64,000 nt of DNA, from assembly GCF_003182275.1 (NCBI RefSeq), contig NZ_QGTR01000004.1, forward strand, positions 1 through 64,000, given 5' to 3'. Source of the DNA: Hoeflea marina (GTDB lineage Bacteria > Pseudomonadota > Alphaproteobacteria > Rhizobiales > Rhizobiaceae). The notes under the pieces are model-generated. The model was not told the DNA's origin and did no database searches. It was given only the letters and a program-made list of their open reading frames with translations. Position numbers and translations under genes: made by a program. This document shows positions 1 through 64,000 of the stretch, piece after piece (the stretch's first letter is position 1; every line of letters begins with the position of its first letter).

Positions 1-902
1 GGCACTCGCTGAGGTACGAACTCAAGGTTCGGGGATGACACGCACCTCCGCCGCTGGAGACAATCATACACCTTCGGCAACGTACAAGGATGAGGCTGAA
101 GGGTGGCGCCGTGTGGCCACTCAGAATGAAGGAACGGGGGACCGGATCGGAGGCGCCGGGGAGAGCCCGGCGGAGGCTGCGACCATCCCCTCCTCCGTCA
201 TGCCGGCCCCCGAGCCGGCATCCAGCAGACGAGCGTCCGCGAGGCGGGGGACCCGTGGGGGCCAGTTTGCTTCCTGCGCTGTGCCCGATGGCCCGGTCCG
301 CAGCCGAAGCAAACTGTCCCCCGGCATCCGTCAAGCTGCTGTGGGCCCAGGGCACCAACACCGAGAGCTGCGACCAGTGGGTCAAGGCCCGCGACACCGA
401 CGACAGCGAATTCGAACCGGGCAGGTTCCTTCTGGGAGGACGGGCTGGAAAACGATTCTGAGTGGATCGACGCGAAGGCGTGAGACGCTACGGCAGGTCA
501 TGAAGATGGCCTGCCGTTTGTGGTTGGGGGGCGATGTGCAAAATCAGGCCGAATGCCCGCGAACAAGTATGGGCGCGGCACGGCAGGTTCGCGCAAGGGG
601 AGGCTGAGGGCAGCCGGCGGGAAAGCGCGATTCCGGCATGGAAATTACGGGGGATGGCAGCGAGAGAAAGTGGTATTTGCTGTTATTCGTAAAATCTGCG
701 GCTCAAATTCAAGATTAACAAGCGCGAATCCAAGTCTAAGCGCCATAGACTTCTAATGGCTAATTTGATCCAATCTAGAGCATTTGGGTTAACCACCCGG
801 GACAATATTTCAGACGGAACGGACATCCGATCCGTTGATCAACCTACCGCAATCGAAATATAGACATTTATAGTATGATCGACAGAAAGACATTAAATTT
901 CG
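1..902. other. No convincing gene
   Basis: Several short reading frames overlap here on both strands, but none has a recognisable domain, a good ribosome binding site or consistent codon bias. From about 650 onward base composition shifts from GC-rich to AT-rich, marking the edge of the foreign-looking segment that carries the next gene. A short palindromic repeat lies at 201-220. The stretch 330-480 reads as hydrophilic protein-like sequence only if one frameshift is allowed, so a gene remnant is possible but unproven. Confidence 0.5.
201..220. repeat. Short interspersed palindrome
   Basis: The inverted repeat TGCCGGC / GCCGGCA, with a 6-base loop, is followed by ATCCAG. Elements of the form CGTCATGCCGG...CCGGCATCCAG are common between genes in many alphaproteobacterial genomes, and this one sits in a gene-poor stretch. 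No other copy was noticed in the window. Confidence 0.5.
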
Positions 903-2462
903 TCAAACTGTCGTCTCTGACATATATATTTGCCCATCCTTCAGCTGAAAACGTGGATCATTGTCGAATATATTTGAGAACCGCCGTACCCCCACCTGCA
1001 ATCGAACGGGCACCTTCCCGCCAGAATAAGTCTTGGCCGCCCTCAGAGCCATATCCCCAATTCTTATCGGCGCGCCTTCTCGAAGCAACTCTCTTACTGC
1101 CCAATCCCTCACCAAAGGCGGGGTAATATTCTCAGTAGCAATAGGGCTGAGACTAGCGTGACTCGCATTTTCATTCGGGGGATACAGAAATAACTTTCCA
1201 GTCGATGCCAAATATCCAATAAAATCGCCGTAACCCAATATTTTCCAGAATTCGGTAGGCAGTGGATTGACACTTTTAGATGTAATCCGGCGCTCTAACT
1301 GCCTTATCGGTATCATATCGTTCTTGCGCGTAGCTAAAACATACAAAATCCTTTCTAGAATTGGAGCTTTCGCCTGCTCCGGAGTCATAAGTTGATCGTT
1401 TACAATTAGAAATCTTGTCGTTGCCCTAATGTTCTTGGCAAGTGGGGGGCCTTTCGAAGCATCTATGTCAAATTCAACCATTGTCCCGCGTCGCGGCAAT
1501 TGACGTTCGTCAGGCGTAATCGCGAAGGGAAGCTTATCTTCGTTGATGACAGTCCGACGCCCACTTATTACGTCACCAATCATGCCATAATTCTTCCGGT
1601 CACGATCATCGGCGTATCTTCTTAAAGCCGTCTCCGCATTCTCGATCTTTGATGACAAGAACGAAAGCCATTCTTGAGCATCCTGTATTATCACATCACG
1701 AACTCTTGAAACTGTCTTCTTATATCGAATATAAAACTCTAATGCGACCCCCGATCCGACTGCCACGCCATCGAGTAACCTCCGAAGTATAACGAGAGAA
1801 TTAGCCGAAAGACCGGCAAGTTTCTTAATCCATCCCCTTATAATGAATTGTGAGCTTGCTTCCGCTTTTGTTGATGCTAAAGCATTCCTTGCATCAGCGG
1901 TCGAACGCGCAACTTCCTGCACTTGGACACTCTGGATCCAGTTGGGTTCGCGAGCATATCTAGAAAGATCATCAAATTTTGATATTTGCTTGTATACATC
2001 TCGATCTTCCATCGTCGACATTTCGATCCCAGGAAGTATTTCCGTGTATTCATCCGTATTCAAACTCTCAAAGCCGGTTCTAGACTGCTCCCGATAAGCG
2101 TCAAGTGCTGTTGAAATCGCAGACAGCAATTGTGAGAACGTAGCATCTAGAGAATCCCCGCGCTCTAAAACAGGAAATGATACTACATCATCAGAATCAG
2201 AATCAGAATTTAAGTCTTGATGGAAAAAATAGCGCCTCCTTATCTCCGAAAGTCGTACCGATGCATGCTCCAAAGGAAGTTTCGCTCCCTCTAGTGAGCC
2301 ATTGGATAACCCCTGCAGAGCCAGCACGAGAAAATTCACCTGTTCTCTAGGAAAATCATCCGGCAAGAAATTGTGTTGGTCCACGGCGGCTCTCAGCTTC
2401 GAGCCCACCACCGCGACCTCATTAAGCTCAAGCGCGAACTCATAACCGATTTTATTAGCCAT
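903..2462 (-). CDS. AT-rich gene of unknown function with possible OB-fold and winged-helix domains
   Basis: A 519-residue protein that I do not recognise as any named family. Its codons are clearly richer in A and T than all neighbours. From the N-terminus it shows a mainly helical, hydrophilic half with an acidic run (NSDSDSDD, residues 85-92), then a segment at about 293-347 that reads like a cold-shock-type OB fold (GxI...VEFDI...KGPPLAKNI). Two segments at about 365-427 and 449-515 look like winged helices, the second resembling HARE-HTH-type domains. These domain readings are by eye and weak. The protein has no signal peptide or membrane segment. It stands alone, about 400 bases from the ccoNOQP operon on the same strand. 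Composition and isolation suggest horizontal acquisition; a nucleic-acid-binding or defence role would be a guess. Confidence 0.75.
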   Translation of the reverse strand: MANKIGYEFALELNEVAVVGSKLRAAVDQHNFLPDDFPREQVNFLVLALQGLSNGSLEGAKLPLEHASVRLSEIRRRYFFHQDLNSDSDSDDVVSFPVLERGDSLDATFSQLLSAISTALDAYREQSRTGFESLNTDEYTEILPGIEMSTMEDRDVYKQISKFDDLSRYAREPNWIQSVQVQEVARSTADARNALASTKAEASSQFIIRGWIKKLAGLSANSLVILRRLLDGVAVGSGVALEFYIRYKKTVSRVRDVIIQDAQEWLSFLSSKIENAETALRRYADDRDRKNYGMIGDVISGRRTVINEDKLPFAITPDERQLPRRGTMVEFDIDASKGPPLAKNIRATTRFLIVNDQLMTPEQAKAPILERILYVLATRKNDMIPIRQLERRITSKSVNPLPTEFWKILGYGDFIGYLASTGKLFLYPPNENASHASLSPIATENITPPLVRDWAVRELLREGAPIRIGDMALRAAKTYSGGKVPVRLQVGVRRFSNIFDNDPRFQLKDGQIYMSETTV

Positions 2463-2862
2463 ACCAGTTTGCCTAGATATCTTGACCGCGATGCTACCTT
2501 ACAGCATAGGTATTTTGGTGTTTGAATGCTGAGTCAACTAAATTTCCAGGTACTGTCGGCATTCACGCGCATTATTCATCATGATGGCTCGGCCCTCCAC
2601 GTCAATGGCAATAGCCGAAAAATGGACAGGCATACTCGGGTTCCAGTAACGACATTTCAGTAAATTCCGCGACAGAGCCTATTCCCTTTCGAGCTTAGCC
2701 GTTGCCGATAACTTCGTTCTTGGTCGCCCCGAGGGCAAAGCAGCCGTTAGACGGCGCACGAACGACCAGCCTTCCACCCTAAATCTACCGCTCCCCCCCA
2801 CGAAAAACCCCGCCGGCTCGCACCGACGGGGTTGCTGCTTGCCTCCGTGACTGCCTCAGCCC
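2463..2862. other. Intergenic region with a terminator
   Basis: About 400 bases separate the foreign-looking gene from ccoP. Composition returns to GC-rich toward the right end. Apart from the terminator at 2803-2832 I see no gene, RNA or clear promoter. Confidence 0.5.
2803..2832 (-). terminator. Rho-independent terminator of ccoNOQP
   Basis: Read on the minus strand, AACCCCGTCGG and CCGGCGGGGTT form a GC-rich stem with a short loop, followed by a run of T. It lies about 30 bases beyond the ccoP stop codon, at the end of the cbb3 oxidase operon. Confidence 0.8.
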
Positions 2863-3726
2863 CTACTGCCCGCCGCCCAGCGAGTGGACGAAGACGGCGA
2901 GTTCCTTGACCGTGGGTTCGCCGAGGCGGCCGAGCCAGGCCGGCATGACGCCGTGCCTTGGCTTGGCGATCTGGGCCGCGATATGGGCCTCGCTGTTGCC
3001 GTAGAACCAGATGGCGTCGCCGAGATGGGGGGCTCCGAGGTCCTGGTTGCCCTCGGCGTTCTCGCCGTGGCAGGCCACGCAGTTGTCGGCGAAGACCTGC
3101 TTGCCGGCGTCCGCCATCGCCGGATCCGCGGCGGTGCCGGTGAGGCTCACCACATAGGCGGCGGCCTGGCGGACCTCGGCCGGTTCGAGAATGTCGCTGA
3201 AGGCGGGCATTTCCGAGATGCGGGTGTCGTCGTCGCCGGCAAAGCGGATGCCGTGCGAGATGGTGGCGAAGATCTGGTCCACCGTTCCGCCCCAGAGCCA
3301 GTCGTCATCGTTGAGGTTGGGGTAGCCGGCCGAGCCCTGCGCGCCCGAGCCGTGGCACTGGATGCAGTTGACCTTGAAGGCCGCGGCCCCGCCGGCGATG
3401 GCAAAGCGCAAGAGTTCCGGATCGGCCGAGATCTGGTCGAGCGGCGTCGCCGCCACCTTGTCGAGATAGACGCTCTGGGCCGATTTGGCGTTTGCCAGCT
3501 CCGCAACCACGTCGGCACGGCTCGAATAGCCGAGCAGCCCCTTGCTGGCGCCGTTGATCAGCGGAATGGCCGGATAGGCAATGGCATAGCCCGCCGCCCA
3601 GATGATGCAGAGGTAGAAGGTCCACAGCCACCAGCGCGGCATGGGGTTGTCCAGCTCGCGGATGCCGTCCCAGACATGGCCGGTGGTCTTGACGCCGGAG
3701 ACTTCGTCGATGTGTTTTTCGGACAT
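2863..3726 (-). CDS. ccoP: Cytochrome c oxidase cbb3-type subunit III (CcoP/FixP)
   Basis: Membrane-anchored dihaem cytochrome c of the cbb3 oxidase, which passes electrons from periplasmic cytochrome c toward the catalytic subunit during low-oxygen respiration. The 287-residue protein has the usual architecture: a short N-terminal cytoplasmic tail, one transmembrane segment at about 33-55, and two cytochrome c domains with haem sites CIQCH (121-125) and CVACH (216-220). Probable axial methionines lie in the MPAF and MPAW motifs. It is the last gene of ccoNOQP, 3 bases after ccoQ, and is followed by a terminator. Length and motifs are typical of the family. Confidence 0.97.
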   Translation of the reverse strand: MSEKHIDEVSGVKTTGHVWDGIRELDNPMPRWWLWTFYLCIIWAAGYAIAYPAIPLINGASKGLLGYSSRADVVAELANAKSAQSVYLDKVAATPLDQISADPELLRFAIAGGAAAFKVNCIQCHGSGAQGSAGYPNLNDDDWLWGGTVDQIFATISHGIRFAGDDDTRISEMPAFSDILEPAEVRQAAAYVVSLTGTAADPAMADAGKQVFADNCVACHGENAEGNQDLGAPHLGDAIWFYGNSEAHIAAQIAKPRHGVMPAWLGRLGEPTVKELAVFVHSLGGGQ

Positions 3727-3729
3727 GTT

Positions 3730-3882
3730 TCAGTCCTCCTTCAGCGGGATTTGGGAGGCCTCGTCGGCGGCCTTCTTGCCGCCCGGCCGGAGGGTGAAGA
3801 GAATGACGCCGCAGAAGACGGCCAGCATGAAGACGAGTCCCCAGCTGTCGGCGAAGTGGCGCATGGCTGTGTAGGTTTCCAT
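3730..3882 (-). CDS. ccoQ: cbb3 oxidase small subunit CcoQ/FixQ
   Basis: A 50-residue protein with one transmembrane helix (about residues 13-32) and a charged C-terminal tail. In characterised systems CcoQ stabilises the assembled cbb3 complex in the presence of oxygen. The start METYTAMRHF is preferred over a longer frame because the length then matches CcoQ and an SD-like GAGGAGGCGGCA precedes it. It sits 10 bases after ccoO and 3 before ccoP, the canonical position. Confidence 0.92.
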   Translation of the reverse strand: METYTAMRHFADSWGLVFMLAVFCGVILFTLRPGGKKAADEASQIPLKED

Positions 3883-3892
3883 TGCCGCCTCC

Positions 3893-4624
3893 TCAGCGAT
3901 AGCCGGATGCTTCGTCGTAGGTCGAGAAATCGACCAACGTGCCAAGCATCTGCAGGTAGGAAATCAGCGCGTCCATCTCGGTCAGCGCCGCCGGACTGCC
4001 GTCGAAATCGCCCAGCACCAGCTTCGGATAGCGGGCCTCGACGCCGGACGTGTCGGCATCCGGATTGGCCTGGGCCAGGATGTCGGCCTCGGCGTTCTCG
4101 ATCATCTCGTCGCTGTAGGGCACGCCGACCATCCGGCTTGCCTTGAGGCTGGCGGTGACGTTCTCGATCCTGAGCGGCGCATTGGCCAGGAACGAGTAGC
4201 TCGGCATCACCGATTCCGGCACCACCGAGCGCGGCTCGGTGAGATGCTGGACGTGCCATTCGTTCGAGTAGCGGGAGCCGACGCGGGCGAGGTCCGGCCC
4301 CGTCCGCTTCGAGCCCCACTGGAACGAGTGGTCATACATCGATTCCGCAGCCAGGCTGTAGTGACCGTAGCGCTCCACTTCGTCGCGGAACGGACGGATC
4401 ATCTGGCTGTGGCAGGTGTAGCAGCCCTCGCGGATGTAGATGTCGCGACCGGCCAGTTCCAGCGGTGAATAGGGACGCATCCCGTCCACCTTCTCGATGG
4501 TGTTTTCGAGATAGAACAAGGGCGCGATCTCGACGATGCCGCCGACCGAGACCACCAGGAGCGAGGCCACCAGCAGAAGCGTCGCGTTGCGTTCGATTAT
4601 TCCGTGTTTGTCTAGCAGGGACAT
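3893..4624 (-). CDS. ccoO: Cytochrome c oxidase cbb3-type subunit II (CcoO/FixO)
   Basis: Monohaem cytochrome c subunit of the cbb3 oxidase, anchored by one N-terminal helix (about residues 14-38) with its haem domain in the periplasm. The haem site CYTCH lies at residues 68-72 in the characteristic context [14 protein letters not shown], and the C-terminus keeps the family pattern [13 protein letters not shown]. At 243 residues it has normal length. It starts 12 bases after the ccoN stop codon, consistent with cotranscription. Confidence 0.97.
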
Positions 4625-4636
4625 TGGTCGTGCCTC

Positions 4637-6256
4637 CTATTCTGCTGGCTGCAGGGCGGGCAGCGATCCGGGGATCGCGGCCTCGTTGCGCTGATGGCCG
4701 AGGATGGTCATGGTGACGTTCCAGGCCATGATGATGCCGCCCGTGAGATACATCAGGCCGCCGAGCGCGCGCAGGATGTAGTAGGGCTTCATGGCGGCCA
4801 CGGATTCGGCGAAGGAGTAGACCAGGAAGCCCTGATCGTTGTACTCGCGCCACATCAGGCCCTGCTGGATGCCGGCAACCCACATGACGGCGGCGTAGAC
4901 GACGATGCCGAGGGTGGCGAGCCAGAAGTGCCAGTTGACGAGCCTCAGCGAATACAGCCGCTCGCGGCCCCACAGTTTCGGCGTCAGATAGTAGATGGCG
5001 CCGAAGGTGATCATGCCGACCCAGCCGAGCGCGCCGGAATGCACGTGGCCGATGGTCCAGTCGGTGTAGTGGGAGAGCGAGTTGACCGCCTTGATCGACA
5101 TCATCGGGCCTTCGAAGGTGGACATGCCGTAGAAGGCCACGGCGATCACCATCATGCGGATGATCGGGTCGGTGCGGATCTTGTCCCAGGCGCCCGAGAG
5201 CGTCATCAGGCCGTTGATCATGCCGCCCCAGGAGGGCATCCACAGCATGATCGAGAACACCATGCCCAGCGTCTGCGCCCAGTCGGGCAGCGCGGTGTAG
5301 TGCAGGTGGTGCGGACCGGCCCAGATGTAGAGGAAGATCAGCGACCAGAAGTGGATGATGGAGAGCCGGTAGGAATAGACCGGGCGGCCCGCCTGCTTCG
5401 GGATGAAGTAGTACATCATGCCGAGGAAGCCGGCGGTGAGGAAGAAGCCCACCGCATTGTGGCCGTACCACCACTGCGTCAGCGCGTCCTGCACGCCGGA
5501 GAACAGCGAATAGCTCTTCGAGCCCAGGAACGACACCGGCATGGCCAGGTTGTTGACGATGTGCAGCATGGCGATGGTGACGATGAAGGCGAGATAGAAC
5601 CAGTTGGCCACGTAGATGTGGGGTTCCTTGCGCTTGAGCAGCGTGCCGAGGAAGACAATCAGATAGGCCACCCAGACGGCGGTCAGCCACAGATCGACAT
5701 ACCATTCCGGCTCGGCATATTCGCGGCTCTGGGTGATGCCCAGCAGGTAGCCGGTGGCCGCCATGACGATGAACAGCTGGTAGCCCCAGAACACGAACCA
5801 GGCCAGATCGCCGCCGAACAGCCGTGCCCGCGACGTGCGCTGCACGACGTAGAACGAGGTCATGATCAGCGCATTGCCGCCGAAGGCGAAGACCACCGCG
5901 GAGGTGTGCAGCGGCCGCATCCGGCCGAAATTGAACCAGGGCTCGATGTTGAGGTCGGGAAAGGCGAGCTGCAGGGCGACCACGACGCCCACCAGGAAGC
6001 CGACCACCCCCCAGAACACGGTGGCGATGGTGCCGTAGCGGACGACCTCGTCGAAGTAGCCCGATTCGGCATCCGCCGAAGGGCCCTCGACGGGCGAGAA
6101 CTGGATGCGCCGCAGCAGCAGCACGGTTGCGCACAGAAGGACGAAGAAGAGGATCCACATATGGGCCTCAAACAGGTCATCCTTGGCGAAAGCCGCGCCG
6201 AGCAATGCCACAAAGGCACCGATGCCCACGGCGATTGTTTCGAATGCGTATTTCAT
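4637..6256 (-). CDS. ccoN: Cytochrome c oxidase cbb3-type subunit I, catalytic (CcoN/FixN)
   Basis: Catalytic haem-copper subunit that reduces oxygen to water and pumps protons; it belongs to the high-affinity C-type oxidases. The 539-residue product has about 12 core transmembrane helices, after an N-terminal extension with one or two hydrophobic segments of the kind seen in rhizobial FixN. Conserved ligand regions are visible: [15 protein letters not shown] (low-spin haem), [11 protein letters not shown] and AGPHHLHYT (copper and haem b3). The frame stays open far upstream through the opposing hemerythrin gene; the start at 6256 is chosen because GGGGGAA precedes it and the protein then has the family length. 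A FixK/FNR-type box lies about 120 bases upstream. Assembly genes ccoGHIS are not in the window. Confidence 0.97.
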
Positions 6257-6377
6257 GGTGGTATTCCCCCAGGGGTATCGGACACTCCGCTGCGCGAACG
6301 TCGCGACCCGCCCCCACGGCAGACCGCACCCCTTGCGCAGGGCAGCCCCCAATTTGCAGAGACCGGCAAGACCCGCC

Positions 6378-6391
6378 TTGATCCAGGTCAA
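6378..6391. promoter_or_regulatory. FixK/FNR-type anaerobox
   Basis: TTGATCCAGGTCAA matches the FNR/FixK consensus TTGAT-N4-ATCAA in nine of ten defined positions. It lies between the divergent ccoN (start 6256) and hemerythrin-like gene (start 6476), so one nearly symmetrical site could activate both under low oxygen. This agrees with the known FixK control of fixNOQP in rhizobia. No regulator gene is nearby. Confidence 0.82.
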
Positions 6392-6475
6392 GGACGCTTT
6401 CCTTCTCCCCTCATAATCTCTCAGCCACGAGAACGACGCCGGCAACGGCGGCAACAGAGGAGCGGGTTCCGGCAG

Positions 6476-6931
6476 ATGAGCGACGACGCAACAATCAGGC
6501 TCGCGGCGGGCCAGGACCCGATCGCGGCGCTGCGCAAGGCGCATCTCGACCAGCTGGCGCTGTGCGACCGGCTGGAGGAAATCGCCGATTCGCTCCCCGC
6601 CCAGGTCAACCGCCAGAAGTGCATCTATGCGGCGCGCGCGCTCGGCCCGATGATCCAGGGCCTGCACCGCTTCGAGGAGGAGGTGGTGTTTCCGCTGGTG
6701 GCGAGCCAGCGCGGCGGCGATCCCGACATAGCCGCCACGCTCAACCGCCTGCGCTTCGAGCATTGCGAGGACGAATGCTTCGCCGAGGAACTGACCGAGG
6801 CGCTGCAGGATCTCGGCGCCGGCAAGACCGGCATCAACATCGAGGCCATCGGCTACATGCTGCGCGGCTTCTTCGAGGCCATGCGCCGCCACATCGCGTT
6901 TGAGGGCGAGCACCTGTTGCGCATGCGGTGA
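6476..6931 (+). CDS. Hemerythrin-like (HHE domain) protein
   Basis: A 151-residue soluble protein of the HHE cation-binding family: a four-helix bundle that binds a di-iron centre and, in known members, oxygen or nitric oxide. Candidate ligands are H23 of helix A, the HRFEEE motif (64-69), the EHCEDE motif (95-100) and the HIAFEGEH motif (129-136). An opposing-strand-driven longer frame exists, but the start at MSDDATI gives the normal domain length and follows a purine-rich stretch. Divergent pairing with ccoN across a FixK-type box suggests a role in oxygen or NO handling during microaerobic growth. Confidence 0.87.
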
Positions 6932-7227
6932 GGCTGATGGCGCGGCCGGCCATCCCCAGGCGATGACCGGCCGGACGGCCGCGGAATGCCGTCTATGCCG
7001 CAATGCCTGGCCGGCGGCGCACGCGCCATGTCGGCCGGCCGGCTTGTGCAGGCTGCCCGGAGCGCATTGGTGTTCATCGATCCGGCGACGCGCTCCGGGG
7101 ATTCGTCGCACCGTCCTGCGACGAGGTGAAAATCACTTTCCCTGCAAATGCTCTGGCGGCAAACCGCCTCCCGCAAGACCGGTGGAGCCGTCGCCCGCGA
7201 TCGGCTTCGGGCCCTTCCCGGCTGGTG

Positions 7228-8268
7228 CTATACGCCCGAGACGTGGTTGGAAGCGACCCTGCGCATGTCCACGTCCACCATCTCGGCGACCAGATCCTCC
7301 AGCTGGACGGTGGGCCGCCAGCCGAGAACACGATCCGCCAGGGACGGATCGCCGATGAGGAGATCGACCTCCGCGGGTCTGTAGAAGGCCGGATCGATGC
7401 TGACGACTGTCTTGCCGCTGGCCCGGTCCAGGGCCCGCTCCTCGAGTCCCGTTCCCAGCCAGTCGAGCGAGATGCCGCAGGCTTTCGCGGCCAAGGCGAT
7501 GAAATCACGCACGGTATGGGTCCGGCCCGTCGCCACGACGAAATCCATGCCGGCGTCGGTTTGCAGCATCCGCCACATCGCATCGACATAGTCGTTTGCG
7601 TGGCCCCAGTCCCGCCTCGCCTCGAGGTTGCCGACCCGCAGCGGACCCTCGCCCCTCAGCGCGTATTTCGCCATCCCGAGCGTCACCTTGCGGGGCAGAA
7701 ACTCCGCGCCCCTGAGCGGCGATTCATGATTGAAGAGAATGCCGCTGCAGCAGTGCAGCCCATAGGCTTCGCGATAGTTGACGACGCTCCAATGGGCAAA
7801 CAGCTTGGCCACTCCATAGGGGCTGCGCGGATAGAAGGGGGTCTTCTCGGTCTGCGGGACCTGCTGCGCCTTGCCGAACATCTCCGAGGTCGAGGCCTGG
7901 TAGAACCTGGCCGTGGGGATCACCGTCCTGACGCCCTCGAGCAATCGCAGGGCGCCGACCGCCGTCACCTGGGTGGTGTAGAGGGGTTGGGAGAACGAAT
8001 CGCCGACGAAGCTTTGGGCCGCCAGATTGTAGATCTCGTCGGGCCTGACCGTCTCCAGCACCGCCCGCACATTTGAATCCTCGGTCAGTTCCATCGAGAC
8101 GAATTCCACATCGTCGAGAACCTGCAGATACTGCAGGCGCCAGGTGCCGATGCCGGACGTGCGACGCATGGCGCATACCACGCGGTATCCCTTCCCGAGC
8201 AGCAGCTTTGCCAGATAGGCGCCATCCTGTCCCGTGGCGCCCGTAATCAATGCGGTCTTTCTTGTCAC
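7228..8268 (-). CDS. gmd: GDP-mannose 4,6-dehydratase (SDR family)
   Basis: Converts GDP-D-mannose to GDP-4-keto-6-deoxy-D-mannose, the precursor of GDP-fucose, GDP-rhamnose and related sugars. The extended-SDR signature is complete: nucleotide-binding GATGQDGA at residues 10-17, the STSEMFG segment, and catalytic YGVAK at 151-155; the GDP-mannose-specific RRTSG segment is also present. I used a GTG start (MTRKTALITG) because it places the Rossmann motif at the usual distance from the N-terminus; a second GTG at 8307 would add 13 residues. At 346 residues it has family length. No reductase for the keto product (fcl or rmd) lies in the window, so the final sugar is unknown. Confidence 0.9.
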   Translation of the reverse strand: MTRKTALITGATGQDGAYLAKLLLGKGYRVVCAMRRTSGIGTWRLQYLQVLDDVEFVSMELTEDSNVRAVLETVRPDEIYNLAAQSFVGDSFSQPLYTTQVTAVGALRLLEGVRTVIPTARFYQASTSEMFGKAQQVPQTEKTPFYPRSPYGVAKLFAHWSVVNYREAYGLHCCSGILFNHESPLRGAEFLPRKVTLGMAKYALRGEGPLRVGNLEARRDWGHANDYVDAMWRMLQTDAGMDFVVATGRTHTVRDFIALAAKACGISLDWLGTGLEERALDRASGKTVVSIDPAFYRPAEVDLLIGDPSLADRVLGWRPTVQLEDLVAEMVDVDMRRVASNHVSGV

Positions 8269-8356
8269 AGATGGTATCCAGCCAAGCGAATTTGGATTCA
8301 CAGTCACATGCGCTATGACAACGTTTCAGGGCAAAGGCAAAGAAAGATTCGGAAAA

Positions 8357-10930
8357 ATGAGGAGCGCGTTCTTCACGATTTCATCATGGAACTACCTCCC
8401 CTACTCCAGGACGCTCGCCGCATCCCTTGCGCGTCATCATCCGGATTTCACCCGCATCCTGGTGATCGCCGACACAAGCAGGGAAGGCATCGAAGCGGAC
8501 GCATTCCCCGAATTCGACAGCCATGTCTACTTCGAGGAGCTCAATCTCCCCGACCCCCGGTCTTTCAGTTTTCGCTATGATGTCATGGAGTTGAACACGG
8601 CCATCAAGCCGACCGTGTTCCGGCGGCTGTTCGCGGAAGGGTATGACCGCGTCATCTATCTCGACCCCGACATCTTCGCCTACCGCCGCTTCGACGAGAT
8701 CATCGAAGCGTTCGACAACGGCGCCTCCTCGATCCTGACGCCGCATGCGCTGGAGCCCAACCTGCACGCGGAGAGCCCGAACGACCTCACATTCATGAGG
8801 GCAGGAATATACAATCTTGGATTTTTGGCTCTCACGAATACAGCGAAAACGTCAGCCCTGCTGGAATGGTGGGAGACGCGGCTGCGCACGGAGTGCGTCT
8901 CCAACCGGATCGGGGACGGGATCTTCGTCGACCAGAAGTTCATGGACCTGTGGCCCGCCTATTGTCCGGACACGCACATCCTGCGCGACCCCGCCTACAA
9001 CGTGGCCTACTGGAACCTCGATTCGCGCACGATCGCGCGCGCCGATGGCAGATACGAGATCAACGGCTCGCCACTTGCCTTCTTCCATTTCAGCGGGATC
9101 ACGCCCGGCGACCGGAGCGTGCTCTCCAAGCATCAGCAGCGGTGGAAGCCCACGTCGACCAGGGAACTGGCAGACCTGTTCTCCGACTACCATGATCAGC
9201 TGGATGCCCATGGTTCAGGCAGGTCGCCGCCAGTGCCCTATGGCTTCGGGAGGTTTGCCGATGGCACCGACATCCCGGCTGTGGCACGGATCCTCTTTCG
9301 CGAGAAGCTCGAGCCCTTCGAAGGCGATCCTTTCGTCCTGTTGCCCGACAGTCTCGACCACCCGGCGGCCATCGCGCCCAATCCTGGCGGCGTGGTCACG
9401 CAGCTCGCGCATGCGCTCTGGGAATCAAGGCCCGACCTGCAACCCTTTTTTCCCCTGCATGACGCGCAGTCGCAGATCAATTATGCCGACTGGTTGGTAT
9501 CCGGCGGCGCAATGTCGGCAGGGATTCCGTCCAGATTCGTTGACACGGTCGCCAGAAGGATTGATCGGCTCGGGGCGACTGATGCCGTTGCTCCTGCAGG
9601 ACCGGTTGCTTCCACCAGGACTGCGTCTGCTCTTGCATCCCGGATCGCCCGCCTCGCCTATCGAACTCTCGTCAGGGCGCAGCCGCATATCCGCTGGCTC
9701 TACCGGATGATGCCACCGGCCAGGAGAAAGCAATTCCTTGATGCCATGTTCAGGCGGGCCTGGCCCTCCGATACCGATGCAGCGACCCATACCGCCCTTG
9801 CGCCGGGATTTTCCCTCATCGGTTACCCGCTTTCGGAAACAGGCGTGGGCGAGGCCATGCGCGCGCTGGCGCGATCGATCGAGTCGGCGAACATCGACTA
9901 CGATGTCACAAATTTTGACGACCAGGTGCGCTCGTCGCACCGGGACGAAACCCTGACGCACCGGATCACGGAGCGCCCTTCCAGGATCGTGAATGTCTTT
10001 TGCGTCAACGCCGACATGCTGGGCTCAACCATTCACGGGGTCGGCCCGGGGTGCCTCAGGAACAGATACAACATCGTCCGGCCGTTCTGGGAACTGCCGC
10101 TGATCCCTGCGCAATGGCTGGCGAGCCTGAAGCAGGTGGACGAGATCTGGGCCCCGACCACCTTCGTCCGCGATGCCTTCGTCGCCGGCTCGTACCGCCC
10201 CGTGGTGCACATCCCGGTGGCCATTTCCATTCCCTCCAGCGTCACGGCGAACCGCAAGCGCTTTCAGATTCCGGATGACTCGACTGCGTTTCTGTTTGCG
10301 TTCGATTTTTCCTCCTACCCGGATCGTAAAAATCCCGATGCGGTGGTGCAGGCCTATCTGCAGGCGTTCGGCCAGGACCGCAACCGGCGCGTCTCGCTGG
10401 TCATCAAGACCATGGGCACCAGCCCGCTCAAGCGGGGGATTCTCAATTCGATCCGCAGCCTTGCGCAGGCCGACAAGAGGATCCTGCTGATCGACGAGGT
10501 TCTCACGCGCGCCGAGACCTACTGCCTGACGAAATCATGCGACGTGTTCGTCTCGCTGCACCGTTCTGAGGGGTTCGGATTGGGGATTGCCGAAGCCATG
10601 GCCATGGGCAAGGCGGTCGTGGCAACCGACTTTTCCGGAAGCACGGACTTCCTGAGCAGCCAGACAGGATTCCCGGTCCCCTACAAATTGATCGGCGTGG
10701 AACCCGAGCAATATCCCTACTTCATCGAGGGGCAGACCTGGGCGGATCCCGACATCGATGAAGCCGCCCGCATCATGGCGCAACTGGCCGACAACGCCGA
10801 GGCGATCGCAGCCGCGGGCGAGCGCGCCCGACTCTACATGGCGCTGACCCACAGCCCCGAGGCGGTCGGGAAACTGATTGCAAAACGGTATGGAGACATC
10901 CAGGGCCACCGGAATTCCCGAAGGGGCTGA
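8357..10930 (+). CDS. Two-domain glycosyltransferase (GT8-like GT-A plus GT4-like GT-B)
   Basis: A protein of about 857 residues that joins two glycosyltransferases. The N-terminal third has a GT-A fold with the metal-binding DPD of YLDPDIFAYR (residues 103-105), as in GT8-like enzymes. The C-terminal part is a GT-B domain whose nucleotide-sugar signature HRSEGFGLGIAEAMAMG begins near residue 735, typical of GT4. A linker of about 200 residues lies between. No signal peptide or membrane helix is evident, so it probably acts in the cytoplasm, adding two sugars in sequence. The start at MRSAFFTISSW fits homolog-like N-termini and follows an AAGAAAG-rich stretch; 8315 is an alternative. Divergent gmd suggests a GDP-deoxyhexose donor. 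Confidence 0.88.
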   Translation: MRSAFFTISSWNYLPYSRTLAASLARHHPDFTRILVIADTSREGIEADAFPEFDSHVYFEELNLPDPRSFSFRYDVMELNTAIKPTVFRRLFAEGYDRVIYLDPDIFAYRRFDEIIEAFDNGASSILTPHALEPNLHAESPNDLTFMRAGIYNLGFLALTNTAKTSALLEWWETRLRTECVSNRIGDGIFVDQKFMDLWPAYCPDTHILRDPAYNVAYWNLDSRTIARADGRYEINGSPLAFFHFSGITPGDRSVLSKHQQRWKPTSTRELADLFSDYHDQLDAHGSGRSPPVPYGFGRFADGTDIPAVARILFREKLEPFEGDPFVLLPDSLDHPAAIAPNPGGVVTQLAHALWESRPDLQPFFPLHDAQSQINYADWLVSGGAMSAGIPSRFVDTVARRIDRLGATDAVAPAGPVASTRTASALASRIARLAYRTLVRAQPHIRWLYRMMPPARRKQFLDAMFRRAWPSDTDAATHTALAPGFSLIGYPLSETGVGEAMRALARSIESANIDYDVTNFDDQVRSSHRDETLTHRITERPSRIVNVFCVNADMLGSTIHGVGPGCLRNRYNIVRPFWELPLIPAQWLASLKQVDEIWAPTTFVRDAFVAGSYRPVVHIPVAISIPSSVTANRKRFQIPDDSTAFLFAFDFSSYPDRKNPDAVVQAYLQAFGQDRNRRVSLVIKTMGTSPLKRGILNSIRSLAQADKRILLIDEVLTRAETYCLTKSCDVFVSLHRSEGFGLGIAEAMAMGKAVVATDFSGSTDFLSSQTGFPVPYKLIGVEPEQYPYFIEGQTWADPDIDEAARIMAQLADNAEAIAAAGERARLYMALTHSPEAVGKLIAKRYGDIQGHRNSRRG

Positions 10931-11027
10931 TGCGGTCCGAACCTATCGGAGGACGACAATGGAACATCCACACATGGGACTGCACCCTGTCCCGTCGAGG
11001 CCAGCGGTGAGCCTTGCCGCACTGCCG

Positions 11028-11813
11028 TCAACCCGGCACCAGTCCATAGGCAAGGTCCATCTTCTTCGTCCTTTGCAGCGGACTCAGGGAAGCGTCCACC
11101 AGCATACGCTTGCCCCAGCTGTCGTCCCGGTCGACCTGAAAGCCGGTGTCACGCAGCATGGCAAAGAGGCATTCCTTGTTGGGAACCCAGAAATTGGTGA
11201 TGTCGTCGGCAAGCGTCCCTGCTTCGTAGTAGCGCGCAACCGCCACGCCAGGCATCAGGTCTGGCTCAAACTGCGTCTCGACGAGAAGGCGGGCACGGCA
11301 AAGCTGAGAAAGAAGGTTGAGCGCACGCATCATGTCCGGCAGATGGTAGAAGACGCCCAGGAAAAGCACGAGATCAAACTGGCCGATCTCGGCGGCGGAA
11401 ACGTCGTACAAATTCATCTGCCTGTAGTCGAACTCGAGGCCGGTGAGCTGCTCCATCACTCCAAAGCCATGGGTGTTCTTCGCCCGATAATCAACCGCAG
11501 TCACCTGCGCGCCGCGACGTGCCAGATGCATCGAGAAGAAGCCGTCCGACGGGCCGATATCCAATGCCCGCATTCCGGTCAGGTCGTCGGGGAGTTGGAG
11601 CTTTTCCAGCAGGAACATGGGATCGTAGCTGCCAGGCGTGATCACGCCGGGGAACACCTCGAACTTGTGATGCCAGTGGCGCACCAGTGAGACCATCGCC
11701 TCTGCCCTGTCACCGTCACCGGGGTTCGTCTCTTGCAGGTCGTCGTGCATCTCTTCGGTCTCCGGTCTTGGTCGTGCCGCAATGAACAGGTGTAAGTCTG
11801 AACCGAACGTCAT
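11028..11813 (-). CDS. Class I SAM-dependent methyltransferase
   Basis: A 261-residue methyltransferase with the SAM-binding motif ALDIGPSDGFFS, acidic motif II VTAVDYR and motif IV DLVLFLGVFYHLPD. The pattern, with HWHHKFEVFPGV before motif I, resembles methyltransferases related to CmoB/DUF1698 that are common in polysaccharide clusters. It probably methylates a sugar of the glycan built by the neighbouring genes. The start at MTFGSDLHL has an upstream GGCGGAA; an in-frame ATG at 11912 would add 33 residues of low quality. It converges with the double glycosyltransferase and diverges from the sulfotransferase fusion. Confidence 0.82.
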   Translation of the reverse strand: MTFGSDLHLFIAARPRPETEEMHDDLQETNPGDGDRAEAMVSLVRHWHHKFEVFPGVITPGSYDPMFLLEKLQLPDDLTGMRALDIGPSDGFFSMHLARRGAQVTAVDYRAKNTHGFGVMEQLTGLEFDYRQMNLYDVSAAEIGQFDLVLFLGVFYHLPDMMRALNLLSQLCRARLLVETQFEPDLMPGVAVARYYEAGTLADDITNFWVPNKECLFAMLRDTGFQVDRDDSWGKRMLVDASLSPLQRTKKMDLAYGLVPG

Positions 11814-11966
11814 AGCCGGTTCCGCCAGCACACGGCGAAGAATAATTGGGATCTTGGCGTTGCCGTCGGTTCGACGCCTTCCCCCAGCACCGATCAGGAA
11901 CATATCCCGCACTGGTGCCGACGTTCAATCGCGGGCGAGCGCGAAGCCCTCATTCCGGGAGATCTT

Positions 11967-14651
11967 ATGACCAGCAGAACCGCCATCGTCGTCCTGGGCG
12001 CGCATCGCAGTGGCACATCCGCGCTGACGCGTATGCTCAGCCTCCTCGGCGCGGCCCTGCCGCGCAACCTGTTTGCGGCGGGACCAGGAAACGAGACCGG
12101 CCATTGGGAACCGGAGGCCGCGATCCGGATCAACGACCAGATCCTGGATCTGGCACAATCGTCGGTCAACGATGTCCATGGTCCCACACGCGAATGGCTG
12201 CAGACGCCCGTGGCCCAGGCATTCGTCGCCAGGCTGGCAGCTCTCATCGTCGATGAATACGGCGACGAACCGCTTTTCGTGCTCAAGGACCCGCGCATCT
12301 CGCTGGTGTTTCCGCTGTGGCGCGCGGCGCTGGCGCAGCTTGATATCCGTTGTGTCACCGTCGTCATGTCACGCAATCCGGCAGAGGCCGCACTCTCGCT
12401 GGCGCGGCGGCAAGGCCTGGCAGGAGACCGCCAGGCCTGGCCATTGGTGCGCGGGGGCCTGCTGTGGTTGCGCTACAATCTCGCGGCCGAGGACTATTCG
12501 CGCAGCGTCGACAGGGCGTTCTCCGACTATTCAGCCCTGCTCGGCGACTGGAGATCGGTGGCGTCCCGCCTGGGTCACGAGCTCGCCATCGCGTGGCCGA
12601 CATCCATTGCGGAGGCGGCCCCTGAAGTCGACAGGTTCCTGGCACCCGCTCTCCGCCACCACTGCGAGGCAGAAGACCTTGAGTCCCGCCAGGGCGTGTG
12701 GTCGGCATGGATCGCGCCGGTCTATTCAGAACTGCGCGCGGCCGCTGAAGGCCGCGTCCCCGACCCTGTCGTCCTTGCCGCGGTGAGGCAGTCCTTCGAC
12801 GATGTGCACAGCCAGATTCAGCACCCTTTCGAGCAGCCAGCGTCCGAACCTCCCCGCCTGCGCCTCATGCGCCGGGGCACGGGCCGAAGGAAGCTGTGCC
12901 TTGTCGGCGAGCAGTACTGGAAGCCGGCCCACGCGGCAGGACCCGCAAGGGCCGTCCTCGAAACCGCAGTCGCCGCCGACATCGACGTTGCCATCCTCGA
13001 CATCGGCGTCTTGAGCACCGCGGATGCGGCAGCCTTCGAGGCCTTCGCCGCACGCCATTGTTTTGCCGTCGAGACAGTCGACCTTGCGGGACCTTCGATC
13101 CAGCCGTCCTTCCTGGCTCCTGCAATCCAGGTGTTCCGGCAGCTTCGTGCAGAGCATTTCGAGGCGATCGTCTTCCAGGACCGGGGCGGCCTGGGCCATG
13201 CCAGCGCGATCGCAAAGCATGCCGGACTGGCTTTCGCCGACGTGTCGCTGGCTGTCCTGGCCACGGGAGGCTCCGGCTGGCTCAGACGGTGCAATGGCGA
13301 ATTCCTGTCGGACCTCGTCAAGATCGGCATCGAACACCTGGAAAGGACCACCGCCGAGCTCGCCGATTCGATCATTCTGCCGCATCCGGCGAGCAGCCAG
13401 TGGATGACCGATCTTGGATGGAACCCGAAGATGGTGCTCTCACTCAAGGACAGCGCGGGTGGCGACGGCGGTTGGCACGGGATCCTCCAGCAGCTCCTGA
13501 AGGCGGATTGCGGGGCCGTGATTGATCCCCCTCCTCCCGCCGGGCCCACCGACACGACGGTCATCATCACCCATCACGAGCAGCCGGAGCTGATCGAGCA
13601 ATGCCTGCAGGGGCTGTTGCAACAGAGCGAGAAGGGGTTTTGCGTTGTCGTGGTCGACGATGGCAGCAGGAGCGAGGCGGCGCGGAAATATCTGGACACG
13701 ATCGAGGAGCGGTACCGGTCGCTCGGACTGAAACTGGTCCGGCAGGAGAACCTGTACCTCGGCGCCGCGCGCAACGCAGGCATCAGAGCGGCGACGACCG
13801 AATTCGTCATCCTGCTCGATGACGACAATGTGGCATTTCCGGACATGGTGCGCACCCTCCGCAGGGCCGTTCGAATATCCGGCGCCGACGTGGTGACCTT
13901 CGGCCTCAAGCATTTCTCCGACGAGTCCGGACCGCCCGATGCGGCGGCGCATGGCAACGGAACCGAGCAGTATTTCTCGGCGGGGCCGACGCTTCTCGGT
14001 TCCATTCACAACTGTTACGGAGACAGTTCGGCCATCTACAGAACCCGTGTCTTCGAGACGGTCGGCGGCTTCCACGAGATCCATGGCGTCAGCTACGAGG
14101 ACTGGCAGATGCACCTTCGCATCGCCACGTCCGGCTTTCGCATCGTCAGCCTGCCTGAAGCCCTGCTCTGGTACCGGATACGCGCCGGCAGCATGCTGCG
14201 TTCGACCCGGGCCTACAGCAACGCGCGCGTCATTGCCTCGACGATCGACACGTTGCCGTGTTCGACCCTGTCGGCGCTTTCCGACTATCTGATCGGCAGC
14301 GAGCTGGAGCAGACCCGGTTGAACCTGAGCCTGGACCAGACACGACTGCAGGCGGCCCTGGAGCGAAGCGTCGCCGGGGCCATGATGGCCAGCGGCAGCA
14401 ATGCCGCGAGCGCAGAAGCCGGCCGATATATCAAGAGCCTGCAGGCCGCGCTGGAAGAGCGCTCGGGAGCGGCCAGGGAGGCCGCGCGCTACGCGACCTC
14501 GCTGGAGCAGGCATTGGCGCAACTTCGGGAGGCCAGCGAAGCCACCGCCGAATACGCCCGTGGACTGGAGCGCGCACGCACACGCGCGGAGGAGTACGCG
14601 AGCACACTCGAGGCAGAGTTGAAGAAGTTCAGCCCGGCTTCCCCGCGATGA
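11967..14651 (+). CDS. Multidomain sulfotransferase-like / glycosyltransferase 2 / coiled-coil protein
   Basis: An 894-residue multidomain protein. Residues 1-270 are sulfotransferase-like, with the PAPS-binding GAHRSGTSAL (11-20), KDPR (107-110) and the SRNP segment (135-138). Residues about 305-520 form a less clear Rossmann-like domain resembling the N-terminal half of a GT-B glycosyltransferase. Residues about 530-745 are a GT2 domain with VDDGS (563-567), LLDDDN (616-621) and EDW (711-713). The tail from about 776 to 887 is coiled coil with repeats of the form Y-x-x-x-L-E at 21, 21 and 14-residue intervals. It likely adds a sugar and sulfates the product, held in a complex by the tail. 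The exact chemistry is inference. Confidence 0.87.
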   Translation: MTSRTAIVVLGAHRSGTSALTRMLSLLGAALPRNLFAAGPGNETGHWEPEAAIRINDQILDLAQSSVNDVHGPTREWLQTPVAQAFVARLAALIVDEYGDEPLFVLKDPRISLVFPLWRAALAQLDIRCVTVVMSRNPAEAALSLARRQGLAGDRQAWPLVRGGLLWLRYNLAAEDYSRSVDRAFSDYSALLGDWRSVASRLGHELAIAWPTSIAEAAPEVDRFLAPALRHHCEAEDLESRQGVWSAWIAPVYSELRAAAEGRVPDPVVLAAVRQSFDDVHSQIQHPFEQPASEPPRLRLMRRGTGRRKLCLVGEQYWKPAHAAGPARAVLETAVAADIDVAILDIGVLSTADAAAFEAFAARHCFAVETVDLAGPSIQPSFLAPAIQVFRQLRAEHFEAIVFQDRGGLGHASAIAKHAGLAFADVSLAVLATGGSGWLRRCNGEFLSDLVKIGIEHLERTTAELADSIILPHPASSQWMTDLGWNPKMVLSLKDSAGGDGGWHGILQQLLKADCGAVIDPPPPAGPTDTTVIITHHEQPELIEQCLQGLLQQSEKGFCVVVVDDGSRSEAARKYLDTIEERYRSLGLKLVRQENLYLGAARNAGIRAATTEFVILLDDDNVAFPDMVRTLRRAVRISGADVVTFGLKHFSDESGPPDAAAHGNGTEQYFSAGPTLLGSIHNCYGDSSAIYRTRVFETVGGFHEIHGVSYEDWQMHLRIATSGFRIVSLPEALLWYRIRAGSMLRSTRAYSNARVIASTIDTLPCSTLSALSDYLIGSELEQTRLNLSLDQTRLQAALERSVAGAMMASGSNAASAEAGRYIKSLQAALEERSGAAREAARYATSLEQALAQLREASEATAEYARGLERARTRAEEYASTLEAELKKFSPASPR

Positions 14652-14795
14652 CCCGGCGGCGTCGCCGTCCGCATCCCGAATCCGGCTGACAGGATGCGGT
14701 CCGCCGACAGCCGGAAGGGCTCATCCCGCCTGCCTGACGCATGACCTGAGGGTCTGGCAGAGCGCGACCGGACCATGGCGATCCCCGGCCGGCAG

Positions 14796-15566
14796 TCAGT
14801 TGAACATCCTGAAGCGGAGGAGATACCAGATTGCCTTGACGCCGTCCTGCCAGCCGATCTTCTTGCCTTCCTCGTAGGTGCGGCCGAAATAGCTGATGCC
14901 GGTCTCGTAGATGCGCCAGCGCCCCGCGCGCGCTATCTGGGCGCTGATCTGGATTTCACAGCCGAAATCGTTGCAGGTCAGATGCAACTGGTCGAGCACG
15001 TCGCGCGTGAACATCTTGTAGCAGCACTCGATGTCGGTGAGCGTCTGGTTGTAGAGAAGATTGAACATCAGCGAGATGAAGCGGTTGGCGAGATAGTGGT
15101 GAAAATAGAGCGACCGATGCGGCCTGCCGTAGAACCGGGAGCCGTAGACGACATCGGCGACCCGGCGCTGGACGACAAGGTCATGCATCACCGTCCAATC
15201 GGCGGGATCGTATTCCAGGTCGGCGTCCTGGATGACGATGACGTCTCCCGTCGCGGCAGCCAGTCCGGTCTGCAGCGCCGCGCCCTTGCCGCTGTTGGAC
15301 CGGTGATGCAACAGCCGCACGGTAACGGGGGCCAGCGACGGCTCGTCGGCAAAGACGAGGTTTCCAGCGGCATCGACCGCCATGGACGCGGCCTGGCGAA
15401 GGCCGGTCGGAAAATTGGCCTGCAGCCACTCGCGGCCGCCGTCGGTGGAGCCGTCGTCGACGATGATGATTTCCTTCGCCACGCCCGGCAGGGACTGGCT
15501 CACCAGCGCCAAGGCGTGTGGCAGCGTCTCGGCTTCATTGTAGACAGGCATGATGATGGAAAGCAT
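14796..15566 (-). CDS. Glycosyltransferase family 2, DPM-synthase-like
   Basis: A 256-residue GT2 enzyme resembling dolichol/polyprenyl-phosphate mannosyl- or glucosyltransferases, which move a sugar from a nucleotide donor to polyprenyl phosphate at the inner membrane. Visible motifs are IIIVDDGSTDGG, the metal-binding DADLEYDP, VYGSRFYG and the late segment TDIECCYKMF that is typical of the DPM group. There is no C-terminal membrane domain, so it is the short soluble type. It lies 50 bases downstream of the UbiA-family gene and in line with the GT-C gene on the same strand, which suggests that it supplies a lipid-linked sugar to the GT-C protein. Confidence 0.9.
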   Translation of the reverse strand: MLSIIMPVYNEAETLPHALALVSQSLPGVAKEIIIVDDGSTDGGREWLQANFPTGLRQAASMAVDAAGNLVFADEPSLAPVTVRLLHHRSNSGKGAALQTGLAAATGDVIVIQDADLEYDPADWTVMHDLVVQRRVADVVYGSRFYGRPHRSLYFHHYLANRFISLMFNLLYNQTLTDIECCYKMFTRDVLDQLHLTCNDFGCEIQISAQIARAGRWRIYETGISYFGRTYEEGKKIGWQDGVKAIWYLLRFRMFN

Positions 15567-15616
15567 GAAACCTCGAAGCCGTCAGGGGCTATGGCGCTGG
15601 AAACGGCCAGGAGCGG

Positions 15617-16558
15617 TCAGAAGAAGGCCACCGTCACGATCATGTCGATGCCGATGATGGCGAAGAATGCCCGGTAGAGCCGCTGCAGCCGGCGCAGGCT
15701 GTCGGGGGTCAGTCCGGTCCGAACGGCGCGGCGGGACGCCCACAGATGCGGCGGAATGAACGCAGCGGCGAGAACGAGCGGCAACGGGACATAGCCGAGC
15801 GCAGCCAGCGCGGCGATGAAGCAATAGGACGCGATGAAGAGGACAAGCCCGGCCATGAAGCTCCGGGTCTTGCCGAATGCCACTGCGTTGGTGCGAATGC
15901 CGTTGACCAGATCCACATCATGATCGCGTGCCTCATGGGTGAAATGGCCCGCGGTGAACACCAAGCCGAAAAAGCAGCCCACCAGCACGCCCCGCGCATC
16001 GATCGGGCCGAATGCCGCGTAACCGAGCAGAAAATGCGTGAGCCCGCCAAGGAGATGCAGGCCGGAATTGAACAGCGGAACGCCCTTGAGACCCAGGATC
16101 GGTCCGGAATAGGCGACGCTCAGCCCGGCAATGGCGATCGCCAGACCCAGGGCCGTCGCGCTGATGAGCGCGAAGAAGACCAGACTGGCCGCGAGCAATG
16201 CCGCCGCCACATAGCCGGCTTCCGCGGTCGTCACCCCCCTGGAGGCAAATGTGCGGCCCGCCCTGTCGGGATCCATGAGATCGCCGTCGGTTCCGGCCCA
16301 GTCGTTGAGAACGAAGACATGGGCAACCAGGCAGACATTGCCGGCGATCAGCAGCGCAAGGGCGAAGACGTGGCTCGCCGAAAAGGCGCCGATCGCCAGC
16401 ACCGCGCCGATGAACGGCGTTGCCTGAAGCGCCGCCACTTCATCGAAGCGGATGCAGGAGAGCCAGCGCGACAGGGTCTTTGTCGCCCGACGGCGCATCT
16501 CACCGGCGATCAGCATCATTTTCCGCCGCACTTCCCACCAGCGCCGGCCGAATCGCAC
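15617..16558 (-). CDS. UbiA-family membrane prenyltransferase
   Basis: A 313-residue integral membrane protein with about eight or nine helices and the two aspartate-rich motifs of the UbiA superfamily: LNDWAGTDGDLMDPDR (about residues 84-99) and EARDHDVD. UbiA enzymes bind a prenyl diphosphate and a metal and prenylate an acceptor; relatives include the decaprenyl-phosphate phosphoribosyltransferase of mycobacteria. Its place between a GT-C gene and a DPM-like GT2, rather than next to quinone or haem genes, favours a role in a lipid carrier or prenylated glycan. Its 5' end overlaps the GT-C gene by 43 bases; an internal ATG at 16519 would almost remove the overlap. Confidence 0.87.
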   Translation of the reverse strand: MRFGRRWWEVRRKMMLIAGEMRRRATKTLSRWLSCIRFDEVAALQATPFIGAVLAIGAFSASHVFALALLIAGNVCLVAHVFVLNDWAGTDGDLMDPDRAGRTFASRGVTTAEAGYVAAALLAASLVFFALISATALGLAIAIAGLSVAYSGPILGLKGVPLFNSGLHLLGGLTHFLLGYAAFGPIDARGVLVGCFFGLVFTAGHFTHEARDHDVDLVNGIRTNAVAFGKTRSFMAGLVLFIASYCFIAALAALGYVPLPLVLAAAFIPPHLWASRRAVRTGLTPDSLRRLQRLYRAFFAIIGIDMIVTVAFF

Positions 16559-19272
16559 GGAAGCGCCGAGAGCGTGCGCTCGTTCTCGAAATAGAGCCGT
16601 AACCAGAGGGCATAGCCGATATCCTGGGACCAGTAGAAACGCCGGACGGTTGCGCTCAGGTCGTTGTGATAGAGAAGCGGTGGGCTCCGGCTTAGCAGGG
16701 AAAAATCATCTTCGGCAATGTCTTCCAGCAGCCTCGCCGTTTGTCGGTAGGCTTCATGTGAGACTTCGCCGGCTTCGATCCTTCGGATTTCGCCCGCGAC
16801 CCGCACCCAGATGTACTGGCCGGCAACGTCCGTGCGCAGGCGCGCCTGCGGAAACTGCGGCAGGCAACCGGCCTTCTCGAGGTCGGCGAGCCGCAGGATC
16901 ACCATCACCGGCGCACCGGCGTAATAGACCCAGATGTCGTCGTCGCCGGCCTTGGCGGACAGCGCCCGGCACAGGGCATGGGCTGCCGGCTGGTCCACCT
17001 GGTCCAGAAACTGGAATATATGCATCTGGATTCCGACATCCGCCGGATTGGGGTCCTGTCCCGGATCCAGGCACCGGTACTGGTCCCGCGGCGCAAGCCA
17101 TGTCCTGTAAAGTCCGTCCGGTCTCCGGTACTGCTTCAGGGTGGCGAGCACGGACGCGAGCTGGCCCGCGCTGCCTCCGTCTGTCACCCGCCATGCCAGG
17201 GCGGTGTCGTCCGAATCGGGTGTGATCACGCAGCCGAGCCTGCCGATGGTGGCGGCGTCGGGGCGTCCGTGATACCGGACTAGGCCGGTCTGCTCGATCT
17301 GGCCGGACAGGAACCCGCGGGTTTTCGCCAGCATGTCCTCGAGACCCGCCGCCTCGGCCACGGGTCCGGCGACGTCGAGCATGATGGCATTGAGATAGGT
17401 GTTGAGTTCCAGGCGCGGCTCTTCGAAACGGGTACCGCCGGTGTAGACGGTCAACCAGGAGCCGTCCGCCTGTTGGCCACTCGAAAGCACCTGGCTGGCG
17501 CGCCGCGCCGCACTCGGCAGATCGGTCACAGGCTCGATTGCCTCCGGCCGAGGCTCGAGGACGAAAGTTGTCTGCCCGAGCAGCCGCGGCTCTCCTCCCT
17601 CCGTGGCGCGGACCAGCACCGCCAGAATATGGTCCCCCGGGCCGAGCCCGTCGAGCCGGGCGGTGACGGCCCACCCCGCCGGGCTCGTCTCTCCCAGCGC
17701 GGCCTCGACATCGGGGCGCGAGAAGAACGTCGAGCTTCCCGCGACCTGCCGGCCATCGATGAGGACGGCGACATCGCTTGGAGAGTGATTGTTGGTCAGC
17801 GCCCAGCCCTGGACCTCGATCTGCCTGCCGGCCTCGCCGCCGGCGCCCTGCGCAACGGGCAGGACAATGGACACATCGATGCTGCCGCGCAGACCGACAT
17901 TGAGGTCGGGTTGCACCCGCGGATGGCGCAGTTCCGCGATGAAGGCGGCGTTGCGAATGTCCCAGGCAGGCCGCATCCGGTCAGGACCCGCGGCGGAGAT
18001 GATCGGCATTTCCGAGACTCCGGTGTACCAGAAGGCGCCGATGCCCTGCACCAGGATGGCCGCCAGGGACGCGACCGCAAACGCGGCGCGGCCGATCCGC
18101 GACAGCGATGTCACCACGGGCGGCAGCATCCACATCAGCATGGGCAGCATGTCGGTCAGCCAGCGCGGCCCCCAGGACATGCCCTGTCGCCAGTCGATCA
18201 TGGCGTAGAGAAGCAGCTGCACGAGGGCGGCACAGCCGACCGCCGCCGTCAGTCCCCGTCCGGAGGGCTCACGCGCGATCCGCCGAACGAAGATCGCAAT
18301 GAACAGCAGGAACGGCGAGAAGACAAACAGGCCGCGCGTCGGACTGACGAGCAGGCCCGCCACACCCTCCAGGAAGTTGTCGTTGAAATTCTCGGCAGGG
18401 ACATGAACCGCGTAGGCGCCGGCAACATTGCCCACAACCACCAGATTGTAGGCAACGCTCAACAGGACCGGAACCAGGCCCGAGAGGACAAACAGCGGCA
18501 CCCTCCTGCCGGCCCACCACAATCCATAGATGCCCAAACCCGCGGCCAGAATGGCGTCCGGCTGGCGGTTGGCGGCGATCAGCGCGCACAGGAAACCTGC
18601 GAGGATGATCCTCGGCATCGTGCCCGGTCCGGTGAGCAGCAGCATCGTGGCCACGATCAGCAATTGCGCGAGACCATGCATCCACAGCGCCTGGCTGCTG
18701 ATGACCCAGGTCGTCGTCCCGAAGGCATAGACCAGGCTCAGAATGACTGCCCATCCGCGATCGGTCCGCCGCCTCAGCAGCAGATAGAGCAAGCCGACGG
18801 ACAGCGCCGCCATCAGGGAAGCGCAGAGCTTTTCCATGATGCGGGCTACCTGGTCGAACAGCAGCGGGTCGAAGCCGGACCGGTTCAGATAGATAACAGC
18901 CGGAAGATAGAGGGGGGCAAGAACCACCGGTACGACGACGGGAAATTTCGACACGTATCGGTCGCCCGCCACCTTCACGATCCAGTGCGCGGTGTCGCCC
19001 TTCTCCAGCGTTGGCGGCGGTTTGCGCCCCTGCGCCACCATCGGGAGGATCGGATCAAGCGACAGGTCATGATTCTGCCAGATCGAAAACGGCAGATATC
19101 GCGCCGCATAGCTGTCCGCTGCACTGATGGAGCGGAGATTCGCGTTGTAGATTACGAAGGCCATCGTCCCAAGAAGCAAAGCCACCAGGACATCACGAGC
19201 GCAAATGCGACGAAAAACCGGTTCTCCATTTGCCTCGGCTGGGACATCGGCGGACCGTGCCTCTGTCACCAA
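16516..19272 (-). CDS. GT-C-like membrane protein fused to an alpha/alpha-toroid (terpene-cyclase-like) domain
   Basis: A 918-residue protein. Residues about 25-415 hold roughly ten to twelve transmembrane helices with a large first periplasmic loop (DSYAARYLPFS ... DRYVSKFPVVVP), resembling GT39-like GT-C glycosyltransferases that use polyprenyl-phosphate sugars. Residues about 455-575 look like a beta-sandwich domain. Residues about 585-895 form an alpha-helical region with QQADGSW near 600 and the hexapeptide DSDDTA at 686-691, which matches the catalytic DxDDTA of class II terpene cyclases. The whole C-terminal half should face the periplasm, where cyclase chemistry would be unusual, so the toroid may instead bind glycan or lipid. 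It heads a minus-strand operon with the UbiA and GT2 genes. Confidence 0.85.
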   Translation of the reverse strand: MVTEARSADVPAEANGEPVFRRICARDVLVALLLGTMAFVIYNANLRSISAADSYAARYLPFSIWQNHDLSLDPILPMVAQGRKPPPTLEKGDTAHWIVKVAGDRYVSKFPVVVPVVLAPLYLPAVIYLNRSGFDPLLFDQVARIMEKLCASLMAALSVGLLYLLLRRRTDRGWAVILSLVYAFGTTTWVISSQALWMHGLAQLLIVATMLLLTGPGTMPRIILAGFLCALIAANRQPDAILAAGLGIYGLWWAGRRVPLFVLSGLVPVLLSVAYNLVVVGNVAGAYAVHVPAENFNDNFLEGVAGLLVSPTRGLFVFSPFLLFIAIFVRRIAREPSGRGLTAAVGCAALVQLLLYAMIDWRQGMSWGPRWLTDMLPMLMWMLPPVVTSLSRIGRAAFAVASLAAILVQGIGAFWYTGVSEMPIISAAGPDRMRPAWDIRNAAFIAELRHPRVQPDLNVGLRGSIDVSIVLPVAQGAGGEAGRQIEVQGWALTNNHSPSDVAVLIDGRQVAGSSTFFSRPDVEAALGETSPAGWAVTARLDGLGPGDHILAVLVRATEGGEPRLLGQTTFVLEPRPEAIEPVTDLPSAARRASQVLSSGQQADGSWLTVYTGGTRFEEPRLELNTYLNAIMLDVAGPVAEAAGLEDMLAKTRGFLSGQIEQTGLVRYHGRPDAATIGRLGCVITPDSDDTALAWRVTDGGSAGQLASVLATLKQYRRPDGLYRTWLAPRDQYRCLDPGQDPNPADVGIQMHIFQFLDQVDQPAAHALCRALSAKAGDDDIWVYYAGAPVMVILRLADLEKAGCLPQFPQARLRTDVAGQYIWVRVAGEIRRIEAGEVSHEAYRQTARLLEDIAEDDFSLLSRSPPLLYHNDLSATVRRFYWSQDIGYALWLRLYFENERTLSALPCDSAGAGGKCGGK

Positions 19273-19405
19273 TGATCTTGCCTCTTTGACATTATGATCG
19301 GGGACACCATAGTGGCATGATCCGCACTCGACAATGAACTCCCTGGCGCATCAACAGGAAGATCTTCGCCGCCATGCCCTCACATTTTTCGGAGAATGAC
19401 AGCAG

Positions 19406-20191
19406 ATGCCAAAGGGGACCGGTTCGAGACAGGCAAACCTGATCGGCATCGGCGCGCCGAGGACCGCGACCAGCAGCCTGGCGCGCATGCTCCAGGCGTC
19501 GCAGGAGGTCTTTGTCCCCGAAGAAAAGGAACTCAACGGCTTCGGCATCGACACGAGCGTCACCGCGGAACGCTACGACATGTCCTTCGCCAAGGCGACC
19601 GTCGAGCAGCACTATCTCGCCGACATCACGCCGGTCTATCTTTCCAACGAGCAGATGCCCGAGCGCATAAGGTCCTACAATCCCGACGCACGGATCATCG
19701 CCACGCTCAGGGAGCCGGTCAGCCGCGTGGTGTCGCAGTACAGGCATATGAAAAGCGTGGTCGACACGTCGCTGGGCCCCGACCTTGCGCTGGACATCGA
19801 GTCCTATGTGAAGCGCGGCCTGGCCGAAATCGGCGGGCACAGCCCCGCCGAGAACACCTGGTACTCAGCCGCCATGAACATCCGTCATTCCCTCTATGGC
19901 AGCCATCTCAGCCGCTATTACCGGTGCTTTCCCCGCGACCGGATCCTGGTGCTGATCTACGAGGACCTGACCGGCCCGACCCCTGCGGCGGGCAAGGGCG
20001 TGTGGGAGCAGCAGCTAAAGGATTTCCTCGGCGTCACCACGGACCAGACCCACTGGCAGAATCGCGCCGAAGGCTTCGAGACGGAAATCTCCGAAGAGCT
20101 GAAAGGCGAGCTCAGGACGCTGTTTGCCCCGGAGGTCGCGCTGGCGGGAGAACTGATCGGCCGCGACCTTGCCGGGTTGTGGGGATACTGA
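19406..20191 (+). CDS. Sulfotransferase family protein
   Basis: A 261-residue PAPS-dependent sulfotransferase. The 5'-phosphosulfate loop GIGAPRTATSSL (14-25) lies near the N-terminus, and the 3'-phosphate-binding segment RIIATLREPVSRVVSQYRH (96-114) shows the conserved R and S. The fold is like that of heparan-type sulfotransferases rather than cytosolic phenol types. It is the second sulfotransferase-like protein in the locus and the last gene before the dnaB core run, so it most likely sulfates the same surface glycan. No PAPS synthesis genes (cysDNC) are in the window. Confidence 0.88.
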   Translation: MPKGTGSRQANLIGIGAPRTATSSLARMLQASQEVFVPEEKELNGFGIDTSVTAERYDMSFAKATVEQHYLADITPVYLSNEQMPERIRSYNPDARIIATLREPVSRVVSQYRHMKSVVDTSLGPDLALDIESYVKRGLAEIGGHSPAENTWYSAAMNIRHSLYGSHLSRYYRCFPRDRILVLIYEDLTGPTPAAGKGVWEQQLKDFLGVTTDQTHWQNRAEGFETEISEELKGELRTLFAPEVALAGELIGRDLAGLWGY

Positions 20192-20346
20192 AGGCTCTCG
20201 AAGTCAGTCCGTCGCGATCGGGCACTCGACGCCGTGGTCAGACCGTATTCCGCAATTCCTCCGGTCCACCTGGTGCCGTGAGCGACATCCGTCCGCCCGA
20301 ATCGTGCTAGAATGAGGTCAAGCCGAAACCCATCGCTGATGCGCGC

Positions 20347-20367
20347 ACTTATCCACAGGCTGTGGAT
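20347..20367. promoter_or_regulatory. Paired DnaA-box-like sites upstream of dnaB
   Basis: TTATCCACA is a perfect DnaA-box consensus and is followed after 3 bases by TGTGGATGA, an inverted box with one mismatch. The pair lies about 125 bases before the dnaB start in a 300-base gene-free stretch. It could place dnaB under DnaA control. Similar dyads occur in alphaproteobacterial intergenic DNA, so function is unproven. Confidence 0.5.
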
Positions 20368-20490
20368 GATGCGCATGAACGCGCAGCCGCGGTTTTTTGG
20401 CCGGACAGGATCGCCTGACTTGGATAAAGGTCGGGTCCCGAACCAGATAGACAGACATCCGGACCACCGGACAGGAAAGCTGACCCACCG

Positions 20491-22026
20491 ATGAACGACG
20501 CGGCGCGCAAATTCGACACAGTTCCGGCCCGGGCCGAAAAGACCCCGCTGTTTCGCGAGGCGCCGTCCAACATCGAGGCCGAGCAGGCGCTGCTCGGCGC
20601 CATCCTCGTCAACAACGACGCCTTCTACCGGGTGTCGGACTTTCTCAAGCCCGAACACTACCAGGAGCCGCTGCACCGCAAGATCTACGAGGTCGGCGGC
20701 GACATCATCCGCATGGGCAAGACCGCCAACCCGGTGACCATCAAGACCTTCCTGCCCGCCGACGGCAAGGTCGGCGACATGACCGTGGCGCAGTATCTCG
20801 CCCGTCTCGCCTCCGAGGCCGTCAACATCATCAATGCCGAGGACTATGGCCGCGCCATCTACGACCTGGCGCTGCGCCGGGCGCTGATCGGCATCGGCGA
20901 GGACATGGTCAACATCGCTTTCGACGCGCCGCTCGACATGCCGCCGCAGACCCAGATCGAGGACGCCGAGCGCCGCCTGTTCGAGCTCGCCGAGAACGGC
21001 CGCTACGACGGCGGCTTCCAGTCCTTCAACGACGCGGTGTCGCTGGCCATCGACATGGCGGGCGCGGCCTACCAGCGCGACGGCGGGCTGTCGGGCATTT
21101 CCACCGGCATCACCTCGCTCGACGCCCGCATGGGCGGCCTGCAGCATTCCGACTTGATCGTGCTTGCCGGACGCCCCGGCATGGGCAAGACGTCGCTTGC
21201 CACCAACATCGCCTTCAACATCGCCGCCGCCTACGAGCCGGAAGTCCAGGCCGACGGCTCCATGAAGGCCAAGAACGGCGGCGTCGTCGGCTTCTATTCG
21301 CTGGAAATGAGCTCCGAGCAGCTCGCCACCCGCATCATTTCCGAGCAGACCGAGATCCCGTCGTCGAAGATCCGCCGCGGCGACATCACCGAGGCGGACT
21401 TCGAGAAGCTCGTCGGCTGCTCGCAGATGATGCAGAAGATCCCGCTGTTCATCGACCAGACCGGCGGCATCTCGATCGCGCAGCTGTCGGCGCGGGCCCG
21501 GCGGCTCAAGCGGCAGCGCGGCCTCGACGTGCTGGTCATCGACTATATCCAGCTGATGACCGGCTCGGGCAAGTCGAGCGACAACCGGGTGCAGGAAATC
21601 ACCCAGATCACCACCGGTCTCAAGGCGCTCGGCAAGGAGCTTCACGTTCCCATCATTGCCCTGTCGCAGCTCTCGCGCCAGGTCGAAAGCCGCGAGGACA
21701 AGCGCCCGCAGCTCTCCGACCTGCGTGAATCGGGCTCGATCGAGCAGGACGCCGACGTCGTGCTGTTCGTGTTCCGCGAGGAATACTACGTCAACAACAT
21801 GGAGCCGCGCCGCACCGCCGAGGAAGTGGCCGCCGACATCAAGACGCCGGAATACCTGGCCTGGGAAGACAAGATGACCAAGGTGCGCGGCACCGCCGAC
21901 GTGATCATCGCCAAGCAGCGCCACGGCCCCACCGGCACCGTGCAGCTCGCCTTCCAGTCGCAGTTCACCCGCTTCACCGACCTGGCCGACACATCCTACG
22001 ACCAGTTCTCCCACGACGAGCATTGA
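20491..22026 (+). CDS. dnaB: Replicative DNA helicase DnaB
   Basis: Hexameric 5'-3' helicase of the replication fork. The 511-residue protein has the N-terminal domain (about 25-125), then the RecA-like ATPase with Walker A AGRPGMGKTS (226-235), Walker B VLVIDYIQLM and the DLRESGSIEQDAD motif. It carries a small alphaproteobacterial insertion after Walker A (around EPEVQADGSMKAKNGG). The ATG at 20491 is preceded by GGAAAG. No intein is present. rplI, usual upstream in this group, is absent; the sulfotransferase gene and a DnaA-box pair are there instead. alr follows 7 bases after the stop. Confidence 0.98.
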   Translation: MNDAARKFDTVPARAEKTPLFREAPSNIEAEQALLGAILVNNDAFYRVSDFLKPEHYQEPLHRKIYEVGGDIIRMGKTANPVTIKTFLPADGKVGDMTVAQYLARLASEAVNIINAEDYGRAIYDLALRRALIGIGEDMVNIAFDAPLDMPPQTQIEDAERRLFELAENGRYDGGFQSFNDAVSLAIDMAGAAYQRDGGLSGISTGITSLDARMGGLQHSDLIVLAGRPGMGKTSLATNIAFNIAAAYEPEVQADGSMKAKNGGVVGFYSLEMSSEQLATRIISEQTEIPSSKIRRGDITEADFEKLVGCSQMMQKIPLFIDQTGGISIAQLSARARRLKRQRGLDVLVIDYIQLMTGSGKSSDNRVQEITQITTGLKALGKELHVPIIALSQLSRQVESREDKRPQLSDLRESGSIEQDADVVLFVFREEYYVNNMEPRRTAEEVAADIKTPEYLAWEDKMTKVRGTADVIIAKQRHGPTGTVQLAFQSQFTRFTDLADTSYDQFSHDEH

Positions 22027-22033
22027 GCCGCCC

Positions 22034-23158
22034 GTGACGGATCGCCCGCCCTCCCTGATGCCGGCCGCCGCCACGACGCGGCTGGCGATCGATCTCGGCG
22101 CGCTCGCCGCCAACTGGCGACAGATGGCGGCCAGATCCGGCAGGGCGCGCTGCGGCGCCGCGGTCAAGGCGGACGGCTACGGAACCGGCATGATCCCGGT
22201 GGCAGGCCGGCTCGAGCGCGAGGGATGCAGGGATTTCTTCGTGGCCGACGCCAACGAGGGCGCCGCCCTGCGCCGTGCCCTCCCCGAGGCACGCATCCAT
22301 GTGCTCAACGGCGCCTTCGACGGGGCCATGGCCCTTCTGGTGGCGCATGACCTGATCCCGGTCCTCAATTCGATGCACCAGGTGGCGCTGTGGCGATCCG
22401 CCGGGGCCGGCCGAGCCTGCGCGTTGCATGTCGACACCGGCATGAACCGGCTCGGCGTGACGCCGGCCGAAGCGGCGGGACTGGCGGCCGACCCGTCGTT
22501 CCGGCCAGTGCTGGTGATGAGCCATTTCGCCTGCGCCGACACGCCCGCCCACCCGCTCAACGCCGCCCAGATCGCCGCCTTTGCCGCCGCGCGCGCCCAT
22601 TTCCCGCAGGCCGAGGCAAGTCTGGCCAATTCCGCCGGCATCCATCTCGGCGCCGATGCGCTGTTCGATCTCACCCGGCCGGGCATCGCGCTCTATGGCG
22701 GCGAATCGGTCAACGACACGCCCAACCCGATGGCGGTGGTGGCGACGCTCAAGACCCGCGTGCTGGTGCTGCGCGAGGCCCGCGCCGGCGACAGCGTCAG
22801 CTACGGCGCCACCGCCCGGCTCGGCCGCGACAGCCGCATCGCCGTCTGCGGCATCGGCTATGCCGACGGCTTTCACCGCTCGGGCTCCGGCAGCGGCGTG
22901 CCGCTGCGCGGCACCGGCCTGCCCGGCGCCCACGGCATCATCGCAGGGGAAAGGGTGCCCGTGCTCGGCCGCGTCACCATGGACCTGACCATGTTCGATG
23001 TGACCGACCTGGCGCCCGGCGCCGTCGAGCCGGGATCCTGGATCGAGCTCTTCGGTCCCGCCATCGCGCTTGACGACGCCGCCCGTGCCGCCGGCACCAT
23101 CGGCTACGAACTGCTGACCGCCATGGGACGGCGCAGCGCGCGGGAGTATCGCGATTAA
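22034..23158 (+). CDS. alr: Alanine racemase
   Basis: PLP enzyme that interconverts L- and D-alanine for peptidoglycan synthesis. The PLP-binding lysine is K45 in AVKADGYG, and the second catalytic base is the tyrosine in the SVSYGATARL segment; IGYADG and the beta-barrel C-terminal domain (RVTMDLTMFDVTD) are also present. The 374-residue length is normal. Translation probably begins at a GTG 7 bases after dnaB, indicating coupling in the dnaB-alr-radA run that is conserved in this order. Confidence 0.95.
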   Translation: MTDRPPSLMPAAATTRLAIDLGALAANWRQMAARSGRARCGAAVKADGYGTGMIPVAGRLEREGCRDFFVADANEGAALRRALPEARIHVLNGAFDGAMALLVAHDLIPVLNSMHQVALWRSAGAGRACALHVDTGMNRLGVTPAEAAGLAADPSFRPVLVMSHFACADTPAHPLNAAQIAAFAAARAHFPQAEASLANSAGIHLGADALFDLTRPGIALYGGESVNDTPNPMAVVATLKTRVLVLREARAGDSVSYGATARLGRDSRIAVCGIGYADGFHRSGSGSGVPLRGTGLPGAHGIIAGERVPVLGRVTMDLTMFDVTDLAPGAVEPGSWIELFGPAIALDDAARAAGTIGYELLTAMGRRSAREYRD

Positions 23159-23224
23159 CCCACCCGCCTGCAATTTCAGCGGGCAGAGGCAACGATCCTG
23201 CCACACCGGCCCGGATGATGACCC

Positions 23225-23854
23225 ATGCAGGCAAGACGGCGAATCCTGGGCGGAGTTCTTCCGTTTGTCCCGGTTCTGGTGGGAGCCGGGCTGACGTTCG
23301 CCCTGATCGATGTGGTCAGCGGCGATGTCTCGACGCATTTCTTCGACCACTGTCTCCGTCCGGCCTGGATCGAAGTCGTGGTGCTCGCCTACGGCACCGG
23401 CTTCGTGGCCCTGCTGTCGAAGAAGCAGAACGACGACACGGACATCTGGCTGCTGCTCGGTGTCCCGGCCGTTTGCTTTGTGGCCTGCATCCTGCTGGCG
23501 ACGAGTGGTACCAAGGCCGGGTTTGAAAACGACTGGCTGCAGGTCTATATTCCTGCCTTGATTGCTGCTGCCAGGGTCGCCACCACGGGAGGCCGGATTG
23601 TCCACGCATGCGACTGCCAACCGGGACGACAAGCCGGGACTGCGAGAAGCGGTGCGCTATCTGCGCCAACATGCCATGACAAGCGTGGGAAATGCGCTGG
23701 TGGTGGTGGAGATCATGAAGACGGCCAAATTGCTGATCGACCGCTTCGCCTGAGGGAAGCGGTCGTGAGTGCCTCGACCGACATTCGCCCGAACCGACGA
23801 TCGCCGCGCCTTGTCCGAGGCGTGCCCGGGGTGGACATTGATCCACATGCCTGA
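23225..23854 (+). CDS. Hypothetical small membrane protein, 3' end uncertain
   Basis: The first 105 or so residues look genuine: an N-terminal helix (GGVLPFVPVLVGAGLTFALI), a second near 48-62 and a third at about 74-92, the last two with a charged KKQNDDTD loop between them. After ALIAAARVATTGG the translation becomes Cys-, Gly- and Arg-rich and unlike protein, and another frame carries a better candidate ORF (23598-23753). Either the real gene continues by a frameshift or its C-terminus is non-conserved. I do not recognise the family. It lies between alr and radA, where small membrane proteins are common in related genomes. Confidence 0.45.
   Translation: MQARRRILGGVLPFVPVLVGAGLTFALIDVVSGDVSTHFFDHCLRPAWIEVVVLAYGTGFVALLSKKQNDDTDIWLLLGVPAVCFVACILLATSGTKAGFENDWLQVYIPALIAAARVATTGGRIVHACDCQPGRQAGTARSGALSAPTCHDKRGKCAGGGGDHEDGQIADRPLRLREAVVSASTDIRPNRRSPRLVRGVPGVDIDPHA
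23598..23753 (+). CDS. Possible small protein with TTG start
   Basis: A 51-residue frame that begins at TTG, 7 bases after GGGAGG, and reads as a normal amphipathic protein (GLREAVRYLRQHAM ... LVVVEIMKTAKLLIDRF). It overlaps the doubtful 3' half of the preceding ORF in another frame. It may be an independent small gene or the true C-terminal part of that ORF after a frameshift. Family unknown. Confidence 0.35.
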   Translation: MSTHATANRDDKPGLREAVRYLRQHAMTSVGNALVVVEIMKTAKLLIDRFA

Positions 23855-23893
23855 CAAATCCTCCACTCGAACCCGGAATCAGGAACCCGATCC

Positions 23894-25303
23894 TTGGCCA
23901 AGACCCGAACCCAGTTCATCTGCCAGAGCTGCGGCACCGTGCATGCGCGCTGGGCCGGCAAGTGCGACGGCTGCGGCGCCTGGAACACCATCATCGAGGA
24001 TGACGGCAACGGCGGCATCGGCGGCGGGCCGGGCACGGCCATGCGCAAGGGCCGCCCGGTGGCGCTGGCCACTTTGTCCGGCGAAATCGAGGAAGCCCCC
24101 CGCGTTGCCACCGGCATTTCCGAACTTGACCGCGCCACCGGCGGCGGCTTCGTGCGCGGCTCGGCGGTGCTGGTCGGCGGCGATCCCGGCATCGGCAAGT
24201 CGACGCTGCTGATGCAGGCCGCCGCCGCCCTCTCCCGGCAGGGCCAGCGCGTCATCTATGTCTCCGGCGAGGAGGCCACGGCGCAGATCCGGCTGCGCGC
24301 GCAGCGGCTGGGCGCGGCCGATTCCGACGTGCTGCTCGCCGCCGAGACCAATGTCGAGGACATCCTGGCGACGCTCGCCGACGGCAAGCGGCCGGATTTC
24401 GTCATCATCGATTCGATCCAGACTTTGTGGAGCGAGATGGCGGGGTCCGCGCCGGGCAGCGTCACCCAGGTGCGCACCGGCGTGCACGCCATGATCCGCT
24501 TCGCCAAGCAGACCGGCACCGCCATGGTCCTGGTCGGCCATGTCACCAAGGACGGCCAGATCGCGGGTCCACGCGTGGTCGAGCACATGGTCGATGCGGT
24601 GCTCTATTTCGAGGGCGACCGCGGCCATCACTACCGCATCCTCAGGACGGTGAAGAACCGCTTCGGCCCCACCGACGAGATCGGCGTCTTCGAGATGTCC
24701 GACAAGGGCCTGCGCGAGGTCGCCAATCCCTCTGAGCTGTTCCTGGGCGAGCGCAACGCCAAGTCGCCGGGCGCCGCCGTCTTTGCCGGTATCGAGGGCA
24801 CGCGGCCGATTCTGGTGGAAGTCCAGGCGCTGGTGGCGCCGTCGGCACTCGGCACGCCGCGCCGCGCCGTGGTCGGCTGGGATTCGGCGCGGCTGTCGAT
24901 GATTCTGGCCGTGCTCGAGGCCCATTGCGGCGTCCGGCTCGGCAGCCACGATGTTTACCTCAACATTGCCGGTGGTTACCGGATTTCGGAGCCCGCAGCC
25001 GACATGGCTGTGGCCGCTGCACTGGTTTCGTCGCTCGCCGGACTTGCCCTTCCCGCCGATTGCGTCTATTTCGGCGAAGTCAGCCTGTCGGGCGCAGTCA
25101 GACCGGTTGCGCAAACGGGACTGAGGCTCAAGGAAGCCGAGAAGCTGGGGTTCAACAGCGCCGTCCTGCCGAAGGGATCAGCGGACCTTCCCGCCTCCCG
25201 GGGAGCGACCTGGACGGAGGTGGAATCCCTGCCTGATCTTGTGGCCAGGATCGCCGGTTCGAAAGCCGCCGAACTGACCGCGGGGGAAGACGACGACAAT
25301 TGA
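23894..25303 (+). CDS. radA: DNA repair protein RadA
   Basis: RecA-related branch-migration helicase used in recombination repair. The 469-residue protein has the N-terminal zinc finger C10-C13-C24-C27, Walker A GGDPGIGKST (95-104), the RadA-specific KNRFG motif, and a C-terminal Lon-protease-like domain lacking the catalytic residues. Translation appears to start at TTG (23894), which puts the zinc finger at the normal position; no ATG is available in frame upstream of it. It sits between the small ORFs and cvpA in the conserved order. Confidence 0.97.
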   Translation: MAKTRTQFICQSCGTVHARWAGKCDGCGAWNTIIEDDGNGGIGGGPGTAMRKGRPVALATLSGEIEEAPRVATGISELDRATGGGFVRGSAVLVGGDPGIGKSTLLMQAAAALSRQGQRVIYVSGEEATAQIRLRAQRLGAADSDVLLAAETNVEDILATLADGKRPDFVIIDSIQTLWSEMAGSAPGSVTQVRTGVHAMIRFAKQTGTAMVLVGHVTKDGQIAGPRVVEHMVDAVLYFEGDRGHHYRILRTVKNRFGPTDEIGVFEMSDKGLREVANPSELFLGERNAKSPGAAVFAGIEGTRPILVEVQALVAPSALGTPRRAVVGWDSARLSMILAVLEAHCGVRLGSHDVYLNIAGGYRISEPAADMAVAAALVSSLAGLALPADCVYFGEVSLSGAVRPVAQTGLRLKEAEKLGFNSAVLPKGSADLPASRGATWTEVESLPDLVARIAGSKAAELTAGEDDDN

Positions 25304-25369
25304 TTTCCCGGTTCTGCCCGGGCCGCAGCGTGCGCCAGGCAGACCGTATCCGGAACGGAAACCGAATTC

Positions 25370-25939
25370 ATGCCCATTACCATTCTTGACGGTATCGTCC
25401 TTGGCGTCACCCTCTTCTCAGCGGTGCTCGCCATGGTGCGCGGCTTCTCGCGCGAAGTGCTGGCGGTTGCCTCCTGGGCTGCAGCCGCCGCGGCAGCCTA
25501 TTTCCTCTATCCCTATCTGCTGCCCTTCGCGCTGAAATACACCAGCTCGGAAAAGATCGCCCTGATCGGCTCGGCCGCCGTCATCTTCCTTGTCGCCCTG
25601 ATCATCGTGTCCTATATCACCATGAGGATTGCCGATTTCATCATCGACAGCCGCATCGGCGCGCTGGACCGGACGCTGGGCTTCGTCTTCGGCGCGGCAC
25701 GCGGCGTGCTTCTGGTCGTGGTGGCCATGCTGTTCTTCAACTGGCTGGTCGCCGCACCCAAGCAGCCCGAATGGGTTTCGAATGCGAAGTCCAAGCCGCT
25801 GCTCGATTCGCTCGGCGCCAAGCTGGTCAACATGCTGCCCGACGATGCCGATGCGACCATCCTCGACCGGCTCAAGGGTCTGGGCAACTCCGACGAGGCC
25901 CCGACCCCGGCCGAGGAAGTGCCGGCGACGAACGGCTGA
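25370..25939 (+). CDS. cvpA: CvpA family membrane protein
   Basis: A 189-residue inner-membrane protein with four hydrophobic helices in the first 130 residues and the family pattern LDGIVLGVTLFSAVLAMVRG near the N-terminus. CvpA is named for a requirement in colicin V production and is linked to envelope homeostasis; its mechanism is not settled. The charged C-terminal tail is variable and Pro-rich. It lies just before purF, as in many proteobacteria. Confidence 0.92.
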   Translation: MPITILDGIVLGVTLFSAVLAMVRGFSREVLAVASWAAAAAAAYFLYPYLLPFALKYTSSEKIALIGSAAVIFLVALIIVSYITMRIADFIIDSRIGALDRTLGFVFGAARGVLLVVVAMLFFNWLVAAPKQPEWVSNAKSKPLLDSLGAKLVNMLPDDADATILDRLKGLGNSDEAPTPAEEVPATNG

Positions 25940-25998
25940 TGTACTGACTGCCCGGACCGTGTCCGGACAGAACCTGAAGCAAAAAAGGTCTGAATCCG

Positions 25999-27465
25999 AT
26001 GATCGAAGATGGCATGCCGCCGGTCGACAATGAGGCTGATTGTTTCCATGACGAATGCGGTGTGTTCGGCATATTCGGCAAGGAGGAAGCCGCCGCCGTG
26101 GTCACGCTGGGCCTGCACGCCCTCCAGCACCGCGGCCAGGAGGCCGCCGGCATCGTCGCCTTCGACGGCAAGCAGTTCTCGGTCGAGCGCCACATCGGGC
26201 TGATCGGCGACACCTTCACCAAGCGCTCGGTGATGGACCGCATTCCCGGCAACCGCGCCATCGGCCACACCCGCTATTCCACCACCGGCGGCGAAGGCCT
26301 GCGCAACGTGCAGCCCTTCTTCGCCGAGTTTGCCGGCGGCGGCTTCGCCATCGCCCACAACGGCAACATCACCAACGCGCTCACCGTGCAGCGCGAACTG
26401 CAGAAGCGCGGCTCGATCTTCTCCTCGACATCCGACACCGAGACCATCCTGCACCTGATCGCCACCAGCGAGAAGACGCGCATCGTGCCGAAATTCATCG
26501 ATGCGCTCTCCCGCATCGAGGGCGCCTATTCCTTTGTCGGCCTGTCGGAGAAGAAGATGATCGGCGCCCGCGATCCGCTGGGCATCAGGCCGCTGTGCAT
26601 CGGCGATCTCGACGGCGCCTATATCCTGGCCTCGGAAACCTGCGCGCTCGACATCATCGGCGCCCGCTTCGTGCGCGACGTGGCGCCGGGCGAGGTGGTG
26701 GTCATCACCGAACAGGGCATCGAGAGTCATTTCCCCTTCGAGAAGCAGCCGCCGAAGCTCTGCATCTTCGAATATGTCTATTTCGCCCGTCCCGATTCGA
26801 TCATCGAGGGCCGCAATGTCTACGAGGTGCGCAAGCGCATCGGCGAGGAACTGGCGCGGGAAAGCCCCTGCGACGCAGACCTGGTGATCCCGGTGCCCGA
26901 TTCCGGCACGCCGGCGGCCATCGGCTTTGCCCAGGTCTCCAATCTGCCCTTCGAGCTCGGCATCATCCGCAACCATTATGTCGGCCGCACCTTCATCGCG
27001 CCGTCTGCCTCGATCCGGCACATGGGCGTCAAGCTCAAGCACAACGCCAACCGGGCGATGATCGAGGGCAAGCGCGTGGTTCTCGTCGATGATTCCATCG
27101 TGCGGGGCACCACAAGCCAGAAGATCGTGCAGATGGTCCGCGAAGCCGGCGCCCGCGAGGTGCACATGCGCATCGCCTCGCCGCCGACCATGTCGTCCTG
27201 CTTCTACGGCGTCGACACGCCGGAGAAATCCAAGCTGCTCGCCTCGCGCATGTCGGTGGAGCAGATGGCCGATTTCATCCGCGTCGACAGCCTCGGGTTT
27301 CTGCCCATCGACGGGCTCTACCGCGCCGTGCGCGAACCCGCGCGCAACAATGAATGCCCGCAGTTCTGCGATGCCTGCTTCACCGGCGAGTATCCGACGA
27401 CGCTCACCGACCAGGGCGACATGGGCAATGTCCGCAGCCTGTCGCTGCTGGCCAACAACGGATAA
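25999..27465 (+). CDS. purF: Amidophosphoribosyltransferase
   Basis: Catalyses the first committed step of purine synthesis, making 5-phosphoribosylamine from PRPP and glutamine. The N-terminal Ntn glutaminase would be exposed by removal of a 19-residue propeptide to leave C20 of CGVFGIFG as nucleophile. The C-terminal phosphoribosyltransferase domain carries the PRPP loop VLVDDSIVRGTTS. Cysteines in the last third (NNECPQFCDACFTG) fit the iron-sulfur type of the enzyme. The 488-residue length is normal. The SDR gene follows after 5 bases. Confidence 0.97.
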   Translation: MIEDGMPPVDNEADCFHDECGVFGIFGKEEAAAVVTLGLHALQHRGQEAAGIVAFDGKQFSVERHIGLIGDTFTKRSVMDRIPGNRAIGHTRYSTTGGEGLRNVQPFFAEFAGGGFAIAHNGNITNALTVQRELQKRGSIFSSTSDTETILHLIATSEKTRIVPKFIDALSRIEGAYSFVGLSEKKMIGARDPLGIRPLCIGDLDGAYILASETCALDIIGARFVRDVAPGEVVVITEQGIESHFPFEKQPPKLCIFEYVYFARPDSIIEGRNVYEVRKRIGEELARESPCDADLVIPVPDSGTPAAIGFAQVSNLPFELGIIRNHYVGRTFIAPSASIRHMGVKLKHNANRAMIEGKRVVLVDDSIVRGTTSQKIVQMVREAGAREVHMRIASPPTMSSCFYGVDTPEKSKLLASRMSVEQMADFIRVDSLGFLPIDGLYRAVREPARNNECPQFCDACFTGEYPTTLTDQGDMGNVRSLSLLANNG

Positions 27466-27470
27466 TCCGC

Positions 27471-28211
27471 ATGGCATCGCTTGAAGGACGCATCGCGCTC
27501 ATCACCGGCGCCTCCCGCGGCATCGGCTATGCCACGGCGCTGGCGCTCGCCGCCGAAGGCGCGCAGGTCGTTGCCGTGGCCCGTACCGTGGGCGGCCTCG
27601 AGGAACTCGACGACGCCATCAAGGCGGCCGGCGGGCTGCCCGCCACGCTGGTGCCGATGGATCTGACCGACATGCCGGCCATCGACCGGCTCGGCGCGGC
27701 GATCAACGAGCGCTGGGGCAGGCTCGACATTCTGGTGGCCAATGCCGGCGTGCTCGGCACGATTTCGCCGCTTGGCCATGTCGAGGCCAAGACCTTCGAG
27801 AAGGTGATGACTGTCAACGTGACCTCGACCTGGCGGCTGATACGCTCGCTCGAGCCGCTGCTGACAAAGTCCGACGCCGGTCGCGCGCTGGTGCTGTCCT
27901 CGGGTGCGGCTCACTCGGCGCGCGCCTTCTGGGGCCCCTACGCTGCCTCCAAGGCCGCCGTCGAGGCGTTGGTCCGCGTCTGGGCCGACGAGATGAGCCA
28001 GACGCCGCTCTGCGTCAATTCGATCGATCCTGGCGCCACCCGCACCGCCATGCGCGCCCAGGCGGTGCCCGGCGAGGATCCGGCCACGCTGCCCAAGCCC
28101 GCCGACGTGGCGGCCAGGCTGGTGCCGCTCTGCCACCCGGACATGACCGTCAGCGGCAAGCTGTTCAAGGTGCGCGAAAACCGCTTTCTGGATTACCGCA
28201 GCCCGGAGTGA
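27471..28211 (+). CDS. Short-chain dehydrogenase/reductase
   Basis: A 246-residue classical SDR with NAD(P)-binding GASRGIG (12-18), the NAG motif in LVANAGVLG, catalytic serine in VLSSGAAHS and YAASK. Substrate cannot be told from sequence. The start MASLEGRIALITG is 5 bases after purF, and the cvpA-purF-SDR order is conserved in Hyphomicrobiales; the reason for this linkage is not known to me. Confidence 0.93.
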   Translation: MASLEGRIALITGASRGIGYATALALAAEGAQVVAVARTVGGLEELDDAIKAAGGLPATLVPMDLTDMPAIDRLGAAINERWGRLDILVANAGVLGTISPLGHVEAKTFEKVMTVNVTSTWRLIRSLEPLLTKSDAGRALVLSSGAAHSARAFWGPYAASKAAVEALVRVWADEMSQTPLCVNSIDPGATRTAMRAQAVPGEDPATLPKPADVAARLVPLCHPDMTVSGKLFKVRENRFLDYRSPE

Positions 28212-28286
28212 CGGCAGGCATGAGGGGAGCACGCGCCGCTCCACTCATTCCGGCAGCGCTCCTCGGAAAGTCCGAACCACCCACGC

Positions 28287-29135
28287 TCAGTGAAACGGGT
28301 CCTGCTCGTCGACCGGATCCGGTTTCGCCCCCCCCTTGGCATTGGGTCCGTACTGCTTCGACCACGCCATCGCCCCGAAGGGCAGTGTGGCCAGATAGCC
28401 GAGCGCCGTCAGCGTCAGCGTTTCCCAGGTGAAGCTCATCAGCAGAGAGACATAGACCACGGCAATCAGGATCACCGGCATCACCAGGTCGCGGCGCACC
28501 CGCACGCCGATGCCCTTGCCGGAATAGACCGGCAGGCGGCTCACCAGCAGGAAACCGATGGCCATGGTGTAGCCGGCCGAAAGAAACGCGGTCAGCTTGT
28601 CGATCGGGACGCCGAGAAAGCCGAGATAGACCGGCAGCAGCACCAGCAGCGCGCCGGCGGGTGCGGGAACGCCGACGAAATAGCTGCCCTCCCAGGCGGC
28701 CTTGGAGGAGGATTCGGAAATCACGTTGAAGCGCGCGAGCCGCAGCCCCGCCGCCACGACGAAGACGATGGCGGCGATCCAGCCGAAGGAGCGGGCCTGG
28801 TCGAGGACGAAGACATAGAGCACCAGCGCCGGCGCGACGCCGAAATTGACGATGTCGGCCAGCGAATCCATCTGCGCGCCGAATTTCGACGAAGCCTTGA
28901 GCAAACGCGCCACACGACCGTCTATGCCGTCGAGGAAGGCCGCGATCAGCACCATGGCGACGGCCAGTTCGAACCGGTTCTCGAAGGCGAGCCTGATGCC
29001 GGTGAGACCGGCGCAGATCGCCAGCACCGTGATCAGGTTGGGGATGAGCATCCGGATCGGGATCTCGCGCAGCCGCGGCCCCCTGCCCTCGTCGTTCGGG
29101 CCGTTGGGTTCGTAGGGCGGAAACGGGGTTTCCAT
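28287..29135 (-). CDS. pssA: CDP-diacylglycerol-serine O-phosphatidyltransferase
   Basis: Makes phosphatidylserine from CDP-diacylglycerol and serine in the inner membrane. The CDP-alcohol phosphotransferase signature is complete: D69-x2-DG-x2-AR-x8-G-x3-D-x3-D, ending at D94, in a protein with about eight helices. It is the type II (membrane) enzyme. The start METPFPPYEP gives 282 residues, the normal length for this family in rhizobia; a longer frame upstream has poor composition. It lies downstream of psd on the same strand, so the two successive steps to phosphatidylethanolamine are encoded together. Confidence 0.95.
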   Translation of the reverse strand: METPFPPYEPNGPNDEGRGPRLREIPIRMLIPNLITVLAICAGLTGIRLAFENRFELAVAMVLIAAFLDGIDGRVARLLKASSKFGAQMDSLADIVNFGVAPALVLYVFVLDQARSFGWIAAIVFVVAAGLRLARFNVISESSSKAAWEGSYFVGVPAPAGALLVLLPVYLGFLGVPIDKLTAFLSAGYTMAIGFLLVSRLPVYSGKGIGVRVRRDLVMPVILIAVVYVSLLMSFTWETLTLTALGYLATLPFGAMAWSKQYGPNAKGGAKPDPVDEQDPFH

Positions 29136-29253
29136 GGGCGATCTCCCTGGGAGCACTGGATCGGGGCTGTCCGGCCCATTGCCGGACGGCGACACGGTGA
29201 GCGAACCGCGATGATAGTGGCGGCCCGGCAAAAAGCGAGGTTGAATTGACCGC

Positions 29254-29952
29254 TCAGTCGCGGCGGCTGACCACGGCGCCCTTGGCGGAGCCGAATTCGG
29301 CCAGCGTTGTCTCGCCGGCGATCGCGGTCTGGCCGACACTGACCATCGGCCGCGCGGCCGCGGGCAGGAACACGTCGAGCCGCGAGCCGAAGCGGATCAG
29401 GCCGAAGCGCTCGCCGGCGGCGAGATGCTCGCCGGGCCGGGCCCAGCACAGAATCCGTCGGGCCACCAGGCCGGCGATCTGCACCACGCCGATGTCGCCG
29501 TGGCTGGTGGAAATCACCAGCCCGTTGCGTTCGTTGTCGGTCGAGGCCTTGTCGAGCTCCGCATTGAGGAAGGCGCCCTTGGCATAGACGATCGAGCTGA
29601 TCGACCCCGCCATCGGCGCCCGGTTCACATGGCAGTTGAAGACATTCATGAACACGGAGATACGCAGCATCTCCTCGTTGCCGAGACCGAGATCGGCCGG
29701 CGGCATCATGCGCACGATCGAGGAGACGCGGCCATCGGCGGGCGAGATCACCAGATCCTCGTCGAGCGGGGTCATGCGTTCGGGATCGCGGAAGAAATAG
29801 GCGCACCAGGCCGTGAGCACCATGCCGATCCAGAACAGCGGTTCGGCGAGAAAGCCGAGCAGCACGGAGACAGCCGCGAAGATGGCGATGAACTTGTAGC
29901 CCTCGCGGTGGATGGGAACCAGCGAATTGCGGACGCTGTGGAGTATGCTCAT
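29254..29952 (-). CDS. psd: Phosphatidylserine decarboxylase proenzyme
   Basis: Pyruvoyl enzyme that converts phosphatidylserine to phosphatidylethanolamine. The 232-residue length and the cleavage motif RFGS (187-190) mark the short PSD-A type; autocleavage between G189 and S190 would create the pyruvoyl group on the alpha chain. The N-terminal region has a hydrophobic stretch (about 21-53) followed by the conserved FFRDPER and SPADG motifs. The start MSILHSVRN follows AAAGGA. It lies 118 bases upstream of pssA on the same strand. Confidence 0.95.
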
Positions 29953-30178
29953 GCTGATCAATCCTTTGCTGCCGCGCGCCATGGCCGGAGGTCCGGCCGC
30001 CCACGCGCCGCTCCAGTCGGAACCGGCCTTGGGACCGTCGGGTCCCGCGTCGCGGATCTCAATTCGGTTGGCCGCTGCTGTAGCGCGAAACGTCCCGGCA
30101 GGCAACGCCGGCCGGCCCCTGCCCCGGCCAGGCGCCAGGCAGTCGCCGATCCGGCCGGAAGTCGCCGATGACGGCGCT

Positions 30179-32068
30179 TCAGAGCACTTCCGGCGTGCGG
30201 CGGCGGGTGACGATGCCCAGGCTGTCGTCCTCGCGCATCCGCTTGAGCTGCTCCTCGGCCTGGGTGGCCTCGCGCTGGCGATCCCACATCGAGGCATAGA
30301 GGCCCTTCTGCTCCAGCAGGTCGGCGTGGCGGCCGCGCTCGGCGATGACGCCGTCCTTCAGCACGATGATCTCGTCGGCGCTGACCACGGTCGACAGCCG
30401 GTGGGCGATGACGAGCGTGGTGCGGCCCTTGGACACGAAATCGAGCGATGCCTGGATCTCCTGCTCGGTCGCGGTGTCCAGCGCCGAGGTGGCCTCGTCG
30501 AGGATCAGGATCGGCGGCGCCTTGAGGATGGTGCGCGCAATGGCCACGCGCTGCTTTTCGCCGCCCGAGAGCTTCAGCCCGCGCTCGCCGACCATCGACT
30601 TGAACCCGTCGGGCAGTTCGCGGATGAACGGGCCGATCTGCGCCAGGTCCGCGGCCTGCTGGATTTCCGCCTCGCTGGCCTCGACGCGGCCGTAGCGGAC
30701 ATTGTAGGCGATGGTGTCGTTGAACAGCACCGTGTCCTGCGGCACCATGCCGATGGCCGCGCGCAGGCTCTTCTGGGTGACATCGCGCACGTCCTGGCCG
30801 TCGATGCTGATGCGGCCCTCCTGGATGTCGTAGAAGCGGTAGAGAAGCCGCGACAGGGTCGACTTGCCGGCGCCCGACGGGCCGACGATGGCCACCGTCT
30901 TGCCGGCCGGCACCTCGAAGGAGATGCCCTTGAGGATGGGTCGCGCCTCGTCATAGCTGAAGCGGACATCCTCGAAGCGGATCGCGCCGTCGCTGACCCT
31001 GAGCGGCTTCGCCTCGGGCTTGTCGACCACCTCGGCATTGACGTCGAGCAGGTCGAACATCTGCTCGATGTCGGTCAGGCCCTGGCGGATCTCGCGGTAG
31101 ACGAAGCCGATGAAGTTGAGCGGCACGGCGAGCTGCATCAGCATGGTGTTGATGAAGACGAAATCGCCCAGCGTCTGCTCGCCGCGCTGCACGGCCAGCG
31201 CCGACATGATCATCATCGCCATCATGCCGAGGCCGAAGATCACGCCCTGGCCGGTGTTGAGCCAGCCAAGCGAGGTCCAGACCTGGGTGGCGGCCTTCTC
31301 GTAGGTGGCCATGGAGGAATCGAAGCGGCGCGCCTCCATGTCCTCGTTGCCGAAATACTTCACCGTCTCGTAGTTGAGCAGCGAATCGATCGCCTTGGTG
31401 TTGGCGTCGGTGTCGGAGTTGTTCATGTCGCGGCGGATGTTGATGCGCCAGTCGCTGGCCTTGACCGTGAACCAGATGTAGAGCCAAAGCGTGATCGCGG
31501 TGACCGCGACATAGGACCAGCCATAGGCGACGGCGAAGATTGCGGCCGTCAGCGCAAACTCGATCAGCGTCGGCGCGGAATTGAGGATGGTGAAGCGGAC
31601 AATCGCCTCGATGCCCTTGGTGCCGCGCTCGATGACCCGCGACAGCCCGCCAGTGCGCCGCTCGAGATGGAAGCGCAGCGAGAGCTGGTGCATGTGCACG
31701 AAGGTGCGGTGCGCGAGCTGGCGGACGGCATGCTGGCCGACGCGGGCAAACAGCGCGTCGCGCAGCTGGTTGAGCCCGCCCTGGGCGATGCGCATGATGT
31801 TGTAGCCGGCCACCAGCATCACCGGCGTCGCCAGCGCTGCCGGCATCCATGTCAATGCCGAGACATCGCCATCGAGCGCATCGGTGGCCCATTTGAAGAA
31901 ATAGGGCACCAGCATCAGGATCAGCTTGGCGAGAATCAGGAACAGGAAGGCCCACAACACCCGGATCTTCAGGTCCGGGCGGTCGGCCGGCCACATATAG
32001 GGCCAAAGATTCTTCAACGTGGACAGCGGATTGCCGCTGTCCGAGTTCACGGTCTTGTTCGAAGCCAA
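30179..32068 (-). CDS. Atm1-type ABC exporter (fused membrane and ATPase domains)
   Basis: A 629-residue half-transporter: six transmembrane helices (about 35-330) followed by an ATPase domain with Walker [10 protein letters not shown] (396-404), signature LSGGEKQR, Walker [12 protein letters not shown] and the H-loop in VIAHRLST. The segment [11 protein letters not shown] is characteristic of the Atm1/ABCB7/HMT1 group, which exports glutathione-linked compounds; the bacterial member of Novosphingobium confers resistance to mercury and silver. It starts 1 base after the ArsR gene, so it is very likely controlled by that metal- or thiol-sensing regulator. Confidence 0.93.
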
Positions 32069-32069
32069 G

Positions 32070-32471
32070 TCAGATGTCCTTTGTCCGGCCGCAGAATGGC
32101 TGCGCCGTCGATGATTCCAGATCCGTTGATGTCAAGGCCTGTGCCGGCGGCGGGCACGACCCGCCGCAGCAATGCTGAACGATGTCGCCCAGACCGCAGG
32201 ACAGCGCGCCGAGCGCAGCGGTCTCAAGGCTGTAGCGCGAGGACTGCCTGTCTGCGCGATAGCTCACCAGCCCCGCATCCACCAGCACCTTGAGATGCTG
32301 CGATACGGTGGACTGAGCCAGACCCACCCGGCCGACCAGTTCCTTGACGCAGCAGGCATCGCGCTCGCCCAGATGCCTGAGCAGCGTCAGCCGCACCGGG
32401 TGAGCCAGCGCGCCAAGCCTGCCGGCAAGGTCGGCATCGTGCTGCAGAACGGGAGTTGGAAAAGCCTTCAT
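32070..32471 (-). CDS. ArsR-family transcriptional regulator
   Basis: A 133-residue winged-helix repressor with the recognition helix in LAQSTVSQHLKVLVDAGLV. Cysteines in the RDACCVKEL segment and a CCGGSC cluster near the C-terminus are candidate metal or thiol sensors. The gene immediately precedes the Atm1-type exporter. A 25-base palindrome covers its start codon (32469-32493) and gives a simple autoregulation model. No Shine-Dalgarno sequence is evident upstream, so a leaderless transcript is possible. Confidence 0.92.
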   Translation of the reverse strand: MKAFPTPVLQHDADLAGRLGALAHPVRLTLLRHLGERDACCVKELVGRVGLAQSTVSQHLKVLVDAGLVSYRADRQSSRYSLETAALGALSCGLGDIVQHCCGGSCPPPAQALTSTDLESSTAQPFCGRTKDI

Positions 32472-32493
32472 CGTTTATCGGCGATATACGATG
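32469..32493 (-). promoter_or_regulatory. ArsR-type operator overlapping the arsR start codon
   Basis: Two 12-base arms, CATCGTTTATCG and CGATATACGATG on the plus strand, are inverted around one base with a single mismatch. The ATATCG/CGATAT-like core is typical of ArsR/SmtB operators. The palindrome includes the regulator's own ATG. A possible -35 TTGACC (minus strand, 32504-32509) lies just upstream, so binding would block RNA polymerase. Confidence 0.7.
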
Positions 32494-32537
32494 GGAAAGC
32501 CCCGGTCAACCGGCCCTCGCGCTGAATTCCCGTCCGC

Positions 32538-34949
32538 CTACTGCTTTTTCATCTCCTCCAGCCGCTTGCGATGCAGCTCGGCGGCGTTGGAAAGCGGCTT
32601 GTCGGGCACGCTGAACACCTGGCCAGGCTTGATCCTGTCGGGATTCTGGATCTGCGACAGGTTGGCCAGATAGATCGTGGTGTAGCGCACGCCTTCCCCA
32701 TAGGTGCGGCGCGAGATCTGCCATAGCGTGTCGCCGCGGCGGATGATCACCGCATGCGGGCTCTGCGTCAGCGGCGCCTGATTGATCGTCGCGGGTCCGT
32801 CCGTGGATGCTGCGGCAGTGGCCTTCGCGGCAGGCTGGCCGGCCACGGCGGCGACCATGGCGTCCGAGGGTGTGGCGAGCGCCCCGAGCGCAGCGGCAAC
32901 GCTCTGGCGCGTCGATGCCGCGTCAGGGGTTGCGCCTGCCGACTGCAGCGCGGCCAGCGCGGCGGCGGCCTGCCCCTGGATGCCGTCGGCTGCCATCGTC
33001 GTTTCGGCGGACTGCGAGGCGGCGTCGTTTGCATCGATGACCGCCTGCAGCTTCGCCACCGCCTCGGCGCGCGCGCGGGCCAGATCCTCGTCCGAGGCAG
33101 ATCCGCCCTCGAGCAGCTCCCCATAGGCCGACAGCGCCCGGTAGGCCTGCTCGCGCATGCCGCCGAGATCGCGCAAATCGGGCGATGGCATCGCCGCCGG
33201 ACCGGTCGTGGAGGCGGCTGTCGTCTCCGTGCCCTGTGCTGAGGGCATCACCGGCCTGGACAGGCCGGCCATCGCATCGCCGACGCTGTCGCGCATGGCC
33301 TGCATCTCGGACATGTCCGGCAGATTGTCCGCCCCGAGTTCCATCGGCTCGATGGCGGCGAGCGCGACCCTCGCCTGATCGCGAACCGCCTCGGCCCCGG
33401 CCCGGGCTTCCGCCGACGCGGTGTCGGGAACCGGTGCACTGATGACCGTTTCGAGCTTCCTGACCAGATCCGCCTTCGCTTCGGCCAGATCGGCCGTGTT
33501 GGGGGCGTCCGCGGCCAGCTTGGCGCTCAAATTGGTGAGCGCCCCGAAGGCGTTGCTGCGCAGACCGTCGAGCGAGGCCAGTTCGGGCAGCCGCAACGAC
33601 CCGGCCGACGCCGCGGCCGCATCCTGCTGCGCCGAGCCCGCCACGGCGGCGACGGCATTGCCCTCGGGCCGGGTGAACGGCACGGAAGCGCGCAGCACCA
33701 CGGCGGTCGAATCGGGCGCGATCAAATCGGCGCTGATGGTGTGGTCACCGACGCTGAGCGCCGATTTCGCCTCGACGATGAAGCGGCCATTGGCGTCCGC
33801 CACGGAGCTGCCGATCGCCACGCCGTCGGCGGAAACCTGCACCGTGTAGCCGGCGGTGGCCGAGCCGGCGATGAAGATCATGTCGCCTTCGATTTCAACC
33901 GCATCGACACGCACGGTCGCATCAGCGGCCGGTGCGGCGGTGACGGCAGCGGAAGCCGTTTCGGCGGATGGAGCCGCTGCCGCAGCCTCTGCTGCGGATG
34001 GAGCCGTCGCAGCGGCCTCGGCGGCGGGCGCTGCCATTCCGGTGCCGGAGGCTTGCGCGTCGGACTCCGTCTCGGGAGCGGTGGTCGCCGACGCAGTTTC
34101 CGTCGTCTGCGCGGGCATTTCGGGCGCGGTGCCGACGAGCGTCGTCGAGGTCTCCGGCAGTTCGGGGAGTACGACGGCGGCACTGTCGCCCCCGGTTGTC
34201 GCTGCAGGATTGGCGGCGGTGTCCGCGGGAGCGTCCGTTGCCGGGCTCTGGGTCGCCGGCTCGGACCCGCCGGCAGCGGGCGCCGCCGTGGCGGCATCGG
34301 CCGCCGGAGTCGCGGACCCGGCAGCGCCGGACGACGCAGAGGGGTCGGCGGATGCCGTTTCGGTCGCGGTCGCAGCCTCGACGGGCGCGGTGGGCTGGGC
34401 AAGAATGCGGCTCGGCTCACCCGGCCGGGTCACCATCGCCAGCAGTTCGCCCTGCCCGCCCTCGGGAATCGCCACGGTGGCGACTTCCTCGGACAACTGC
34501 GTCGTGCCGTCGCCCGCCGTGCTTCTCAGCGTCAGTTGATAGTCGCCTGCAGGCAGCGGCTCGTCGAGAATGATGGCGAAATCACCCATCGCGCCTACAG
34601 TCTCCGACGCGATGACGGCATCGCCGTTCATCAGCTCGATCCGGCTGCCCGCGGCGGCCTTGCCGGCGAGAACCATCGAGCCGTCGGGTTCGACCCTGAG
34701 CACGTCGAAAGTCGGCACCGGGCCCGGCTGTATCCGATCGGACTTGGTGTCCGCCTTGGCCATCTCCGTGGCTGCCGGCGCCGCATCGGCCGGCTTTTCG
34801 GATGCGGTTTCCGAGGAGGTGCTCACGGCCGTCGTCTCGGGCGGCTGCACCGCTCCGCCGAACCAATGCGGCGCCGCCAGCCAGGCGACGGCGGCGATCG
34901 CGACGAGACCGGCCAGAAACGACAAGAACCCAGCAGTGCCTTTGGACAT
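32538..34949 (-). CDS. LysM-domain protein with long Ala-rich low-complexity region
   Basis: An 803-residue protein anchored by one N-terminal transmembrane helix (about residues 7-27). It has a C-terminal LysM domain (about 732-783, HAVIIRRGDTLWQISRRTYG), which binds peptidoglycan, and a basic tail ending in EEMKKQ. Between these lie Ig-like repeats (near 82-180 and about 345-430, each with VxxDGxxxxxGxAxxGxxV-type strands) and long stretches of Ala, Thr, Ser and Pro. The composition suggests a disordered spacer across the periplasm. Homologous architecture is common in Hyphomicrobiales but the function is unknown. It stands upstream of the ArsR gene on the same strand, with 66 bases between. 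Confidence 0.88.
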   Translation of the reverse strand: MSKGTAGFLSFLAGLVAIAAVAWLAAPHWFGGAVQPPETTAVSTSSETASEKPADAAPAATEMAKADTKSDRIQPGPVPTFDVLRVEPDGSMVLAGKAAAGSRIELMNGDAVIASETVGAMGDFAIILDEPLPAGDYQLTLRSTAGDGTTQLSEEVATVAIPEGGQGELLAMVTRPGEPSRILAQPTAPVEAATATETASADPSASSGAAGSATPAADAATAAPAAGGSEPATQSPATDAPADTAANPAATTGGDSAAVVLPELPETSTTLVGTAPEMPAQTTETASATTAPETESDAQASGTGMAAPAAEAAATAPSAAEAAAAAPSAETASAAVTAAPAADATVRVDAVEIEGDMIFIAGSATAGYTVQVSADGVAIGSSVADANGRFIVEAKSALSVGDHTISADLIAPDSTAVVLRASVPFTRPEGNAVAAVAGSAQQDAAAASAGSLRLPELASLDGLRSNAFGALTNLSAKLAADAPNTADLAEAKADLVRKLETVISAPVPDTASAEARAGAEAVRDQARVALAAIEPMELGADNLPDMSEMQAMRDSVGDAMAGLSRPVMPSAQGTETTAASTTGPAAMPSPDLRDLGGMREQAYRALSAYGELLEGGSASDEDLARARAEAVAKLQAVIDANDAASQSAETTMAADGIQGQAAAALAALQSAGATPDAASTRQSVAAALGALATPSDAMVAAVAGQPAAKATAAASTDGPATINQAPLTQSPHAVIIRRGDTLWQISRRTYGEGVRYTTIYLANLSQIQNPDRIKPGQVFSVPDKPLSNAAELHRKRLEEMKKQ

Positions 34950-35208
34950 AAAATTCTCCGGCGGGCCTGACCCGCAAATTGCGATTTATCGCTGAAAACT
35001 AGCTGTTTTGGCTGTGCTGCACAAGCACGGTGAAACCGCCGCGGGCCAGCGCAACCAGAGCCCGATGCGCAGCCGGCGCGACGACGGAAGACGGGCGCCA
35101 GCTGCCGTGTCGCCCATGCCGCAGCCGATGGCGACAATGCGCCAGCGCCGCCTCCTTCCCGGTGGAATTGTGCAAACGGCCGGCTTTCGGCAAAACCGGG
35201 GGCGCCGC

Positions 35209-36477
35209 ATGCATTTCTCCACCGAGACCGGCCATCCCACGCTGGCGGACCTGTTCCTCACGCCGCCTGCAGCGGTGGAGTCCTCCGCACTCGATGCCAT
35301 CGAGCAGGCGGCCGACCGTGTGCTCGGCGAGATCGGCATCCGCTTTCAGGACCCGGACTCCATCGAGCGGCTGAAGGCGGCAGGCGGCGCGGTGGAGGGG
35401 GATGTCGTTCGGCTGGACGGGCCGGGACTGCGTCGCATCATCCGCGCGAGCGCCCCGGAGCGGTTTCTGCTTCGCGCCAGGAACCCCGCCCGCGACACCC
35501 CGGTCGGCGGGGCCGGCGCCCCCGTCTTCGCGCCGGTGTACGGCGCGCCCGACGTGCTGGCCGACGACTCAGTCCGGCAACGCGGCACGCTGGGCCTGTA
35601 CGAGCGCCTGGTGGCAGAGTGCCATCTGTCGCCGGCCCTCGGCAACACCGGGCAGATGATCTGCGTCATCAATGACATCGCGGAGGCCGATCGGCCGCTG
35701 CAGATGCTGCGGGCGCATCTCAGCTTTTCCGACAAGCCCTTCATGGGAACAGTGGCCAGCGCGGCGGCCACCCGCGACATCATTGACCTGACCGCCCAGG
35801 CGGTCAACCGGCCCGCGGCCGAGCGTGAATGCAACCTCCTGCACCTCATCAACTGCACGCCGCCGCTGACCTACTGGGAAAGCCCGCTGCAGTGTCTGCG
35901 CGTGGTCGCCGAGGCTGGCGAAGCCAGCATGGTGTCGTCCTACATGATGATGGGGGCGACGGGCCCGGCCACGGCGGCCGGCGCGCTGATCCAGGGCTAC
36001 GCCGAGGTTCTGGCCGGCATGGCCCTGGCGCAGCTGTGGCGGCCCGGCGCGCCCGTCGTCATGGGGATTCTCGCATGGCCCTTCGACATGCGCAGCATGC
36101 TGCCGAATTTCGGCGACCCCGTCTCGCAGTCGATCCAGTTGCATGCCGGCGCCCTCGGCCGCCGGCTGGGCGTACCGGTGCGCGCCGACGGCGCGGTCAC
36201 CTCGGCCAAGGTCGACGATGCCCAGGCCGGTGCCGATGGGGGCCGGGTGCTGTCGGCTGCGGTCTCCTCGCGGGCGGGCTTTGTGCTGCATGCTGCAGGC
36301 TGGCTGGAACAGGGCCGCTGCATCTCGATCGACAAGCTTCGTCGAGATGCCGCGATGATTTCCCGCAGCTGTTTCCCCGCCGCCTTGCCGTGCGAGCCGC
36401 CGCTGCCGCTGGATGCCGCTATCGATGCGGAGATCCGGGACCGCCTTTCCGGCGGGCGAGGCCGCGGAACCGCATAA
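35209..36477 (+). CDS. Trimethylamine methyltransferase (MttB) family protein, non-pyrrolysine type
   Basis: A 422-residue member of the MttB superfamily, which demethylates quaternary or tertiary amines onto a corrinoid protein. Family patterns are clear: ALDAIEQAADRVLGEIGIRF, VYGAPDVLAD, NPxRD-like and the barrel segments ILAWPFDMRSMLPNFGD and MVSSYMMMGATGP. There is no in-frame TAG, so no pyrrolysine; such members act on substrates like glycine betaine or are uncharacterised. It is shorter than the usual 480-500 residues, lacking part of the C-terminus. No corrinoid-binding protein or activating gene is next to it. The start at MHFSTETGH was chosen because the frame upstream has poor composition. 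Confidence 0.85.
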   Translation: MHFSTETGHPTLADLFLTPPAAVESSALDAIEQAADRVLGEIGIRFQDPDSIERLKAAGGAVEGDVVRLDGPGLRRIIRASAPERFLLRARNPARDTPVGGAGAPVFAPVYGAPDVLADDSVRQRGTLGLYERLVAECHLSPALGNTGQMICVINDIAEADRPLQMLRAHLSFSDKPFMGTVASAAATRDIIDLTAQAVNRPAAERECNLLHLINCTPPLTYWESPLQCLRVVAEAGEASMVSSYMMMGATGPATAAGALIQGYAEVLAGMALAQLWRPGAPVVMGILAWPFDMRSMLPNFGDPVSQSIQLHAGALGRRLGVPVRADGAVTSAKVDDAQAGADGGRVLSAAVSSRAGFVLHAAGWLEQGRCISIDKLRRDAAMISRSCFPAALPCEPPLPLDAAIDAEIRDRLSGGRGRGTA

Positions 36478-36593
36478 AGTCCTGGCCATTCCTGAACGCC
36501 ATGGCGTCCGCTCGACCGCGCCGGCTCCGGCGAACACCGCAATGCAGCAATCGCAGGCTTGACGGCGCCGTCGCGCTTATGCTTCTTCACGCC

Positions 36594-37211
36594 ATGGTCA
36601 AGAACACAAACGGAATACGCACCATCTGCGTCTATTGCGGCTCGAGAATGGGCAGCAACCCTGCCTATCGGGAGGCGGCGCGCGTGCTCGGCAAGGCAAT
36701 GGCGGAACACGACATCGCCCTCGTCTATGGCGGCGGCACGCGCGGCATCATGGGCGCTGTCGCCGACGCGGTGCTGGCGCACGGCGGCAAGGTCATCGGC
36801 ATCATTCCCGAATTCCTGATGGACAAGGAAGCCACGCGCCAGGAACTCGGGCAGTTGACCGAACTGGTCGTCACCCGGGACATGCACGAGCGCAAGCACA
36901 TGATGTTCGAGCGCGCCGACGCCTTCGTGGCGCTGCCCGGCGGCATCGGCACGCTGGAGGAGATCGTCGAGATCATGACATGGGCTCAGCTCGGCCGCCA
37001 CGCCAAGCCGATGGTCTTCGGCAATGTCGACGGCTTCTGGAATCCGCTCAACACGCTCATCAGTCACATGTCCGACGAGGGCTTCGTGCACACGGCGCAT
37101 CTGGTGCAGCCGCTGGTCATCGACACGGCCTCGGCCATCCTGCCCGCCATCATCGAGGCGGCGGGCAATACCGTGGCCAACGGCGACAAGGAAGTCATCA
37201 GCCGCCTGTGA
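36594..37211 (+). CDS. LOG family protein (cytokinin riboside 5'-monophosphate phosphoribohydrolase)
   Basis: A 205-residue Rossmann-fold hydrolase with both signature motifs: YGGGTRGIMG (45-54) and PGGIGTLEE (115-123). LOG enzymes release the free base from nucleoside monophosphates; many bacterial members act on AMP-like substrates rather than on cytokinins. The start MVKNTNG is preferred; an ATG five codons upstream (36579) is possible. It lies 117 bases after the MttB-like gene on the same strand and converges with rarD. Confidence 0.9.
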   Translation: MVKNTNGIRTICVYCGSRMGSNPAYREAARVLGKAMAEHDIALVYGGGTRGIMGAVADAVLAHGGKVIGIIPEFLMDKEATRQELGQLTELVVTRDMHERKHMMFERADAFVALPGGIGTLEEIVEIMTWAQLGRHAKPMVFGNVDGFWNPLNTLISHMSDEGFVHTAHLVQPLVIDTASAILPAIIEAAGNTVANGDKEVISRL

Positions 37212-37236
37212 ACCGCCTCTGGCGGCAAGCCGCGCG

Positions 37237-38226
37237 TCAGCCCCGGCTCCGCGCCTCTTCGCGCCGGGCCTCGTCGCGCTCGCTGGCGGCAAGCCGCTGC
37301 CTGCCCCGGTGCTGGCGCAGCAGCGACGAGCTGTAGATCGCGAGCGAAATCCAGATCAGCGCGAAGGCCACCATCTTGGCCGGGCCGAAGGGTTCGCGGA
37401 ACACGAAGACGGCGATGACGAAGATGATTGTGGGGGCGATGTACTGCATGATGCCGATCGTCGAGAGCCGGAGCAGCTTGGCGCCATTGGCATAGATGAG
37501 GAGCGGCACCGCCGTCACCAGGCCGCAACCCATCAGCAACACCAGATCGGTGGCGCCGGTGGAGCCGAAATGGCCCTGGCCGGTCGACTGCAGGTAGATG
37601 ATGTAGCCCAGCGACGGCACGAACAGCACCAGGATCTCCAGGAAGAAGCCCTGATTCGGTCCCACCGGCAGCGTCTTGCGGAAGAAGGCGTAGAAACCCC
37701 AGCTCAGCGCCAGGCCGATCGAGACCCATGGCAGGCCGCCGGCCTCGCTGGCCAGAACGGCGACGGCGACCACGGCCAGCGCGATGGCCGCCTTCTGCGC
37801 CAGATCGAGCTTCTCCTTGAGCAGCACGGCACCGAGAAACACCGAGAACAGCGGATTGATGTAGTAGCCGAGCGCGGTTTCCACCGTCCGGTCGGCGCCG
37901 ATGGCCCAGACGTAGATGCCCCAGTTGAGCGTGATCAGTGCCGCCGTCAGCACCGCCATCAGCATCGTCCGCGGTGTCCGCAGCGCGACCTTGATGTCGT
38001 TGGTGCGGCCGAGCCAAAGCAGCACCGCGCCCGCGATCGGCACAGACCAGACGATGCGGTGGGCGACCACCTCGGTGGCCGGGATATGAGCGACCGCCTT
38101 CATGAAGAAGGGCAGGAACCCCCACAGCAGATAGGCTGTCAGCGCGAAGCCGAAGCCGCGCAGCGTGTCCTGGTCGGCGGGCTTCACCGGTGCGATGATG
38201 ACGGGTTCGGCGGTATCTTGCGCCAT
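37237..38226 (-). CDS. rarD: EamA-family transporter RarD
   Basis: A 329-residue drug/metabolite transporter with about ten helices in two EamA repeats. The N-terminal pattern RGFGFALTAYLLWGFLPFFMKAV and the HRIVWSVPI motif are characteristic of RarD, whose disruption or overexpression is linked with chloramphenicol sensitivity in some species; its natural substrate is unknown. The basic C-terminal tail (about 25 residues) is longer than usual. It converges with the LOG gene, whose stop codon is 25 bases away. Confidence 0.92.
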   Translation of the reverse strand: MAQDTAEPVIIAPVKPADQDTLRGFGFALTAYLLWGFLPFFMKAVAHIPATEVVAHRIVWSVPIAGAVLLWLGRTNDIKVALRTPRTMLMAVLTAALITLNWGIYVWAIGADRTVETALGYYINPLFSVFLGAVLLKEKLDLAQKAAIALAVVAVAVLASEAGGLPWVSIGLALSWGFYAFFRKTLPVGPNQGFFLEILVLFVPSLGYIIYLQSTGQGHFGSTGATDLVLLMGCGLVTAVPLLIYANGAKLLRLSTIGIMQYIAPTIIFVIAVFVFREPFGPAKMVAFALIWISLAIYSSSLLRQHRGRQRLAASERDEARREEARSRG

Positions 38227-38373
38227 AGGGTTGTGCTGCCTTGTTGTTTTTTGAGCCGGAGCACTAGCCCAAGCGCGACGAATGGGCAAATTCATTTGGG
38301 TGAAGAATCGGGTGTCCTGAAGGCCGTGCCCGCTGCCAGGTCCGGTCTCAGCGCACCATCGACGGAGGTCGGC

Positions 38374-39264
38374 ATGGCTGACAGATCGATGCAGGAAATC
38401 CGCAGCAGCTACGCCGGGCAATTGCTCGCCGCAGCCGGCATCCCCGCCGACCCGCCGCTGCTCGCAGCCTTCGCCAGTGTGCCGCGCGAGCATTTCACCG
38501 GCGCTCCGCCATGGGAGTTGCGCGGAGGGGGCCGGGAGCATGCCGCCCTGAGCAGCGATCCCGCTGACCTTTACCGCGACGTGCTGGTGACGCTCGACGC
38601 CGACAAGGGACTCAACAACGGCAGCCCGTCGCTGCACGCCGCGGGCCTGCACGCGCTCGTCCCCCGGACCGGCGAGACCGCCCTCCACATCGGTGCCGGC
38701 ACCGGCTACTACAGCGCCATTCTCGCCGAGTTGGTCGGGCCGGAGGGACGCGTGGTGGCGGTGGAGGTCGACGCAGTGATGGCCGCCCGCGCCCGCCGCT
38801 GCCTGCGCCCCTGGGCGAATGTCGAGCTGTTCGAGGGCAACGGCGCCGACTGGCCACGGCGTCCCGCCGACATCGTCTATGTCAATTTCGCCGTCGACCG
38901 TCCGGCGGAGCGCTGGGTGGACATGCTGGCGTCCGGCGGCCGGCTGCTGTTTCCGCTTGGTGTGCCGGCGGGTCCGGCGCGGGGCAGTGCGCCGACCTAT
39001 TCCGCCCGCGCCGGGTACCTGCTGGTCACCCGGACGCCGCAGGGCCTTGCCGCCCGCTTCCTGCAGGGCGTCTCCTTCGTCTGGAGCGCGGCCATTCCCC
39101 TTGCCGATGACGAAAGCCACGCCCGTCTCGGCGCGGCACTCCGGCGCGGCGGCGGCGCCGCAGCCGTCCGCAGCCTGCGCTGGAAGACGCCGCAGGTGGC
39201 CGGAGAATGGTATTCGGAAGAGGACTGGGGGCTTTCGACCGAGCCGCCGGGCGGCGGAGTCTAG
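38374..39264 (+). CDS. PIMT-like class I methyltransferase
   Basis: A 296-residue methyltransferase whose N-terminal part follows protein-L-isoaspartate O-methyltransferase: the LAAFASVPREHFTG segment before the domain, then HIGAGTGYYSAILAELVG as SAM motif I and VVAVEVD. The C-terminal third differs from classical PIMT and has an extra region ending in KTPQVAGEWYSEEDWGL. Repair of damaged aspartate is possible, but modification of another substrate is as likely. ACGGAGG precedes the ATG. It converges with the BKACE gene. Confidence 0.85.
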   Translation: MADRSMQEIRSSYAGQLLAAAGIPADPPLLAAFASVPREHFTGAPPWELRGGGREHAALSSDPADLYRDVLVTLDADKGLNNGSPSLHAAGLHALVPRTGETALHIGAGTGYYSAILAELVGPEGRVVAVEVDAVMAARARRCLRPWANVELFEGNGADWPRRPADIVYVNFAVDRPAERWVDMLASGGRLLFPLGVPAGPARGSAPTYSARAGYLLVTRTPQGLAARFLQGVSFVWSAAIPLADDESHARLGAALRRGGGAAAVRSLRWKTPQVAGEWYSEEDWGLSTEPPGGGV

Positions 39265-39287
39265 GTCCGCAGGCCGGCCTGAAGCGG

Positions 39288-40004
39288 TCAGCCCTGGCGG
39301 TAGATCGCCACCGCCGCGGCGACCAGCGCGGCGTTGTCCCCGGCGAGGCTGCCGTCGGGCAGGACGCGCCCGTCTTCGAGGCCGACGCGGGTCGACCAGT
39401 TGCGCTCGCGGGCGAGACGGACGAAATCCCAGACGGTGGCGTCGAAGCCGTGCGCGAGGATCGACCGCGACACGCCGGAGCGCGACAGCACCGCGGCGAT
39501 GCCCTCGGCGACGCCGAATGCCGTCTCGCGCTCCTGCTCGCCGATCTCGATGAGGATGCGCAACACCCTTGCATGATCGGGCAAGGCGACGAAGCGCTCG
39601 GCGTCGGCGACGCTGGCGAGCCCCGCCTCGATGCCCACGCCGATGGACGTCAAGATACCCATCACCTCCGGTGCGTCGTCTTCCGACAGGTTGACCGAGG
39701 CGTAGTCGGGCAGCACCGACCAGCCGGAGATCAGCGCGCGGGTGCGCAGGATGTCGGTCTCGATCCAGGCGCCGGTCGACACGCCGACAAGCGTTCCCGG
39801 ACAGGCGGCGCGCACCGCGGCGATGGTGGCATCGACCGCGGAGAGGTTTTCGCGGAGATCCGCGTCGCGCGGATGGATGTGCAGTTCCGCAGCCCCCGCG
39901 GCCACGGAGGCGACCGCATCCGTGGCCATCGCTGCGGGCGTCAGCGGCAGCCGCGGATGAAAATCAATTGGCCGAGCGCCGTTGAGGCATGCCTGCACGA
40001 TCAT
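39288..40004 (-). CDS. BKACE family protein (DUF849), short form
   Basis: A TIM-barrel protein of the beta-keto acid cleavage enzyme family, in which zinc bound by an HxH motif (AELHIHPRD here) supports condensation of a beta-keto acid with acetyl-CoA. GVSTGAW and EAGLASVADAERF are other family segments. At 238 residues it is shorter than the usual 270-310, so substrate preference is unclear. It is 36 bases downstream of cimA on the same strand and is probably cotranscribed. Confidence 0.88.
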   Translation of the reverse strand: MIVQACLNGARPIDFHPRLPLTPAAMATDAVASVAAGAAELHIHPRDADLRENLSAVDATIAAVRAACPGTLVGVSTGAWIETDILRTRALISGWSVLPDYASVNLSEDDAPEVMGILTSIGVGIEAGLASVADAERFVALPDHARVLRILIEIGEQERETAFGVAEGIAAVLSRSGVSRSILAHGFDATVWDFVRLARERNWSTRVGLEDGRVLPDGSLAGDNAALVAAAVAIYRQG

Positions 40005-40040
40005 CGGAACCTTCCGCCTGTTAGATTGCGTCCAGTCAGC

Positions 40041-41657
40041 TCATTCCGCCGCCACCCGGCCCGCCAGCTTGCGGTTCTTCATCAGCTTGTAGAGGATCGA
40101 ATCCATCAGCGCCTGGAAGGAGGCGTCGATGATGTTGTCGGAGACGCCCACGGTCCACCAGCGGGCGCCCTCGCCGTCGGTGGATTCGATGAGCACCCGG
40201 GTGATCGCCTCGGTGCCGCCATTGAGAATGCGCACCTTGTAGTCGGCCAGTTCCAGGTCGCCGATCTCCGACTGGTAGACGCCGAGATCCTTTCTGAGCG
40301 CGATGTCGAGTGCGTTGACCGGGCCATGGCCCTCGGCCACCGACATCATGTCGACGCCACCGACCGTGAGCTTCACCACGGCTTCCGAGACGGTGCGCAG
40401 CTGGCCGTTGGCGTCGAAGCGGCGCTCCACCATGACCCGGAAACTGGTGACGGTGAAGAACTCCGGCACCCGGCCGAGCGTGCGGTGGGCGAGCAGCTCG
40501 AAGCTGGCGTCGGCGCCCTCATAGGCATAGCCCATCGCCTCGCGCTCCTTGACGATTCCGATCAGCGTGTCGAGACGCGGATCGTCCTTGCCCACCTCGA
40601 TGCCGCGCCGCCTGAGCACATTGAGAAAGTTCGACTTGCCGCCCTGGTCGGAGACCATCATGCGGCGATAGTTGCCGACGCTCTCCGGCGGCACGTGCTC
40701 GTAGGTGCGCGGGTCCTTCATCAGCGCCGAGGCGTGGATGCCGGCCTTGGTGGCGAACGCCGAGACCCCCACATAGGGCGACTGCGACTGCGGCGAGCGG
40801 TTGAGCAACTCGTCGAAGGAATGGCTGAGCGCGGTCAGTCCCTGCAGCGCGTCGGGCGCGATGCCTGTCTCGAAGCGGTCCGACCAGATCGGCTTGAGCA
40901 TCAGCGTGGGGATGAGGGTGACCAGGTTGGCGTTGCCGCAGCGCTCGCCGATGCCGTTGAGCGTGCCCTGGATCTGGCGAACGCCGGCCTCGACGGCGGC
41001 GAGCGAATTGGCCACCGCCTGGCCGGTGTCGTTGTGGGCGTGGATGCCGAGCCGGTTGCCGGGAATGCCCGAGGCGATCAGCGCGGCGACGATCGCGGCG
41101 ATCTCGGCCGGCTGGGTGCCGCCATTGGTGTCGCACAGCACCACCCAGCGCGCGCCGGCCGCGTGGGCCGCAAGCGCGCAGGCCATGGCATAGTCCGGAT
41201 TGGCCTTGTAGCCGTCGAAGAAATGCTCGCAGTCGACCAGCGCCTCCTTGCCGGCGGAGACCACCGCCTCGACCGATCCGGTGATCGACTCGAGGTTCTC
41301 CTCGTTGCTGCAGCCGAGCGCCACCTTCACATGATAATCCCAGCTTTTCGCCACCAGGCAGACCGCGTCGCTCTCCGACTGGATCAGTGCCGCCAGCCCC
41401 GGATCATTCGAAGCGGAAATGCCTGCGCGCTTGGTCATGCCGAAGGCGACGAAGCAGGCCTTTTCGGTGCGCTTCTTCTCGAAGAACGCCGTGTCGGTCG
41501 GATTGGCGCCCGGATAGCCGCCCTCGATGTAGTCGATGCCGAACCGGTCGAGCATGGTGGCGATGGCGATCTTGTCCTCGACGGAAAAATCGATGCCCGG
41601 TGTCTGCTGGCCGTCGCGCAGCGTGGTGTCGAAGAGATGGATGCGGTCTTTTTTCAT
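40041..41657 (-). CDS. cimA: Citramalate synthase
   Basis: Condenses pyruvate and acetyl-CoA to (R)-citramalate, the threonine-independent route to 2-oxobutyrate and isoleucine. The 538-residue protein has the HMG-CoA-lyase-like barrel (LFDTTLRDGQQTPG near the N-terminus, HAHNDTGQAVAN around the metal site) and the C-terminal LeuA allosteric domain. Features such as EGGYPGANPTD distinguish CimA from isopropylmalate synthase. The BKACE gene follows; two inverted palindromic repeats separate it from pip upstream. Confidence 0.93.
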   Translation of the reverse strand: MKKDRIHLFDTTLRDGQQTPGIDFSVEDKIAIATMLDRFGIDYIEGGYPGANPTDTAFFEKKRTEKACFVAFGMTKRAGISASNDPGLAALIQSESDAVCLVAKSWDYHVKVALGCSNEENLESITGSVEAVVSAGKEALVDCEHFFDGYKANPDYAMACALAAHAAGARWVVLCDTNGGTQPAEIAAIVAALIASGIPGNRLGIHAHNDTGQAVANSLAAVEAGVRQIQGTLNGIGERCGNANLVTLIPTLMLKPIWSDRFETGIAPDALQGLTALSHSFDELLNRSPQSQSPYVGVSAFATKAGIHASALMKDPRTYEHVPPESVGNYRRMMVSDQGGKSNFLNVLRRRGIEVGKDDPRLDTLIGIVKEREAMGYAYEGADASFELLAHRTLGRVPEFFTVTSFRVMVERRFDANGQLRTVSEAVVKLTVGGVDMMSVAEGHGPVNALDIALRKDLGVYQSEIGDLELADYKVRILNGGTEAITRVLIESTDGEGARWWTVGVSDNIIDASFQALMDSILYKLMKNRKLAGRVAAE

Positions 41658-41685
41658 GATCTTGTCCGGAAGCTGTGTCGGGGAT

Positions 41686-41808
41686 TACCCCCCTCTGTCG
41701 GCTGCGCCGACATCTCCCCCGCAAGGGGGGAGAGTGGGTGCCGGGAGTTCACGGGTTCCCTTCTCCCCCCTTGCGGGGGAGATGTCACGAAGTGACAGAG
41801 GGGGGTAT
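41686..41808. repeat. Head-to-head pair of palindromic repeat elements
   Basis: Two copies of an element of about 46 bases lie in opposite orientation (41686-41733 and 41762-41808). Each begins TACCCCCCTCTGTC, has a short variable stem loop, continues GACATCTCCCCC and ends GCAAGGGGGGAGA. Each copy is itself able to fold, and the pair can form a larger hairpin. It lies between cimA and pip and may act on read-through or mRNA ends. Similar C-run/G-run elements recur between genes in Hyphomicrobiales. Confidence 0.75.
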
Positions 41809-41819
41809 GGCCGCAGTGC

Positions 41820-43261
<1,442 letters not shown>

Positions 43262-43269
<8 letters not shown>

Positions 43270-43636
43270 CGCTCAGATACCTCCGGATGACTTCTTCGAT
43301 GGAGAGAAAGACATGATCGGGCGCATCGAGCACATCGGAATTGTCGAAGCGCAGCACGCGGTAGCCCTGGGCCTGCATCCAGCGGTCGCGTGCCCGGTCA
43401 TGCAGCAGCCCGGCCTCGGTTTCATGGCTGTCTCCATCCACTTCGATGACGATCTTCTTCGACAGCCAGGCGAAATCGGCGATATAGGGTCCGATTGGCG
43501 TCTCGCGCCGGAACCGGGCGCCGCGCGGCCGGAAATCCCTGAGCATGTCCCACATTGCCGCCTCTGCCCGCGTCCGCCCGGTGCGGAGCTTTTTGGCGCG
43601 TTGCCGGGTCAGTGGCGGGATGTTGGAGTGCGGCAT
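43262..43636 (-). CDS. DUF559 domain protein
   Basis: A 124-residue protein with the DUF559 endonuclease-like fold: TRAEAAMWDMLR near the N-terminus, then ARFRRETPIGPYIADF and VIEVDGDSH, where the D, E and D could bind metal, and RVLRFDNSDV at the end. These proteins resemble Vsr-type very-short-patch repair nucleases, but catalytic activity is rarely shown. It heads the operon with GFA and pip. The upstream intergenic region carries repeats rather than an obvious promoter. Confidence 0.9.
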
Positions 43637-43689
43637 GGGTCAAGCCCCCACCATCGGCGTTTCGCGTCGTCTCGCGAGAACAAGGAAAG

Positions 43690-43727
43690 GCCCCTCCCCA
43701 ACCCCTCCCCACAAGGGGGAGGGGCTC
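43690..43727 (+). repeat. C/G-run repeat, copy 1
   Basis: CCCCTCCCCA-ACCCCTCCCC-ACAAGGGGGA-GGGGCTC forms a stem through its C-run and G-run. An inverted copy lies at 43973-44010. Confidence 0.7.
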
Positions 43728-43972
43728 GACGCGGCCCGCTCCCGGCCCCCCTCCACCATCCAGTTCGCGGCTGACCGGGTTCTCAAGAAATTGACTGCCT
43801 GCCGCTGAGAAACTCCCACTGCAAGACCGCTTGATTCCACCGGGCTTCCCTTCTGCAGGGGCCCCATCGTGCAGCCGACCGGTACGGGCCACATCATGCT
43901 TCCCGCCGGTACGGACCGCATCGCGCTACCCCGCACGATGTGCTGAAGGATCGCGAGATGGCGCGGCCGGAT

Positions 43973-44010
43973 AGCCCCTCCCCCTTGTGGGGAGGGGTTG
44001 GGGAGGGGTC
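43973..44010 (-). repeat. C/G-run repeat, copy 2 (inverted)
   Basis: The reverse complement of this segment matches copy 1 at 43690-43727 in nearly every base (CCCCTCCCCA-ACCCCTCCCC-ACAAGGGGGA-GGGGCT). The two copies could pair across about 245 bases, just after the cysS stop codon. Confidence 0.7.
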
Positions 44011-44022
44011 TGTCTTCCGCCC

Positions 44023-45456
44023 TCACCGCTTGACCTCCCACGTCGTTACCCGCTCGCCCGTCACCGGGTCCTTGCCGTCCATGAGCTGGATGCCCATGCC
44101 GACGATCTCGTCGCGAAGCGTGTCGGCGTCTGCCCAGTTCCTGGCCTTGATCAGGGCCAGCCGGTCGTCGACCAATTGCTGCACCCGGTCGGCGAAGCCC
44201 GCTTCGATCACGGTCGCTTGCGGAGTGATGCCGAGCAGACTGGCGCTGGCCGTGAATGCTGCCAGCAAAGCGGGATCGCCTGCTGCCGCCTGCCCCAGCG
44301 CGTGCAGAGACTGCACTGCAGCCGGGGTGTTCATGTCGTCGGCAAGCGCCGCGACGACCGTCGCATCCGCCGTACCGCCGGATGCGGTGTCGGTCGGCCA
44401 TCTGCCGACCAGTCGTTCCGCCTCCTCCAGCCGCTTCACGCTAAAATCGATCGGCTCGCGGTAATGCGTCATCAGCATCGCCAGCCGCAGCACTTCGCCC
44501 GGCCACTTGCGGCCGCCGAATTTGTCGGTCTCCAGCAGTTCGGCGATGGTGACGAAATTGCCGTCGGATTTCGACATCTTGCGACCCTCGACCTGCAGGA
44601 AGCCGTTGTGCATCCAGACATTGGCCATCGTCGCCCCGCCATGGGCGCAGACCGACTGGGCGATCTCGTTTTCGTGGTGCGGGAAGATGAGGTCGAGGCC
44701 GCCGCCGTGGATGTCGAAGGTCTCGCCGAGATGCGCCTCGCTCATCACCGAGCATTCGATGTGCCAGCCGGGGCGGCCGTGGACGGAGACGGTAGCGCCA
44801 TTGTCGGTGAATTCGCCGAGCCAGCCCGGCTGGTCGGCGGCCGATTCCTTCCACAGCACGAAATCGCCCGGGTTGCGCTTGTGCTCCTCGACGGCGACGC
44901 GGGCGCCGGCCTGCTGGTCCTCGAGCCGGCGGTTGGACAGAGCGCCGTAGGACGGCATCGATTCCACCGCGAACAGGACCTCCCGGCCTTCGCGGCCCTC
45001 CGTGAGATAGGCATTGCCGCGATCGATCAGCGTCTGGATCATCTTGACCATGCCGGCGATGTGCTCGGTGGCCCGCGGCTGCACGGTGGGCTCGAGGCAG
45101 CCGAGCGCCTTCACATCCTTGAAATATTGCGCGGCGGTCTTCTCGGTGACAAGCGCGATCGCCTCGTTGAGCGGCAGATCGGGATGGTCGCGCAGCGCGC
45201 GCGCGTTGATCTTGTCGTCGACGTCGGTGATGTTGCGCACATAGGTGACGTGGCTCTCGCCGTAGACATGGCGCAAGAGCCGGAACAGCACGTCGAAGAC
45301 GATGGCAGGCCGCGCATTGCCGATATGGGCGAAGTCGTAGACGGTGGGGCCGCAGACATACATCCGCACATTGTCCCGGTCGATCGGGACGAAATCCTGC
45401 TTGGCGCGCGTCAGCGTGTTCCAGAAGCGCAGTTGCGGCTTGGTGGCGTCCGTCAT
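44023..45456 (-). CDS. cysS: Cysteinyl-tRNA synthetase
   Basis: Class I aminoacyl-tRNA synthetase that charges tRNA-Cys. The zinc-binding [10 protein letters not shown] segment with C35, the HIGN form of the HIGH motif (44-47) and the KMSKSDGNF loop are all present, as are [10 protein letters not shown] and [15 protein letters not shown]. At 477 residues it is in the normal range. It is flanked by non-related genes and has 188 bases of upstream non-coding DNA. Confidence 0.97.
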
Positions 45457-45644
45457 CTCAAACTCCCATGGCTGGCGATCCCGCCGGCCGGGTCGTCTTG
45501 TCTGTCTGGATGGGAGACGAAAACGGCCGGGCCAGCGAAGCGCTAGCGAATAATCTTACCGCAAATGCAAATGGCGCGACCGCCGGGCATCGTTTTCATG
45601 CTGTTCTTATTGCGCGTTGCCCGCGGCCGGTCAAGATGGCCGCT

Positions 45645-46274
45645 TCAGCCGTGGCCCGCAACGAAGCGCGCCACCAGCGACAGCGACAGCGCCGCCATCA
45701 CCAGGGCGATGATCAGGTCGAGCACGCGCCAGGCCGACGGCCGCGCAAACAGCGGCTGCAGCAGTCGCGCGCCGTAGCCGAGCCCGAAGAACCAGACGAA
45801 GGACGCCGCCATCGCCCCGCCGGCAAACGCCAGCCGCGCCGCCCCCTGGTGCGCCGCCGACAGGCCGCCGACGAGCAGCACGGTGTCGAGATAGACATGC
45901 GGGTTGAGGAAGGTGAAGGCGAGACAGGTGGCGATGGCCGCCTTGAGCGAGCCGCCGCCTTCCCCGGCCGCCTTCAGCGCGCCGGGATGCACCGCCCGCT
46001 TCAGAGCCAGAGCCGCATAGACCGCCAGGAACACGGCGCCGCCCAGCGTGACCACGTCGAGCAGCAGCGGCGATTGCGCGATGAGCCGGCCGAGCCCGGC
46101 GGTGCCGAGCGCGATAAGCGCCGCATCCGAACCGGCGCAGATCAGGCACAGGATGAAGACATGCTGCCGGAGCAGCCCCTGCCTGAGCAGGAACGCATTC
46201 TGGGCGCCGATGGCGAGAATCAGCGATCCGCCGAGCAGGAAGCCGGAGAGTGCCGGGGCAAGGATGGGGGTCAT
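45645..46274 (-). CDS. LysE/ArgO-family amino acid exporter
   Basis: A 209-residue exporter with five or six helices and the family segments GAQNAFLLRQGL near the N-terminus and FLNPHVYLDTVLLVGG. LysE/ArgO proteins export lysine, arginine or related amino acids and are often under LysG/ArgP control; no such regulator is adjacent. ArgO is the closer match by its short length. It lies 4 bases downstream of the YedK gene on the same strand. Confidence 0.92.
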   Translation of the reverse strand: MTPILAPALSGFLLGGSLILAIGAQNAFLLRQGLLRQHVFILCLICAGSDAALIALGTAGLGRLIAQSPLLLDVVTLGGAVFLAVYAALALKRAVHPGALKAAGEGGGSLKAAIATCLAFTFLNPHVYLDTVLLVGGLSAAHQGAARLAFAGGAMAASFVWFFGLGYGARLLQPLFARPSAWRVLDLIIALVMAALSLSLVARFVAGHG

Positions 46275-46278
46275 GGGG

Positions 46279-47070
46279 TCAGAACAGCTTCATCTGGGCG
46301 GGTGGATCGGGGTCGGCGGTCTTCCGGGCGGCAGGCTTCGGTCTGCCGACCTCCGCCTCGCCGGCCGGGGCGGCCGCTTCGGTTTGCAACTCCGGACCGG
46401 TGTTGGCAACCTTATTGACCAGGTCCGAGACCCGAATCGCCTCGAAGAAATCATCCGGCGCGGGCTTCATCAGATCGGCCACGTCGCGCGGTTCCTGGGT
46501 GCGGCAATCGAGCCAGCGGGCAAAATCCTGTGGATGGATCACCACCGGCATGCGGTCGTGGATCGGCGCGATGCCGGCACTGGCGCCGACCGTGAGCACC
46601 GCCGCGGTGTCAATCTCGCCGCCATCGGCGGAGGCGTAGGTCTCGATCAGCCCGCCGAAGGCAACGACGCCGCGGCGTGCCGGCCTGATCCAGTAGGGTG
46701 TCGATTTCTGCCTGAGTTCCTTGGGCGGCCGGTGCCATTCGTAGAAGCCCGATGCGGCGATCAGCACCCGGCGATGCCGCATGGCGGCGCGGAACGAGGC
46801 CTTTTCGATGGCCGTCTCCGAGCGCGCATTGATGAGCAGCGGAAACTCCGCCGGATCCTTGACCCAGCCGGGCAGAAAGCCCCAGCGCGCCAGCAACGCC
46901 CGCCGGTCCGAGCGGTTGTCACCCTCGCGCCGCGGCAGGTCGGCGGCGATGATCAGGATCGGCTGGGTCGGAGCGATGTTGTAGCGCGGCGGGAAGCCGT
47001 CGATCTCCTCGAGACCGAAAAGCTCCTGTACTTCTTCCGGCGTTGCTGTCAGGGCAAATCGTCCACACAT
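46279..47070 (-). CDS. SRAP-domain abasic-site protein (YedK/HMCES)
   Basis: A 263-residue SOS-response-associated protein that forms a thiazolidine crosslink with abasic sites in single-stranded DNA through the cysteine that follows the initiator methionine. The start MCGRFALTA is chosen because it exposes this C2; a longer frame exists. The catalytic asparagine and glutamate regions RYNIAPTQP and ASGFYEWHR are conserved, as is HDRMPVVI with its histidine. The C-terminal tail (KPAARKTADPDP) is extended. It diverges from a Nudix gene 38 bases away. Confidence 0.95.
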   Translation of the reverse strand: MCGRFALTATPEEVQELFGLEEIDGFPPRYNIAPTQPILIIAADLPRREGDNRSDRRALLARWGFLPGWVKDPAEFPLLINARSETAIEKASFRAAMRHRRVLIAASGFYEWHRPPKELRQKSTPYWIRPARRGVVAFGGLIETYASADGGEIDTAAVLTVGASAGIAPIHDRMPVVIHPQDFARWLDCRTQEPRDVADLMKPAPDDFFEAIRVSDLVNKVANTGPELQTEAAAPAGEAEVGRPKPAARKTADPDPPAQMKLF

Positions 47071-47108
47071 TGCTTTGTCATGGCACCGCACCCGGGGAGG
47101 GTCAAGAC

Positions 47109-47549
47109 ATGTCCGGCACTGACGAACCCGCCGCAGGCCCGGCGCTCGCCGTTTCCGCCCTGGTGCGGCGCGGCGACCGATTCCTGCTGGTGCTGCGCGC
47201 CAATCCGCCGGCCCAGCACATGTATGCCTTTCCAGGCGGGCGGGTGGAGCCGGGCGAGAGCCTGGAGGCGGCGGCGCTGCGAGAACTGGAGGAGGAGACG
47301 GGGCTTCGGGGCGCCAATCCGCGGCCGCTGGCCACCTACGACCTGCCGACCCGGCGCGCCGATGGCACGATGGCCAGTCATTTCCTGCTCACGGTCTTTG
47401 CGGTCGACGGCGCGGCAGACGCCGAGATCATCGCCGCCGACGACGCGATGACCGCCGGCTGGTACACCCGCGAGGAACTCGATGGCCTGCCCGTGCCCGA
47501 CAGCGTCATCGAATGCCTCGATCTGATCGCCCGCAATGACCGTCCCTGA
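47109..47549 (+). CDS. Nudix hydrolase
   Basis: A 146-residue pyrophosphohydrolase with a complete Nudix box G-x5-E-x7-RELEEETGL (GRVEPGESLEAAALRELEEE) that binds magnesium. Substrate cannot be told from the short loops, but the length and lack of extra domains resemble ADP-ribose or nucleotide-cleaning enzymes. The start MSGTDEPAAG avoids reading through the divergent YedK promoter region. Confidence 0.92.
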   Translation: MSGTDEPAAGPALAVSALVRRGDRFLLVLRANPPAQHMYAFPGGRVEPGESLEAAALRELEEETGLRGANPRPLATYDLPTRRADGTMASHFLLTVFAVDGAADAEIIAADDAMTAGWYTREELDGLPVPDSVIECLDLIARNDRP

Positions 47550-47648
47550 TTCCCCCGCAGCGGCACTGGAGCTGCCACGATCCCTGCCGCAACACCATGA
47601 CCACAAGCAGGGATTTGCGCCCGCGAGCCTTTGTTGTATAGGGCTGGC

Positions 47649-48089
47649 ATGATGGTCCGGACCGCCCGCCAATTCGCCGCCGCAGCCTGCGTGCTGACGT
47701 TCAGTCTGCTCGCTCCGGGCAGCGTTGCGGCGCAGTCGGCGGACGAGGCGGAAGCTCCGGCGGCCGTCGTCGAACCCCGCGTGCCGCCGCCTTACGATGC
47801 CCGGCTCCTGCGGCTTGCCGAGATCATCGGTTCGATCGATTATCTGCGCAATCTGTGCAGGAACGGCGGTGAAACCGAGTGGCGCGCCTCGATGCAGGCG
47901 CTGCTCGACGGCGAGACCGCTGACGAACCGGATCGGCATGCGAAGCTGACGGCGGGCTTCAACCGCGGCTACCGCACCTTTGCCTCGGTCTACACGACGT
48001 GCACGGCAGCGGCAGTCGCAGCCGATGAAAGATACCGTCGCGAAGGAGCAACACTTGCGGCGGAAATCGTCGCGCGCTACGGAAATTGA
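47649..48089 (+). CDS. TIGR02301-type secreted protein
   Basis: A 146-residue protein with an N-terminal signal peptide (MMVRTARQFAAAACVLTFSL, cleavage near AAQ) and the conserved segment LAEIIGSIDYLRNLCR that defines TIGR02301, an alphaproteobacterial family of unknown function. Two conserved cysteines may form a disulfide in the periplasm. It is first of a run of three genes on the plus strand whose order recurs in related genomes. Confidence 0.85.
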   Translation: MMVRTARQFAAAACVLTFSLLAPGSVAAQSADEAEAPAAVVEPRVPPPYDARLLRLAEIIGSIDYLRNLCRNGGETEWRASMQALLDGETADEPDRHAKLTAGFNRGYRTFASVYTTCTAAAVAADERYRREGATLAAEIVARYGN

Positions 48090-48181
48090 CGAATTGTTAA
48101 CTCCATTTGCCTCCCGGCCGTGCCGAAACGGCGCAAGCCGTGTTAGGGTGGTTAATGTCCCGGTAAGAAGTGAAGGTATGC

Positions 48182-48451
48182 ATGACCCAGCAAACACTGC
48201 ACACAGCCGACGAAATCGATGATCTGATCGTCCAGGAGAAAATGCACGTCGCATTGGGTCACCAGAGTGACGCATGGGCGGAAGGCATGGCCGACGGCAT
48301 CGAGCCCGAAATTCTCGCCGACGCGGCGATGATGACGGCGCTGCGCGAGACCGTGCGCGCACTGGGCGAGGATCAGGCCGAGGCGCTGATCAATTCGATG
48401 CGCGAGCGCATCCTGACCGGCGAATTCTCACCCGAACGCGTCTTGCAGTGA
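48182..48451 (+). CDS. Small conserved hypothetical protein
   Basis: An 89-residue acidic, helical protein (MTQQTLHTADEIDD ... GEFSPERVLQ) with no signal peptide or cysteines. Codon bias is typical of the genome. It lies 92 bases after the TIGR02301 gene and 22 before a secreted protein. The family is not recognised; a second ATG in frame 12 bases upstream would add four residues. Confidence 0.75.
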   Translation: MTQQTLHTADEIDDLIVQEKMHVALGHQSDAWAEGMADGIEPEILADAAMMTALRETVRALGEDQAEALINSMRERILTGEFSPERVLQ

Positions 48452-48473
48452 AGACCGCCCGCGGAGGGGCATC

Positions 48474-49265
48474 GTGACGAAGCATGTCAGACAGACACGG
48501 GCCGTCTGCCTATCCTGGCCTCTGAGCCTGATCCTTGTTGCCCTGGTTTCCCTGCCCTTCCTCGTGGCGCTCTCACCCAAGCCGGCCTTCGCGCTGAGCG
48601 AACTCAAGCCGGCCGCCGACGACGCCGCTCCCGATGCCGAAATCCCCGACGAGCCGGCGGCGCCGGAGCTGGAGGAGCCGCAGATCGGCCCCGATGGCGG
48701 ATTGCCGGATCCCGGCCCCGTCATCCGCGCGCCCGCCGAGCCGCGCGACGAAGACCCGGCGGTCACTGTCCCCGCCGCCCCCGATGCCGCTGCGCCCCTG
48801 CCCGACGTTCTCACCGACGTGTCCGTGCTGCCCGAGCCGGTGGCGCGGATGCGGCAGCTGATCATTGAGGCCGCCACCACGGGCGACCCGGAGAAGTTGC
48901 GGGCTCTGCTCGGCGCCGGCCCGACCGCCACGCGGTTGTCGCTGGCGGGAACCGACGACGACCCGGTCGCGTATCTCAGGTCGCTGTCGGGCGATGCCGG
49001 CGGGCAGGAAATCCTGGCCATCATGCTGGACATCCTCGGCACGGGCTTTGTCCACATCGATCCCGGCACGCCGGAAGAACTCTATGTCTGGCCCTACTTC
49101 ACCGCCATGCCGCTCGAATCGCTGACGCCGCCGCAGCGCGTCGAACTGCTGCGCATCGTCACGGCGGGCGACGTCGAGGACATGCTCGGCTTTGGCAGCT
49201 ACAATTTCTATCGCCTCGGCATCAGCCCCGAAGGTGAGTGGCAGTTCTTCCTCGCCGGCGACTGA
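48474..49265 (+). CDS. Hypothetical secreted or membrane-anchored protein
   Basis: A 263-residue protein with a hydrophobic N-terminal segment (about 13-41), an acidic Pro/Ala-rich linker (about 43-112) and a folded C-terminal domain (about 118-263) with patterns VARMRQLIIEAATTGDPEKLRALLG and ELYVWPYFTAMPL. The start is GTG with GGAGGGGC upstream. The C-terminal domain resembles conserved alphaproteobacterial hypothetical proteins located next to TIGR02301 genes. No function is known. Confidence 0.82.
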   Translation: MTKHVRQTRAVCLSWPLSLILVALVSLPFLVALSPKPAFALSELKPAADDAAPDAEIPDEPAAPELEEPQIGPDGGLPDPGPVIRAPAEPRDEDPAVTVPAAPDAAAPLPDVLTDVSVLPEPVARMRQLIIEAATTGDPEKLRALLGAGPTATRLSLAGTDDDPVAYLRSLSGDAGGQEILAIMLDILGTGFVHIDPGTPEELYVWPYFTAMPLESLTPPQRVELLRIVTAGDVEDMLGFGSYNFYRLGISPEGEWQFFLAGD

Positions 49266-49339
49266 GCGCGCCGATCGGGCCGGCCGCGGGATTTGACAGT
49301 CTGCCGCCGCACCGCTCTTGCCCGCGATGGCGAGACTGC

Positions 49340-49383
49340 CTAAAGCACATCGCAGGAATTCAGATTCACGCGATGCGCTTTAG
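49340..49383. repeat. Palindromic repeat, CTAAAGC...GCTTTAG
   Basis: CTAAAGCACATCGC and GCGATGCGCTTTAG are inverted with one mismatch around about 16 bases. It is the first of four stem-loops before ygfZ. Confidence 0.7.
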
Positions 49384-49395
49384 CTCTTTGTAATT

Positions 49396-49444
49396 ATGCA
49401 TGTCGTGATCCCGAAGCCGCTGCACACTTTCGGGCGACATGCAT
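49396..49444. repeat. Interspersed palindrome, copy 1
   Basis: ATGCATGTCG and CGACATGCAT form a perfect 10-base stem, with an inner CCCGAA/TTCGGG pair. A second copy with the same TGTCG-CATCCCGAA-style core lies at 60690-60734, so this is a dispersed family, like those known in Hyphomicrobiales intergenic DNA. Confidence 0.8.
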
Positions 49445-49460
49445 CAGAGCATTTCCAGAG

Positions 49461-49545
49461 GAAGTGAATTTCACTTCGTCGTAGACAATGCGATAAATCA
49501 AGACGTAGAGCGCCTCTGCGATTCAATGAAAAGCAGAAGCGCTCC
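49461..49545. repeat. Two further stem-loops before ygfZ
   Basis: GAAGTGAA-T-TTCACTTC (49461-49477) is a perfect 8-base palindrome. GAGCGCCTCTGC (49509-49520) and GCAGAAGCGCTC (49534-49545) are inverted with one mismatch. Confidence 0.7.
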
Positions 49546-49582
49546 AGGTAGAGGCTCCAACCGGAGCGGGAGTGACACCACC

Positions 49583-50431
49583 TTGCCGATCGCCCATCTC
49601 AGCCATCGCACAGTCATCCATATCGGCGGCGACGCAGCCGGGGACTTCCTCGAGCGGCTTGTCACATCGGATGTCGACCATCTGGCCGAAGGCCGGGTCG
49701 CGCCCTCGGCGCTGCTGACGCCGCAGGGCAAGATCCTGTTCGACTTTCTGATCTCGCGCCGCCCCGGGGGCGGTTTTGTGGCCGATATCCGCGCCGACCA
49801 GGCCGACGATTTCATCCGCCGGCTGACCATGTACCGGCTGCGGGCCGCCGTCACTCTCTCCCGAGACGACAGCCTGACCGTGTCGGCGGGCTGGGACGAG
49901 GCGGCGCTGCCGGGAGCGCTGGCCGACGCCCGCTTTCCGCAGCAGGCCGGTGTGGTGCGCATCTACGGCCCTGTTCCCGCCCGGCAGGCGGATGTCGATG
50001 CCTGGGACCGCATCCGCATCGTCCACGGCGTCGCCGAATCCGGGCAGGATTATGCGCTTGCCGACGCCTTTCCGCACGACGTGCTGATGGACAGGAACGG
50101 TGGCGTCGACTTTCGCAAGGGCTGCTTTGTCGGCCAGGAGGTGGTCTCGCGCATGCAGCACCGCGGCACCGCCCGCCGCAGGCTGGTGCTGGTCGAAAGC
50201 ACGCTGCCGTTGCCGCCAGCCGGCACCCCGGTGATGGCGGGGGAGCGTGCGGCGGGACAGCTCGGCAGTGTCGAGGGCAGCTGCGGCCTGGCCGTGGTGC
50301 GGACCGACCGCGTCGCCGAGGCGCTGGCCGAATCGCTGCCGCTGACGGCGGACGGCACCGTGGTCAGCCTCGCCCTTCCGGCCTGGAGTGGGCTGGTCTT
50401 CGAACAGCGCGGCAGCGCGGCGGACGACTGA
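49583..50431 (+). CDS. ygfZ: Folate-binding YgfZ/GcvT-like protein
   Basis: A 282-residue tetrahydrofolate-binding protein involved in the maintenance or repair of some iron-sulfur enzymes. The signature KGCFVGQE (with its conserved cysteine) followed by RMQHRGTARRRL is clear, and the N-terminal GcvT-like fold matches. I place the start at a TTG (LPIAHLS), 10 bases after GGGAG, because frames further upstream run through palindromic repeats. It leads a tight operon with an HD hydrolase, a phosphatase and an NrtR-like protein. Confidence 0.88.
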   Translation: MPIAHLSHRTVIHIGGDAAGDFLERLVTSDVDHLAEGRVAPSALLTPQGKILFDFLISRRPGGGFVADIRADQADDFIRRLTMYRLRAAVTLSRDDSLTVSAGWDEAALPGALADARFPQQAGVVRIYGPVPARQADVDAWDRIRIVHGVAESGQDYALADAFPHDVLMDRNGGVDFRKGCFVGQEVVSRMQHRGTARRRLVLVESTLPLPPAGTPVMAGERAAGQLGSVEGSCGLAVVRTDRVAEALAESLPLTADGTVVSLALPAWSGLVFEQRGSAADD

Positions 50432-50432
50432 C

Positions 50433-51047
50433 ATGGCCCACCGTGACAAAGCTCCCCGCGCCTGGCAGCGCATGTTGTCGGGGCGCCGGCTCGACCTGCT
50501 GGACCCCTCGCCGCTCGACGTCGAGATCACCGACATCGCCCAGGGCCTGGCGCGGGTGGCGCGCTGGAACGGCCAGACGCGCGGGCCCCATGCCTTCTCG
50601 GTGGCCCAGCATTCCCTGCTGGTCGAGGCAGTGATCGGCCAGATCGCCGATTGCTCTCCGGATCTGAGCCTGATGGCCCTGCTGCACGACGCGCCGGAAT
50701 ATGTCATCGGCGACATGATCTCGCCGTTCAAGGCAGTGGTCGGCGGCGGCTACAAGACGGTGGAGACGCGGCTTGAATCCGCCATTCACATCCGCTTCGG
50801 CCTGCCGCCGCGGACCCCTGCGAAGGACAAGACGCTGATCAAGCGCGCCGACCAGATCGCCGCCTATTTCGAGGCCACCGAACTGGCGGGCTTCACCGAT
50901 GCGGAGGCTCGCAGCTTCTTCGGTGCGCCGCGCGGCATCACCCTGGCTTCGCTCGGCATCGAGCCATTGCCGGCCGTGGACGCCGAGCGCGGCTTCCTCG
51001 TCCGCTTCGCCGCCATCGAGGCAATCCGCAGCACGAACGGAGGCTGA
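50433..51047 (+). CDS. HD-domain phosphohydrolase (YfbR-like)
   Basis: A 204-residue protein with the HD metal-binding motifs HSLLVEA and ALLHDAPEYVIGD, which place it near YfbR-type 5'-deoxynucleotidases. It starts 1 base after ygfZ stops, so the two are translationally coupled. Nucleotide turnover is the likely role, but substrate is not shown by sequence alone. Confidence 0.88.
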   Translation: MAHRDKAPRAWQRMLSGRRLDLLDPSPLDVEITDIAQGLARVARWNGQTRGPHAFSVAQHSLLVEAVIGQIADCSPDLSLMALLHDAPEYVIGDMISPFKAVVGGGYKTVETRLESAIHIRFGLPPRTPAKDKTLIKRADQIAAYFEATELAGFTDAEARSFFGAPRGITLASLGIEPLPAVDAERGFLVRFAAIEAIRSTNGG

Positions 51048-51049
51048 GC

Positions 51050-51622
51050 ATGCCCTATCTTGTCGTCTGCCGCCTCAACCAGATCGCGGAAGCGGCCGTC
51101 CGCCATGGCGCACGCGAAATGATCAGCCTGCTGGCCGAGAATCAGACCTTTCACAGACCGGGCGTCATCGACGCCAGCCGACATCTAATCCTCGGTGTCA
51201 ACGACATCGCCGAGGCGCGGGACGGCTTGGTGGCGCCCGCCGAAATCCATGTCGACCGGGTGATCCGCTTTGCCCGCGACTGGGACCGGCAGGCGCCGCT
51301 GCTGATCCACTGCTGGCTCGGCATATCCCGTTCTCCGGCTGCCGCCGCCATCGCGGCTCTTGCGGTCGAGCCCGACCAGGACGAGATGCAACTGGCCGAG
51401 CGGCTGCGGGCCGCATCGCCCTTCGTAACCCCCAACGAGAAGCTGATCGAGATCGCCGACCATATGCTCGGCCGCGGCGGGAGGCTGCGCCGCGCCATCC
51501 GCGCCATCGGCCGCGGCGCCGACGCCTACGAAGGAGACATGGTCTCGGTCGCGCTGTCCCCGACCGATCCGCCGCCACGGCTTGCCCGACCGGGCGGGCT
51601 GCCTGCCGCCGGGCCGGACTGA
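51050..51622 (+). CDS. Tyrosine phosphatase-like protein (CX5R)
   Basis: A 190-residue protein with the cysteine-phosphatase loop HCWLGISR (C-x5-R) at about residues 97-104, preceded by the general-acid region. The N-terminal segment resembles dual-specificity phosphatases. The C-terminal 45 residues are basic and Pro-rich, with no known domain. It starts 2 bases after the HD gene in the same operon. Substrate is unknown. Confidence 0.85.
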   Translation: MPYLVVCRLNQIAEAAVRHGAREMISLLAENQTFHRPGVIDASRHLILGVNDIAEARDGLVAPAEIHVDRVIRFARDWDRQAPLLIHCWLGISRSPAAAAIAALAVEPDQDEMQLAERLRAASPFVTPNEKLIEIADHMLGRGGRLRRAIRAIGRGADAYEGDMVSVALSPTDPPPRLARPGGLPAAGPD

Positions 51623-51627
51623 TCGGG

Positions 51628-52623
51628 ATGGACGAGGCTCCCCTCACCCCGGTGCAGATCGGCCTCAATGCGGCCATCGTCGCCATCAGCGCGCGCGAGC
51701 CGCAGATCCTCACCGTGCCCGCCACGCCCGGCGGCAGCCGCGCCGACGGCCTGCCTTTCGGCCCCTTCGATCCCGAACGCCATCGCACCTTCGAGGCCGG
51801 CCTGCGTGCCAGCGTCGAGACCCAGACCGCGCTGCATCTGGGCTATGTCGAGCAACTCTACACATTCGGCGACCGTGGACGCCACCGGCGCGGCGCCGGC
51901 CCGGAGGGCGGCGGCGCCCATCTGGTTTCGGTCGGCTATCTTGCGCTCACCCGCACCGACGCCGACAATCCCGAAGCGCTTGCCGCCACCGGCGCCCGCT
52001 GGCGCGACTGGTACGACCTGCTGCCGTGGGAGGACTGGCGCACCGGCCGGCCGGCCAGGCTTGACGCGATCATCCTGCCACGGCTGATCGACTGGGCAAC
52101 CGCGCCGGGCGCCGATGCCGCAGGCCAGATGAAGCCGCCGCGGGCCGCCCGCATCCGCCTCGCCTTCGGGCTCAAGGATTTCCCCTGGGACGAGGAGCGC
52201 GTCGTCGACCGCTACGAACTCCTCTACGAGGCCGGCCTCGTCGAGGAGGCGGTGGCCGACAAGCGCACAGACGGCACCGGTCTCGCCTCGCCGCTCGGTC
52301 GCGCGCTGCGGTTCGACCACCGCCGCATCGTCGCCACCGCGGTCCAGAGGCTGAGGGCGAAAATCAAGTACAGACCGGTGATCTTCGAGCTGATGCCGCC
52401 GGAATTCACGCTGACCGACCTGCAGCAGACCGTCGAGGCCATCTCCGGCCGGCATCTTCACAAGCAGAATTTCCGCCGCCTGGTCGAGGGAGCCGAGCTG
52501 GTGGAAGCCACGGGCGCGGCGACCACGGCCACCGGCGGCCGCCCCGCCGCGCTCTACCGTTTCCGCTCCAAGATCCTCGAGGAGCGGCCGGCGCCGGGCC
52601 TGAGGCTGGGCGGACGGGGCTAG
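51628..52623 (+). CDS. NrtR-like regulator of NAD metabolism (Nudix-fold plus winged helix)
   Basis: A 331-residue protein with an N-terminal Nudix-like domain whose catalytic box is not evident, followed by a winged helix (FTLTDLQQTVEAISGRHLHKQNFRRLVE) as in NrtR-type regulators of NAD synthesis. Such proteins sense ADP-ribose rather than cleaving it. Alphaproteobacterial members are larger than classical NrtR, consistent with the length. It closes the ygfZ operon, 5 bases after the phosphatase. The target genes are not in the window. Confidence 0.85.
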   Translation: MDEAPLTPVQIGLNAAIVAISAREPQILTVPATPGGSRADGLPFGPFDPERHRTFEAGLRASVETQTALHLGYVEQLYTFGDRGRHRRGAGPEGGGAHLVSVGYLALTRTDADNPEALAATGARWRDWYDLLPWEDWRTGRPARLDAIILPRLIDWATAPGADAAGQMKPPRAARIRLAFGLKDFPWDEERVVDRYELLYEAGLVEEAVADKRTDGTGLASPLGRALRFDHRRIVATAVQRLRAKIKYRPVIFELMPPEFTLTDLQQTVEAISGRHLHKQNFRRLVEGAELVEATGAATTATGGRPAALYRFRSKILEERPAPGLRLGGRG

Positions 52624-52810
52624 CGGCTGGAGCCGACAGGCCGATGGGCCCGAGCCACCAGGAGGCTTCGACGTGAACGCCGCAGGGCAATTCCGCGGCC
52701 CAGAAATCCGTGATTCCGTGATGTTGCCGTTCCCCGTCACACAGGCGCTTCGAAACCACCATCAGCTGCCGAGCGATCCCGGATGTCAGCAACGCCGTCC
52801 ACTTGGTCTG

Positions 52811-52839
52811 TTGAAATCGATCTCCACTTAAGGTATTGA
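52811..52839 (+). promoter_or_regulatory. Possible sigma70-type promoter of the LicD-like module
   Basis: TTGAAA (52811-52816) and TATTGA (52834-52839) are separated by 17 bases in a locally AT-rich stretch. A transcript from here would begin just before the ATG at 52867. Confidence 0.45.
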
Positions 52840-52866
52840 TATCGAACAAAACATTCGGGTTTTGCG

Positions 52867-54012
52867 ATGTTTCGCGAGACCAAACTTTCGGGATCGCCTT
52901 CGATGTATTCGTACACTTTTCCCGAATCATTCATCGAGCCCGCACGGGCAGACGTCCACAAGATGATCTCGAATCATTTTGTCGCCCGCCATCAGCCTCC
53001 GCTCGATATTCGGCCCCTCGATCCCTTCAATCCGCGGATCAGCCTGGAGCGGGCTGCCGGCCTTCTGAGCCGGGCCCTGGCGTCCGGGGTGCCGGCTGAC
53101 TGGTGGATTGGCGTCGGTACCGCGCTCGGACTGGCGCGGGAACGCGGCTTCATCGAGGGAGATACGGATATCGACATCCGCATCGGCCTTGCCTATGCCG
53201 GGAAGGATGCCGCCTTCGCCTATGCGCGGGAGATTGTCGACCGGTTCGAGGCGAACGGCTTTCGCCTCATCCGCGAAACCTTCTGGAACGGCCTGCTGAT
53301 GCAGACCGCTTTCGCCGACGAGACGAATGACGGGGTCATCGTCGACATCTACTATTTCTATTCGGGAATTTACGAGGAGGTCTTCGTGAATTTCAACGAG
53401 CATGGATTTCGGCGCAAGCCGGAGCGTCTGGTCCGCAACAAGTCCCGGGTGACATGGCCCGGCCATCCGGAGATCGGCGTCTATGTTCCGTCACCCGTCG
53501 AGGACTACCTCGAATGGCGGTTCGGGCCGGAGTGGCGGATCAAGAAGAAGAACTCGGAACTCGGACCTATCGACACGAAATGCATCGAAAAGCTGCCGCT
53601 TGCCACGGTGCTGACCTACGGCACATTCGACCTGTTTCATTTCGGCCACAAGCGGCTGTTGAACAGAGCGCGCGCACTGGGTGACCAGTTGGTAGTCGGC
53701 GTGGTGTCCGACGCGCTGTGCCGGGTCAAGGGCAAATCCCCCTGGCAGAACGAGGATCGAAGAGCCGAAGCGGTGAGGAGGTTCCCCGGCGTCGACATGG
53801 TCTTCATTCAACGGACCCTTGACCAGAAGGAGTTCGACATCGACCGCTACGGCGCAAGCTTCCTGGTGGTCGGCGACGACTGGGCCAATCATCCCCGCTT
53901 CGAGGCCGTGCGAAACTATCATGGCGTGGAACTCGTCTACCTGCCGCGCACGCCGCTGATATCAACGGCGCTCAAGAAGATCTTCTTGCCCAAGCCGAGT
54001 GCCACCAGATGA
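52867..54012 (+). CDS. LicD-like domain fused to a TagD-like cytidylyltransferase
   Basis: A 381-residue fusion. Residues about 78-225 resemble LicD/fukutin-type nucleotidyltransferase folds: GVGTALGLARERGFI then the metal-binding DTDIDIRI (99-106). Residues about 245-375 form a cytidylyltransferase with GTFDLFHFGH (252-261) and the RTPLIST signature (361-367), as in glycerol-3-phosphate or phosphoethanolamine cytidylyltransferases. The first domain would transfer, and the second would activate, a phospho-alcohol to be attached to a glycan. The start may be 52867 or the ATG at 52903. The kinase-like gene overlaps its stop by 4 bases, so the two form one operon. Confidence 0.88.
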   Translation: MFRETKLSGSPSMYSYTFPESFIEPARADVHKMISNHFVARHQPPLDIRPLDPFNPRISLERAAGLLSRALASGVPADWWIGVGTALGLARERGFIEGDTDIDIRIGLAYAGKDAAFAYAREIVDRFEANGFRLIRETFWNGLLMQTAFADETNDGVIVDIYYFYSGIYEEVFVNFNEHGFRRKPERLVRNKSRVTWPGHPEIGVYVPSPVEDYLEWRFGPEWRIKKKNSELGPIDTKCIEKLPLATVLTYGTFDLFHFGHKRLLNRARALGDQLVVGVVSDALCRVKGKSPWQNEDRRAEAVRRFPGVDMVFIQRTLDQKEFDIDRYGASFLVVGDDWANHPRFEAVRNYHGVELVYLPRTPLISTALKKIFLPKPSATR

Positions 54013-54698
54013 GAAACGTGGCCGCCGACTATCCACCGCTGTTCGGCCGCTATCTCGCCACCATCGATCCCGATGTCGGCGTGGTGGTGGAGGTTGTGCG
54101 CCGTGAGGAAGCATCGACACCTGTTGCACACAGGAAGGTGGCATTCTGCGTCAGCGGAGCCATTGGCTACAGAGTGGTGGCCGACGAACACGCGCTGAGT
54201 TCGATCAGCATTGACCTCGAACGCCGACTGGTGACGAAGCATGTCGCCGCCTACAGCGAATTCGGCATTCTCGAACGCGAGGTAGATTGGCTTCGCCGCC
54301 TGGCGGCAAGCGGCATCGCACCACCCTTGCGGTCCGCGACCGCCGACCGGCTGTTTCTCGATTACGTCGGCGAACCCGTGCGCCGGGGCAACCTGCCCTC
54401 GGACTGGCCCGTGCAGGCGGAAGCCATTCTCGCGGCGCTGACCTCGCACGGTTGCGCTCACAACGACATCAAGTGCGACAACCTGACGGTCGCCGACGGA
54501 AAGATCCACCTTATCGATTACGGCTGGGCCACGCCGATCGGCCAAGCCATACCAGCCCACTGGCCGCATGGCATCGGCCGCCAGCACCGGCTCGGCGTCC
54601 ATCGGTTTGACGATCGCGCGGCCATCTTCGCGGCGCTCGGGTCGGCGGAAAGGGGCGAGGTCGACCGCTCCGTGGTGATGGGGCACAACCCGACCTGA
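54009..54698 (+). CDS. Small-molecule kinase-like protein (protein kinase fold)
   Basis: A 229-residue protein with the catalytic core of the kinase superfamily: K77 and E90 or E91 as the ATP-site pair, HNDIKCDN (151-158) as the catalytic loop, and LIDYGW (168-173) in place of DFG. It is smaller than Hanks-type protein kinases and looks like choline-, ethanolamine- or sugar-kinase types such as LicA. Its ATG overlaps the upstream LicD/cytidylyltransferase gene (ATGA), so it may phosphorylate the alcohol that the cytidylyltransferase then activates. Confidence 0.82.
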   Translation: MRNVAADYPPLFGRYLATIDPDVGVVVEVVRREEASTPVAHRKVAFCVSGAIGYRVVADEHALSSISIDLERRLVTKHVAAYSEFGILEREVDWLRRLAASGIAPPLRSATADRLFLDYVGEPVRRGNLPSDWPVQAEAILAALTSHGCAHNDIKCDNLTVADGKIHLIDYGWATPIGQAIPAHWPHGIGRQHRLGVHRFDDRAAIFAALGSAERGEVDRSVVMGHNPT

Positions 54699-54776
54699 CC
54701 AGCCGGCTTGACCGGTCCGTCGCCGGACATCCGGATGCCGGAGCCATGCACCCGCCGGCCCCGCGACGGGGCCGAC

Positions 54777-54802
54777 GGCCACCGGGACGAACCCCGGTGG
54801 CC
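54777..54802. terminator. Stem-loop between convergent genes
   Basis: GGCCACCGGG and CCCGGTGGCC form a perfect 10-base stem with a 6-base loop between the convergent kinase and cupin genes. No T-run follows, so it may work as a transcription barrier in both directions or with Rho. Confidence 0.55.
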
Positions 54803-54820
54803 TCCTGGCGGCCGGCGCTG

Positions 54821-55270
54821 TCAGGCGGCGAGCAAGGGGGGACCGGTGAATGTCAGATTGTGCCGAACGGCAGCCGCCTCGATGGGCTTCATGTCGTCGG
54901 GAATGGCGAACTGGCCGGCCGCCATCTCCGTGAAGAAGCCCTCAAATCCGCCCGGCGTCAGGATGACGAGGTGACGCGAAGGCTCGCTGCCGACGACCTG
55001 GAACGTGTGCTCCCTGCCGCGCGGGACAAAGACTGTTTCCCCCGGCCCCCTGGTGAACTCCTGGCCGTCCAGCCAGAACCGGCAATAACCGCTGAGCAGG
55101 ATGAAGGCCTCGTCCTCGGCCTGGTGCACGTGCCGCGGCGGACCGCTGCCGACGGGCGCGACGCTGTCCAGGATCGCCATCGCGCCTCCGCTGGCGGCTG
55201 TCGAGAGAATGGTCTTGTAGCTCACTCCGAGCCATTTGATGTCGCCGGAGTCGATTGACGGACATTGCAT
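54821..55270 (-). CDS. Cupin-domain protein
   Basis: A 149-residue single cupin. The two metal-binding motifs are visible: RHVHQAEDEAFILLSG (H-x-H...E) and GREHTFQVVG (final H). The ligands probably hold iron, zinc or manganese; many such proteins are dioxygenases or isomerases, and others are mere binding folds. It diverges from a LysR-type regulator 110 bases away and is the likely target of that protein. Confidence 0.87.
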   Translation of the reverse strand: MQCPSIDSGDIKWLGVSYKTILSTAASGGAMAILDSVAPVGSGPPRHVHQAEDEAFILLSGYCRFWLDGQEFTRGPGETVFVPRGREHTFQVVGSEPSRHLVILTPGGFEGFFTEMAAGQFAIPDDMKPIEAAAVRHNLTFTGPPLLAA

Positions 55271-55350
55271 GGGTTTCTCCTTCCTGACGTGACGACGCGA
55301 GACCGCGTTCGTTGAAGGGGGACATAAATCGTGGTACGGACTCCGGCAAA

Positions 55351-55370
55351 TCGTATGTTTTCATATGAGC
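55351..55370. promoter_or_regulatory. Possible LysR operator
   Basis: CGTATG-TTTT-CATATG is an inverted repeat with one mismatch, centred between the divergent cupin and LysR genes and close to the LysR start. LysR proteins commonly bind T-N11-A motifs within such imperfect palindromes. Confidence 0.5.
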
Positions 55371-55380
55371 TATCGCCCAG

Positions 55381-56340
55381 ATGAATTTTGCGACCTTCGA
55401 TCTCAATCTCTTGCGGATTCTGGACGCGCTTCTGACGGAAGGTTCCACGGTCAAGGCGGGCGAGAAACTCGCCATGTCGCAATCGGCCGTGTCCGGTGCG
55501 CTTTCGCGTCTGCGCTTTGCACTCAACGATGAGCTTTTCGTGCGCCGCGGCAACCGGCTGGTCGCCACGGATTACGCCGCAGCCATGGCGGTGGAACTGA
55601 GGACTCACCTCAGGAGCGTCGAAGCCATGTTGTCTCCGCCGCGGGCCTTCCAGCCCGCGAAGGCGCAAGGCATCTACCGGATTGCAGGGAGTGATTTCTT
55701 TGCCGAGATCCTGATGCCACAGCTTGCGAGGCGATTGCGGCAGGAGGCTCCCGGACTAAAGGTGCAACTCGTCGATCTTGTGCCCGCCAGCTACGTCACC
55801 AGCCTCGAGCAGTACCGGGCAGACCTGGCCTTGATTCCCGACACCGAGGTGCCGGACTGGATCGAGAAGGCGCCGGCGTTCCATTCGAGCTTCGCGGTCA
55901 TCGCACGAAAGGGCCACCCCGCCATCGCCGCCGGCGGAATCCGGCCAGGCCAGGTCTTGCCGCTCGATATATTCTGCAGCTTGGGCCACGTGCTGTTCTC
56001 TCCGGAAGGAAACCTCGAGGCGATGGGGGACGCCGCCCTGGCGCGGGTCGGTCGAAAACGCGACGTCCTCATGACGCTGCCGGTGTTCTCGGGTGTGGCA
56101 CGGGCAGTCAGCGAAAGTGATCTCGTGGCTCTTGTCCCCAGGCAACTGGGCGAAAACCTGGCTCGGGGCACGAGCCTCGACCTGTTCGTCCCTCCCACGC
56201 CCATCGAGCCGACGCTGATGATCGGAGCCTGGCATCGCAAGTCGGGCAGGAATCCGCTGCACATCTGGTTTCGGAGCCTCGTCATGGAACTGCTTCGTCC
56301 GCTCAATGAAAGCGAGGCCCCGCTCCCCGCCTGGTCGTGA
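55381..56340 (+). CDS. LysR-type transcriptional regulator
   Basis: A 319-residue regulator with an N-terminal winged helix (LNLLRILDALLTEGSTVKAGEKL then MSQSAVSGALSRLR) and a C-terminal effector domain of type-2 periplasmic-binding fold. The N-terminus MNFATFDLNLL is close to the NodD/NahR group of LysR proteins. The divergent cupin gene and the palindrome between them suggest that it senses a metabolite connected with that enzyme. Confidence 0.93.
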   Translation: MNFATFDLNLLRILDALLTEGSTVKAGEKLAMSQSAVSGALSRLRFALNDELFVRRGNRLVATDYAAAMAVELRTHLRSVEAMLSPPRAFQPAKAQGIYRIAGSDFFAEILMPQLARRLRQEAPGLKVQLVDLVPASYVTSLEQYRADLALIPDTEVPDWIEKAPAFHSSFAVIARKGHPAIAAGGIRPGQVLPLDIFCSLGHVLFSPEGNLEAMGDAALARVGRKRDVLMTLPVFSGVARAVSESDLVALVPRQLGENLARGTSLDLFVPPTPIEPTLMIGAWHRKSGRNPLHIWFRSLVMELLRPLNESEAPLPAWS

Positions 56341-56393
56341 CGCAGGCGCGAGGCCCAATGCCGCAGCCCCCGTCGCCAACGGCCACGAAGGAA

Positions 56394-56422
56394 TTGACAC
56401 CATACCAACTGGTCGGTATGTC
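56394..56422 (+). promoter_or_regulatory. Sigma70-type promoter with TetR-like operator in the spacer
   Basis: TTGACA (56394-56399) and TATGTC (56417-56422) are spaced by 17 bases. The intervening 20-base sequence CATACCAACTGGTCGGTATG (56401-56420) is a near-palindrome of the type bound by TetR-family repressors, with CATACC/GGTATG arms. Binding would block the promoter of the SRPBCC-GST-VOC operon. The TetR gene itself is not in the window. Confidence 0.7.
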
Positions 56423-56476
56423 TATCGGGTCCGGAGCGGAGGCCTCGGACAGGCCATCAGACGCGGAGGAAACCAC

Positions 56477-56920
56477 ATGCCCACCACGATCAGACTGCAC
56501 CGGATGATCACCACCAGGCCTGAGAAGGTCTATCGCGCCTTTCTCGAGGCCGATGCCGTCGCCAACTGGCTGCCGCCCTACGGCTATCTGTGCACGGTCC
56601 ACGAACTGGATGCGAAGGTCGGCGGCAGCCACAGGATGTCGTTCCGGAATTTCACCACCGGCGCGAGCCATTCCTTCGGCGGCGAATATGTCGAACTCGT
56701 GCCCGGCGAACGCCTGGTCTATACGGACCGGTTCGACGACCCGAACCTGCCCGGCGAGATGCTGGTCACCGTAACCCTGAAGGCGGTGTCCATGGGAACC
56801 GAAGTCAGCATCGTGCAGGAGGGCGTGCCGGACGTGATCCCGTCCGACGCCTGCTACCTCGGCTGGCAGGACTCGCTCAACAAACTTGCCAGGCTCGTCC
56901 AGCCCGAGATCAATCACTAG
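56477..56920 (+). CDS. SRPBCC (AHSA1-type) domain protein
   Basis: A 147-residue START-like protein with the family segments RPEKVYRAFLEADAVANWLPPYG and GGEYVELVPGERLVYTDRFDD. These domains bind hydrophobic ligands and often serve in stress or detoxification operons. GGAGG precedes the ATG. It is first of an operon with GST and VOC genes, downstream of a TetR-type operator. Confidence 0.9.
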   Translation: MPTTIRLHRMITTRPEKVYRAFLEADAVANWLPPYGYLCTVHELDAKVGGSHRMSFRNFTTGASHSFGGEYVELVPGERLVYTDRFDDPNLPGEMLVTVTLKAVSMGTEVSIVQEGVPDVIPSDACYLGWQDSLNKLARLVQPEINH

Positions 56921-56942
56921 CACGCGCCCCGGGAGCCTCGTC

Positions 56943-57596
56943 ATGATCCCCGTCATCACAGCATTCGACCGCTCTCCCGACGGCGGCAAGGGACTGGCGC
57001 GCGACACCCGCGTCCGCTGGGCGCTGGAGGAAGCAGGACAGTCGTGCGACGTGCGCCCGGTCTCCTTCGCATCCTTGCGGCAGCCGGCGCATCTGGCCCT
57101 CAATCCCTTCGGTCAGATCCCCACCTACGAGGAGGACGATCTCGTGCTCTTCGAGACCGGCGCCATCGTGCTGCACATCGCCGAACGCCACAACGGGCTG
57201 CTGCCGGTCGACGCCGCCGCCCGGGCGCGTGCCATCGCCTGGATGTTCGCCGCCCTCAACACCGTCGAGCCGCCGATCCTCGAGCGCCAGACCGCCGTCC
57301 TGCTCGAATCCGACAAACCCTGGACGGCAGAACGGCTGCGCAGCATCGACCAGCGCATCGATGTCCGGCTCGGCCAGCTCTCTGCCCGGCTCGGCGACGA
57401 CGAATGGCTCGACGGCGGCTTCAGCGCCGGCGACCTGATGATGGTGTCGGTGCTGCTCAGGCTCGGATCTTCGGGTCTGCTCGACAAGCATCCGGGGCTC
57501 GCCGCCTATCTCGCCCGCGGCGAGGCGCGCCCGGCCTATCGCCGCGCCTTCGAAGCCCAGCGGACGTTCAACACCCGGCCAGGGCCTTCAGAATGA
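56943..57596 (+). CDS. Glutathione S-transferase
   Basis: A 217-residue GST with a thioredoxin-like N-terminal domain (PFGQIPTYEEDDLVLFETGAI holds the conserved cis-proline and the SNAIL/TRAIL-like segment) and an all-helical C-terminal domain (WLDGGFSAGDLMMVSVLLRL). It would conjugate electrophiles with glutathione in the cytoplasm. It starts 22 bases after the SRPBCC gene. The electrophile cannot be named from sequence. Confidence 0.9.
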   Translation: MIPVITAFDRSPDGGKGLARDTRVRWALEEAGQSCDVRPVSFASLRQPAHLALNPFGQIPTYEEDDLVLFETGAIVLHIAERHNGLLPVDAAARARAIAWMFAALNTVEPPILERQTAVLLESDKPWTAERLRSIDQRIDVRLGQLSARLGDDEWLDGGFSAGDLMMVSVLLRLGSSGLLDKHPGLAAYLARGEARPAYRRAFEAQRTFNTRPGPSE

Positions 57597-57692
57597 TCCG
57601 CCGGTGCATCACTCAGCAACCGGTTTCACATCGCGCCCCTCCCGGGCGGTGCCCGTCCGGAAGGCCGGGTTTACAATTGAAAGGAGACTGAC

Positions 57693-58184
57693 ATGACAGA
57701 CCTCGTGACCTGCATATGGTTCGACCACGGCGAAGCCGGCAAGGCGGCCCGGTTCTACGCCGAGACCTTCCCCGACAGCCATGTCGAGCGTACGAATGCC
57801 GCGCCGGGCGACTTTCCGGGGGGGACTGAAGGCGCCGAACTCACCGTCGAGTTCACCGTTCTGGGGCGCAAATTCGTCGGCCTCAATGGTGGCCCGATCT
57901 TCAAGCCGAATGAATCGGTGAGCTTCATGGTCGTCACCGAGACCCAGGAAGAGACCGACCGCTACTGGAACGCCATCGTCGGCAATGGCGGCCAGGAAAG
58001 CGAGTGCGGCTGGTGCAAGGACCGCTGGGGCTTCTCCTGGCAGATCACGCCCCGCCGGCTGCTCGACCTGGTGACGAGCACCGACCACACCGAGGCCAGG
58101 CGCGCATTCGACGCGATGATGACGATGCGCAGGATCGACATCGCCACCATCGAGGCAGCGGTGGCGAACCGTCCGCAACACTGA
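57693..58184 (+). CDS. VOC family protein (PhnB-like)
   Basis: A 163-residue protein of the vicinal-oxygen-chelate fold, near PhnB and 3-demethylubiquinone-like families: [38 protein letters not shown] and [12 protein letters not shown] are characteristic. Members of this group often lack clear catalysis. It lies 96 bases after GST and is the last of the three plus-strand genes. Purine-rich AAAGGAGAC precedes its ATG. Confidence 0.9.
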
Positions 58185-58544
58185 GCACGCACCGCTTGGG
58201 GCGCGTCGGAGCCACCGAACGCACCGGCGATCGGCAGCATACGGCAGAGATGCGCCCGAAACCGATGCCGGGTCTGCGCCCGGATCAGCGGCGAAGCCAT
58301 GCGCCGACGAACGACCTCCGGCGCATCGGCCGAATCGATCCGGGCGACGCGTCGTGGCGAGCGTGCACCGGCGGGCCAGCCGTGAATTCACCGGCGCCGG
58401 CACGCCTGCCGGCCGCTCAGACGTCGCATACGGATCCTCATCCGCCGCATGCGGGCCAGCCACGGCGTGCCGTGCCCTGCAACCTGTCCGGAAAGCAAGA
58501 GTATCGGCAAATACAAGCCGATCACTGACCGGGCGGGGGAACCA
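58185..58544. other. Intergenic region without supported gene
   Basis: About 360 bases of GC-rich sequence between the VOC gene and the UspA-like gene. Two short frames overlap here without domain or ribosome-binding support. I see no repeat or clear promoter; GGGGGA near its end serves as the ribosome binding site of the next gene. Confidence 0.5.
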
Positions 58545-58961
58545 ATGTTCAGCAACATCATGGTGCCCGTGGATCGCGCGCATGCCGACAAACTGTCGCT
58601 TGCGCCGGACACGGCGGCAAAACTGGCGAAACTCTATCGGGCGCCGGTCACCTATGTCGGCGTGAAGGCTGCGACGCCCGGTCCGGTTGCTCGCAATCCT
58701 GCCGAATACGATCGCAAGCTTGCCGCTTTTGTTGCCGCCCGGTCCGAGGCTGATGGCATCGAGGTCCACGGCAAGCCCTTCGTCAGCCACGCTCCGGCGG
58801 CCGATCTCGACGACGCTCTGATCAGGACTGTCAACGAGACCGGAAGCGATCTCGGGGTCATGGCGACGCATGATCCGAAGATCGCCGATGTCCTCTGGCC
58901 GTCGAACGGCGGCAAGGTTGCGAGCCACACGAACGCCTCCGTCTTTCTCATCCGCGGCTGA
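58545..58961 (+). CDS. Universal stress protein (UspA-like)
   Basis: A 138-residue single-domain USP: the N-terminal strand MFSNIMVPVD, then a C-terminal nucleotide-loop region GVMATHDPKIADVLWPSNGGKVASHTNASVFLI. The ATP-binding motif is G-x2-G-like but weak, so nucleotide binding is uncertain. It is followed after 47 bases by the BCCT transporter and is probably cotranscribed, as is often seen for Usp proteins next to transporters. Confidence 0.88.
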   Translation: MFSNIMVPVDRAHADKLSLAPDTAAKLAKLYRAPVTYVGVKAATPGPVARNPAEYDRKLAAFVAARSEADGIEVHGKPFVSHAPAADLDDALIRTVNETGSDLGVMATHDPKIADVLWPSNGGKVASHTNASVFLIRG

Positions 58962-59008
58962 CCGCGGCCCCGCGGCAAACGCGGCAACAGCACAATCGGG
59001 AGACCACC

Positions 59009-60631
59009 ATGAGCGACACCAGCGGACCCGGAATACCGGCGCCGGAAGGACCTTCCAACCGTATCGACACCGGATACGAGGTCGGCCAGGACAACATCTC
59101 CATGTCCGTTGGCCCCTTCGGCCTCGACATTCACAATCCCGTCTTCGCGATTTCCGGCCTGACCATCATCGCCTTCGTCTTCGTCACCCTCGCCTTCCAG
59201 GAGAGCACCGGGGCGGCGTTCGGTGATCTGCGCGACTGGCTGACCGGGACCTTCGACTGGTTCTTCCTGACCGCTGCCAACATCTTCGTGCTGCTTTGCC
59301 TGTTCCTGATCATCTCGCCCTACGGCAGGGTCCGGATCGGCGGCCGCGAGGCCACGCCGGACTATTCCTACACCGGATGGTTCGCCATGCTGTTTGCCGC
59401 CGGCATGGGCATCGGGCTGATGTTCTACGGCGTGTCGGAGCCGATCTCGCATTTCTCCTCCTCCGTGGCCGAGAACGCCGGCACGGCCGAAAGCTGGGCG
59501 CCGCTCGGCGGCGCGGCGGGCGACGCGGCCGAAGCGCGCGATCTCGGCATGGCGGCGACGATCTTCCACTGGGGCCTGCATCCCTGGGCGATCTACGCCG
59601 TCGTCGCGCTGGCGCTGGCGCTGTTCTCCTACAACAAGGGGCTGCCGCTGACGATGCGCTCCGTGTTCTACCCGATTTTCGGTGAACGCGTGTGGGGCTG
59701 GACCGGCCATGTCATCGACATCCTGGCGGTCTTCGCCACGCTGTTCGGACTGGCGACGTCGCTGGGCTTCGGCGCCGAGCAGGCCAATGCCGGCCTCAAC
59801 CACATCTTCGGGATTCCGGTCAGCGACGTCTCAAAGGTGGTGCTGATCGTGGCCATCACCGGCGTTGCGCTGATGTCGGTCGTCGCCGGCCTCGACGCTG
59901 GCGTCAAGCGCCTCTCCGAGATCAACATGGTTCTCGCCGCCCTGCTGCTCGCCTTCGTGCTGGTGGTCGGTCCCACCATGGCGATCTTCACAGGCTTCTT
60001 CCACAACCTCTACGAATATGCGCGCTATCTGCCTGAGCTGTCCAATCCGTTCGGGCGCACGGACGACAATTTCCGCCATGGCTGGACCGCGTTCTACTGG
60101 GCCTGGTGGATCTCATGGTCGCCGTTTGTCGGCATGTTCATCGCCCGCGTCAGCCGCGGCCGCACGGTGCGCGAGTTTCTCACCTGCGTGCTGATCATCC
60201 CGTCGCTGGTCTCGGTTTTCTGGATGACCGTCTTCGGCGGCACGGCCATCGATCAGCTGGTCAATGACGGCTACCAGGTGGTCGCCGATGCGCCGCTGGA
60301 GCTGAAGCTGTTTGCCATGCTCGAGGCGCTGCCGCTGCAGCAGATCACCTCGTTCATCGCCATCGTGCTGGTGATCGTGTTCTTCGTTACCTCGTCGGAC
60401 TCGGGTTCGCTGGTGATCGACACCATCACCGCCGGCGGCAAGGTGGATGCGCCGGTGCCGCAGCGCGTCTTCTGGGCAAGCTTCGAGGGCCTCGTCGCCA
60501 TCGCGCTGCTGCTCGGCGGCGGACTGGGCGCACTGCAGGCCATGGCCGTGTCGACGGGCTTCCCGTTCACGATCGTGCTGCTGCTGGCCTGCTTCGCCAT
60601 CCTCAAGGGATTGCACAGCGAACCGCGCTGA
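59009..60631 (+). CDS. BCCT family transporter (choline/carnitine/betaine type)
   Basis: A 540-residue transporter with about 12 transmembrane helices. The BCCT signature GMGIGLMFYGVSEPI and the substrate-site region WAWWISWSPFVGMFIARVSRGR are present, with four conserved tryptophans in the latter. Such proteins import betaine, choline or carnitine using sodium or protons and support osmotic adaptation. The MttB-like enzyme at 35.2 kb could in principle use a methylated amine of this type, but the genes are far apart. A stem-loop follows the stop codon. Confidence 0.95.
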   Translation: MSDTSGPGIPAPEGPSNRIDTGYEVGQDNISMSVGPFGLDIHNPVFAISGLTIIAFVFVTLAFQESTGAAFGDLRDWLTGTFDWFFLTAANIFVLLCLFLIISPYGRVRIGGREATPDYSYTGWFAMLFAAGMGIGLMFYGVSEPISHFSSSVAENAGTAESWAPLGGAAGDAAEARDLGMAATIFHWGLHPWAIYAVVALALALFSYNKGLPLTMRSVFYPIFGERVWGWTGHVIDILAVFATLFGLATSLGFGAEQANAGLNHIFGIPVSDVSKVVLIVAITGVALMSVVAGLDAGVKRLSEINMVLAALLLAFVLVVGPTMAIFTGFFHNLYEYARYLPELSNPFGRTDDNFRHGWTAFYWAWWISWSPFVGMFIARVSRGRTVREFLTCVLIIPSLVSVFWMTVFGGTAIDQLVNDGYQVVADAPLELKLFAMLEALPLQQITSFIAIVLVIVFFVTSSDSGSLVIDTITAGGKVDAPVPQRVFWASFEGLVAIALLLGGGLGALQAMAVSTGFPFTIVLLLACFAILKGLHSEPR

Positions 60632-60636
60632 GCGCT

Positions 60637-60662
60637 CCGGGCCGCCGGCGACGGCGGCCCGG
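60637..60662 (+). terminator. Stem-loop after the BCCT gene
   Basis: CCGGGCCGCC and GGCGGCCCGG form a perfect 10-base stem with a 6-base loop, 5 bases after the stop codon. There is no T-run, so termination would need Rho or the structure may protect the mRNA. Confidence 0.55.
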
Positions 60663-60689
60663 TCCGGCCAAAGCACTGAGTGAGTGTGG

Positions 60690-60734
60690 ATGTCGTCATC
60701 CCGAAACCGCCGCCCGTCTTCGGGCGACATGCAT
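60690..60734. repeat. Interspersed palindrome, copy 2
   Basis: The sequence TGTCGTCATCCCGAAACCGC followed by CTTCGGGCGACATGCAT matches the element at 49396-49444 in its core and right arm; the outer left arm has decayed. It lies between the BCCT and alpha/beta-hydrolase genes. Confidence 0.8.
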
Positions 60735-60886
60735 GGGCATCCGGCAGGAGTGCCCGGCGAAACGATCCGGCGCAGCCCGCCACCCGCAACGCCTCAGGTG
60801 GTCGGGACCTGAATCGCGTTTGAGGTCGCAGCACAATCCTGTCCTCGCTAGGGAGCGATCGTCTCCAATCTCCCTGCGAGGATGAA

Positions 60887-61918
60887 ATGTACAGATGCGC
60901 ACTCTTCTCTCTGCTGCTGATCGCGGCACCCGCCGCAAGCGCCCAAACCCCTCAAGCCATCGGCTTCAAGACCTTCGACATCGAGGACACAGGCGGCGAC
61001 CGCCCGCTGCATGTCGGCCTCTGGTATCCGACCGGGGACGCCGGCCCCCTCAAACCGGTCGGCGAGAACGCCGTGTTCTACGGAGTGCCGTCGATTGAAG
61101 ATGCGCGCCCCGCTGCCGGGGCGCATCCGCTGGTCGTGCTGTCGCACGGCTACAGCGGAACCTGGCGCAACCTTGGCTGGGTGGCTCAGGCACTCGTCGA
61201 AAAGGGCTATGTCGTGGCCGCGCCCGACCATCCGGGGACCACGGCCTTCGACCGATCGCCGGTGGAGGCCGCCCGGCTCTGGCAGCGTCCGCGTGATCTC
61301 AGCCGTGTCATAGACGCCCTGATTGCCGAGCCGGAGCGCGGCGGAAAGGTCGACGAGAACCGCATCGCCGCCGTCGGCCACTCGCTCGGGGGATGGACGG
61401 TCGCCGCCCTCGGCGGGGCACGCAGCGACATTGCCAACTATGTCTCGGACTGCAAGAGCCAGGCGGAATTGCGCGCCTGCAAGCTGCTCGATGAGCTGGG
61501 CGTGCGTGAGGAGAACAAGGCGGAGCTCGAGGCCGACCTTTCCGATCCGCGGGTTCGCGCGATCGCCTCGATCGACCTCGGCCTGGCGCGCGGCTTCACG
61601 CCGGAGAGCCTGAAGGCCTACCGCATTCCCGCGCTGGTGTTCGGCGCGGGCGTGGATATCGGCGGGCTGCCTGCCATGCTCGAATCCGGATCGCTGGTCG
61701 AAAACCTGCCGAAGGCCACGACTGCCTATGTCGAGATCCCCGACGCCATGCATTTCACCTTCATGCAGGTCTGCAAGCCGGGCGCCGTCGAGATCATCAG
61801 GCAGGAGGAGCCCGGGGATGAGTTCGTCTGCCAGGATCCGGGTCCTCGGGACCGCGCAGCGATCCATCGGCAGGTCACTGACAGAATTGTCGAGTTTCTG
61901 GCGAGATCTATTCCCTGA
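60887..61918 (+). CDS. Secreted alpha/beta hydrolase (dienelactone/PAF-acetylhydrolase-like)
   Basis: A 343-residue hydrolase with a signal peptide (MYRCALFSLLLIAAPAASA, then QTPQAI). The nucleophile serine lies in AVGHSLGGWT; the oxyanion-hole segment is VVLSHGYSG and the catalytic histidine is near IPDAMHFTF. The family includes platelet-activating-factor acetylhydrolase-like esterases. It probably cleaves an ester in the periplasm. Its 3' end overlaps the convergent AraC gene by 11 bases. Confidence 0.88.
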   Translation: MYRCALFSLLLIAAPAASAQTPQAIGFKTFDIEDTGGDRPLHVGLWYPTGDAGPLKPVGENAVFYGVPSIEDARPAAGAHPLVVLSHGYSGTWRNLGWVAQALVEKGYVVAAPDHPGTTAFDRSPVEAARLWQRPRDLSRVIDALIAEPERGGKVDENRIAAVGHSLGGWTVAALGGARSDIANYVSDCKSQAELRACKLLDELGVREENKAELEADLSDPRVRAIASIDLGLARGFTPESLKAYRIPALVFGAGVDIGGLPAMLESGSLVENLPKATTAYVEIPDAMHFTFMQVCKPGAVEIIRQEEPGDEFVCQDPGPRDRAAIHRQVTDRIVEFLARSIP

Positions 61919-62993
61919 CCGGCGCAATACCGGCGCCGGCACCCGCGGAGCCCGAACGGCGAAAGTCGCTCGGGCTCATTCCCACGGCGCGAAGGAACTC
62001 GCGGTTGAAATTGGACTTGGTCTGAAAGCCCGATTCAAACATCACCGCCGTCACCACCATGTCTGTTTCCCTTAGAAGCCGTTTGGCCTCCTCGATGCGG
62101 TAGCCGTTGACGAGTTGCGAGACGTTCTGCCCGAGCACCCGGTTGACGGCGCCGGAAATCCGGCGGGTCGGAATGACCGCCTTGCGGGCCAGGCGGTTCA
62201 AGGTCAGTTCCGGATCACGGTAGAGCTGCCGCTCGCGGATCAGACGGTCTATCGCCGCGACGATGTCCTTGTCGCTTGCTGTGGGAGTGGAGACCGCGAC
62301 GGGACCGGCGGCTGCCGGCTCCCGGTCGGCCGGTTCGTCCGTATCCGCCGAGGGCGGAAGTGCCTGGCCGAGAAACGCGACCACCCATGCCAGCAGGGCC
62401 AGCGACACCAGATTGGCTGCGGCGATGATGGGCGCGACATAGGCGCCGCGATCGAGCAGGAACTCGCCGGCGACCAGCAGATCGACCGCGCCGGAGACGA
62501 TCAGGATCAGGCCCGATACGATCGCCGCGCGGTTGGCCGGGACCGACTCCGACAGGCGCACGGCCACCAGTCCATCGGGACCGGCCGAGGCAATGCGCAG
62601 CAGCGCCAGCCCGTAGCCGAAATAGGAGGCTGCGAGGATCAGGTCGACCGATGACCGCGGGACAGGCGCGAACAGCGTGTCGGCGGCCAGCACGGCCGCG
62701 ACCAGGACGACCGGAAGCGCATGCGGCAGCAATTGCCAGCCGTTTCGCGAGCGCATCAGCCCGGAAAACAATACCCAGGCCAGTGGCGGCAGCATGCAGG
62801 CGACGATGGGCTGGGCAAATCGCACCGCCCTCAGATCGAAACTCCAGCGAAGACCGACGATCGTCACCAGCGTCGTGCACGCAGCCATGAACACCATGAC
62901 CGGAACCAGCGCCCGGTTGCGCTGCCCTGCGAGCCTGATCAGCAGGACGAGCAGGAACAGCGCGATCACGAAGGGCAGTGGAATCGTCAGCAT
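61908..62993 (-). CDS. Membrane-bound AraC-family transcriptional regulator
   Basis: A 361-residue protein. The N-terminal half has about seven transmembrane helices (between residues 3 and 210), followed by a Pro/Ala-rich linker and an AraC-type double helix-turn-helix (from about 245), with family pattern FESGFQTKSNFNREFLRAVGMSPSDFRR near the end. This architecture, a 7TM-like sensor joined to AraC DNA binding, implies direct signalling from the membrane to DNA. It converges with and overlaps the secreted hydrolase, which may be its target. Confidence 0.9.
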   Translation of the reverse strand: MLTIPLPFVIALFLLVLLIRLAGQRNRALVPVMVFMAACTTLVTIVGLRWSFDLRAVRFAQPIVACMLPPLAWVLFSGLMRSRNGWQLLPHALPVVLVAAVLAADTLFAPVPRSSVDLILAASYFGYGLALLRIASAGPDGLVAVRLSESVPANRAAIVSGLILIVSGAVDLLVAGEFLLDRGAYVAPIIAAANLVSLALLAWVVAFLGQALPPSADTDEPADREPAAAGPVAVSTPTASDKDIVAAIDRLIRERQLYRDPELTLNRLARKAVIPTRRISGAVNRVLGQNVSQLVNGYRIEEAKRLLRETDMVVTAVMFESGFQTKSNFNREFLRAVGMSPSDFRRSGSAGAGAGIAPVRE

Positions 62994-63174
62994 ATGATCT
63001 GAGTAGCTGCAAGGGCTGCGAAGTCAATGTCGCGGGCGGGGCAATGGGCGGGCCGATCGAGCGGACGTGGCGAGGGAGAAGCTTCCGCCGATTTTGCGAT
63101 GAACCTTTTTGCAGAATGAGGTGATCGACGTCAGCCATTCGAAACGGCCATTTCAACAGCAAGGCTTTTTCTTG

Positions 63175-64000
63175 TCAGCTCCGCACCATGTAATTCCTGA
63201 CCACCACGCTCAGGGCTGTCACGGCGGCGATCCCTTCGAGAGCGACAGGCGTAAGAGGCGCCAGCAAGACCAAAAGGGCAAAGACCGGAAGTACGAATTT
63301 TGCGCTGCCGTTGAGGCAGAACCGGTCGCGAACGAACCACAGTCCGAGCATGTAGATCGCCACTGGAATGCCCACTGCGTAGTCGCCCACGAGCAATGAC
63401 ACCTTGGCATGACCGGCTATGACATCGACAAGGACCGCAAAACCCGCACCAACAGCCGCTCCTGCAGCGAAGATGACGAAGTGACCGTATCCCCATGTCA
63501 ACGCGCGGTTGAGGTCATTGGTCTGAAGGTGCTCCTCCCGACTGAAATAGAGCCACCACATCGAAAAAACGATGACGAGGGATGAGAGTGCGATATGCAC
63601 GAAAGCAATGTCGGTCATACCGCTCGCCACCTGCTGCAGGGACATTGCTCCTGCCAAAAGTGTCTCACCAAGGACAATAATAGTCAAAAGGCCATAGCGT
63701 TCGATGATGTGGTGGCGATGCCATGTCGTTGCGGCCTTGCGCTCTGCAATCGCAGGCACAGCCAGTTCCAGGGCCGCACCCAGCACAAATGCGCCATAGA
63801 CGAAAACCGGCTCAAGCGGCTGGAACAGCAGGAGCGCGACCCAGAAGACTTGGACAAGTGAGATTCCCAGAGCGTATGTTATCGCGGTTGCACGACGCTG
63901 CAGGTCATGTCTTGCCGCTCGAACCCAGAGCGCAACCATGCCCAGCCGCATGACGACGTAGCCGACAACCACCATCGTCAGGTCGCCTGACTTGAACAGA
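63175..64000 (-). CDS. Low temperature requirement protein A (LtrA) family, 5' end beyond window
   Basis: An integral membrane protein with at least seven helices. Family-characteristic segments are HHIIERYGLLTIIVLGETLLAG and MWWLYFSREEH. LtrA was first noted in Listeria for growth at low temperature; its biochemical role is unknown. The coding frame stays open to the window edge, so the N-terminal part (about 100 residues by family length) is outside; the internal ATG at 63975 is not the likely start. Confidence 0.9.
   Translation of the reverse strand, partial: LFKSGDLTMVVVGYVVMRLGMVALWVRAARHDLQRRATAITYALGISLVQVFWVALLLFQPLEPVFVYGAFVLGAALELAVPAIAERKAATTWHRHHIIERYGLLTIIVLGETLLAGAMSLQQVASGMTDIAFVHIALSSLVIVFSMWWLYFSREEHLQTNDLNRALTWGYGHFVIFAAGAAVGAGFAVLVDVIAGHAKVSLLVGDYAVGIPVAIYMLGLWFVRDRFCLNGSAKFVLPVFALLVLLAPLTPVALEGIAAVTALSVVVRNYMVRS

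Follow-up and report, generated by a model that had tools for sequence, protein, structure and literature searches.

Two adjacent genes on the forward strand of Hoeflea marina contig NZ_QGTR01000004.1 form a compact unit within the window, i.e., the whole stretch of 64,000 nucleotides that was analyzed. The first gene encodes a fusion protein and the second a kinase-like protein (Table 1), and the stop of the former and the start of the latter share ATGA, giving a 4-bp overlap. A preliminary description of this DNA had placed a LicD-like and a TagD-like half in one protein, followed by an overlapping kinase-like gene. The fused halves are confirmed, as both domains are recovered by profile and by predicted fold, and the overlapping gene is borne out with its catalytic residues intact. 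The GC content is 57–61% across most of the fusion compared to 60–73% in the preceding stretch, and the GC3 of the fusion and kinase genes is 0.77 and 0.78, compared to 0.82–0.88 in three upstream genes. Since some downstream genes have equally low GC3 (LysR 0.77, Usp 0.75), composition taken by itself argues only weakly for gain.

Table 1. Coordinates of the two-gene unit, its domains and motifs, and a nearby transporter gene
Feature	Position in window	Strand	Remarks
Fusion gene	52867..54012	+	one ORF, 381 aa; LicD-type domain, then TagD-type cytidylyltransferase domain
LicD/FKRP-like nucleotidyltransferase-fold domain	53017..53559	+	about residues 51-231
D99-x-D101-x-D103, LicD/FKRP metal-binding Asp motif	53161..53175	+	invariant in alignments A2, A4, and A6
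D160, third catalytic Asp	53344..53346	+	invariant in A4, A6, and 9/9 rows of A8
TagD-type cytidylyltransferase domain	53599..53982	+	about residues 245-372
HxGH nucleotide-binding motif, H258 and H261	53638..53649	+	sequence alignment
Kinase-like gene	54009..54698	+	one ORF, 229 aa; ATGA overlap with the fusion gene
Kinase catalytic loop HxDxKxxN (H151-N158)	54459..54482	+	sequence alignment, Pfam
Kinase D170-Y-G, DFG-equivalent	54516..54524	+	sequence alignment
BCCT betaine/carnitine/choline-family transporter gene	59009-60631		4.3 kb from the two-gene unit

The two halves of the fusion protein

LicD half: The N-terminal half is homologous to PF04991 (LicD/FKTN/FKRP) over the nucleotidyltransferase (NTase) core (hhalign 97.7, E 1.9e-12). 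Its score lies below the Pfam cut-off of PF04991, as does that of the related L178, whereas the relatives L176, L206, and L218 score above it. The G(T/S)xLGxxR motif and the aspartate set are kept (G84, L87, G88, R91, D99, D101, D103, and D160), and the predicted NTase fold resembles that of FKRP. The D99-x-D101-x-D103 motif is also invariant in the nine LicD-bearing rows that stand beside the window in alignment A8. D160, which is not invariant in the wider alignment A2, would by alignment be the equivalent of FKRP Asp416, judged by the FKRP catalytic residues given in the accessible part of PMC6965139. By homology, motifs, and predicted fold, the half is assigned to the LicD/FKTN/FKRP family, and phospho-alcohol transfer from a CDP donor is predicted for it.

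TagD half: The C-terminal half scores 63.2 bits with PF01467 (CTP_transf_like), for which the cut-off is 21, and contains both the HxGH and the RT..(I)ST motifs. In an alignment with TagD proteins, 33 columns are conserved in 20 or more of 21 sequences, and the fusion keeps 27 of these columns, among them HxGH, Lys at 288, and Arg-Thr at 361–362. TagD, the CTP:glycerol-3-phosphate cytidylyltransferase (1coz), belongs to teichoic acid synthesis. It is a free-standing enzyme, in contrast to the domain described here, which scores 86.8 bits with TIGR01518 and is thus under the cut-off of 165.4. The best fold match is 1coz, with other alcohol-phosphate enzymes also scoring high, among them phosphocholine and phosphoethanolamine enzymes. 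Among the loci compared, the closest relatives of the TagD half are bacterial (50% identity), the best viral locus reaching 39%; an unannotated record of 4557 bases filed as Bacteriophage sp. is a counter-example at 52.5%. Free-standing TagD proteins of bacteria are closer to this half than are the TagD-type proteins encoded next to viral LicD genes.

A structure search against viral models retrieved LicD proteins and cytidylyltransferases from giant viruses and phages, and none of the best 50 viral-model rows covered the whole fusion well (TM by query ≤0.37).

Known systems and relatives in bacteria and viral contigs

The Lic pathway comprises licA, licB, licC, and licD. It resembles the module in having a LicD-family transferase that uses a CDP-alcohol and in the kinase-like gene nearby. 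In contrast, LicC belongs to the PF12804 family according to the accessible part of PMC6697681, whereas the cytidylyltransferase domain here is PF01467; in setting LicC apart, the preliminary description was right at the level of family. At the level of sequence, no LicA-type choline kinase is recognized in the module, where the kinase has weak Pkinase, Bud32, thiamine kinase, and GntI matches instead of a choline-kinase model. Nor does the two-gene unit contain a LicB choline permease or any other transporter.

The literature basis of the comparison is the accessible parts of PMC11666461, PMC6965139, PMC11982090, and PMC6697681. As far as these go, the closest tested chemistry is that of Cps7B and Cps7C from the capsule of Actinobacillus pleuropneumoniae (PMC11666461). 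Cps7B is a glycerol-3-phosphate cytidylyltransferase that produces CDP-glycerol, an activity from which we take it to be of TagD type. Cps7C is a LicD-family Gro3P polymerase that adds glycerol-3-phosphate units and needs D247 and D293 (PMC11666461). The likeness to the fusion lies in a cytidylyltransferase that makes CDP-glycerol, an NTase-fold enzyme of the LicD family that uses it, and two catalytic aspartates. In contrast to the fusion, the two enzymes are encoded by separate genes of a capsule pathway, Cps7C carries a TPR domain at its N terminus, and no kinase partner is named in the accessible part of that paper. The human ribitol-phosphate transferase FKRP differs in its stem domain, its zinc-finger loop, and the lack of a cytidylyltransferase half (PMC6965139, accessible part).

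Bacterial loci: A LicD gene lies within about 1.5 kb of a TagD-type gene in 8 of 37 loci, a count that leaves out the 20 loci L011–L030, all of them long ORFs. LicD is also present in 11 of the 23 bacterial and plasmid loci with wider flanks, which were chosen partly for having it. TagD directly follows LicD, overlapping or gapless, in L142, L143, L144, and L145, and a Sinorhizobium meliloti plasmid has the same order; the reverse order, TagD then LicD, is found in L039 of the window's own family. The alphaproteobacterial pair of L142 (9877-11342) is situated in a stretch of ribosomal protein genes, where it adjoins rplA (profile-checked) and precedes a region that reads like rplL. In L144 (9052-10945) and L145 (9124-11004), the overlapping pair adjoins the Kdo transferase and Kdo kinase genes of an LPS-core cluster, the transferase being profile-checked in L144 only, and in L143 a Kdo kinase gene is about 3 kb from the pair. 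The context of L144 and L145 suggests a phospho-alcohol on the inner core.

Other arrangements were also encountered. In L072 (9714-10109), a TagD-type gene of a flagellar operon directly follows the FliI and FliJ genes, an Octadecabacter plasmid (L034, 10085-12039) has the series flagellin-TagD-LicD, and three E. coli plasmid matches overlie a fliJ annotation. TagD-type genes in flagellar operons make a phospho-alcohol modification of flagella possible. In L038 (3576-6816), LicD is followed by a TagD-type domain fused to a Gfo/Idh oxidoreductase-like domain and then by an aminotransferase-like gene (names assigned by eye). A similar aminotransferase-like gene is present in L106, together with LicD genes and two genes of TagD type.

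Viral loci: A scan of viral contigs with a LicD alignment gave 31 loci, in 14 of which a TagD-type gene is no more than 3 kb away. Fewer of these are independent, since L187, L188, and L190–L192 look like near copies by score. In L175 and L178, LicD lies one or two small genes after the major head protein gene. A second scan, which like the first is biased by seed alignments containing the window protein, added L216 with a terminase gene and L215 with a head protein gene. Two further types of LicD-TagD fusion were found, both in viral contigs, namely L218 (350 aa) and L206/L207 (853 aa in L206, with the composition GT2-LicD-TagD-GT2). Both have the same two domains as the window, in the same order and in one ORF, and both Pfam domains score above the cut-off in L218 and L206. 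In contrast to the window protein, that of L206 has two added GT2 domains and adjoins tail genes. This four-domain protein (L206:1472-4033) stands next to a major tail protein gene and a tail protein gene, and combines several glycan-building steps in one chain.

In a tree of 71 LicD domains, whose bootstrap had not settled, the window falls inside a set of 16 rows with support 96/87. Fifteen of these rows are viral, a set from which cellular members may be missing because the cellular rows come from the matches listed in the genome scan. The 18 best matches of the window LicD domain among the 71 tree rows are all viral. In terms of sequence, the LicD half is of viral (phage) type, and we infer a phage origin for it. 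L206 and L218 fall elsewhere in the tree, L218 on a long branch and with an unsure place. Such separate positions of their LicD halves favor independent fusions, and the proteins of the window, L218, and L206/L207 were probably fused independently.

TagD and LicD as an enzyme pair are thus already known, and the fused form looks rare, not unique. The preliminary description held the pairing to be undescribed. For the enzyme pair this is contradicted by the recurrent loci and by PMC11666461 in its accessible part; for the fusion, literature searches, mostly without full texts, yielded no description.

Genomic distribution and setting

The genome sets searched are partly overlapping samples of the database, and within them the fusion was found in its own genome only. 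Among the genomes of 151 relatives (own included), 30 match the fusion, and those other than its own match only in the TagD half. The searches found neither the LicD half nor the kinase in the 150 relatives, 17 of them congeners, and the N-terminal half occurs among 385 genomes of the class in its own genome only. In 372 genomes of the class, 18 have LicD matches, none of them a fusion, and a TagD-type frame is nearby only in L164. None of 398 genomes of the phylum has the fusion; L043 matches across both halves with two genes. By tblastn, 66 plasmid and 17 phage records match, with no match spanning more than 80% of the query, and single-protein scans of viral contigs and genomes for the whole fusion gave none.

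An nrtR-like protein is encoded in 17 of the 18 genomes of the genus (own included). In the congener regions, a phosphatase-like gene accompanies nrtR in 10/10 and is preceded by an HD gene in 9/10, the tenth stretch beginning too late. The fusion, kinase, cupin, and LysR genes are absent from these ten congener stretches, and the genes after nrtR differ in each of the four congeners inspected. The interval from nrtR to the BCCT transporter gene (window 52624-59008) looks like a variable-gene spot in the genus, and the module is probably gained cargo in this spot. A BCCT-like gene, read by eye, follows the same spot in L137, a congener that has no module, and the BCCT gene is therefore not considered part of the module. 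Membership in a capsule or LPS cluster was considered and dropped, the neighbors being genes for an HD protein, a phosphatase-like protein, NrtR, cupin, LysR, AHSA1, GST, and Usp. A prophage remnant was likewise dropped, as no phage gene is present among these neighbors.

The kinase and the proposed mechanism

The kinase-like protein keeps the catalytic K, E, HxDxKxxN, and DFG-like residues, K77 and E89 being our own assignment. Its profile matches in Pfam and NCBIfam are weak and below the curated cut-offs. Pfam gave Pkinase alone (5.8e-4, confined to the catalytic loop), and NCBIfam gave Bud32 (3.5e-4), thiamine kinase (0.011), and GntI (0.035), the last two being the nearest small-molecule kinase models by sequence. 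PHROGs gave one kinase family (0.0016, residues 68–176), and the PDB gave weak matches to eukaryotic protein kinases from E 0.012. With E values up to 10 allowed, Pfam listed neither a choline-kinase nor an APH model, a listing limited by the HMMER filters, which discard most matches above 0.1. NF002475 and the Kdo kinase Pfam family are absent from the matches. In hhalign, the kinase scored 98.1 with a protein-kinase set versus 92.7 over 78 columns with a Kdo kinase set, a comparison that favors the former because it was gathered with the window kinase. The single-sequence structure prediction gave no usable model (pLDDT 32). A defense kinase was considered and dropped, as the PD-T4-6 models match at the catalytic loop only (best 1.1e-5).

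Among the 151 relatives the kinase was found in its own genome only. Across the phylum, 38 of 398 genomes match at E up to 0.05 (own included), and the loci inspected are generic protein kinases, Kdo-kinase-like, or chance matches. Plasmids and viral contigs gave no match, and phage records gave one marginal match (E 5e-3). No comparable kinase is near LicD-TagD in 39 viral loci or in 37 viral records, many of which are fragments. In the 23 bacterial and plasmid loci, a kinase motif is found only in L143–L145, all of them Kdo kinases (NF002475). The one pointer to the place of the kinase in the pathway is the gene overlap, and the kinase is probably translated together with the fusion.

We consider it probable that the fusion carries out two successive steps, as a CDP-polyol synthase/polyol-phosphotransferase. 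Its LicD half is of phage type, and the gene was probably gained as cargo and is probably co-translated with the kinase. The C-terminal TagD-type domain would convert CTP and a phospho-alcohol, most likely sn-glycerol-3-phosphate, to a CDP-alcohol. The N-terminal LicD/FKRP-type domain would then move the phospho-alcohol from CDP onto an acceptor, for which a glycan of the cell surface or a second phospho-alcohol is the probable candidate. The protein would represent a fused version of LicD and TagD, a gene pair found repeatedly in bacteria and viral contigs. Glycerol-3-phosphate is a central metabolite, and no alcohol kinase is therefore needed for a CDP-glycerol route.

The kinase allows other readings. 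It is possible, though on the unlikely side, that it is a protein kinase or unrelated cargo without a metabolic link to the fusion, co-translated by a chance arrangement. Its best matches are to protein-kinase and Bud32 models and, weakly, to eukaryotic protein kinases in the PDB; it stands beside LicD-TagD only in the window among the loci examined, and the four congeners inspected have unrelated genes at this genomic position. Against such independence, an ATGA overlap of 4 bp is a typical feature of genes coupled in function.

Less likely is a kinase that acts on the acceptor in the manner of a Kdo or glycan kinase and phosphorylates a sugar at or near the LicD attachment site. Such a role would agree with the Kdo transferase and kinase genes adjoining the L144 and L145 pairs and the Kdo kinase gene near that of L143, with the size of about 230 aa and the Bud32 matches shared by the window kinase and these Kdo kinases, and with FKRP, which recognizes the phosphate on its O-mannose acceptor (PMC6965139, accessible part). 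However, a Kdo kinase is expected in LPS-core clusters anyway, and the hhalign score with Kdo kinases is the weaker one.

A complete Lic-type pathway, the three steps proposed in the preliminary description, in which free choline, ethanolamine, or a sugar alcohol would be phosphorylated by the kinase, activated with CTP by the TagD half, and transferred by the LicD half, is improbable. The suggested co-translation, the intact kinase residues, the weak thiamine kinase match, the phosphocholine and phosphoethanolamine enzymes among the TagD-type folds, and the nearby BCCT-family gene would fit it, but it is opposed by the lack of a choline-kinase or APH model with Pkinase and Bud32 as the best weak matches, by the viral, bacterial, and plasmid loci that have no such kinase (Kdo kinases apart), by the BCCT-like gene in L137, and by a TagD-LicD pair that works with CDP-glycerol, its precursor drawn from central metabolism (PMC11666461, accessible part). 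The preliminary description as a whole is partly supported: its account of the domains was correct, and its reading of the kinase went too far.

Returning to the two-step synthase and transferase, the recurrence of the pair in viral contigs, sometimes fused and sometimes beside head or tail genes, suggests a phospho-alcohol decoration by phages, of which no description was found in literature searches. A broader and rather doubtful proposal is that phages carry self-contained cassettes for making a CDP-polyol and attaching its polyol phosphate, and that the window contains a fused cellular form together with a new type of kinase that supplies or primes the substrate. If true, the phage cassettes, some of which are located amid genes for head and tail, may serve to modify the virion or the surface of the host. 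Glycans are decorated by the CDP-alcohol-dependent transferases of the LicD/FKRP family, many of which have a donor that is not known. A transferase that carries its own donor-making domain would reveal the activation step it needs and narrow its donor to the products of TagD-type enzymes.
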